DNA of 33,468 nt from Desulfobacterium sp. Its GTDB lineage: Bacteria; Desulfobacterota; Desulfobacteria; Desulfobacterales; Desulfobacteraceae. Position numbers and translations under genes: made by a program. Below are positions 1 to 33,468 of this stretch, in pieces. Within the stretch, counting starts at the first letter, position 1. Every line of letters starts with the position of its first letter. The notes beneath the pieces were generated by a model that ran no database searches, was not told the origin of the DNA, and saw nothing but the letters and a program-made list of their open reading frames with translations. Location: contig JAEINR010000067.1 of NCBI GenBank assembly GCA_016342325.1, positions 1 through 33,468 of the forward strand, written 5' to 3'.

Positions 1-96
1 CTGAGGAGCCGAAGGCAGCAATCGCTGAGGAGCCGAAGGCAGCAATCGCTGAGGAGCCGAAGGCAGCAATCGCTGAGGAGCCGAAGGCAGCAATCG
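1..96 (+). repeat. Four perfect 24-bp in-frame tandem repeats in pilP
   Basis: The 24-bp unit beginning CTGAGGAGCCGAAGG and ending CAGCAATCG occurs four times without a mismatch (1-24, 25-48, 49-72, 73-96), and the next five bases begin a fifth copy. Each unit adds eight residues (EEPKAAIA), so copy-number change keeps the reading frame. The array may extend upstream of the window. Confidence 0.95.
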
Positions 97-557
97 CTGA
101 GAAGCTTACCCCAAAAGGTGCGGCCCCAACTGGGAAACCGGAACCCCAAGGGAAACCCGTTGTTTCTGATCCGGATGAACCGCAGTTTTACTCCTCCAAG
201 GGCAAGATAGATCCTTTTCTACCCCTGATCCAGACAGAACAAAAAGCGGTTTCCGGGGCGGCTGCAAAGGAAGAGAAACCCCAGCGGGTGCTGACTCCCC
301 TGGAAAGATTAGATCTGAGCCAGATTCGCCTCGTGGCCGTGGTCATTGCCGAATCGGGCAACATCGCCATGGTGGAGGAGACCAGTGGCAAGGGGTATGT
401 GGTCAGGATCGGAACCTATATGGGCAAGAACGGCGGCAGGGTGGAGAAGATATTGAGGGACAGGATTGTGATCAACGAGATCGTGAAAAATTTCAGGGGT
501 GATGCTGTTCCCCGTTCCAGTGAAATGAAACTTCATAAACCAGAGATTGAGGGGTGA
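1..557 (+). CDS. pilP: Type IV pilus assembly lipoprotein PilP (5' end outside window)
   Basis: The reading frame is open from the first complete codon at position 3 to the TGA at 555-557; the N-terminus lies off the window. PilP is a periplasmic lipoprotein that links the PilMNO inner-membrane complex to the PilQ secretin of type IV pili. The visible part has a low-complexity N-terminal linker (four perfect EEPKAAIA octapeptides), then a Pro/Lys-rich stretch, a KIDPFLPLI motif, and the conserved core beginning LTPLERLDLSQIRLVAV, which is typical of PilP and ends in a small beta domain. The linker would span the periplasm. The stop lies 1 bp before the pilQ ATG, which supports a pilMNOPQ-type operon whose upstream genes are outside the window. 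Family assignment is confident; the full length is unknown. Confidence 0.9.
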   Translation, partial: EEPKAAIAEEPKAAIAEEPKAAIAEEPKAAIAEKLTPKGAAPTGKPEPQGKPVVSDPDEPQFYSSKGKIDPFLPLIQTEQKAVSGAAAKEEKPQRVLTPLERLDLSQIRLVAVVIAESGNIAMVEETSGKGYVVRIGTYMGKNGGRVEKILRDRIVINEIVKNFRGDAVPRSSEMKLHKPEIEG

Positions 558-558
558 T

Positions 559-2814
559 ATGTCCCATCCATTGATGAAATTAAGGACGCTTTTCGGAAGA
601 GCGGTATGGCTGTTTTCAGCAGTGGTGATTTTTTACGGTTGTACCGTGGAAAAACAGGTTAACCCGATTGAAACGTCGGAACCGCCGGTTGCTGAACAGC
701 GGGGGATAACCGCTATCCAGGTGGGCCAGACCGCTGATACTGTGGAGGTCGATATCATTTGCAATCAGAGCCTGACCTACACCTCGGTGAAGCAGGCGTT
801 CCCCCTGGGGGTTTCCGTCTATCTTACGGATACGGTTATCCTGGAAAACGTTCAGGATGACCTACCGGCAGGGGTGGGGGATATTAACGCCATTGCTGTT
901 ACCTATGCCAATAAGGAGAGGAAAACAGTCAAGGTGGAGATCCTCTTGAAGGAAAACCTCGATTACGAGGTGGTCGATGAAACCAATCGCCTGACGGTGA
1001 TTTTTCATAAAAAAAAGGTGCTTATGACCGAAAATGATGCGGTGGCCCCGGTCAAGGCTTTGGCTGCCAAATCGATAGCTCCGCCTGTCCCCCCCCACAT
1101 TGTGGTTCCTGAAGGGCCGGCTACTTTGACCGGGATCTTTTTTAACGCCACCGAGGATGGGATGTCCGACATCTTCGTAAAAACCTCCCAGCCTGTGAAT
1201 TACGATCTTCAAAAAGGAGCAAAAGGGGAACTGAGGCTCAGGCTCCATGATACCGATATCCCGGATTATCGCCGCCGCCCTCTGGTCACGACCTACTTCA
1301 AGTCGGCCGTGGAACGGATCGTTCCCCTCCAGCGCGCCCAAGGCGAAGCCGCTTCAATAATCAAGGTGGAGATGCGTGAGCAGGTTCCCTATCGAATTGT
1401 CCAGGGCATGGATGGCATTTTTCTCACGTTTGAGCCGTCGACCCTGGAACCACCGGCTTTTGACCAGGCTAAAAAGAAGGTTGCATCCGGCACCGTCCAT
1501 GGGGTTGTTGCTGAAAAGAAGGGCGGAGATGAAGATACCCGGGAACAGGAAACAACAAAGGGCCAGCCCGGTTGGTTTGAAAAAAAGGTCTATACCGGGG
1601 AGAAGATTCGCCTCGACTTTTTTGAGACGGACATAAAGAATGTCTTCAGGATACTGAGGAGCGTGAGCGGCATGAATTTTGCCATTGACAAGGATGTGGA
1701 AGGCAGTGTCACCATGACCCTGGATAAGCCCGTGCCCTGGGATCAGGTCCTTGACCTGGTGTTGAAGATGAACAGCCTGGGCCAGATCCAGGAAGGAACC
1801 ATTGTGCGCATCGCAACCCTTGCGACCCTGGCCCAGGAACAGAAGCTGAAGCAGGATGCCCTGGCAGCCTATAAGACGACCCAGGAGCAGAGAAAGAGCC
1901 TCGAACCGTTGGTGACCGAGTACATTCCCATCAACTACTCCAGTGCCCAAGAGGATGTAAAACCCCACCTTGAGAAGATCCTCACCCCGGACAGGGGGAT
2001 GTTGAGTGTGGATGCAAGGACCAACATGGTCATCATGACCGACGTCATGGAGAAGATCGATCAGGCAAAGACACTCATCTACCGGCTGGACAAGGTGACC
2101 CCCCAGATCATGATTTCGGCAAGGGTGGTGGAGGTGAACAAGAATTTTTCCAAGGCCTTGGGGATCAACTGGAGTGCAAAAAGTGACGATGCCTACAGGG
2201 ATGACCTTGGCGGCGCCTATGGGTTTGATGTGGCAATGAATTATCCTGTGGCAAGTCAGGGAAACATTGGATTTGATTTCAGTCGAATTGCCGGCACATC
2301 CCTGGAACTCAATGCAACACTGACCGCTTCTGAAATCAAGGGGGATGTTAAGATTATATCGTCGCCCCAAATTCTTACCCTTGACAATAGAAAGGCCAAG
2401 ATCAAACAGGGTATCGAGCATCCCTACCTTGAGCGGGACGATGCCGGCGGCTCCTCCGTGAAATTTAAAGAGATCAACCTGCTGCTCGAGGTGACGCCCC
2501 ATGTGACACCGGATCATCGTATTGCCATGAGCGTTTTTATTACAAAGAACGATCTGGCAGGTGATGTTGGCGGCATTCCATCCCTTTCAACCAATGAGGC
2601 GCAGACCGAACTTCTGGTCAATGACGGCGATACCATTGTCATCGGCGGCGTGGTAAAAAACACCACCACTGATTCAAAGAACGGATTTCCCGGTCTTTCA
2701 AATATTCCGGGTTTGGGACGGCTGTTTGGGTCGGATTCCAATGTACAGAAGAAAAACGAGCTGTTGATATTTATTACGCCAACCATTGTTCAGCTTGAAC
2801 AAAAGAAAAATTGA
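559..2814 (+). CDS. pilQ: Type IV pilus secretin PilQ
   Basis: This encodes the outer-membrane secretin through which the type IV pilus is extruded. The ATG at 559 follows GAGGGG (549-554) at suitable spacing; a TTG at 547 is in frame but lies inside pilP and has no better site. The 751-residue product has a hydrophobic N-terminus ending in a lipobox-like FYGC (Cys28), two AMIN domains (about 50-150 and 187-295) that would bind peptidoglycan, an STN domain (about 349-420), a secretin N1 domain (about 452-515, beginning EYIPINYSS), and the secretin barrel domain (about 516-745). The barrel domain contains the conserved VTPHVTPDHRIAMSVFI, LLVNDGDTIVIGGV and NIPGLGRLFGS stretches. Length and order match PilQ. 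It directly follows pilP, its structural partner. Confidence 0.95.
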   Translation: MSHPLMKLRTLFGRAVWLFSAVVIFYGCTVEKQVNPIETSEPPVAEQRGITAIQVGQTADTVEVDIICNQSLTYTSVKQAFPLGVSVYLTDTVILENVQDDLPAGVGDINAIAVTYANKERKTVKVEILLKENLDYEVVDETNRLTVIFHKKKVLMTENDAVAPVKALAAKSIAPPVPPHIVVPEGPATLTGIFFNATEDGMSDIFVKTSQPVNYDLQKGAKGELRLRLHDTDIPDYRRRPLVTTYFKSAVERIVPLQRAQGEAASIIKVEMREQVPYRIVQGMDGIFLTFEPSTLEPPAFDQAKKKVASGTVHGVVAEKKGGDEDTREQETTKGQPGWFEKKVYTGEKIRLDFFETDIKNVFRILRSVSGMNFAIDKDVEGSVTMTLDKPVPWDQVLDLVLKMNSLGQIQEGTIVRIATLATLAQEQKLKQDALAAYKTTQEQRKSLEPLVTEYIPINYSSAQEDVKPHLEKILTPDRGMLSVDARTNMVIMTDVMEKIDQAKTLIYRLDKVTPQIMISARVVEVNKNFSKALGINWSAKSDDAYRDDLGGAYGFDVAMNYPVASQGNIGFDFSRIAGTSLELNATLTASEIKGDVKIISSPQILTLDNRKAKIKQGIEHPYLERDDAGGSSVKFKEINLLLEVTPHVTPDHRIAMSVFITKNDLAGDVGGIPSLSTNEAQTELLVNDGDTIVIGGVVKNTTTDSKNGFPGLSNIPGLGRLFGSDSNVQKKNELLIFITPTIVQLEQKKN

Positions 2815-2887
2815 TTTGTGCCAAACAGCTGTAACAGTGTCGAGGAGGCCTTTCTTACAACCTGATATCTGAATTAAGGATGCGAGC

Positions 2888-4846
2888 ATGATGTGTTTTT
2901 CAAAACAAACGATGTGTGGATTTCTTTTTCTTTTTTCAATTGTTGTCTTCGCCGGTTGTGGCTCGTCAGGTGATGCGCCATCAGACACTACGGATTCTAC
3001 AGGTACAGACACATCCTTTACCAGTACGGTGGAACTCCTTGACGGGACAGGGGGCGCCATAAGAACCATCAGTGAAGGCAATCCCGGAACGCTCAAAGTC
3101 ACCGTGACGACCAAGTCCGGGGCAGCAGCTGTAGACCAGTTTTTAACTGTGACCACGTCCAAGGGATCCTTCTTAAATTCCGATGGCACTGCCATGACAA
3201 ATGCCAGTGGCGTTGCCGAGTTCACCCTTATTGCCGATGGCGCCAACGGTGCCGGAACCATTGATGTAGCCGTTGGCGATTCTACCCTTGATACCCCGTT
3301 TGCATTTCAGATCGGGGCACCTGAGAGCGTAAAACTCGGCGCCTTTGTTAACGGCAGTTTCCAGGAGGGGATTTTGTTGTCCTCCATTGCCACCGGGGAA
3401 AAGCTGTCCATTGGCGGAACCGCAACCATCACGGCCGCACTGGCCATTTTGGACGGCTCGGCCTATGTGCCCTATACCCAATCGGTTGATATCTCATTTT
3501 CTACTCTTTGCGCAACTGCGGTTGTGGACCAGACCGTTTCCACTGAGAACGGGATTGCGACAACCACATATCGTGGTGTTGGCTGCACCTCGGGAGCTGA
3601 CACCGTCACTGCCACTGCAAGCATTGCCGGATCAAGTCTGTCCGCCTCAACGGACCTGTCACTGGCAACGCCTGAGGTGGGTTCCATCACCTTTGACTCT
3701 GCCGTGCCTGAACGTTTGGCCCTTGCCGGAACGTCCAACACGCAATTTCCGACAATTTCGATCATTACCTTTACGGTTAAGGATGAAGTGGGGAACCCTG
3801 TGCCCAATGAGCTTGTCAACTTTTCCTTGTCACCACAGCAGGGTAGCATCTCCCTTTCTCCTTCCAGTGCCGAGACAAATTCAGCTGGGCAGGTGCTTGT
3901 AACCATCAGCTCAGGAAATGTACCTACCTCGGTGAGGGTCAGGGCAACGGTGAACGACTCCCAGATATCAACGGTTTCAAGCAATCTTGTTATTAGCACG
4001 GGGCTTGCCGATCAAAACAGTTTTTCAATTAGTGCAACCCCATTTAATCCGGAGGGTTGGAACATTGATGGGGTTACCGTGGCTGTGACCGTGAGGGCCG
4101 CCGACCATTTTAACAATCCCGTTCCCGATGGAACCAGTATCTACTTTACCACCGAAGGCGGGGTGATCGATCCCACCTGCTCAACGGTGAACGGTGCATG
4201 TTCGGTCGAATGGCGAAGCCAGGATCCCAGGCCAGGGAATGGTCGGGTGACTATCCTTGCCACGGCACTGGGTGAGGAGTCCTTTATCGACGCCAACGGC
4301 AGTGGTCGCTATGAGTCAAGCGCGGATATCCTTGGCGATGATATGGATGAAGCCTTTGTTGATGCCGATGAAGATGGGATCCGAGATGTTGATGAAGAGT
4401 TCATGGATTACAACAAAGATCTTCTGTTTACAGAAAAAAATGGAATGTACAACGGTACCCTGTGCGTAACAGGATGCTCTGAGGAGTTGATCCATGTTCG
4501 GGAATCCATTGTGCTGTCAATGTCCTCAAGTTGGGCAGCGATTACCATAAATCCCTCAACAATCACATTGAACGGGCTTGTTTCGGTTTTCCTGACCATT
4601 GCCGACATCAATGGCAATTCAATGCCCGGCGGAACAGCGGTGGCCTTGACTGCGCCTGCCAATGCAACCATTGAGGGGGAGAGCTCATTTGAAATTATAA
4701 ATACAACCACCTTTCCGAGTGTTTTCTCTTTTGCTTTGAAACCGGACGGTACCTCTGATCCCGGGACCACAAGTACGCTACAGGTGAAGGTGACCTCCCC
4801 AAGTGGCGCGATTACCACCGGGTCTGCTCTCTGCATAACACCATAG
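2888..4846 (+). CDS. Ig-like (invasin/Big_1-type) lipoprotein downstream of pilQ
   Basis: The 652-residue protein has a signal peptide with lipobox VFAGC (Cys about 24) followed by a Gly/Ser/Asp-rich linker, so it is probably an outer-membrane or surface lipoprotein. The rest consists of repeated beta-rich Ig-like modules of the bacterial group 1 type (roughly 45-145, 265-370, 375-465 and 545-650), recognisable by the recurring pattern of a 'V.D..GNPVP' strand followed by 'T...G.A' strands. An acidic insertion near residues 465-510 contains DANGSGRYE and DADEDGIRD, which resemble calcium-binding loops. ATG 2888 is preceded by AAGGA at 2876-2880. It lies 73 bp after pilQ on the same strand. 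A role in adhesion or pilus-associated surface structure is inferred, not shown. Confidence 0.8.
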   Translation: MMCFSKQTMCGFLFLFSIVVFAGCGSSGDAPSDTTDSTGTDTSFTSTVELLDGTGGAIRTISEGNPGTLKVTVTTKSGAAAVDQFLTVTTSKGSFLNSDGTAMTNASGVAEFTLIADGANGAGTIDVAVGDSTLDTPFAFQIGAPESVKLGAFVNGSFQEGILLSSIATGEKLSIGGTATITAALAILDGSAYVPYTQSVDISFSTLCATAVVDQTVSTENGIATTTYRGVGCTSGADTVTATASIAGSSLSASTDLSLATPEVGSITFDSAVPERLALAGTSNTQFPTISIITFTVKDEVGNPVPNELVNFSLSPQQGSISLSPSSAETNSAGQVLVTISSGNVPTSVRVRATVNDSQISTVSSNLVISTGLADQNSFSISATPFNPEGWNIDGVTVAVTVRAADHFNNPVPDGTSIYFTTEGGVIDPTCSTVNGACSVEWRSQDPRPGNGRVTILATALGEESFIDANGSGRYESSADILGDDMDEAFVDADEDGIRDVDEEFMDYNKDLLFTEKNGMYNGTLCVTGCSEELIHVRESIVLSMSSSWAAITINPSTITLNGLVSVFLTIADINGNSMPGGTAVALTAPANATIEGESSFEIINTTTFPSVFSFALKPDGTSDPGTTSTLQVKVTSPSGAITTGSALCITP

Positions 4847-4875
4847 GCAGTCTTTTTCTCTGGCTTTGGCGGTCT

Positions 4876-5616
4876 TTAGTTGTTCAGTTTTGATTCGGCT
4901 TCCAGGGCCAGGGGGCTTGTTTCAGGGGCGAAAAGGAGAACCCGTTTCCAGGCGGCCTTGGCTTGGGATGGCTGGTTCCGTGCCTCATAGATCCTGGCAA
5001 GATCTGCATGGAGGACCGAGGCTCTGGGTTGCCTTTTCAGGGTTTTTTCTATAAGCGCTTCCGCTTTGCGGGCATCACCGGATTGAATCTGGCTCGTTGC
5101 AAGACCATGAACGGCATTGATAAAATCCGGATTTAAGTTCAAGGCTTTTGAAAAATATTTCTGTGCAAGGGCATGGTTCTTTTTTCCAAGATAGGCCCAT
5201 CCCATGTTTGAAAAAGCAAAGTGGGGCGTTGAATAGAGCAGGTCTGTGGAAAATTTCTTATAACAGGCCAGGGCCTTGTCATACTTTTTCTGTTTAAGAT
5301 AGGCTGTGCCAAGGTTGTTCCTGGCTGGAATATAGTCTGATTTGAGGGCCACGGCTTTCTTAAAATGCAGTTCTGCCAGGTCAAACCGCTCTTTTCCCAT
5401 GTAAGCGACCCCAAGATCGTTATGGAGGAAGGGGTCGTTGGGAATCACCTTTTCCGCATCCAGGAGCACTTTCAGGGCTGCCGTAAAATTGCCCTGGTTC
5501 AGGTGGGCTTCCCCAAGTTCCACGGTGGCCTCGGCAATCCGTTGTTGCTGAATTCTGTTTGGGCCGCAGGAGAGAAGGGTCAGGCCTGCGAGAAGCAGGA
5601 TGGCGAATTGTTTCAT
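4876..5616 (-). CDS. TPR-repeat lipoprotein (PilW/PilF-like)
   Basis: The 246-residue protein starts with a lipoprotein signal (lipobox LLSC, Cys17) and is otherwise made of about five or six tetratricopeptide repeats between residues 28 and 230. Clear examples are the segments containing NDLGVAYMGKERFDLAELHF and NNLGTAYLKQKKYDKALACY. Outer-membrane TPR lipoproteins of this size include PilW/PilF, the pilotin that helps PilQ multimerise, and NlpI-like proteins. Proximity to pilPQ (convergent, not co-transcribed) makes a pilotin role attractive but unproven. It is the last gene of the serS-thrC-LysM-TPR run, 15 bp after the LysM gene, with an AGGA ribosome site before its ATG. Confidence 0.8.
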   Translation of the reverse strand: MKQFAILLLAGLTLLSCGPNRIQQQRIAEATVELGEAHLNQGNFTAALKVLLDAEKVIPNDPFLHNDLGVAYMGKERFDLAELHFKKAVALKSDYIPARNNLGTAYLKQKKYDKALACYKKFSTDLLYSTPHFAFSNMGWAYLGKKNHALAQKYFSKALNLNPDFINAVHGLATSQIQSGDARKAEALIEKTLKRQPRASVLHADLARIYEARNQPSQAKAAWKRVLLFAPETSPLALEAESKLNN

Positions 5617-5631
5617 GGAGAATCCTTTGAT

Positions 5632-7140
5632 TTATGCTCCCTGGTCTGGGGAGATCGTGTATAGGACCTTGATCTGTTTCTGTTTCAGAAAATCAATCGT
5701 TACCCTGTCAAGGCGCTGTTCCGCAACCATGATCTTTTGCTTCAGGGGTTCGCCTGTGAGGTAAACGCCGGGAATGGTGACGGTTTTCTCCTCAATGGCA
5801 CTGATAAAGGCAGGATCTTCCACCACTGTGATTCCCAGGTTTGAGAAGAGTTTTATTGCCATATCCCGGGTGGTCTCACTTGGGGAAAGGGAGAGGATCT
5901 CATATCCCTGGGCCCGGATATGTTCAAGGGCAATACCGTAAACATCTCCTAACGCCACAATAAGGTCGGAGCGCCCCTGTCTCGGGATTTTTCCAACCCT
6001 TACATCAAGTTTGACACCTCCGATGGTGAAGGAGACGACTGCGTCTGTGATGTAATTAACCCCCGTGTGTTCGAGAAGTTCCCGGACTGCAGTGGCGTGG
6101 TCCATGGAGATCAGTCCTGGATTCGATTCTCCTGTTGTTGTTGCCTCCGGTGTGTCGGTCCTACCGGTAACGGGTGGCGCGGCTTGGAGGGCTGTTTCCA
6201 CCCCAACAAAGGTCAGATTATTCCAGTATTCACCCAAGGCTGCTTCCATTGAGCGGCCCCGGGTGTTTTGATCTACTATTATGAGCCGGGAACCATCCTT
6301 GAGCACGATCAGGGGGGTTGATTCTAGATCCAGCACCAGATCCTGGTCGTTTTGCCGGGGAAAATAGTAGCGTCCGCGTTGGATCAGTTTTCCCTGTTTC
6401 ATGGCGGCATATCGTTCCAAACCTGCCTTTATCTCGGCCTTGTCAAGGGCGGGAGAAGACGGTTCCCGGTCTGAATCTGTACCCGGGTGTGGCGCCTGCC
6501 GGAACAGGGATGAGAACCAGGACTGGGAGAGAAGCGAAGGGGAGGGAAGGTTGAGAACAGCGCCTTCATAGATGAGGTGAATATTTTTCACATCCGGATT
6601 GGCCAGATTAAAAGCGCGAATGCCTTGTTCGGTGAGTGTTCCGTACTTGTCTAAAAATACAGGGTCAATCAGCTGGGACACAGTCTCACCTTTTTGAACC
6701 TTGTATTTTTTCAGATGGGGGGAGAGGGGTTCCTGAAAAGAGGCGAACTCGATCATGGGAACATCCACCACCCCGGGAACGGTTTCGCTGAAATCCTCCT
6801 GTTCCACCGTTTTGAGGGGGATGAGGATCTCCTGGCCCGGATTGATGTTGTCGATGTTGCTGACGCCGGGATTCAATGCCTTAAAAATGGAGAGGAAAAG
6901 GGGGAAATCACTTTCCGAGATCTCCCCCTTTTTTCGAAAAATCTTATAGAGCCAGTCATCCTTTGTCACCCGGTAGGGCTCACAAAGAATTTTTTGGTCT
7001 TTGTAGGAATAGACCGCATACCGTTTAAACGAGGTCGTTACCGACTGTTCCATGGCAAGGGAGGGCAGGGGGGGGGAGATCAATACGGTGCATATGGCCA
7101 TGCAGATCAGGGTGCCCCATGCTTTTTGCCATGTCGTCAT
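5632..7140 (-). CDS. Secreted protein with two LysM-like domains
   Basis: The 502-residue protein has a cleavable signal peptide (hydrophobic core about 10-22, likely cut after SLA at 29). Two LysM-like segments follow: about 56-112, with YRVTKDDWLYKIF ending in NPGQEILIPL, and about 145-200, with YKVQKGETVSQLI. The usual LysM role is peptidoglycan binding in the periplasm. The C-terminal 300 residues contain no domain I recognise. They include a segment rich in predicted strands (IVDQNTRGRSMEAAL onward) and a part discussing-like alternation of helices and strands after residue 340 (HATAVRELLEHTGVNY onward). Its start overlaps the thrC stop by 4 bp (ATGA), so translation is probably coupled to thrC. 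The specific function is unknown. Confidence 0.75.
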   Translation of the reverse strand: MTTWQKAWGTLICMAICTVLISPPLPSLAMEQSVTTSFKRYAVYSYKDQKILCEPYRVTKDDWLYKIFRKKGEISESDFPLFLSIFKALNPGVSNIDNINPGQEILIPLKTVEQEDFSETVPGVVDVPMIEFASFQEPLSPHLKKYKVQKGETVSQLIDPVFLDKYGTLTEQGIRAFNLANPDVKNIHLIYEGAVLNLPSPSLLSQSWFSSLFRQAPHPGTDSDREPSSPALDKAEIKAGLERYAAMKQGKLIQRGRYYFPRQNDQDLVLDLESTPLIVLKDGSRLIIVDQNTRGRSMEAALGEYWNNLTFVGVETALQAAPPVTGRTDTPEATTTGESNPGLISMDHATAVRELLEHTGVNYITDAVVSFTIGGVKLDVRVGKIPRQGRSDLIVALGDVYGIALEHIRAQGYEILSLSPSETTRDMAIKLFSNLGITVVEDPAFISAIEEKTVTIPGVYLTGEPLKQKIMVAEQRLDRVTIDFLKQKQIKVLYTISPDQGA

Positions 7141-8642
7141 AGGCTTGTCTTCAGGTTCAATTCCTTTGCAATTGTTTTCGATACATCCCCTGCAAATCGC
7201 TTGAAATCATCCTCTCCAAGCGGGGTGCCCTGGCCGGGGACGTTGCTTGTATCTTCAGGCATCACAAGCTTTGGATAGTTTATGAAGTCGGGGTTGGATT
7301 GAATGTTGAATGCCGTGGGAATCTTTTTGTCAAAGTAGAGTTCCTGGAATCCGGAAAACTTCATAGCATGGGCCGTGGCGTCAACGATGGCTGTATCGTC
7401 TTTGGTGACAACGCCTTGGGCAAGGGCTTCCACAAGTCCTGCCAGGCACTCGCCGCCCTGGGTGCAGGCGATGTGTCCGTTTCGATTGGCCTCAAGCTGC
7501 CAGTCCATGATGGACTGTTCGGTCACCTGGGTAACAAAGACCCGTTGTTCTCCGGCAAGGGCGTTGTAGCGGTTGGTCAGCGCGATCACCCTGGGCATGG
7601 AAACGGGATTGCCGATCATGGCTGCCTGGGCAACGCTCTCTTTTACCGTTACCGGCTTGAACTGCCGTTTGGCCGGGTCAGATTCAAGATAGTACTGGAA
7701 CACCGGGTCTGCATGTTCGCTCTGAACCCCGACGATCTTGGGCAGGGCATCGATGATTCCGGCGTTGAAAAATTTGATGAAACCGCTCATTACAGCCGAG
7801 ATGTTGCCGGCATTTCCGATGGGGACGATCACTGCCTTGTCCTTCATCTCATATTCGAAATCCTGGGCGACCTCATAGGAGTAGGACTCCTGGCCGAGGA
7901 TGCGCCAGGCGTTCTTGGAGTTCAACAGGGCGACATTGTACTCTTCGGAGAGTTTTTCCACGATCTTCATGCAGTCGTCAAACACCCCAGGAATTTCAAA
8001 CACCCGGGCGCCGCTTCCCAGGGGCTGTGACAGCTGCTGGGGGGTCACCTTTCCGTGGGGCAGGAGAACGGCGGATTTGATGTGGGGCTGCAGATAGGAG
8101 GCATAGAGTGCGGCCGCAGCAGACGTGTCCCCCGTGGATGCGCAGATAGCGATGATGTCAGATGCAAGGTCCTGATCAATGAGATATTTGATGTAGGAGA
8201 GTGCGCTTGCCATGCCCCGATCCTTAAACGATGCGCTGGGATTCTGACCGTCGTTTTTGTAGAAGAAGCGCATTCCTGCGCGCTCCTGGAGCCGCTGGTT
8301 GGCTTCTACAATTGGGGTGTGCCCTTCTCCCAGGTAGACAATGGAATCAAGGGGGATGTTGGGACCGATAAATTCGTGGTATCGGTAGATCCCCTTGAGC
8401 GCCGGTATCTTGAGCATCCTGCGGTAGTCGAAGATCTTCTGCCAGGTGGTGCCGGGGATGGCTTTGAGCCGGTCGATATCCCTGTCTTCGATGAGGAGAA
8501 CCTCTCCGCAGCTGGGACAGACATAGAGCAGCTCGGTGATGGAGAATTCTTCACCACATCCAAGACAGCGGTAGCACAGATCCCCTGAAGGCTTTGGAAT
8601 CACAAAGGGTCTGACATCTTCCGGGAAATTATCTGGTTTCAT
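7137..8642 (-). CDS. thrC: Threonine synthase with N-terminal zinc ribbon
   Basis: This PLP enzyme converts O-phospho-L-homoserine to L-threonine and phosphate, the last step of threonine synthesis in the cytoplasm. Residues 23-45 form a rubredoxin-like zinc ribbon (Cys23, Cys26/Cys29, Cys42, Cys45), which occurs in one branch of threonine synthases. The fold-type II PLP signature [10 protein letters not shown] follows, with the Schiff-base lysine at about 140. The phosphate-binding loop PIGNAGN lies near residue 275. At 501 residues it is somewhat long because of the ribbon and a C-terminal extension. The ATG at 8642 lies inside the end of serS (14-bp overlap), and its stop overlaps the LysM gene start. 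Confidence 0.92.
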
Positions 8643-9912
8643 TGGTGATCACCTCTTTGCCACCCATGTAGGGTCTCAGAGCTTCGGGGATGATGACAGA
8701 ACCGTCGGCCTGCTGGTAATTTTCCAGGATCGCTGCCACGGTCCGACCCACGGCAAGGCCTGAACCGTTCAGGGTATGTACGAACTCGGGTTTTTTCTGG
8801 CCGGCCCGGCGAAATCTTAATCCGGCCCGTCGTGCCTGGAATGCCTCACAATTGCTGCAGGATGAGATCTCCCTGTATTTGTCCTGGCCGGGCAGCCAGA
8901 CTTCAATATCATAGGTCCGTGTTGCAGAGAACCCTAGATCGCCGCTGCAGAGGGTTACCACCTGGTAGGGCAGTCCCAGTCGCTGGAGGATGGTTTCGGC
9001 ATTGAGCAACAAGGATTCCAGCTCAGCTGTTGATGTTTCAGGTGTGGTGTACTTGACCAGCTCAACCTTGTTGAACTGGTGCTGGCGGATCAGTCCCCGG
9101 GTGTCCTTGCCGTGGGAGCCCGCCTCGGACCTGAAACAGGGGGTGTGGGCGGTGAACTTGATGGGAAGATCCTCTTCCTTAAGTATCTCGTCCCTGTATA
9201 TATTGGCCATGGGAACCTCAGAGGTGGGGATGAGGTAGTAGTCCAGGCCTTCGATTTTAAAGAGGTCCTCTTCAAACTTGGGCAGCTGGCCCGTGCCGAA
9301 CAGGCTTGTTTTGTTCACGATAAAGGGGGGGAGGGTCTCGGTGTATCCGTGCTCGGTGATGTGGATGTCGAGCATGAAGTTGATCAAGGCCCGCTCAAGC
9401 CGTGCCCCGCTTCCCATATATAAGGGAAATCTGGTGCCGGTTATTTTGGCAGCCCGTGCAAAGTCAAGGATGCCTAAATCTTCACCGATATCCCAGTGGG
9501 CCTTGATGGGAAAATCAAAGGTCCTGGGGGTTCCCACCGTTTTTTCATGCAGGTTGTCTTCGTCTGTCATCCCAAGGGGCACATCGGGGTGGGGCATGTT
9601 GGGGATGGACATCATAAACTGCTGGATAAGGGTTTCTGTCTCGGTAAGGCTTTTGTCAAGGCTTTTGATCTGCTCTGAAACGGTTCGCATTTCAAGGATG
9701 TTGGACGCTGCATCCTCTCCCTGGCGTTTCATTTTGGCAATCTCATCCGAAACGGTGTTTCGTCGGTGTCGCAGCTCTTCGATCTGTTGAAGGAGTTCTC
9801 TTCTGTTTTTTTCTGCTTTTGCAAAACCGTCGAAATCAGCCTTGCCGCCCCGTTTGCCCAGGGCCTGTTTGACCACATCCAAATTTTCTCTAACGTACTT
9901 GATTTCCAGCAT
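8629..9912 (-). CDS. serS: Seryl-tRNA synthetase
   Basis: This is a class II aminoacyl-tRNA synthetase that charges tRNA-Ser (and tRNA-Sec) with serine. The 427-residue length is standard. The N-terminus ([14 protein letters not shown]) leads into the long antiparallel coiled coil that binds tRNA (about 30-105). The catalytic core shows the TSEVP serine-site motif, class II motif 2 ([20 protein letters not shown]) and motif 3 ([14 protein letters not shown]) near residues 390-400. It is the first gene of the four-gene minus-strand run. A plausible sigma-70 promoter lies about 60-90 bp upstream (9976-10004), and an AGGT sequence precedes the ATG. Confidence 0.97.
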
Positions 9913-9975
9913 TTAAATACCTATCAGCTATGTGTGCGAAGATTACGAGTCCTAAGATCCAATGATCATCTGCAA

Positions 9976-10004
9976 AAAATATCACGGCCCATAAGATCCG
10001 TCAA
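9976..10004 (-). promoter_or_regulatory. Predicted sigma-70 promoter for serS
   Basis: On the minus strand, TTGACG (9999-10004) and TATTTT (9976-9981) are separated by 17 bp. This places a transcript start near 9969, about 57 nt upstream of the serS ATG. The prediction rests on sequence match only. Confidence 0.55.
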
Positions 10005-10017
10005 TGATTATTGCAGG

Positions 10018-10046
10018 TTGACAATTGCTAGCTTGTGTATAATAAT
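10018..10046 (+). promoter_or_regulatory. Predicted sigma-70 promoter for the 5-FCL gene
   Basis: A perfect -35 TTGACA (10018-10023) is followed after 17 bp by AATAAT (10041-10046). An overlapping TATAAT at 10038-10043 would give only 14 bp of spacing. The region is strongly AT-rich and lies about 40 bp upstream of the ATG at 10083. It is divergent from the serS promoter in the same 170-bp intergenic region. Confidence 0.55.
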
Positions 10047-10082
10047 TTTTAAAAAATATTACGATTGGGGAAACAGATAATT

Positions 10083-10670
10083 ATGGATGATATTAAAGAT
10101 AGTAAAAAAAGCGTTCTGGCTGAAATCTCAGAAAAACTTGCCAAATTCACCAAAGATGAAATGGCTGAGAAACAGGCACAGATTGAACAGAATCTTCTTG
10201 AATTTGCCAATTTTATGGAAGCTCAACTGGCGCTTCTCTACATCGAGAGAAGCAGCGAGATCCCAACAGGGAACATCATAAAAAAGAGTCTTGATATCAA
10301 AAAAGGGATTGTGCTTCCATCGTTTTCCGATGCAAGGCACGCCATCAACCTGCTCCGGATCCACAACTTTGGTGCCGATCTTATCAAAGGTGACCAGGGA
10401 AGGCTTGAGCCCGACCCGGAGACCTGCAAAAAGATCCCCCTTGATCAGATCGATATCGCCGTGATCCCGGGGCTTGCGTTTGATGAAAAGGGCGGCCGTC
10501 TGGGGTTTGGGGAGGGGTATTACAACCGGCTCATCGCAAAGCTTCCCGAGACAACCCGGAAGATCTCCATTGCTTTTGAAGAGCAGGTGGCCGATCATGT
10601 TCCGATGGAGTCACGGAAATATAACCTCGATATCATCATCACCGACAAGAGAATCATCTACAAAATATAG
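10083..10670 (+). CDS. 5-formyltetrahydrofolate cyclo-ligase
   Basis: This is an ATP-dependent enzyme that converts 5-formyl-THF to 5,10-methenyl-THF, returning a storage form of folate to one-carbon metabolism. The 195-residue length matches the family. The family signature is present near the C-terminal third: IAVIPGLAFDEKGGRLGFG followed by EGYYNRLI, equivalent to the usual 'D..G.RLG.G.GYYDR' motif, with the Asp of YYDR replaced by Asn here. ATG 10083 is preferred over the in-frame TTG at 10065, which lacks a ribosome site; GGGGA lies at 10067-10071. The gene stands alone, divergent from serS and convergent with the K+ channel gene. Confidence 0.9.
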   Translation: MDDIKDSKKSVLAEISEKLAKFTKDEMAEKQAQIEQNLLEFANFMEAQLALLYIERSSEIPTGNIIKKSLDIKKGIVLPSFSDARHAINLLRIHNFGADLIKGDQGRLEPDPETCKKIPLDQIDIAVIPGLAFDEKGGRLGFGEGYYNRLIAKLPETTRKISIAFEEQVADHVPMESRKYNLDIIITDKRIIYKI

Positions 10671-10705
10671 ATCGTCCTGACCGTGGGGTGGGGGAGTGGT
10701 TGTCG

Positions 10706-11707
10706 CTATTTGGGATCCAGTGCCTGGTGAAAACGTTTCAGGTCCCGGGCGCGGCCCATGGAGATGATGGTGTCTCCCTCCTCCATGTAGGTGTCAAAGG
10801 AGGGGTTGAAGATCATCTCTCCGTCTGCCTTTTTGATGGCGATGATGATCAGGTTGTACTTTTGCCTGATACCGGAATCCTTGAGCATGATGTTCACGAG
10901 GCTTGAGTCTGGGGATATTGGTGCTTCTTCGATCTGAATCGCCTTCTCCTTACGGGTGAGGGCGATGTTCAGGAAATAGCTGACACTGGGTCGAAGCAGG
11001 CGTAGCCCCATGGACACGGCACCGATATCATAGGGAGAATCCACCTGGTCAGCGCCTGCTGCATAGAGTTTGCTCTTTGCCGCTTTTTTTTCGGCCCGGG
11101 CCATGATGTGGATTTTCGGGTTGAGTTGCCGCGCCGTGAGCACGAGGAACACGTTGTCTACATCCGTCGCAAGGGCTGCGATCAGGTGGGATGCCTGTCT
11201 GATACCCGCCTTGAGAAGCAACGTTTCATCCGAGGCATCGCCCATGAGGTAGAGCATGTTGTCCTGTGTCAGGGTCGGCTCAAGCGCCGTGCAATTCTCC
11301 AGCACCGCAATGTCCGGGGTTTGCTCGGCAAGCTGTTTGCACAGGATCCGTCCGATCCGTCCGTAGCCGCAGACGATATAGTGGTTTTTCAGTTTGGCAA
11401 TGCGCTTGTCCAATTTTCTCCTCCCCAGTATGGATCGTATTTCTCCTTCAACGACAAATTGCACGATGACTCCGGCCAGGTAGAGTACCAGGCTCACGCT
11501 GGTGATGATGAGTATGATCGTGAAGACCCGGCCCCCGGGGCTGATGGGATGAACTTCGCTGTATCCCACGGTGCTGAGGGTGAGGGCAACCATGTAGAAG
11601 GAATCAAGGAAATTCCACCCTTCGATGATCATGTAACCGACTGTGCCCATGATGGATACCGCTAGGGAAACCACCGCAGCAATTATGATTTGTCTTAATC
11701 TGTTCAT
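10706..11707 (-). CDS. Two-TM potassium channel with RCK (TrkA-N/TrkA-C) domains
   Basis: The 333-residue protein begins with TM1 (about 7-28), a pore loop with selectivity filter TLSTVGYSE (about 43-51), and TM2 (about 60-88), the minimal K+ channel unit. It is followed by a cytoplasmic TrkA-N/RCK Rossmann domain starting NHYIVCGYGRIGRI (about 107 onward, GxGxxG nucleotide-binding loop) and a TrkA-C domain in the last 80 residues. This is the architecture of MthK-like channels gated by ligand binding to RCK rings. A role in K+ conductance and turgor or pH homeostasis follows from the family. It is convergent with the 5-FCL gene and divergent from pcm. Confidence 0.92.
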   Translation of the reverse strand: MNRLRQIIIAAVVSLAVSIMGTVGYMIIEGWNFLDSFYMVALTLSTVGYSEVHPISPGGRVFTIILIITSVSLVLYLAGVIVQFVVEGEIRSILGRRKLDKRIAKLKNHYIVCGYGRIGRILCKQLAEQTPDIAVLENCTALEPTLTQDNMLYLMGDASDETLLLKAGIRQASHLIAALATDVDNVFLVLTARQLNPKIHIMARAEKKAAKSKLYAAGADQVDSPYDIGAVSMGLRLLRPSVSYFLNIALTRKEKAIQIEEAPISPDSSLVNIMLKDSGIRQKYNLIIIAIKKADGEMIFNPSFDTYMEEGDTIISMGRARDLKRFHQALDPK

Positions 11708-11806
11708 ATGGGAATTCCTATAACCGTGATTTTGGGAAAAAGCAAGGTGATAATTGCCATTGCTATCTTCTTGACGGATACAAAGGGGGCTGATAAACTG
11801 GGTGCC

Positions 11807-12463
11807 ATGAACAAAGACGAGAGAAAATTTGAGCGATGGCGACAGGAGATGGTTGAGCGGCAGTTAATATCCAGGGGCATCACCGACACCCAGGTGCTTG
11901 CTGCCATGGGCAGGATACCGCGACATCTCTTTGTGAGTGAGGCGTTGACAGATAGCGCCTATGGGGATTTCCCCTTGCCCATTGGGGAGGCCCAGACCAT
12001 TTCCCAGCCCTATATCATTGCCGAGATGACCCAGGCCCTTGAACTGACCGGGGAAGAGCGGGTGCTTGAGATCGGGACCGGATCGGGATACCAGGCAGCT
12101 GTGCTGGCTGAAATCGTTTTCCGGGTATATACCATTGAGCGGAACAACACCTTGTTCATGAGAACCAGGAAGTTGTTTGACCAACTCAAGTACCACAATA
12201 TCGTTGCCAGGTATTCGGACGGGACCCAGGGGTGGAATGCGGAGAGCCCTTTTGACGCGATCATTGTCACCGCAGGCGGCCAGAAAATACCCCAGCCCCT
12301 GGTCGACCAGCTTGCCGTGGGCGGCAGGCTGGTGATGCCGGTGGGAGGACTTTTCAGCCAGGAGTTGATCCGGGTGGAAAAGCATGCCGACGGCATCACC
12401 ACCCAGAGTCTTGGTGGCTGCCGTTTTGTAAAATTGATCGGCCAGCACGGATGGAAGGAGTAG
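11807..12463 (+). CDS. pcm: Protein-L-isoaspartate O-methyltransferase
   Basis: This enzyme methylates L-isoaspartyl residues in damaged proteins using S-adenosylmethionine, starting their repair. From ATG 11807 the product is 218 residues, the normal family length, and begins with the expected helix ERWRQEMVERQLISRGI. The SAM-binding motif I is VLEIGTGSGYQAA, followed by motif II-like DAIIVTAGG. The frame is open further upstream to an ATG at 11708, but that would abut the divergent channel gene's start codon and add a non-conserved segment, so 11807 is preferred. It is followed 3 bp later by the DedA-type gene, whose ribosome site lies within the end of pcm. Confidence 0.93.
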   Translation: MNKDERKFERWRQEMVERQLISRGITDTQVLAAMGRIPRHLFVSEALTDSAYGDFPLPIGEAQTISQPYIIAEMTQALELTGEERVLEIGTGSGYQAAVLAEIVFRVYTIERNNTLFMRTRKLFDQLKYHNIVARYSDGTQGWNAESPFDAIIVTAGGQKIPQPLVDQLAVGGRLVMPVGGLFSQELIRVEKHADGITTQSLGGCRFVKLIGQHGWKE

Positions 12464-12466
12464 TTC

Positions 12467-13048
12467 ATGGTCAAACGGCTTTATGACTGGGTCCTTGGCT
12501 GGGCCGAGAGACCTGGTGGCGCCTGGGCCCTGTTTGTCCTGGCCTTTTGTGAATCGTCATTTTTTCCCATTCCCCCGGATGTCCTGCTCATCGCCCTTGC
12601 CGTGGGGGCTCCGAAAAAGTCCTTTAAATTTGTTGCGGTCTGCAGCCTGGGATCCCTCCTGGGCGGCGTCATGGGCTATTGCATCGGCTGGCAGTTCATG
12701 GGGGTTGTCGGAGACAGGATCATCGAGTTTTACGGCCTTACGGACAAGGCCGATTATATCTCCTCCCTTTACCGGAATTACGATGCCTGGGCCGTTTCCA
12801 TTGCCGGGTTTACGCCGCTGCCCTATAAGCTTTTCACCATCTCTGCCGGGGCATTCGGAGTTAACTTCCCGGTGTTCGTGATCGCCTCTGCCGTTTCCAG
12901 AACCCTCAGGTTCGCCATTCTGGGAAGCTTGATCTACTGGTTCGGCCCGGGAATACAGCGGTTCATCGATCGCTATTTCAACCTGCTGGCCACGGCGTTT
13001 ACCCTGCTGCTGGTGGCAGGGTTTGTGGCGTTAAAATATCTTTTATGA
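12467..13048 (+). CDS. DedA/YqaA-type (VTT domain) integral membrane protein
   Basis: The 193-residue protein has about five hydrophobic segments, including the re-entrant-type motif ESSFFPIPPDVLLIALA near residues 27-43 and AGFTPLPYKLFTISAGAFG near 111-129, which are the paired half-helix motifs of the VTT/DedA fold. Related DedA proteins act as undecaprenyl-phosphate or phospholipid flippases; the substrate here cannot be read from sequence. AAGGAG lies just before the ATG, inside the end of pcm, suggesting co-translation with pcm. Confidence 0.85.
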   Translation: MVKRLYDWVLGWAERPGGAWALFVLAFCESSFFPIPPDVLLIALAVGAPKKSFKFVAVCSLGSLLGGVMGYCIGWQFMGVVGDRIIEFYGLTDKADYISSLYRNYDAWAVSIAGFTPLPYKLFTISAGAFGVNFPVFVIASAVSRTLRFAILGSLIYWFGPGIQRFIDRYFNLLATAFTLLLVAGFVALKYLL

Positions 13049-13081
13049 TTGCGTGGCTGTGAATTAAAGAAGAGTGTTATT

Positions 13082-13459
13082 GTGGATCTTATAACAAAAC
13101 AGGGGTTTGATTTCAGTTTCGATCCCAAGGCATGTGAACTGTGTAGCAGTCGCTGCTGCAGGGGTGCTTCCGGCAATATATGGGTTACCCGCCTGGATAT
13201 TGACGCGATTTGCGAGTCGTTGAACCTCAATGTGATTGACGGCATGGACCGCTACTTTAAACGGGTCGGGAACCGTTTCTCCATCAAGGAAATCGTTTCA
13301 GGGGACGACTATCTCTGTGTGTTTCTGGACCCCGGGCAAGGGTGCTTGATCTACGGTGCCAGACCGGTTCAATGCAGGACCTTTCCATTCTGGAACCACT
13401 TTCGAACCCATCCCGAAGAGCTGTCGAACCAGTGTCCCGGGATCAACGTGGCTGTTTGA
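13082..13459 (+). CDS. YkgJ-family cysteine cluster protein
   Basis: The protein is about 125 residues when started at GTG 13082, which has AGAAGAG (13068-13074) at 7-bp spacing. A TTG at 13049 is in frame but overlaps no good ribosome site. It shows the family's Cys signature: CELCSSRCCRG (CX2CX3CC) near residue 18, then CLIYGARPVQCRTFPFW and a final CPG. These Cys are thought to bind a metal or Fe-S cluster; the biochemical role of the family is not established. It lies 33 bp after the DedA-type gene and is probably in its operon. The repeat at 13464 begins directly after its stop. Confidence 0.85.
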   Translation: MDLITKQGFDFSFDPKACELCSSRCCRGASGNIWVTRLDIDAICESLNLNVIDGMDRYFKRVGNRFSIKEIVSGDDYLCVFLDPGQGCLIYGARPVQCRTFPFWNHFRTHPEELSNQCPGINVAV

Positions 13460-13463
13460 TGTT

Positions 13464-13503
13464 TTTGCCAAAATAACACGAAAATCCGTGTTAGGAAGCT
13501 AAA
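13464..13503 (+). repeat. Single copy of the dispersed 40-bp repeat unit, forming a hairpin
   Basis: The segment beginning TTTGCCAAAATAACACG and ending GGAAGCTAAA matches the 40-bp unit seen at 24.5 kb and 22.4 kb. This copy alone contains a perfect 7-bp inverted repeat, TAACACG (13474-13480) and CGTGTTA (13487-13493), with a 6-nt loop. It lies between convergent genes and overlaps the LysR stop codon (13491-13493). The hairpin could help terminate transcription from either side, but it has no long T-run. Confidence 0.8.
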
Positions 13504-14390
13504 TACTTCTCTTTGATGAACTTGATAAAGGTCTTGGAAAGCGGGGACAGGGTGCGCTTCCCATGGGTGGTGATGTAGAAGCTTCGCCTTAGATCGAGCC
13601 CCTTGACCGACAGAGCCTTGAGCCGGCCCGATTCCAAAAGGTCGGCCACGGCAATGGTTGAGAGGATGGAGATGCCGGCATTGGCCAGGACGGCCTGGAT
13701 CACCGAGGCGGTGTTGCCCATGGTGGCAATGATGTTCAGCCTTTCTGTGTTAAAACCTGCGGTTTCCATGCTTTTTGTGATGGATCGCCAGGTGCCTGAG
13801 CCCTGCTCCCTGGCCAGAAAGGGCTCGCTGAACAGCATGGAACATTCCACCTGGTCGCGGTCTGCCCATTTATGGGATGCGGGAACGATCAGCTTCATCT
13901 CGTCGTCCACCAGCTTCTCCTGGTTGACCAGGGGGCTGTCTACCCTGGCCCCGACGATTCCCACCTCGATCTCTCCCTGGGTGACTTGATCGATGATCTC
14001 AGCTGTGTCTCCGGCCACAAGGGAGATGGACACCTCGGAAAACGCCTTGGCCAGGGGGGCGATCATCTTGGGCAGGATATAGCCGGAGGGGATGGTGCTG
14101 CCCCCGACCTTCAGGTGGCCCCGGAGTTTGCCCTGGAAATCGGAGATGGCCGATTCCGCTTCGTCCCGAAGGAGGAGCAGCTTTTTTGCATAGGAGAAAA
14201 GGAGCTCCCCGGCTTTTGTGGGAACGGTCTCCCTGCCGAGGCGGTCCATGAGCCGACACCCAAAATGCTCTTCAAGCTCCTTGATGTGGCTGCTAACGGT
14301 TGGTTGGGAAAGGTGGATGGCCTCTGCGGCCTTGGAAAAGCTTCGTTTCTCAACCACACTGGTAAACACTTTCAGCTGCCACAGGTCCAT
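13491..14390 (-). CDS. LysR-family transcriptional regulator (CysB-like; selenium-metabolism-associated type?)
   Basis: The 299-residue regulator has an N-terminal winged HTH (about 1-60, with FSKAAEAIHLSQPTVSSHIK) and a LysR substrate-binding domain (about 90-295, GHLKVGGSTIPSGYILPKM onward). The start MDLWQLKVF and the effector-domain sequence resemble a LysR group annotated as associated with selenium metabolism in anaerobic bacteria; I recall this resemblance and have not tested it. It is the last gene of the lpxC-to-lysR run, with 2 bp between the coaD stop and its ATG. Its last codons (Leu-Ala-Ser-stop) lie inside the dispersed repeat unit. Confidence 0.85.
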   Translation of the reverse strand: MDLWQLKVFTSVVEKRSFSKAAEAIHLSQPTVSSHIKELEEHFGCRLMDRLGRETVPTKAGELLFSYAKKLLLLRDEAESAISDFQGKLRGHLKVGGSTIPSGYILPKMIAPLAKAFSEVSISLVAGDTAEIIDQVTQGEIEVGIVGARVDSPLVNQEKLVDDEMKLIVPASHKWADRDQVECSMLFSEPFLAREQGSGTWRSITKSMETAGFNTERLNIIATMGNTASVIQAVLANAGISILSTIAVADLLESGRLKALSVKGLDLRRSFYITTHGKRTLSPLSKTFIKFIKEKYLAS

Positions 14391-14392
14391 GG

Positions 14393-14896
14393 TTAATTCT
14401 CTTTTTTGGCTGGAAATTTTTCCAGCATCTTGAGCTTGATCGGTTGGGGAACCATTCCGGTGATGTCACCGCCAAAGGTTGCCACCTCCTTGATGATGGA
14501 GGAGCTTGTGAAGATCCACCTTAATCCGGTCATGAGAAAGATGGTCTGGACATCCCGGTTGAGTCGACGGTTCATCAATGCCATCTGGAATTCGTTTTCA
14601 AAATCTGAAATGGCCCGCATGCCCCTGATGATGGCAACGGCATTTTTTATCCGGGTGTAGTCCACCAGGAGGCCGTCAAAACTGTCCACTTCAAGGTTGG
14701 CTTTTTTTCCAATGCTTGCCTGGATCATATCGACCCGTTCCTGGACGGAAAAGAGTGAATTCTTTTTGGGATTGTACATCACCGATACAATCACCTTGTC
14801 AAAGATTTTCAGCGCCCGTTCGATGATGTCCACGTGGCCGTTGGTCAGCGGATCAAAGGATCCGGGGTAGATCGCTATTTTTGGGTTGTTTTCCAT
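14393..14896 (-). CDS. coaD: Phosphopantetheine adenylyltransferase
   Basis: This enzyme transfers AMP from ATP to 4'-phosphopantetheine, giving dephospho-CoA, the penultimate step of coenzyme A synthesis. The 167-residue length is typical. The nucleotidyltransferase motif AIYPGSFDPLTNGH is at the N-terminus (residues 8-21), and the second ATP-contact motif WIFTSSSIIKEVA lies near residues 126-138, matching the family's 'SSS..KE' motif. It starts 6 bp after rsmD, a pairing that is common in bacteria, and is followed after 2 bp by the LysR gene. Confidence 0.95.
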   Translation of the reverse strand: MENNPKIAIYPGSFDPLTNGHVDIIERALKIFDKVIVSVMYNPKKNSLFSVQERVDMIQASIGKKANLEVDSFDGLLVDYTRIKNAVAIIRGMRAISDFENEFQMALMNRRLNRDVQTIFLMTGLRWIFTSSSIIKEVATFGGDITGMVPQPIKLKMLEKFPAKKEN

Positions 14897-14902
14897 GAAA
14901 TG

Positions 14903-15472
14903 TTAATCCCTTTCACAAGACAGGTTCAGTGTTAAAAAGCTAATCCGTGTCTTTCCGTATTTCCTTTGATCGCGAATGTCAAGTATTGATGTCGATTGTA
15001 TGGGGTTTTCCCTGGCAGATTGTTCCGCAATGATGAGGGCATGATCGGCCAAAAGGCCGATAAATGCACCTGAACCCAGCACGGTGTCGATGAGTCCCCG
15101 GTCATAGGGGGGGTCCATGAAAACCAGGTCGAATTTCTGTTGGACGGCCCAGGCGGGAAGAACTTGTTGGGTGATGTCGTGGCAGAGAACGGTTGCCGGG
15201 TCTTCAAGCCGGCACAGGGAGATGTTCTCTTTTATGATGGCGCAGGCATCCTGGCTTTTGTCCACAAACAGGGCGGACGCGGCGTTGCGGCTCAAGGCCT
15301 CCATGCCCAGGGCCCCGGTTCCGGCAAACAGGTCAAGCACCCTGGCGCCTTCAACTTCCCGGGAGATGATGTTGAAGACCGACTCCCTGACCCGGTCCGA
15401 TGTGGGCCGGGTGTCCAATCCCCTGGGGGTGACAAGTTTTCTGCCCTTGCAGGTTCCGCTGATGATTCTCAT
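14903..15472 (-). CDS. rsmD: 16S rRNA (guanine(966)-N(2))-methyltransferase RsmD
   Basis: This SAM-dependent enzyme methylates G966 of 16S rRNA. From ATG 15472 (MRIISGTCKGRKLVTP, the conserved family start) the product is 189 residues, the normal length. It contains TRPTSDRVRESVFNI, the SAM-binding motif VLDLFAGTGALGMEAL and the catalytic FMDPPYD (NPPY-like). An in-frame GTG at 15529 is the last three bases of a strong AGGAGGTG sequence and so is unlikely to be the start it serves; nothing well spaced follows that sequence. It is located between ntrX and coaD in the same run. Confidence 0.93.
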   Translation of the reverse strand: MRIISGTCKGRKLVTPRGLDTRPTSDRVRESVFNIISREVEGARVLDLFAGTGALGMEALSRNAASALFVDKSQDACAIIKENISLCRLEDPATVLCHDITQQVLPAWAVQQKFDLVFMDPPYDRGLIDTVLGSGAFIGLLADHALIIAEQSARENPIQSTSILDIRDQRKYGKTRISFLTLNLSCERD

Positions 15473-15547
15473 AGGATTCGTCCCGATCCCCGGTTGCTCA
15501 AAGGTTGCCGGGTCGATATGCGCTCGCACCTCCTGATTCTTTCCATG

Positions 15548-16900
15548 CTATTTGTCCCGAACCCTGGCTGCAAGGTCACTGGGATCCACACCGATCTTGG
15601 CGGCTGCGGTCTCAAGTTCTCCCTTGGCTTCCGCCAGTTTCTTTTTGAAAAATTCCTGCTCAAACCTTTTTTTGGCTTTCTCCCAATCGTCCATGGAGAA
15701 AAGATCGGCCTGTCTGTCTTCGGTGTCGTCAGCGGTTTCCGGGTTGTAGGGCTCTGGAATGTCCCGGACCTGGATGGTTTCGTGTTCCACCATGATGGCG
15801 AGTCTTTCGATGAGGTTCTTCAGCTCCCGGACGTTGCCCGGCCAATCATAGCCGGCGATGAGATCCAGGGCCTGCTTGTCCATGCCCACGGGACCCCCTG
15901 CTTTTTCCTGGGAAGCGGTCTTGAGAAAGATATCCACGAGCAGGGGAATATCCTCTTTGCGGTTACGCAGGGCAGGCACGGCCACGGGAATCACGTTGAG
16001 CCGGTAGAACAGATCTTCCCGGAAGTTGCCGGCTGCGATTTCGGCTTTAAGGTCTTTGTTGGTGGCTGCGATGATCCTCAGATCCACGCTCAGGGTACGT
16101 CCACCCCCGATCCGCTGGAAGGTCTTTGATTCAAGGGCGCGCAAAATTTTTGCCTGGGTCTTGAGATTCATGTCGCCGATCTCGTCCAGGAACAGGGTGC
16201 CACCGGAGGCCAGCTCGAATTTGCCCTTGTTCTTTGCCGCGGCCTCGGGAAAGGCGCCCTTTTCATGTCCGAACAGCTCGCTGTCAATGGTCTCTTCGGG
16301 AATTGCTGCGCAGTTGACGATGATGAACGGTTCTTCCGGCCGGGAACTGAACTGGTGAAGCGTCCTTGCCACGAGCTCTTTTCCGGTTCCGTGCTCTCCT
16401 GTGATGAGGATGGAGGCGTTGGAGGGGGCGGCATTCATGATCTCTTTGTTGAGCTCCTGTACCGCCGGGCTGAACCCGTTGATGGAGTGCTTCTCAATTG
16501 TCTTTCTTCGAAGATAGAGGTTCTCCTCCTCAAGGCGCCGGAAGTTGAGGGCGTTGTTGATGGTCACGATGACCCTGTCAATGGACAGGGGTTTCTCGAG
16601 AAAATCAAAGGCCCCGGATTTTGTCGCGTCCACGGCCGATTCAATGGTGCCGTGGCCTGTGATCATCACCACAGGCAGGTTTGGAAAAAGTTTTTTAATC
16701 TCCTTGAGCGTCTCAATGCCGTCCATTCCCGGCATCCAGATGTCCAGAAGCACGATGTCCGGAGATTCCGCCTCGATTTTTTTCAGGGCTTCATAGCCGT
16801 TGAAGGCGTGGGAGACTTCAAACCCGTCATCCGAAAGAATGCCTTCCAAGGATTCGATGATGGATGCTTCATCATCAACGATTAATACTGCTGGATACAT
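15548..16900 (-). CDS. ntrX: NtrX-like sigma-54-type response regulator with altered GAFTGA loop
   Basis: The 450-residue regulator has a receiver domain (about 1-120; acidic pocket Asp9/Asp10, phosphoacceptor Asp53, Lys in FLEKPL), an AAA+ domain (about 140-370) and a short C-terminal segment. Walker A is GEHGTGKE (about 168) and Walker B is GGTLFLDEIGDM. The sigma-54 contact loop, normally GAFTGA, reads GAFPEA (16241-16258, residues about 215-220), and the C-terminal HTH is a poor match to Fis-type helices (TAAAKIGVDPSDLAARV). It lies 12 bp after ntrY, its presumed kinase. NtrX proteins control nitrogen, redox or envelope genes in other bacteria; the target here is unknown. Altered loop residues suggest weak or absent sigma-54 activation. 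Confidence 0.88.
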   Translation of the reverse strand: MYPAVLIVDDEASIIESLEGILSDDGFEVSHAFNGYEALKKIEAESPDIVLLDIWMPGMDGIETLKEIKKLFPNLPVVMITGHGTIESAVDATKSGAFDFLEKPLSIDRVIVTINNALNFRRLEEENLYLRRKTIEKHSINGFSPAVQELNKEIMNAAPSNASILITGEHGTGKELVARTLHQFSSRPEEPFIIVNCAAIPEETIDSELFGHEKGAFPEAAAKNKGKFELASGGTLFLDEIGDMNLKTQAKILRALESKTFQRIGGGRTLSVDLRIIAATNKDLKAEIAAGNFREDLFYRLNVIPVAVPALRNRKEDIPLLVDIFLKTASQEKAGGPVGMDKQALDLIAGYDWPGNVRELKNLIERLAIMVEHETIQVRDIPEPYNPETADDTEDRQADLFSMDDWEKAKKRFEQEFFKKKLAEAKGELETAAAKIGVDPSDLAARVRDK

Positions 16901-16912
16901 GTTCTCTCCTGT

Positions 16913-19144
16913 TTATGCCGGAAGCTCGATGATGAATCGGGCTCCCGTTGGTTTGTTGTCTTGCACCCTTATCATTCCCTTGTGATCGGTAATGATGGAG
17001 TTCACGATGGCAAGGCCCAGGCCGATGCCGGATTTCTTGGTGGAGAAGTAGGGCTCAAACAGCCGGGTCTTCTCCTCGTCTGAGATTCCCTTTCCATTGT
17101 CGGCAATCTCCACCCGGACAATCTTCAGGATCGGGTCAAAGGAGATGTCGATGGTGATGGTGCCCTGTTTGTTGATGGCGGCCACCGCGTTGTCAAACAG
17201 GTTGATGAATGCCTGCTTCATCTGCTGTCGGTCCAGGTTGATCTCCGGAAGGGCGCGGGCAATTGTTGTTATAATTTCGACGTTTTCAAGGCCCTCCTGG
17301 TAGAGGGCGGCGGTTTCGTCGAGGATTTTCTCGATTCTGCATGGCTGGGCGTTGGTATCCGGAAACTTGGCAAAGGTGGCGAATTCATTGACCAGGTTGC
17401 GGATCAGGTCCACATGGACCACGATCATCTCCGTGCACTTGTCAAACACTTCTTCGTTGATGATTTTGGAGTATCTGCGCTTGAGACGCTGGGCCGACAG
17501 TTTGATGGGGGTGAGGGGGTTTTTTACCTCATGGGCGATTCTTCTGGCCACTTCCCGCCAGGCCGCCACGCGCTGGGCCTTTTCAAGTTCGGTCAGGTCG
17601 TTAAACACCATCACCACCCCGATGTTTTCACCGGTGTCGCTCTTCAGGGCGTTGAAGTGGACGGCAAAGTGCCTGGGGCTGCCGTTGATGGTAACCGACA
17701 GGGGAAACTCCACATTGTCCGATGCAAAGGAGACGGTGTCGGCAATCTTTTGGGCGATGGCCAGGTGATCCGCCCGGATGATCTCCTTGAAGTTACGGTT
17801 CAAGGTCTCCCCGGCCTTGATGTCAAGCATGGTTTCGGCCGCCTTGTTGATGGTGGTGATGGTGCCCGTGCTTGACAGGGATATCACCCCGGCAGAAATG
17901 TTCCGAAGTACGATTTCCATGTATTGCCGGCTTTTTTCGATCTCGATGTTCTGCTGGCGCATGGTCTTTTCTGAGCTGGCAAGTTTTTCCCGGCCCAGGG
18001 CCAGCTGCTTTGTCATGGAGTTGAACGAGTCCACCAGGGTCCCAAGTTCGTCGTCCGACTGGAAATCGATCTGGTAGTTGAGGTCCCCCTGGGTCACCCG
18101 CTGGGTGCCCTCGGCGAACTTCATCAAGGGAATGGTGAGGGACTTTGCCAGGTAAAAACCGAACCACACGGCACAGAAGATCACAAGAAGAGCCACAATG
18201 GAGAGGGCGATGTAGTTGGAGATCTGAACCGGTCGTTTGATCATCTTGAGCTGCTGGTACTCTTCGGCCCCCCTGGAGATGGAGGCCAGATCCTGGGACA
18301 GATCCGAAGAGATAAGCGCAGTGATCACCAGGAACGCCTGCCTTTTGTCCGGGGAGGCGCCAAAGGGGATGGTGGTGATGGTTCGTATGGTTTCTCCATC
18401 ATCGATGATTTCGGACAGGGTCCTTGAGGTCTCGCCCGCTGGAATCTTCATGAGATCGTCTCCGGTGAGGATCCCGAAATAGCTGTTTTTAAGCTCCTTT
18501 GCCAGGGAAAGGGTAGTTCTCCTTGCATCAGGGGTGTACACCTCGACCCCGTGGAGATTGAAGGCCCTCTGGACCACCTGGGCATACCGGCTCAGCTCCT
18601 TGTTTTTCTCCGGGGCCAGAAGTTCTCTGGAGTGGATCTGGAATGCCGCCCGTTTTGCAAAAAACAGGTTCTTGTCCTCAACATAGTTATAGAGCTTTCG
18701 CCCGACAGAGAGGGAGTTGTCAAGGGCCTGTTCCACCGGGGCGTTGAACCAGAAGGCAATGGAGGTGTTGATGAAGTGGATGGAGAAAAAGAACAGTACG
18801 GTGGTCGGTACAAGGGCCAGGGTGACAAAGGCGGCCACAAGCCGGGTCTTGAGCTTTGTGCCGAGGATACCGCTTTTCTTCTCATAGTAAAGCTTTGCAA
18901 GGTTTCGGAACACAAGAAGAATGAGGGCGAGGAGCAGCAGGAGGTTGGTGTTTATCAGGATGAACATCAACACCGTGTTGGACACGGGGAAGTTGGTCCC
19001 GAACCCGGTGATCTTTGTCTCGGCATAGGTGAGCAGCCCTACGATCACCAGGATGGCCAGGATCAGGGCGCCCTCTCGCTTTCGTCTTGACCGTTCCAAG
19101 TCAAGGGGGTTGGAACGGCTGCTGTTATTTTGTCTTTTTACCAT
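16913..19144 (-). CDS. ntrY: NtrY-like membrane sensor histidine kinase
   Basis: From ATG 19144 the kinase has 743 residues. Transmembrane helices occur near 25-50, 58-85 and 100-130, then a periplasmic sensor region, another helix near 310-335, a HAMP domain (about 335-390), a PAS domain (about 410-510), HisKA with H-box REVARRIAHEVKNPLTP (His about 538) and a HATPase domain with N-box FINLFDNAV, DNGKGI, FEPYFSTK and GIGLGLAIV. This order is that of NtrY. The frame extends to a TTG at 19192, but that would overlap the DUF4390 gene, so the ATG is preferred. It is 20 bp after the DUF4390 gene and 12 bp before ntrX. The signal sensed is not known. Confidence 0.92.
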   Translation of the reverse strand: MVKRQNNSSRSNPLDLERSRRKREGALILAILVIVGLLTYAETKITGFGTNFPVSNTVLMFILINTNLLLLLALILLVFRNLAKLYYEKKSGILGTKLKTRLVAAFVTLALVPTTVLFFFSIHFINTSIAFWFNAPVEQALDNSLSVGRKLYNYVEDKNLFFAKRAAFQIHSRELLAPEKNKELSRYAQVVQRAFNLHGVEVYTPDARRTTLSLAKELKNSYFGILTGDDLMKIPAGETSRTLSEIIDDGETIRTITTIPFGASPDKRQAFLVITALISSDLSQDLASISRGAEEYQQLKMIKRPVQISNYIALSIVALLVIFCAVWFGFYLAKSLTIPLMKFAEGTQRVTQGDLNYQIDFQSDDELGTLVDSFNSMTKQLALGREKLASSEKTMRQQNIEIEKSRQYMEIVLRNISAGVISLSSTGTITTINKAAETMLDIKAGETLNRNFKEIIRADHLAIAQKIADTVSFASDNVEFPLSVTINGSPRHFAVHFNALKSDTGENIGVVMVFNDLTELEKAQRVAAWREVARRIAHEVKNPLTPIKLSAQRLKRRYSKIINEEVFDKCTEMIVVHVDLIRNLVNEFATFAKFPDTNAQPCRIEKILDETAALYQEGLENVEIITTIARALPEINLDRQQMKQAFINLFDNAVAAINKQGTITIDISFDPILKIVRVEIADNGKGISDEEKTRLFEPYFSTKKSGIGLGLAIVNSIITDHKGMIRVQDNKPTGARFIIELPA

Positions 19145-19164
19145 TGTCGTTGGGCAGGGGACGC

Positions 19165-19740
19165 TTAATAAATAAAATCCATTGTGTGCCAATCTGTTTC
19201 AAAGTCCCACATGGAGACGAAAAAAAGGATGTAGTGAAGGTACAGGGGAAGGGTGACTCTGCTCAGTTCCGCCTTGAACCTGATCTGGTATTTTTCTCCT
19301 TTTGTGAGGGTGGACAGGGGGGTGACCCCGAGGTTGTCGACCTCTATCATCATGGCCTTTGCCTGGTCAAAAGAGGAAGTGACCGAGGGTTTGTCCGTTT
19401 TCCATGGTCTGTAGACGGTGAACTCCTGTTTCAGGCTGTTGTACTTAAGCGTGCTCACGATTTCAAGGTTACGGATTTTTTTGTCGAACCAGGCATCCCG
19501 GGTCTTGTAGACAGAGACAACAAAGGAGAACGAGGTGGGCACCCCGTTGAGGACGGCTTCTTTGATTTCGGTGGTGAAGGCGTTTTCCACATCAAAGTAG
19601 ACCACCAGGTCGTCCCGGGTGTTTGTGAGGATGATGTTCTCAAGGGACGCCTCCGGAGCCGCCAGGGCTGCAAAGGGGATCAGGGCCATCACAACAAGGA
19701 GTGCTCCGGCAATGAGCTTTTTTCCGAGCAGCGATTTCAT
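19165..19740 (-). CDS. DUF4390 secreted protein preceding ntrY
   Basis: The 191-residue protein has a signal peptide (hydrophobic about 9-27, cleavage after ALA) and a beta-rich domain containing ENIILTNTRDDLVVYFDVEN, typical of DUF4390. The family is found next to NtrY-type kinases in many proteobacteria, and a periplasmic location fits a partner of the kinase's sensor domain, but that is inference. Its start overlaps the lpxC stop by 4 bp, and the ntrY start follows by 20 bp. The C-terminus has a hydrophobic patch (LPLYLHYILFFVSMW) that may be a membrane anchor. Confidence 0.8.
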   Translation of the reverse strand: MKSLLGKKLIAGALLVVMALIPFAALAAPEASLENIILTNTRDDLVVYFDVENAFTTEIKEAVLNGVPTSFSFVVSVYKTRDAWFDKKIRNLEIVSTLKYNSLKQEFTVYRPWKTDKPSVTSSFDQAKAMMIEVDNLGVTPLSTLTKGEKYQIRFKAELSRVTLPLYLHYILFFVSMWDFETDWHTMDFIY

Positions 19741-20624
19741 AGGGAGGTGTCATCTCCTATCGGTACCGTTCGGGTTTCCCAGGCATCCTTTGTGGAAAGG
19801 AGGTGCTGGATGAAGGCGTGGTTCAGGGCATGGCCGGATTTAAAGGTCGTGATATGGCCCTGTATGGGCATACCGAGCAGGGAAAAGTCCCCCAGGCTGT
19901 CCAGGAGCTTGTGCCTTACAAACTCGTCCGGATGTCTGAGACCGCCCTGGTTGAGTATTTTGTCTTTGTCGATGACAATGGCCGTGTCAAGGCTGCCTCC
20001 CCTGCCCAGGCTGAATCTTTTCAGGTACTCAATGTCCTGGATGAAACCGAATGTCCTTGCCTGGCTGATCTTCTCCTTGAAACTCTCCTGCAGGGGATCA
20101 AACGAGATCTCTTGCCGGCCGATGAGGGGGTGGTCAAAATCGATGGTGCAGGCGATGTTGAATCCCTTGCCCGGAACGATCTCAACAAATTTATCCTGTT
20201 CGGAAAATCTGACGGGCTTGGTCATCACAAAGTACCACCTGGGGGCGGTCTGTTCTACTAGGCCTGCATTGGTGAGTGCTTGGGCGAATTCCTTTGCGCT
20301 GCCGTCCATGATGGGCATCTCATAGCCGTCGATCTCCACCAGGGCATTGTCGATGGAGAGACCGGAAAATGCGGCCATGAGGTGTTCAATGGTGGATACA
20401 ATGGCGCCTTCTTTGCCGATTACCGTTGCAAGACTCGTATCGACAACGGTCTTGAACAGCGCCGGGATGTCCTGGGTGCCGGGAAGATCCACCCGCCGGA
20501 ATCGGATGCCGTGGTTTTCCGGGGCCGGTTTGATGACGATGCTGGTCTGTTTTCCGGAGTGGACACCGATGCCTGCGCATTTGACGGGTCTGGCCAGGGT
20601 TTGTTGTAGGTAAAAGTCTGTCAT
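19737..20624 (-). CDS. lpxC: UDP-3-O-acyl-N-acetylglucosamine deacetylase
   Basis: This zinc enzyme catalyses the first committed step of lipid A synthesis, removing the N-acetyl group of UDP-3-O-acyl-GlcNAc. The 295-residue length is standard. The expected metal and catalytic motifs are present: STIEHLMAAF (Glu80, His81), the HKLLDSLGDFSLLG motif (His and Asp, zinc ligands) and GHALNHAF near residue 265. It is the first gene of the minus-strand run ending in the LysR gene. It shows that the organism makes lipopolysaccharide and links envelope synthesis to the NtrYX genes downstream through a 4-bp overlap with the DUF4390 gene. Confidence 0.97.
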   Translation of the reverse strand: MTDFYLQQTLARPVKCAGIGVHSGKQTSIVIKPAPENHGIRFRRVDLPGTQDIPALFKTVVDTSLATVIGKEGAIVSTIEHLMAAFSGLSIDNALVEIDGYEMPIMDGSAKEFAQALTNAGLVEQTAPRWYFVMTKPVRFSEQDKFVEIVPGKGFNIACTIDFDHPLIGRQEISFDPLQESFKEKISQARTFGFIQDIEYLKRFSLGRGGSLDTAIVIDKDKILNQGGLRHPDEFVRHKLLDSLGDFSLLGMPIQGHITTFKSGHALNHAFIQHLLSTKDAWETRTVPIGDDTSL

Positions 20625-20752
20625 GGTTATTTCGTTGGTCTGCCTTTATTTTCAGGCCGGGTACGACCCCGGAAGCGTTGTTATCTATTGATGTAGTCTA
20701 TATCTGATTTTGTTCAGGAAGGCAAAATAATTGAGAAAATTCTTTACTGCAA

Positions 20753-20782
20753 TTGTTATTTTTAGATGGCGCATGCTATACT
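20753..20782 (+). promoter_or_regulatory. Predicted extended -10 promoter for the comM-like gene
   Basis: TTGTTA (20753-20758) and TATACT (20777-20782) are 18 bp apart, and the -10 is preceded by TGC (extended -10). A start near 20789 would leave a leader of about 35 nt before the TTG at 20824. Confidence 0.5.
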
Positions 20783-20823
20783 GCTTTTCATCTGTTTGGT
20801 GAATCGATATAAGGAGAATCTCT

Positions 20824-22359
20824 TTGCTTGCAAGGACCAAGAGTGCTGCCGTTGCCGGAATCGATGCCTATATCGTCGAGGTCGAGGTGGATATCTCGTT
20901 TGGGCTTCCTGTGTTCAACATCGTGGGACTGCCGGAGACCGCAGTTCGGGAGAGCCGGGAGCGGGTGAAGAGTGCTGTGAAAAATTCCGGATATAAATTC
21001 CCCGTGGACAGGATTGTCGTGAACCTTGCCCCTGCCGCCATTAAAAAAGAGGGGACAAGCCTTGATCTGCCCGTTGCCATGGGGATTCTGCTGGCCTCCC
21101 AGATCCTTCCCCTGGATTGCGGCGCATCGTTTCTGATGCTAGGAGAACTCTCCCTTGACGGCAGGGTAAAGCCGGTTCCCGGTGTCCTTTCCGCCACACT
21201 TGCTGCAAAAACGGGCGGGTTCAAGGGGATTATCGTGCCCTTTGGAAACCGGGTTGAGGCCTCCATTGTGGAAGGTGTGGAGGTGATTGCCGCCAAGACC
21301 CTGTCCGAGGTGGTCGCGTTTTTGTCCGGGAGTCGGACCATCGAGCCCGTAAAAAAGGATGCCTCTTTTTTCGAGGGGGACGTGTCGTCCCAGGGGGGCG
21401 TTGATTTTTTTGAGGTCATGGGGCAAAGCCATGCCAAGAGGGCCATGGAGGTTGCTGCGGCCGGCGGTCACAATCTTCTCATGACGGGTGTGCCCGGTTC
21501 CGGAAAAACCATGCTGGCCAAACGCCTGCCCTCGATCCTTCCAACGCTTACCATTGACGAGGCCCTGGAAACCACCCAGATCTATTCGGTGACAGGCCTT
21601 TTAGAGGAGGCTTCCCCCATCGTCAGGGAGCGGCCCTTCAGGTCTCCCCACCACACCATTTCCGATGCAGGGCTTGTGGGCGGAGGGCAGCGGCCCGAAC
21701 CCGGTGAGGTGAGTCTTGCCCATAACGGCGTCTTGTTCATGGACGAGCTTCCCGAATTCAAGCGAAACGTGCTCGAAGCGTTGCGGCAGCCCATGGAAGA
21801 TGGGGTGGTCTCCATCTGCCGGGCCGGTTTCAGGGTGTGCTATCCTGCCTCGTTCATGCTGGTGGCCGCCATGAATCCATGTGCCTGCGGTTATGCCGGG
21901 GATCGTCTCAAGGAGTGCACCTGCTCCGCCGCCCAGGTCAGGCGCTACCGGGCACGGATTTCAGGCCCCCTGCTTGACAGAATCGATATTCATGTCGATG
22001 TTCCCCAGGTGCCTTTTAAAGAGCTGTCCCAATCGACCCGACCCGAGGCCTCCTTGGGTGTGAGAAAGCGGGTCGAGGGGGCAAGAAAGCGCCAGGTAAA
22101 ACGGTTTCAGGGGGCAGGAATCCACTGTAATGCCCAGATGGGGCCAACGCATATCAAGGCGTTCGCGTCCCTGGATAAGGAGGCTGTGGCATTGATTGCC
22201 AGGGCCGTTGATGCATTTGGCATGTCTGCACGGGGACATGGGCGGGCGGTGAAAATCGCCAGAACCATTGCCGATATAGAAGAGGAGCCCCGGGTGCTTC
22301 ATCGCCATGTTGCAGAGGCTATCCAGTACCGGAGCCTTGATAGAATAGACACCCTGTGA
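20824..22359 (+). CDS. comM: ComM/YifB-family Mg-chelatase-like AAA+ ATPase
   Basis: The 511-residue AAA+ protein starts at a TTG with AAGGAG at 20811-20816 (7-bp spacing), which fixes this unusual start. The N-terminal domain (LARTKSAAVAGIDAYIVEVEV) is the ChlI-like subdomain. The ATPase domain has Walker A GVPGSGKTM (about 222-230) and Walker B GVLFMDELPEF, and the C-terminal Mg-chelatase domain contains RYRARISGPLLDRIDIHVDVP. ComM is a hexameric helicase that drives branch migration during natural transformation. It need not mean that this cell is competent, since the family is widespread. It is divergent from lpxC; hslO follows after the inverted repeat copy. Confidence 0.93.
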   Translation: MLARTKSAAVAGIDAYIVEVEVDISFGLPVFNIVGLPETAVRESRERVKSAVKNSGYKFPVDRIVVNLAPAAIKKEGTSLDLPVAMGILLASQILPLDCGASFLMLGELSLDGRVKPVPGVLSATLAAKTGGFKGIIVPFGNRVEASIVEGVEVIAAKTLSEVVAFLSGSRTIEPVKKDASFFEGDVSSQGGVDFFEVMGQSHAKRAMEVAAAGGHNLLMTGVPGSGKTMLAKRLPSILPTLTIDEALETTQIYSVTGLLEEASPIVRERPFRSPHHTISDAGLVGGGQRPEPGEVSLAHNGVLFMDELPEFKRNVLEALRQPMEDGVVSICRAGFRVCYPASFMLVAAMNPCACGYAGDRLKECTCSAAQVRRYRARISGPLLDRIDIHVDVPQVPFKELSQSTRPEASLGVRKRVEGARKRQVKRFQGAGIHCNAQMGPTHIKAFASLDKEAVALIARAVDAFGMSARGHGRAVKIARTIADIEEEPRVLHRHVAEAIQYRSLDRIDTL

Positions 22360-22378
22360 ACGCTTTATCCCTTTGAGT

Positions 22379-22457
22379 GTTTGTTTCTTAGCTCTGATTT
22401 TTGTGTTATTTTGGCAAGACAATCAGATAACCTCTTTGGTTCTGGCTTGTCCAGGTT
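22379..22457 (-). repeat. Composite dispersed repeat, inverted copy
   Basis: Read on the minus strand, 22457-22419 (beginning AACCTGGACAAGCC) and 22418-22379 (beginning CTTGCCAAAATAACAC, ending TCAGAGCTAAGAA and a few bases) match the composite at 24629-24708 over about 80 bp, with roughly ten differences and a one-base indel. It lies between the comM stop and the hslO start. The open frame through it (towards an apparent start at 22381) is repeat-derived and supports a later hslO start. Confidence 0.88.
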
Positions 22458-22497
22458 GGGGGGGTATGGGAATAATAACGAATCGTGGGCCGAGCCC

Positions 22498-23448
22498 ATG
22501 ACCATGGAAAAGAAGAATCAGAAAATGATTAAAAAAGATATATTCGAGGGCAGCATCAAGGACCAGCTCAGGGCTTCGGCCCAGGACAGGCTCTATCGCT
22601 TTATGATGGCCGACGGCATGATCCGGGGCGCTGTTGTAAAGAGCACCCGGATGATCAACGAGATGCGTGCAAATCATCAACTGGGGGGGGTCGAGACCCT
22701 GGTCCTGGGGCAGGCCTATATTGCCGGGGCTCTTTTGACGGCAAACCTCAAGGCCAAGGACCGGGTCAGCATCAACATCCAGTGTTCAGGCCCCCTCAAG
22801 GGACTTGATGTGGAAGCCAATGTTTTTGGCGAGGTGCGGGGATTCCTGAAAAATCCTATTTTTTCCACAGAGGGCAATCAGGAGGCCACCACACTGTCAC
22901 CTTTTTTCGGTGCGGGTTTCCTCACGGTCACAAAATACCTGGAAGAGGCCAGACAACCCTATGCCGGCCAGGTGGTGCTTGAATACGGCAGCATTGCCGA
23001 GGACCTTGCCAATTACTTTTTAACCAGCGAGCAGACCCCCTCGGCTTTTAACCTGAGCGTTCACTTCAACTCCAGGGGAGATGTGATCGGTGCAGGGGGG
23101 CTCTTTCTCCAGGCAATGCCCGGCGTCGAAGAGGGTGTCCTGGATGATGCCCAGGAGATGCTCCGGAAGATCCCTTCCCTGGGCGAGGCGTTTGCCGACA
23201 CCGTGGAACCCGAAGCCATCGTTAAGGAGCAGTTCCATAGCCTTATGCCCGTTTTCCTGGGAAACCACCGGGTGGAATTCTTCTGCCGCTGTACCGAGGA
23301 AGCCATGCGCGGCCACCTTGCAAGCCTTCCCCAGGATGACCTGGTTGAGATCCGTGGGAATGGTCCCTTTCCCGTGGAGCTCAGGTGCCATAATTGTAAC
23401 ACCGTCTACAACTTTACCAAGAGTGACATTGAGACGATGATAAGATGA
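22498..23448 (+). CDS. hslO: Redox-regulated chaperone Hsp33
   Basis: Hsp33 is a cytoplasmic holdase activated by oxidation, when its zinc-bound cysteines form disulfides. The product, about 316 residues, contains the core from DRLYRFMMADGMIRGAVV to the C-terminal redox switch: CRC (CXC, about 261-263), then CHNC (CXXC, about 296-299). The frame runs upstream to 22381, but that part is repeat-derived and lacks homology, so ATG 22498 (or 22504, 22525) is chosen; none has a strong ribosome site. The stop overlaps the metallophosphoesterase start by 4 bp. A stress chaperone that responds to oxygen fits an anaerobe. Confidence 0.92.
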   Translation: MTMEKKNQKMIKKDIFEGSIKDQLRASAQDRLYRFMMADGMIRGAVVKSTRMINEMRANHQLGGVETLVLGQAYIAGALLTANLKAKDRVSINIQCSGPLKGLDVEANVFGEVRGFLKNPIFSTEGNQEATTLSPFFGAGFLTVTKYLEEARQPYAGQVVLEYGSIAEDLANYFLTSEQTPSAFNLSVHFNSRGDVIGAGGLFLQAMPGVEEGVLDDAQEMLRKIPSLGEAFADTVEPEAIVKEQFHSLMPVFLGNHRVEFFCRCTEEAMRGHLASLPQDDLVEIRGNGPFPVELRCHNCNTVYNFTKSDIETMIR

Positions 23449-24197
23449 GACTGGCTGTTGTCTCGGACATCCACAGCAACCTGGAGGCCCTTGAGGCTGT
23501 GCTTTGGGACACCAAAAACCTTGGGATCGATACGGTCGTCTCCCTTGGGGACAACATCGGCTATGGCGCCGATCCCGAGGCCGTTATTCGGCTGCTGGGG
23601 CAACATAAGGTCGAATCCGTGATCGGGAATCATGAGCTTGCCCTGCTGGAACCGACCTATCTTGAGGCCTTTCATCCCCCTGCCAGGCAGGCGCTCTTGA
23701 TAAATAAGCGCCTTCTTTCACAGAAGAGCCTTGCACACATCCGCAGCTTTCAGATCTCGCTGGTTCGCCAGGGGTGCTTGTTTGTCCACGGCCTTCCCCC
23801 GGATTCGGTGACCACCTATCTGTCGCGAACATCCGACAAAAAACTGGGACTGATCATGGCCCATATGGACCAACAGATCTCCTTTGTGGGACACACCCAC
23901 CAATTGGAGGTCGTAAGGCTTGACCGGGGCAGGGTGACCCGGTCGAAAATCGAAAAAAAAGTTCTATTCCTTGACAAAGGGAGCAGATATATTATCAATG
24001 CAGGAAGCGTTGGACAGCCGAGGAAGTCAACCCTTGATGCCAAGTACCTTGTTTTTGACCCTGACCTGTACTGTGTCGAACCAAGGGTTGTGGGCTATGA
24101 CAGGGCGTCTGCCGCAAAAAAAATTAGAAAGGCGGGTATTCCGGAAGGATTTGCCCTGCAATTAGTGCAACCGTCAAACCAAGAGAGGTCATTGTAA
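23445..24197 (+). CDS. Calcineurin-like metallophosphoesterase (YfcE/diadenosine-type)
   Basis: The 250-residue protein has all the metal-binding motifs of the metallophosphatase fold: SDIHSNLEAL at the N-terminus, GDNIGYG (about 36), GNHE (about 62), a HGLPP region near 115, and GHTH (about 148). The SLGDNIGYGADP pattern is typical of the MJ0936/YfcE-like phosphodiesterases. The substrate cannot be read from sequence. It overlaps hslO by 4 bp (ATGA), and a single base separates its stop from the small Cys/His-rich gene. Confidence 0.88.
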   Translation: MRLAVVSDIHSNLEALEAVLWDTKNLGIDTVVSLGDNIGYGADPEAVIRLLGQHKVESVIGNHELALLEPTYLEAFHPPARQALLINKRLLSQKSLAHIRSFQISLVRQGCLFVHGLPPDSVTTYLSRTSDKKLGLIMAHMDQQISFVGHTHQLEVVRLDRGRVTRSKIEKKVLFLDKGSRYIINAGSVGQPRKSTLDAKYLVFDPDLYCVEPRVVGYDRASAAKKIRKAGIPEGFALQLVQPSNQERSL

Positions 24198-24198
24198 A

Positions 24199-24510
24199 AT
24201 GTGTAATACCTGTAATGAACATGAGCATAGTCACCACCACCATAACCATCCCGAAATCGTCCAGATCATGCCTGCCCAGAAGGATCTATATGCCGTATAC
24301 CAGGCCGCAACCCCCATGGATCATGCCGTCATGCAGAGCGACGCTGGTTTAAGCCTTGTTCCTGTTCTTTTTCTCGGGTTGATGAAGCATGGAGACAAGA
24401 CCATGGTTGAAGGCTTTTTCGCCTCCAAGGCCATCAACTCCTGCGAAGATGTTGACGGTTTCAAGGGGTATGCCTCCTCCATGGACGAGGCTGAAAAGCT
24501 ATACGCTTAA
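24199..24510 (+). CDS. Small Cys/His-rich protein, family not recognised
   Basis: This 103-residue protein starts MCNTCNEHEHSHHHHNHPE, with a CXXC motif and eight histidines in its first 20 residues, a likely metal-binding site. The rest is a soluble alpha/beta segment with no motif I recognise (KDLYAVYQAATPMDHAVMQ to MDEAEKLYA). ATG 24199 has GAGAGG at its 5' side, inside the end of the metallophosphoesterase gene, and is probably translated with it. The last codons (Ala-stop, GCTTAA) coincide with the start of the repeat array, so the C-terminus may have been set by repeat insertion. No function is assigned. Confidence 0.7.
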   Translation: MCNTCNEHEHSHHHHNHPEIVQIMPAQKDLYAVYQAATPMDHAVMQSDAGLSLVPVLFLGLMKHGDKTMVEGFFASKAINSCEDVDGFKGYASSMDEAEKLYA

Positions 24511-24511
24511 C

Positions 24512-24631
24512 CTTGCCAAAATAACACGGGAATTAAAGCAAAGAGCTTAACCTGGCCAAAATAACACGGGAATCAAAGCAAAGAGCTTAACCTGGCCAAA
24601 ATAACACGGAAATCAAAGCAAAAAACTTAAC
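24512..24631 (+). repeat. Three tandem 40-bp repeat units downstream of the small Cys/His-rich gene
   Basis: Units at 24512-24551, 24552-24591 and 24592-24631 (beginning CTTGCC or CTGGCC, then AAAATAACACG, ending CTTAAC) differ from each other at only a few positions. The preceding GCTTAAC (24505-24511) looks like the tail of a further unit, and contains the gene's TAA. Immediately downstream is the composite copy at 24629-24708. Confidence 0.92.
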
Positions 24632-24708
24632 CTGGACAAGCCGGAACCAAAAGAATAAATCTGATGCGCTTGCCAAAATAATGCGAAAATCAGAGCTAAG
24701 AAGCTAAC
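24629..24708 (+). repeat. Composite dispersed repeat, direct copy
   Basis: The first half (24629-24668, starting AACCTGGACAAGCCGGAACC) and the second (24669-24708, CTTGCCAAAATAATGCG to AAGAAGCTAAC) match the inverted copy at 22379-22457. The second half is the same 40-bp unit as the tandem array (about 75% identical to its first unit). The composite ends about 35 bp before an in-frame ATG at 24743 and 76 bp before the preferred iorA start. Confidence 0.88.
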
Positions 24709-24784
24709 ATCTGCTTTTCTCTTCTTTGCAGCCGGAAGCGGTATGTTAAGGCTGTTACAAACACAGGAAAAGGATATTTATTGT

Positions 24785-26641
24785 ATGCACAAACTTCTAC
24801 AGAATGCTCCGGAACAAGAGATCATGCTTCTGGGCAATGAATCCCTTGCCAGGGGTGCCGTGGAGGCGGGCCTTGCCTTTGCCACCACCTACCCCGGCAC
24901 ACCCTCGTCTGAACTCTCCCTTAATCTCTTTCAGATTTCCCAGGAGACAGACCTCTATTTCGAGTACTCCACCAATGAGAAGGTCGCCCTTGAGGTGGCT
25001 GCCGCCGCCGCCAATTCAGGCCTTAGAACCATGTGCATCATGAAGCACGTGGGGCTCAATGTGGCTGCCGATCCCCTCATGACCCTGGCCTATGTGGGGG
25101 TGACCGGGGGACTTGTAATTCTCACGGCGGACGATCCGTCCATGTTTTCAAGCCAGAATGAGCAGGACAACCGTTACTACGGTAAGTTTGCCGGCCTGCC
25201 CATCCTCGAGCCCTCGTCTGTGGCCGAGGCAAAGGAGATGGCCAAGGCTGCGTTTGAGCTGTCGGAAACCCTGAAGGAACCTGTCATTCTCAGGACAACC
25301 ACCCGGATCAATCACTCCAGCGCTTTTGTAACCCTGGGGGATATCAAAGAACGAAACACAAAGGGCGAGTTCATAAAGGATCCCATGAGCTTTGTGACCG
25401 TGCCTGCCGTGTCACGGAAGCTCCATGTCAAGCTCCTTGAGAATCTTGATAAGGCCCAGGCGCTTTCCAACCGTTCCGAGCACAACATTGTCACGGGTGC
25501 GGGAAAATTCGGGATCATTTGTAACGGGGTGAGCTATCTCTATGTTCAAGATGCGGTCAAGGATCTTGGAATCCAGGAGAAGGTCAAGGTCCTCCGCATT
25601 GGATTTTCCAATCCCATGCCCGACCAGATGGTCGTTGAGTTTGTCAAGGATTGCGACAAGGTCCTGGTGATTGAAGAGGGTGAGCCCTTCATGGAAGAGG
25701 CGGTGAGATCCATTGCCCAGGATGCCGGAATCACTGTTTCCATCAAGGGAAAGGGCGACAACCTGTTTTCACGGCTCTATGAGTTTGACCCGGCCATGGT
25801 CAAGCGGGTGATGGCATCCTATTTTGAAATCGAGTACCAGGCAAAGATCCCGGTGGACACCGCCAACCTTCCCGAGATTCCCCAGCGTCCGCCAAACCTG
25901 TGCTCCGGTTGTTCCCACCGGGCTACGTTTTTCGAGGTGAAACAGGCTGCCAAGGCCCTGGATATGGATACCATCTGCCCCTCGGACATCGGATGCTACA
26001 CCCTGGGATTTCTTCCCCCGCTCTCAACAGGGGATTTTGTTCTCTGCATGGGTGCCTCGGTCAGTTCTTCCTGCGGGTTTGCAAAGGCCACGGACAAGAA
26101 GGTGATCTCCTTTATCGGCGATTCAACCTTTTTCCACTCGGGCATGACAGGTCTTGCCAATGCCGTGTTCAACAACCACAACTTTACCCTGGTGATCCTG
26201 GACAACGGCATCACGGCCATGACCGGCCACCAGCCCAATCCCGGGGTGGACATGTCCCTGTTCAACCAGGAAGGCTATAACCGGATCTCCATTGAGAATG
26301 TGGTCAAAGCCCTCGGGGTTGAGCATGTCACGGTTATTAAACCCTTTAAGGTTAAAAAGAGCGTTGAGGCGATCAAAGAAGCCCTTGCCTTTGAAGGGGT
26401 CTCCGTTATTATTTCCAAGGAGCCTTGCGCCCTCCATCTCAAGGGTCTCAAGCTTTTAAAACCCAAAGCCTTTACTGTGACGGACCGCTGCAAGAACCAC
26501 CGGGACTGCATCAACGAGATTGGTTGTCCCTCGTTTTTTCTTGAGGATGGCAAGGTCAGGATCGATGCCACCACCTGCGTGGGATGCGCCTTGTGTGCCC
26601 AGATTTGCCCGGAAAATGCCATCGTCCCCCTGAAAAAATGA
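24785..26641 (+). CDS. iorA: Indolepyruvate ferredoxin oxidoreductase alpha subunit
   Basis: With IorB this thiamine diphosphate enzyme oxidatively decarboxylates aryl pyruvates to aryl-acetyl-CoA, passing electrons to ferredoxin, in anaerobic amino-acid fermentation and aromatic metabolism. The 618-residue product begins MHKLLQNAPEQEIMLLGNES, followed by the family's TTYPGTPSSEL. The ThDP-binding region is FIGDSTFFHSGMTGLANA with a downstream Asn-rich segment. The C-terminus is a ferredoxin domain with CVGCALCAQICPEN. The ATG at 24785 has AAAGGA about 10 bp upstream and matches the family start; an in-frame ATG at 24743 would add 14 residues. iorB follows 28 bp downstream. Confidence 0.95.
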   Translation: MHKLLQNAPEQEIMLLGNESLARGAVEAGLAFATTYPGTPSSELSLNLFQISQETDLYFEYSTNEKVALEVAAAAANSGLRTMCIMKHVGLNVAADPLMTLAYVGVTGGLVILTADDPSMFSSQNEQDNRYYGKFAGLPILEPSSVAEAKEMAKAAFELSETLKEPVILRTTTRINHSSAFVTLGDIKERNTKGEFIKDPMSFVTVPAVSRKLHVKLLENLDKAQALSNRSEHNIVTGAGKFGIICNGVSYLYVQDAVKDLGIQEKVKVLRIGFSNPMPDQMVVEFVKDCDKVLVIEEGEPFMEEAVRSIAQDAGITVSIKGKGDNLFSRLYEFDPAMVKRVMASYFEIEYQAKIPVDTANLPEIPQRPPNLCSGCSHRATFFEVKQAAKALDMDTICPSDIGCYTLGFLPPLSTGDFVLCMGASVSSSCGFAKATDKKVISFIGDSTFFHSGMTGLANAVFNNHNFTLVILDNGITAMTGHQPNPGVDMSLFNQEGYNRISIENVVKALGVEHVTVIKPFKVKKSVEAIKEALAFEGVSVIISKEPCALHLKGLKLLKPKAFTVTDRCKNHRDCINEIGCPSFFLEDGKVRIDATTCVGCALCAQICPENAIVPLKK

Positions 26642-26669
26642 TCTTTAAACGATAAGGATACGACTTGAT

Positions 26670-27266
26670 ATGGATATAAAAAGATTAATCATGGTGGCGG
26701 TTGGCGGCCAGGGAAATCTGCTTGCCTCAAAGGTGCTTGGCGAGGCGGCCCTGATTTGTAAGGTGCCGGTTCGTATGAGCGAAATCCACGGCATGGCCCA
26801 GCGGGGCGGGGTCGTGGAATCGGCCATTGTGTTCGGTGATGCCAGCTCCCCCATTATTTCCGACGGCGAGGCAGACTTGCTTCTCGGATTTGAACCCTCC
26901 GAGACCCTGAGGGCCTTGAATCGCTGCAACAAAGATACCACGGTGATCACCAACCTGGCTCCGCTTCCGCCCTTTACCGTTGCCATCGGTAAAGGTGTCT
27001 ATCCGGAGATGGACACGATCCAGGCCCTGATCAAGGAGAGAACCGGTTCCCTCATCGCCTTTGATGCCATGGAACTTGCAAAAAAGGCGGGAAGCCCCAT
27101 GTCCGTGAACATCGTCCTGTTGGGCGCTTTGATACAGACCGAAATTCTTCCCCTGACCCGGGAGAGCATTGAACAGGCCATTAAAACCCGGACAAAGCAG
27201 GCGTTCGTCGACATGAACCTTGCCGCATTTAACCTGGGATTTGAGGCGGCTGCCAACGTCGCCTAG
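26670..27266 (+). CDS. iorB: Indolepyruvate ferredoxin oxidoreductase beta subunit
   Basis: This is the gamma-type subunit that pairs with IorA. The 198-residue product starts MDIKRLIMVAVGGQGNLLASKVLGEAA, and the stretch MSEIHGMAQRGGVVESAIVFG is the conserved signature of 2-oxoacid ferredoxin oxidoreductase gamma domains. It is 28 bp after iorA, so the two are co-transcribed, and a long inverted repeat follows the stop. Confidence 0.95.
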   Translation: MDIKRLIMVAVGGQGNLLASKVLGEAALICKVPVRMSEIHGMAQRGGVVESAIVFGDASSPIISDGEADLLLGFEPSETLRALNRCNKDTTVITNLAPLPPFTVAIGKGVYPEMDTIQALIKERTGSLIAFDAMELAKKAGSPMSVNIVLLGALIQTEILPLTRESIEQAIKTRTKQAFVDMNLAAFNLGFEAAANVA

Positions 27267-27274
27267 ACCCCCCA

Positions 27275-27328
27275 CGATCCTCAACCGCTGCATCACTTCC
27301 ATGTGACCCTGCAAGCGGTTGAGGATCG
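27275..27328. terminator. Long nested inverted repeat between iorB and the LysE gene
   Basis: A perfect 15-bp arm (27275-27289, CGATCCTCAACCGCT) is matched by its reverse complement at 27314-27328. The 24-nt interior holds a second hairpin, TCAC (27293-27296) with GTGA (27303-27306). The element starts 9 bp after the iorB stop and lies 28 bp beyond the end of the convergent LysE gene. It would fold in both transcripts, but it has no T-run, so a role in mRNA stabilisation or bidirectional termination is inferred. Confidence 0.6.
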
Positions 27329-27356
27329 CAGATACCTATTTCCCATTCTCCGGTCC

Positions 27357-27965
27357 CTACCGGATGGTCAACAGGATGCCAAAGAGGGTCAGCACGGCGC
27401 CGGAAATCTTTTCAATGCCGAAGATCCATCGCCCCAGCCTTTTTTTCACGGCCGGGTTCCCCACCATGACAGCCACCCCCATATCCCAGAACAGAACCGT
27501 TGCCGTCATCCAGCAGGCGTAGAAGATACGAAGGCCAAGGCCCGTTTCCGGCGAGACCATCACCGTAAAGAGGGAAAGATAGAACACCGCGTTTTTGGGA
27601 TTGAGTATCCCGGACATGAAGCCTAGGGCAAATTGTCGTTTCATGCTTTTGGCATGGAGGAAACTTGTTGTCCCGGCCTCGTCCATGGCACGTTTGGGCG
27701 CCTTGATCAGGAGCAGGCCGATGTAGACCAGGTAGGCGCCGCCAAGGTATTTCAGGGCGAGCATCAACAGCGTCATCTCTTTTACCGCTTCAAGGCCTGC
27801 CACTGCAATGGCAAGATAAATTGCGTTGGCTGCGGCAATGCCGGCACACACGGCAAAGGCGTAACGCAGGGGCAGCCGCAGGGCTGTTTGCAGGATAAGA
27901 AAAAAATCGGGTCCCGGGCTCAGGAGCGCCAGGAAATGGGTGGATGCGATAATTAAAAATTCCAT
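27357..27965 (-). CDS. LysE/RhtB-family amino acid exporter
   Basis: The 202-residue membrane protein has the family start MEFLIIASTHFLALLSPGPDFF (LysE motif SPGPD) and about six hydrophobic helices. LysE-type proteins export amino acids such as lysine, threonine or homoserine in exchange for protons. Its position last in the minus-strand run after an enolase-superfamily epimerase, a DgcN-like protein and an AraC regulator makes export of an amino acid, perhaps glutamate or a derivative, a reasonable guess. It lies 52 bp after the AraC gene. Confidence 0.88.
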   Translation of the reverse strand: MEFLIIASTHFLALLSPGPDFFLILQTALRLPLRYAFAVCAGIAAANAIYLAIAVAGLEAVKEMTLLMLALKYLGGAYLVYIGLLLIKAPKRAMDEAGTTSFLHAKSMKRQFALGFMSGILNPKNAVFYLSLFTVMVSPETGLGLRIFYACWMTATVLFWDMGVAVMVGNPAVKKRLGRWIFGIEKISGAVLTLFGILLTIR

Positions 27966-28017
27966 GGGTTGCTTCTCCTTTTTTAAAGCAACACCATAGC
28001 CCCTGGTGGTAACAGGG

Positions 28018-28824
28018 TTATTGTATAAAATTGACCTGGTATTCTTTTGGGGTCACTGTGGTCATGGCCTTGAAATGGCGGTGGAAGTGGCTTTGGTCGA
28101 AAAAACCGCATTCCAGGGCCACCTGGGACACCGCCATCCCCTGTTGCAGGAGTTGCCTGGCAAGCTCGATTCGACAATTCATCCTGTAGGCGTGGGGGGG
28201 CAAGCCCGTGGCCCGCTTGAACTGCCTGAGCAGGGTGTAGGGGTTGGCCTGGCGGTTTTCGGCAAGTTGGGTCAGGGTCAGCTCTTGGTCAAGGTTATTT
28301 CGCAACTGTTGCTTTATTGATTTGATATCCAGGGCCAGGTGGCTGTTTTTTTTACCATGGTCGCAGGCCCGGGTAAAGACGCCCCCCATGAGCTCCGCCA
28401 GCAGTTGCTCCTTTTCCAGGACCTCCCCCTTTTGTGTCATCAATTCCATGAGGTCAATATACTGCCTGTAGAGACGTTCGTCTTCCAGGGCAATGGCTGT
28501 TACCGGGATAAAGGTGTCTGTCTGCCACAGGGATTGCTGGAGTTTGAGGCACCATTCAGTGGTGAGGTGGAGCATGTAGTAACTGCGTTTATCCGGCCGG
28601 GTGGGGTTGCAGGCGTGGAGCCCTTCCGGATTGATGAGGGCAAGGGTGCCGGGTTTAAGACGGGCGGGTTGGCCGTTGACCTGGTAGATCACCTCCCCTT
28701 GATCAATGGCACCGATGCTGAAGCCCGGGTGCATGTGGGGCTTGTAGTGCCGGCCGCTGTTTGTTGAATAGCGGCACTCGGCAAAGGGGAGGGCAGGATC
28801 CCTGTGGAAAAATTCCCGGTTCAT
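28018..28824 (-). CDS. AraC-family transcriptional regulator
   Basis: The 268-residue protein has an N-terminal cupin-like ligand domain (PHMHPGFSIGAIDQGEVIYQ, about 30-50) and two HTH motifs in the last 100 residues (LTLTQLAENRQANPYTLLRQFK, and VALECGFFDQSHFHRHFK, the canonical second helix-turn-helix). It lies between the DUF1611 gene (19 bp) and the LysE gene (52 bp), on the same strand, and probably regulates this cluster. The ligand is unknown. Confidence 0.9.
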   Translation of the reverse strand: MNREFFHRDPALPFAECRYSTNSGRHYKPHMHPGFSIGAIDQGEVIYQVNGQPARLKPGTLALINPEGLHACNPTRPDKRSYYMLHLTTEWCLKLQQSLWQTDTFIPVTAIALEDERLYRQYIDLMELMTQKGEVLEKEQLLAELMGGVFTRACDHGKKNSHLALDIKSIKQQLRNNLDQELTLTQLAENRQANPYTLLRQFKRATGLPPHAYRMNCRIELARQLLQQGMAVSQVALECGFFDQSHFHRHFKAMTTVTPKEYQVNFIQ

Positions 28825-28843
28825 TTGTAAAGGGAACCCGCTG

Positions 28844-29953
28844 TCATATCCGGGCCCTGGTATTCAGCTGTGTGACGGTGGTTTCAGGGTCGTCCGCCTG
28901 GATGAACCCTTGGATGACCGAGACCAGGCGTTCCATTCCCTGTTCAAGGGGACGGATCACCGGGATGCCGGTCTGCTCCTCCAGCCGTTGCTGACAGTCA
29001 ACACCGTCTTGTTCTTCTGCATGGCCCAGGTTCAGGCAGATGGCAATGACCCTGGCGCCCATCAGACGGATGATCTCTATCTCATCCGCCAGGCTTGGAA
29101 TCATGCACCCCGGTCCTTCAAGGGTATCGAAACACTCCCGGAACGGGGCGTGCTGGAGGATTACCCCCTTGACGTTTCCGGACAGGATGAACTCGGAGCC
29201 GCAGGGACCCGAGGGGTTTCTCAGGCTGGATTGTCCTTCGATGAGGATGCAGTCAGGAAAGGTGGCTTTGTCACATTCCACAATGGCGTGCTCCAGCTCA
29301 CCGCTCACAAAATCGTTGAGGGTGGAGTCGAGGATGAACCCGAACCGGTTGCCCAGCATCCAGCCGGTCTGGCCGGTGTAGATCATCTCCGAGCGGATGC
29401 CCTTCTTCTGGCAGGCCTCTTTTAGAAGGGAGCAGGTGGTGCGCTTGCCAAGGGCGCAATCGGTGCCGAGCACAGCGATCTTTGGCGTCTTGACCTGGTA
29501 GATGTCGCCTGTCCAGAAGTGGAGTTCTTCCAGGGGCCGGGGTTCCCGCACGTCGATGAGGGCGGCCCCGCTTTTCTGGGCGGCCTGGTTCAGCTCCGGG
29601 ATCGTTGCCAGCCGCTGGTGCATGGGGTTGACAATGGAGATTCCGTTTTCCAGGGCCTGGATCAGGAGGCTGTGCCATTCTTTTGGCAGCCTGCCGCCGG
29701 GCAAGGCTACACCGATGATGCAAAAGGCGGGGCGTGCGGTTCCGCAATCGAGACATTCCTGGATGGAGCCATGGACCGGGATGTTCCTTTTTGTTCCGTC
29801 CAGCACCTCTCCTGCATCCTTGCCGGCATGGACAGGGTCGATGACGGCAAGAAGGTGGAACCTGTCTCCCCCCCGGATCAGGCCGTGGGCGGTTTTTGCG
29901 GCTTCAGTGTCAAGGCTTCCCTTGGTCAGGACGATGGCGTTCTCTTTTTTCAA
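28844..29953 (-). CDS. DUF1611/DgcN-like P-loop protein
   Basis: The 369-residue protein has an N-terminal Rossmann-like part and a C-terminal P-loop domain with Walker A-type GTDCALGKRTTCSLL (about 163), followed by TGQTGWMLG and a conserved ILIEGQSSLRNP segment. This is the DUF1611 family, whose member DgcN has been described as a D-glutamate N-acetyltransferase that acts with the epimerase DgcA in D-glutamate catabolism. The neighbouring enolase-superfamily epimerase fits that pairing. The gene lies 11 bp after that epimerase and 19 bp before the AraC gene. DgcN activity is inferred from family and context. Confidence 0.8.
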   Translation of the reverse strand: MKKENAIVLTKGSLDTEAAKTAHGLIRGGDRFHLLAVIDPVHAGKDAGEVLDGTKRNIPVHGSIQECLDCGTARPAFCIIGVALPGGRLPKEWHSLLIQALENGISIVNPMHQRLATIPELNQAAQKSGAALIDVREPRPLEELHFWTGDIYQVKTPKIAVLGTDCALGKRTTCSLLKEACQKKGIRSEMIYTGQTGWMLGNRFGFILDSTLNDFVSGELEHAIVECDKATFPDCILIEGQSSLRNPSGPCGSEFILSGNVKGVILQHAPFRECFDTLEGPGCMIPSLADEIEIIRLMGARVIAICLNLGHAEEQDGVDCQQRLEEQTGIPVIRPLEQGMERLVSVIQGFIQADDPETTVTQLNTRARI

Positions 29954-29964
29954 CTCACTTCTCC

Positions 29965-31032
29965 TTATATTAGTTGGACCCCAAGGCCGGGGGTATCAGT
30001 CACCCTTAGCATTCCGTTCTCCAGAACAAATCCGCCCTGGACAAGATCCCTTGACAGGTCCAGGCTGCCGTCAAGATCCAGATACCGGGTTGCGGGAGAG
30101 GCAAGGGCTGCATGGAGGGCTGCCGATATCCCCACAATGCTCTCGTCCATGCACCCCCACATGAGATCTATGGCGGCAAGCCTTGCAATCTCGGCGATCT
30201 TCATTGCCGGGGCAATGCCGCCACACTTCATGAGTTTGATGTTGTAAATGCCGAAGGGCCGGTCCGGTCCTGCCAGGGCAAGGGCGTCGGTGACGCTGAC
30301 AAGGCTCTCGTCTGCCGCCATCAGGTTCCTTGTCCGGTATGAAAGCGCCGGCATCTCGTCCAGGTCATGGACCTTCAGGGGCTGCTCGATCAACTCAAGG
30401 TCGACGTCCCTGGCCTTGATGAGAAAGGCGACCAGGTCGTTAAAGGTGTAGCCCAGGTTGGCATCCACCCGGATCTTCACATGGGGGCCCACCTCTTCCC
30501 TGAGCCGTATCAGCCGCTCCACATCCTCGTCAATGGATTTGCCGATTTTGACCTTGAGGTAGTTGAATCCCCTTGCCCTGTACTCCCGGGCTTCTTCCAG
30601 GGTCTCTTCAATGGTTCTGATGCCAAGGGTGATGGAGGTGGGCAGGGTGGTGTGGCACCGGCCCAGGAGTTCGACCAGGGGAAGGCCCAGGTGCTTTGCG
30701 GCCAGATCATGGAGGGCGATGTCAATGGCGGCCCTGGCCCCAGGCGCTTTGGGTATTGCCCGGTCAAGCGCCCTTAAAATAGCGTTCAGGTGCCGGATAT
30801 CCTTGCCCATAAGCAAGGGTTCCAGAGCGGACTCAAGGGCCTGGCCGCAGGCTGTTTCACTTTCTCCTGTCACCTCCTCAGCCGGGGATCCCACCCCGAT
30901 TCCCATGGCGCCGTCCTGGGTCTCAATGGTGACAAAATGGTTCTTAACGGCGCTTATTGTCTGGTAGGCAATGGTGTAGGGCCTTGTCAACGGGAGGGAT
31001 TCCTCCCACCAACGAACCGCTGTTATCTTCAT
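29965..31032 (-). CDS. Enolase-superfamily epimerase (dipeptide epimerase or DgcA-like)
   Basis: The 355-residue enzyme has the muconate-lactonising-enzyme fold: an N-terminal capping domain and a TIM barrel with KVKIG (catalytic Lys, about 159-161), metal ligands Asp in RVDAN (about 188), Glu in LIEQP (about 213) and Asp in AADES (about 238), a second catalytic Lys in IKLMK (about 265) and DLDGS near 318. Family members epimerise L-Ala-D/L-Glu dipeptides or racemise N-acyl amino acids. With DgcN next to it, N-acetyl-D-glutamate racemase (DgcA-like) is a strong alternative. It heads the minus-strand run and has AAGGGG before its ATG and a TTGACA-type promoter upstream. Confidence 0.88.
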   Translation of the reverse strand: MKITAVRWWEESLPLTRPYTIAYQTISAVKNHFVTIETQDGAMGIGVGSPAEEVTGESETACGQALESALEPLLMGKDIRHLNAILRALDRAIPKAPGARAAIDIALHDLAAKHLGLPLVELLGRCHTTLPTSITLGIRTIEETLEEAREYRARGFNYLKVKIGKSIDEDVERLIRLREEVGPHVKIRVDANLGYTFNDLVAFLIKARDVDLELIEQPLKVHDLDEMPALSYRTRNLMAADESLVSVTDALALAGPDRPFGIYNIKLMKCGGIAPAMKIAEIARLAAIDLMWGCMDESIVGISAALHAALASPATRYLDLDGSLDLSRDLVQGGFVLENGMLRVTDTPGLGVQLI

Positions 31033-31102
31033 TTACCCCTTGATCCTTTTTCTTTGAGTGTGCTCATTTCCGGTTCCCTAAACGTCAGCAACAGCTACAC
31101 TC

Positions 31103-31129
31103 CCTATATTTACATGGGGCCTGTGTCAA
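31103..31129 (-). promoter_or_regulatory. Possible promoter of the epimerase-DUF1611 run
   Basis: On the minus strand, a perfect TTGACA (31124-31129) is followed by TATAGG (31103-31108) after 15 bp, which is shorter than optimal; an alternative -10 (TAGGGA) lies at 17 bp. The transcript would begin about 60-65 bp upstream of the epimerase ATG. Confidence 0.4.
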
Positions 31130-31149
31130 GTAAAAATAAGAAAGCGGTT

Positions 31150-31172
31150 TACACAACCCCTTTTTTTGTGTA
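31150..31172. repeat. Inverted repeat in the divergent epimerase/gspF intergenic region
   Basis: TACACAA (31150-31156) and TTGTGTA (31166-31172) form perfect 7-bp arms with a 9-nt spacer, in the 216-bp region between the divergent epimerase gene and gspF. It could be an operator for the AraC regulator or a terminator (T-rich follows on the plus strand). No direct evidence distinguishes these. Confidence 0.5.
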
Positions 31173-31248
31173 GGTTTTTCCATTGACGATTACTCATCTA
31201 TAAAAAGAGAAAAACCATCCATGACCCTACTATTTATCGAGAAGATCC

Positions 31249-32484
31249 ATGCCGGTTTTTGAATACAAGGCCCTTGACACCAGGGGGAAAAAAAAGACCG
31301 GTATCATCGATGCCGAAAGCCTAGTTTCGGCCAGGACACGGCTGAGGAAAACGCGCATCTATCCCACTTCCATCCTTGAGGTTGATTCCGAGCGATCCGG
31401 GACCGGAACCGCGTCCGACGCCGCCCTGCCGGGATCCTTTTTTTTCGGTCGCATCAAAAACGCGGAACTGGCCATGGTGACCCGCCAGCTTTCCACCCTT
31501 CTTTCGGCCGGATTCCCGTTAATTTCCGCTGTTTCAAGCCTGGTTGCCCAGACAAAGTCCAAGGCGCTGAAAAAGGTTCTCTCCAAGATAAAGGGGTCCA
31601 TCGAAGAGGGAAAGAGTTTTGCCCAGGCCCTGGCCATGTACCCGTCCATCTTCTCGTCCATATACGTGAACATGATCAGGGCGGGGGAGTCCTCCGGCAC
31701 CCTTGAGATCGTGCTGGAGCGCCTTGCAGACATCACTGAAAAGCGGGAGGAGACAAAGAAGAAGATCCAGGCCTCCCTGGCCTACCCCATCCTCATGGCC
31801 ATTGTCGGAAGCCTGGTGCTCTTGTTTCTCCTGGCCTATATCGTGCCGGGAATCATCTCGATTTTTTCAGACATGAACCAGACCCTGCCCGGTCCCACCC
31901 TGTTTCTCATTTCGGTGAGCTCGTTTCTGAAACGGTTCTGGTGGGTGGTGCTGATGGTGCCGGTCTCCATTGGTGTTGTGCTCTACGCCATGGCAAGAAC
32001 TGAAAAAGGGGCGTATATCATCGACAATGCTCTGTTCCTGACCCCCACGCTTGGGGAGATGCTGAAAAAACTGGCCGCCGCACGATTTGCAAGAATCCTT
32101 GCTTCCCTTCTGGCCAACGGCGTTCCCATGCTGACAGCCCTGGGGATCTCCCGGGCCACCGCAGGCAACCGGGTGATCTCGGCCATCATCGACCGGGCGG
32201 CCACGGATGTGGAGCAGGGCGGCGAGCTGGGAGTCTCACTGGAGGCAGAAGGGGTGTTTCCCCCCCTGGCCGTGGAGATGATCAAGATCGGGGAGAAGAG
32301 CGGCCAGCTGGAAAAGATGCTGGAAAAGACAGCCGATCTCTATGAACGGGAGGTGGAGTCCTCCGTGACCGCCATGACGGCGCTCCTGGAGCCCCTGATC
32401 ATTCTTGTCATGGGAGCCGTGGTAGGCTTCATCGTACTTTCCGTCTGTCTGCCCATCTTTGAGATGAACCAGCTGGTGAAGTAG
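31249..32484 (+). CDS. gspF: Type II secretion inner-membrane protein GspF
   Basis: GspF is the polytopic platform protein of type II secretion, working with the GspE ATPase. The 411-residue product begins MPVFEYKALDTRGKKKTGII, has two T2SSF domains (about 72-195 and 275-397), each starting with an LSTLLSAGFPLISAV-like or LASLLANGVPMLTAL helix, and hydrophobic segments near 173-200, 224-246 and 377-400. GspF is preferred over PilC because the N-terminus matches GspF better. Normally gspE lies upstream and gspG downstream; here an unrelated operon and a gene remnant flank it. Confidence 0.9.
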   Translation: MPVFEYKALDTRGKKKTGIIDAESLVSARTRLRKTRIYPTSILEVDSERSGTGTASDAALPGSFFFGRIKNAELAMVTRQLSTLLSAGFPLISAVSSLVAQTKSKALKKVLSKIKGSIEEGKSFAQALAMYPSIFSSIYVNMIRAGESSGTLEIVLERLADITEKREETKKKIQASLAYPILMAIVGSLVLLFLLAYIVPGIISIFSDMNQTLPGPTLFLISVSSFLKRFWWVVLMVPVSIGVVLYAMARTEKGAYIIDNALFLTPTLGEMLKKLAAARFARILASLLANGVPMLTALGISRATAGNRVISAIIDRAATDVEQGGELGVSLEAEGVFPPLAVEMIKIGEKSGQLEKMLEKTADLYEREVESSVTAMTALLEPLIILVMGAVVGFIVLSVCLPIFEMNQLVK

Positions 32485-32565
32485 GGTATCCATGGGACAG
32501 GTGCCACGGGTGTTACCTGACCCTAATAACCAAATCGTTCGGTTTGATGGGAACGCGTCCCTTCA

Positions 32566-33132
32566 TCATTCCTCAAGGATATCTTGAATTGTCTGGTCTT
32601 TTTTTTGCCATAGTTGATTAATCCATTTTTCTAACGATGGTCTGTCATCTAACTCTTTTATCGTTGGGAATGATGGGGTGTCATGTTTAATCTGATGAAT
32701 TGTTATTACAACTTTTTGACACCGACCACATAGAAAATCCCAAAAGGTTGTGTTAAATGGATTGTAAACTATTGTTACGTCATAAATTGAATGAATTACA
32801 TTTCTATATTCCTGCATAATTACTTGAAGTCCACCTGCTTTTGGTTGTAGCAGATTGAAATACGCAGATTTTTGTTTTTCCCATTTGAGATTTGTAAATC
32901 GGGTTGCTTCAGCAAAATTAACGATGGATGCTGGTAAGTGTTTGATTCTTTTGATGCCTTGTGCCAGCTGTTCTTTAGCGTCCTTTTTTAAGCGCTTTTT
33001 TTTGTTATGATTCCTTTCCAGGAAGGGATACTCATAGGCCCAGCAAATCCACCCAATAAATGGAACAAATTTTAACTTTTTCTTAATCAAAAATTTAAGT
33101 ATAGGTGTTTTGCGGTTAAACTCACATTTCGC
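32566..33132 (-). pseudogene. Acyltransferase (PlsC/YihG-like), truncated at the N-terminus
   Basis: The frame is open from 33132 (preceded by TAA) to TGA at 32566-32568; the first start-like codon is a TTG at 33090. The residues encoded match the middle and C-terminal parts of YihG/LCLAT1-type 1-acylglycerol-3-phosphate acyltransferases: NRKTPILKFLIKKKLKFVP, then EYPFLER, and a motif III-like FAEATRFT in which the usual EGTR Gly is Ala. The N-terminal part, with the catalytic HX4D motif, is missing, so this is most likely a remnant. The stretch is visibly more AT-rich than its neighbours, suggesting transfer. A shorter functional protein cannot be excluded without expression data. Confidence 0.7.
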
Positions 33133-33325
33133 TTATTTGAATTATAATTAAAATATTTAGTATATGGCAGAAAAACGGATTAAACTTAAATAAAATTGCC
33201 ATTTTATCCTATATTAACCTCTAACAGCTTTTAAGTCTCTGTAATCGCCTTAAGACACCCTGAACGAAACTAGATTTTTATACCTCAATATGTATAATGA
33301 TTCCAAACACATAGAGAGGTGAAGA
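33133..33325. other. AT-rich intergenic segment with a small inverted repeat
   Basis: No gene is supported here. ATAAAAT (33190-33196) and ATTTTAT (33201-33207) form 7-bp arms around TGCC. A TATAAT at 33293-33298 lies upstream of the following ORF but has no convincing -35. The segment probably contains the junction at which the acyltransferase gene was broken. Confidence 0.45.
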
Positions 33326-33468
33326 GTGGCAACATCAGTCGTGAAGTCTGTTCAAACACAACCTGTTGGTTTTGCACCAATTCTGCAATGTTATTTGGGT
33401 GCGGCTCTTATGGAACAAAGTAAAACAGTTGTCAATAGAGGAACTCAGCATTGTCGGCACTGGTTTTA
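33326..33468 (+). CDS. Partial ORF running off the window, possibly an IS transposase N-terminus
   Basis: A GTG at 33326 has AGGTG at 33317-33321 as a plausible ribosome site. The frame stays open to the window end (47 codons, starting MATSVVKSVQTQPVGFAPIL). The start resembles the N-terminus of some IS4-superfamily (IS1634-like) transposases, as far as I recall, but the later residues do not clearly fit. The AT-rich setting next to a broken gene agrees with an insertion sequence. Identity is uncertain. Confidence 0.4.
   Translation, partial: MATSVVKSVQTQPVGFAPILQCYLGAALMEQSKTVVNRGTQHCRHWF

What the first reader, a model, noticed from the sequence alone, without database searches (positions are those of the whole stretch)
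13464..24708. Dispersed non-coding repeat family built on a 40-bp unit
A 40-bp unit (core GCCAAAATAACACGAAAATC, ending near AAGAAGCTAAC) appears once at 13464-13503, inverted within a ~80-bp composite at 22379-22457, three times in tandem at 24512-24631, and again within a direct composite at 24629-24708. The two composites share a second, distinct half starting AACCTGGACAAGCC. So the element has at least two modules (A and B), occurring as B, A-B and B-B-B-A-B. All copies are in intergenic space. Possible roles are a miniature mobile element, a nucleoid or protein-binding site, or a mRNA-end structure. It is not a known family to me.
Basis: seen in the sequence. Interest (0 to 1): 0.75.

Follow-up and report, generated by a model that had tools for sequence, protein, structure and literature searches.

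The report
Miniature transposon of unrecognised transposase family
The dispersed repeat is an 80-bp non-autonomous transposon, the two ends of a widespread bacterial insertion sequence whose transposase has no family model and looks like a rolling-circle plasmid replication enzyme of a kind not known, as far as I could find, to drive transposons.

Summary
The repeat belongs to a family with 150 to 181 recognisable sites in the 6.67-Mb genome. The real unit is the 80-bp A-B composite; the 40-bp tandem unit is a local deletion derivative found only here.

A congener carries a 1905-bp insertion sequence with the same two ends and one 506-aa gene, in five copies, two of them interrupting genes. 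The 80-bp repeat is therefore its MITE, and another congener lacks the window copies compared.

The protein family spans many phyla (196 relatives) and matches only winged-helix models in Pfam, and no transposase model in NCBIfam. Its predicted core (pLDDT 91.8) has as top PDB hit RepSTK1, a Rep_trans rolling-circle initiator with a TBP-like sheet, though with low TM-scores. It keeps most of the Rep_trans catalytic spacing, including invariant Tyr316. Profile comparison shows no sequence homology.

The left ends are covarying hairpins after a CCTA target. I infer single-strand transposition, as in IS200/IS605 or IS91, by a non-HUH tyrosine endonuclease. Catalysis is untested.

The parts
13464..13501 (+). 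Degenerate MITE copy: right-end module (B) recognisable, left-end module not; overlaps the 3' end (stop 13491-13493) of the LysR-type gene on the - strand
   Evidence: profile hit 13437-13501, E 1.9e-11, model 12-77
22379..22456 (-). Full 80-bp MITE between the ComM-like and Hsp33-like genes (gene names recalled from their sequences); absent from the orthologous gap of congener G001
24506..24509 (+). Target tetranucleotide CTTA (CCTA at the uninserted orthologous site in G001), overlapping the stop codon of the gene 24199-24510
24510..24549 (+). 40-bp deletion derivative, unit 1 (left-end tip fused to right-end module)
24550..24589 (+). 40-bp deletion derivative, unit 2
24590..24629 (+). 40-bp deletion derivative, unit 3
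24630..24706 (+). Full MITE, head-to-tail with the array; each junction shares CTTA
24630..24662 (+). Left-end module A (approximate limit): counterpart of the autonomous element's left end
   Evidence: my typed family consensus of A, not this copy, is 32 of 33 identical to the L116 left end
24663..24706 (+). Right-end module B (approximate limit): counterpart of the autonomous element's right end
   Evidence: consensus B against L116: 43 of 52 columns identical

Best explanation
The repeat is a non-autonomous miniature transposon (MITE) made of the left end (about 33 bp) and right end (about 45 bp) of an insertion sequence of about 1.9 kb. The parent encodes one protein of about 506 aa with a TBP-fold, Rep_trans-like tyrosine endonuclease core and a C-terminal winged helix. 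Shown by computation: shared ends, target preference, presence/absence between species, conserved left ends with covarying hairpin stems, predicted protein fold, conserved catalytic-motif spacing. Inferred: (1) the protein folds the end hairpins on one DNA strand; (2) with metal bound by D19, E242 and E326, Tyr316 attacks after CCTA at the left end and after xCTA at the right end, leaving 3'-OH and a 5'-phosphotyrosine; (3) strand transfer joins the ends into a single-stranded circle and rejoins the donor; (4) insertion occurs after a CCTA (CYTA) in a new single-stranded target, without a duplication beyond the shared CTA. MITEs are moved in trans by a transposase not found in this assembly. 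The 40-bp array arose by an internal deletion, then repeated insertion into, or copying across, the CTTA at its own right end.
Confidence: 0.72

Rival explanations
1. Same enzyme, different pathway: IS91-like rolling-circle, replicative transposition, in which one end acts as origin and the other as terminator.
For: Rep_trans enzymes are known for rolling-circle replication and conjugation; no terminal inverted repeats and a fixed tetranucleotide target; the review says IS91 has neither inverted nor direct repeats; high copy number of MITEs.
Against: Both ends are present in 49 of 55 profile hits, but the sample was chosen by match to a full copy, so this is weak; one-ended products carrying flanking DNA were not searched for.
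Confidence: 0.25
2. Classical double-strand cut-and-paste with a short sequence-specific target duplication (TA or CTA).
For: Both junctions carry CTA, which a 2-3-bp duplication would also give.
Against: No inverted terminal repeats; left target is CCTA rather than random; Pfam matches up to E 0.005 are winged-helix models only and the NCBIfam matches up to E 0.1 name no transposase or recombinase; RNase H-like folds are not among the rows shown, which does not exclude them.
Confidence: 0.08
3. The repeats are kept as regulatory, nucleoid-binding or mRNA-end elements, mobility being ancient.
For: 47 of 51 sampled hits are intergenic; no helper found in this genome.
Against: No orientation bias (13 same, 14 opposite); sites differ between congeners at the places compared; the intergenic bias is expected from selection against gene hits.
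Confidence: 0.05
4. The resemblance to Rep_trans is only a common TBP-like sheet; the 506-aa protein uses another, unknown chemistry, or another tyrosine.
For: No profile-level homology; TBP, a non-enzyme, scores as well or better in VIA and TM-scores to 4cij are low; Tyr473 is as conserved as Tyr316.
Against: Top Foldseek hit for the core is the Rep, not TBP; the motif spacing was noted before the core was searched alone, though after TBP had appeared in the whole-model search; near-invariance of the corresponding residues.
Confidence: 0.2

Closest known systems
Rep_trans rolling-circle initiators and relaxases (PF02486; RepD/RepSTK1, Tn916 and ICEBs1 relaxases)
   Same: Predicted TBP-like catalytic fold, first-strand Asp, acidic residue in the central strand, Tyr between two basic residues, R-x-E; hairpin DNA substrates
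   Different: No sequence-level match; motif II not kept; large insertions; C-terminal winged helix; found as the only gene of multi-copy insertion sequences rather than on a replicon or ICE
Rep-Arvir (DUF7845) archaeal virus and plasmid initiators
   Same: Also reported as a TBP-like fold related to Rep_trans only by structure, with a winged helix and a hairpin origin (PMC13107129, passages seen)
   Different: Archaeal, replicative, Tyr in a different motif; the passages seen describe no transposition
IS200/IS605 (Y1 HUH) and their non-autonomous derivatives
   Same: Subterminal hairpins, no inverted repeats, fixed short target at the left end, target-like sequence at the right end, short internal-deletion derivatives (family features recalled)
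   Different: Transposase is ~506 aa without a conserved HUH motif or Y1_Tnp match; different predicted fold
IS91/ISCR/Helitron (Y2 HUH)
   Same: Transposase akin to rolling-circle initiators; no inverted or direct repeats (review passages)
   Different: Non-HUH predicted fold; no pair of tyrosines as in Y2 enzymes was identified
REP/RAYT elements
   Same: Short, intergenic, hairpin-forming repeats tied to a nuclease of the single-strand type (recalled)
   Different: Longer, asymmetric two-ended unit; linked to a multi-copy IS, not to a single-copy Y1 gene

Membership tests
MITE (non-autonomous short transposon) | Short, non-coding, multi-copy, ends shared with an autonomous element | tested here: met
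MITE (non-autonomous short transposon) | Terminal inverted repeats | tested here: not met
   The two ends are different sequences, seen in the aligned copies. So: MITE in the broad sense only
IS200/IS605 | Y1 HUH transposase (PF01797) | tested here: not met
   Pfam up to E 0.005 over 56 members: 7 families, all winged-helix or similar DNA-binding; of the His-x-His stretch of L116 only H213 is nearly invariant
IS200/IS605 | Subterminal hairpins | tested here: inconclusive
   Left hairpin: covariation 53/55. Right hairpin: folds in L163 and in window copy 2, but not clearly in L116 (z 0.62); no covariation test made
IS200/IS605 | Fixed left target, no duplication | tested here: inconclusive
   CCTA in 54 of 60; shared CTA makes a 2-3-bp duplication indistinguishable
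IS200/IS605 | Single-stranded circular intermediate | not testable with these tools
   needs biochemistry
IS91 | Y2 HUH transposase | tested here: not met
   No such model among Pfam matches up to E 0.005; no conserved HUH
Rep_trans (PF02486) | Match to the family model | tested here: not met
   0 of 56 members up to E 0.005; hhalign at most 0.7%
Rep_trans (PF02486) | TBP-like crescent catalytic fold | tested here: met
   Predicted model only; top PDB hit 4cij, low TM-score; 4cwe, 4cwc and 4cij in the VIA list
Rep_trans (PF02486) | Motifs N', I, III, IV (D; RxD; YxKxxE; W/LxRxE) | tested here: inconclusive
   D19, QxE242 (Q for R, E for D), Y316xK, R324xE326 in 54 to 56 of 56; substitutions in motif I, and the Glu of YxKxxE not established
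Rep_trans (PF02486) | Motif II (T/SxY/ExG) | tested here: not met
   alignment columns 294-318, by eye
Rep_trans (PF02486) | Tyr nicking activity | not testable with these tools
   needs biochemistry
REP/RAYT | 20-40-bp palindrome with a Y1 RAYT gene | tested here: inconclusive
   The element is asymmetric and ~80 bp; RAYT genes were not searched for in G000
Rfam RNA family | Gathering-score match | tested here: not met
   0 matches in the window

The most novel reading that the evidence does not exclude
These elements define a new class of transposon: insertion sequences and their MITEs moved by a TBP-fold, metal-dependent tyrosine endonuclease (Rep_trans superfamily, not HUH), acting on hairpin ends at CCTA, present in many bacterial phyla and so far hidden among proteins annotated as hypothetical or as ArsR-family regulators.
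Probability: 0.62. Interest if true: 0.92.

Novelty: new variant of a known kind. Interest (0 to 1): 0.82.

Why it matters
Transposases are classed by catalytic chemistry. The review consulted (passages and one section) names HUH enzymes as single-strand transposases and Rep_trans enzymes only in replication and conjugation. A widespread insertion-sequence family with a Rep_trans-like core would suggest that the second, unrelated group of rolling-circle nickases also gave rise to transposons. It would also give a name to proteins now annotated as hypothetical or as regulators, and it explains a high-copy intergenic repeat that otherwise invites wrong functional guesses. The predicted Tyr316 makes it directly testable.

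Tried and rejected
Rfam: no match in the window. Phage collection: no relative of the transposase; viral contigs: 1 relative of 82 stretches. PDB by sequence: none for one protein; with the profile four matches at E 0.09-1.3, three winged-helix-type proteins and one ribosomal protein. Whole-protein fold search: MarR-type winged helices and TBP are prominent among the 50 rows shown for the PDB, Rep not among them; Rep appeared when the core was folded alone. A Rep_trans search in three congeneric genomes found none. Integron attC sites were considered because of CCTAAC, and dropped by eye because the right end has no GTTRRRY; not tested formally. The G002-L057 / G000-L026 comparison gave no aligned empty site. 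Structure alignments used 56 of the 80 loci; left out were further copies from the same genome, broken or cut frames, a few with uncertain starts, and L159.

Literature: nine answered searches of an open-licence library listed no description of a Rep_trans-like or TBP-fold transposase; each shows only its top rows, and ISfinder and subscription journals were not available. PMC4797284 and PMC13107129: passages seen only; PMC5714925: passages and section 10; other listed papers: search listing only.

Full report
WHAT IS THERE. A search of the whole genome (G000, 6.67 Mb in 205 contigs) finds 150 sites for the B core and 181 for the A module at up to two mismatches, against 0 and 1 for the reversed control patterns. 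I fetched 37 stretches around hits of a first search that scored 40 of 268 candidates. A profile built from them finds 55 hits in these and the window, 49 near full length; the sample leans to full copies because it was chosen by match to 24500-24720. The unit is A then B: (CYTA)ACCTGGACAAGCCAGAACCAAA...TCTGATTCTCTTGCCAAAATAACRCGAAAATCAGAGCTAAGAAGCTA. In 33 strictly full hits the three bases before ACC are CTA 14, TTA 9, ATA 3, CCA 2, CTG 2 and three others once. Some copies stand head to tail (L009, L010, L034).

THE 40-BP ARRAY. The three 40-bp units at 24510-24629 begin with the tip of A (CTTAACCTKG) joined to B. The fusion pattern occurs at 3 places in the genome at up to two mismatches, all in this array. 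It is a deletion derivative, not the founding unit. The array starts within the stop codon of the gene 24199-24510. The congener G001 reads CCTAACACC there, without an insertion.

WHERE COPIES SIT. With home-made gene calls on the fetched stretches, 51 hits with E<=1e-8 divide into 27 in tandem, 11 in convergent and 9 in divergent gene gaps, 2 in a called gene and 2 at an edge; gaps of 60 bp or more in the same stretches are 48 tandem, 15 convergent and 29 divergent. In tandem gaps 13 copies point with the genes and 14 against. About 15% of the sequence is non-coding. This fits insertion followed by selection against gene hits.

RELATIVES. At up to one mismatch the A module occurs in 10 of 38 genomes searched: G000 123, G001 32, G004 19, G003 13, G002 6, G013 5, G018 4, and one each in G011, G020 and G036. 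In G002 (chromosome 5,589,073 bp; I recall this as Desulfobacterium autotrophicum HRM2, not verified) the A and B ends bound an element of 1905 bp with one 506-aa ORF. G002 has five copies of this protein, 100% identical, and all five elements are 1905 bp and follow CCTA. Two interrupt genes: with the flanks joined at CCTA, one frame reads ...DGIPPKKAIKKYLEY... (an amidotransferase-like gene, name recalled) and the other ...LTGIPNRQYFNEYF... (a GGDEF-type motif, recalled). In G004, at least 13 of 19 hits lie about 70-93 bases from a contig end, as far as positions and contig lengths were shown; those fetched at contig ends run into a ribosome-binding-site-like AAAGGAGGT, as expected of a multi-copy element that broke the assembly. 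G004 shows no transposase match, perhaps for that reason. G000 and G001 have none either.

MOBILITY. One stretch was compared with G001. Window copy 22379-22456 is missing from the orthologous gap, whose flanks align. The array is missing at the orthologous stop codon. G001 has its own copy in opposite orientation before the next gene, where G000 has none. The exact joint at copy 2 is blurred by divergence. A second comparison, with G002, was uninformative.

THE TRANSPOSASE FAMILY. Pfam matches of 56 members up to E 0.005 are seven families, all winged-helix or similar DNA-binding; NCBIfam matches up to E 0.1 name no transposase. A profile of four members matches 26 of 395 genomes drawn from the phylum. 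One scan of genome contigs found 236 stretches, 196 encoding a relative, of which 80 were kept; by their titles, mostly MAGs, they come from Desulfobacterota, Acidobacteriota, Bacteroidota, Chloroflexota, Planctomycetota, Nitrospirota, Bacillota, Actinomycetota and Pseudomonadota among others. Eight plasmid records match: five annotated as hypothetical, one as ArsR-family regulator, two without annotation. Several genomes hold multiple copies (Lachnospiraceae bacterium A4, Anaerolineales H5_CFX5, a Rhodocyclaceae MAG).

THE ENDS. In four multi-copy groups the shared part stops at the same points: CCTA before the left end, and CTA at the right end; one of the five G002 loci lay in the other orientation and was not usable there. 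A left-end pattern that demands CYTA is found in 63 of 80 loci. Without that demand, but picking the best-fitting place, CCTA precedes 54 of 60 left ends from 61 loci given (CCCA 4, CTTA 1, CCTG 1). To test the stem I anchored on flanking letters only: 65 of 80 loci have an anchor, 55 a single one, and 53 of these form all four stem pairs, 2 form three. There are 22 distinct sequences; pair 1 is CG, GC or TA and pair 2 CG or TA, apart from one mismatch each. Shuffled upstream regions give four pairs in 0.27% of anchors, about 1 in 372. Single-strand folding shows two left hairpins in L116 and L163, three hairpins in window copy 2 and a right hairpin in L163; the L116 right end folds no better than shuffles, and the full MITE at 24630 folds differently. 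Of 64 right ends given, 58 fit the pattern and 6 do not. My typed MITE consensus matches the L116 left end at 32 of 33 positions and its right end at 43 of 52 columns.

MECHANISM. A candidate nucleophilic tyrosine in a Rep_trans-like setting, hairpin left ends, a fixed left target whose last letters recur at the right end, and no inverted repeats point to single-strand transfer as in IS200/IS605, or to rolling-circle transfer as in IS91. I favour the first because the two ends come as one short unit and the joints in G002 look precise, but this step is inference.

NOVELTY. Nine answered literature searches listed no such transposase. ISfinder was not available, so priority is open. I file the repeat as a new variant of a known kind (a MITE with its IS) and put the stronger claim, a new transposase class, under the novel case.

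Noticed in passing
window 1-105: A 24-bp tandem repeat (4.4 copies) begins exactly at the contig start, inside a called open frame upstream of a PilQ-like gene (name recalled); the array may be cut short by the assembly.
   Followed up: no
L118 4019-4130: After the right end of this element the terminal octamer CTAAGTAC is repeated head to tail many times; it could be an assembly artefact or a trace of repeated end processing.
   Followed up: no
L132 and L137, upstream of the transposase gene: An inverted second copy of the left-end sequence lies near the left end upstream of the gene, suggesting self-regulation or a nested insertion.
   Followed up: no
L114 2447-5867: A Mycobacterium riyadhense plasmid carries two adjacent diverged members of the protein family.
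   Followed up: partly
L117, L126, L130, L178 base 1: Four contigs start exactly at CCTAACCCGG, the left end, as expected where assemblies break at a multi-copy element.
   Followed up: no
window 13491-13501: The right end of MITE copy 1 supplies the last codons and the stop of the LysR-type gene on the - strand.
   Followed up: partly
L072 (G018): A fragment matching only residues 476-504 of the transposase, possibly a decaying element between IS and MITE.
   Followed up: no
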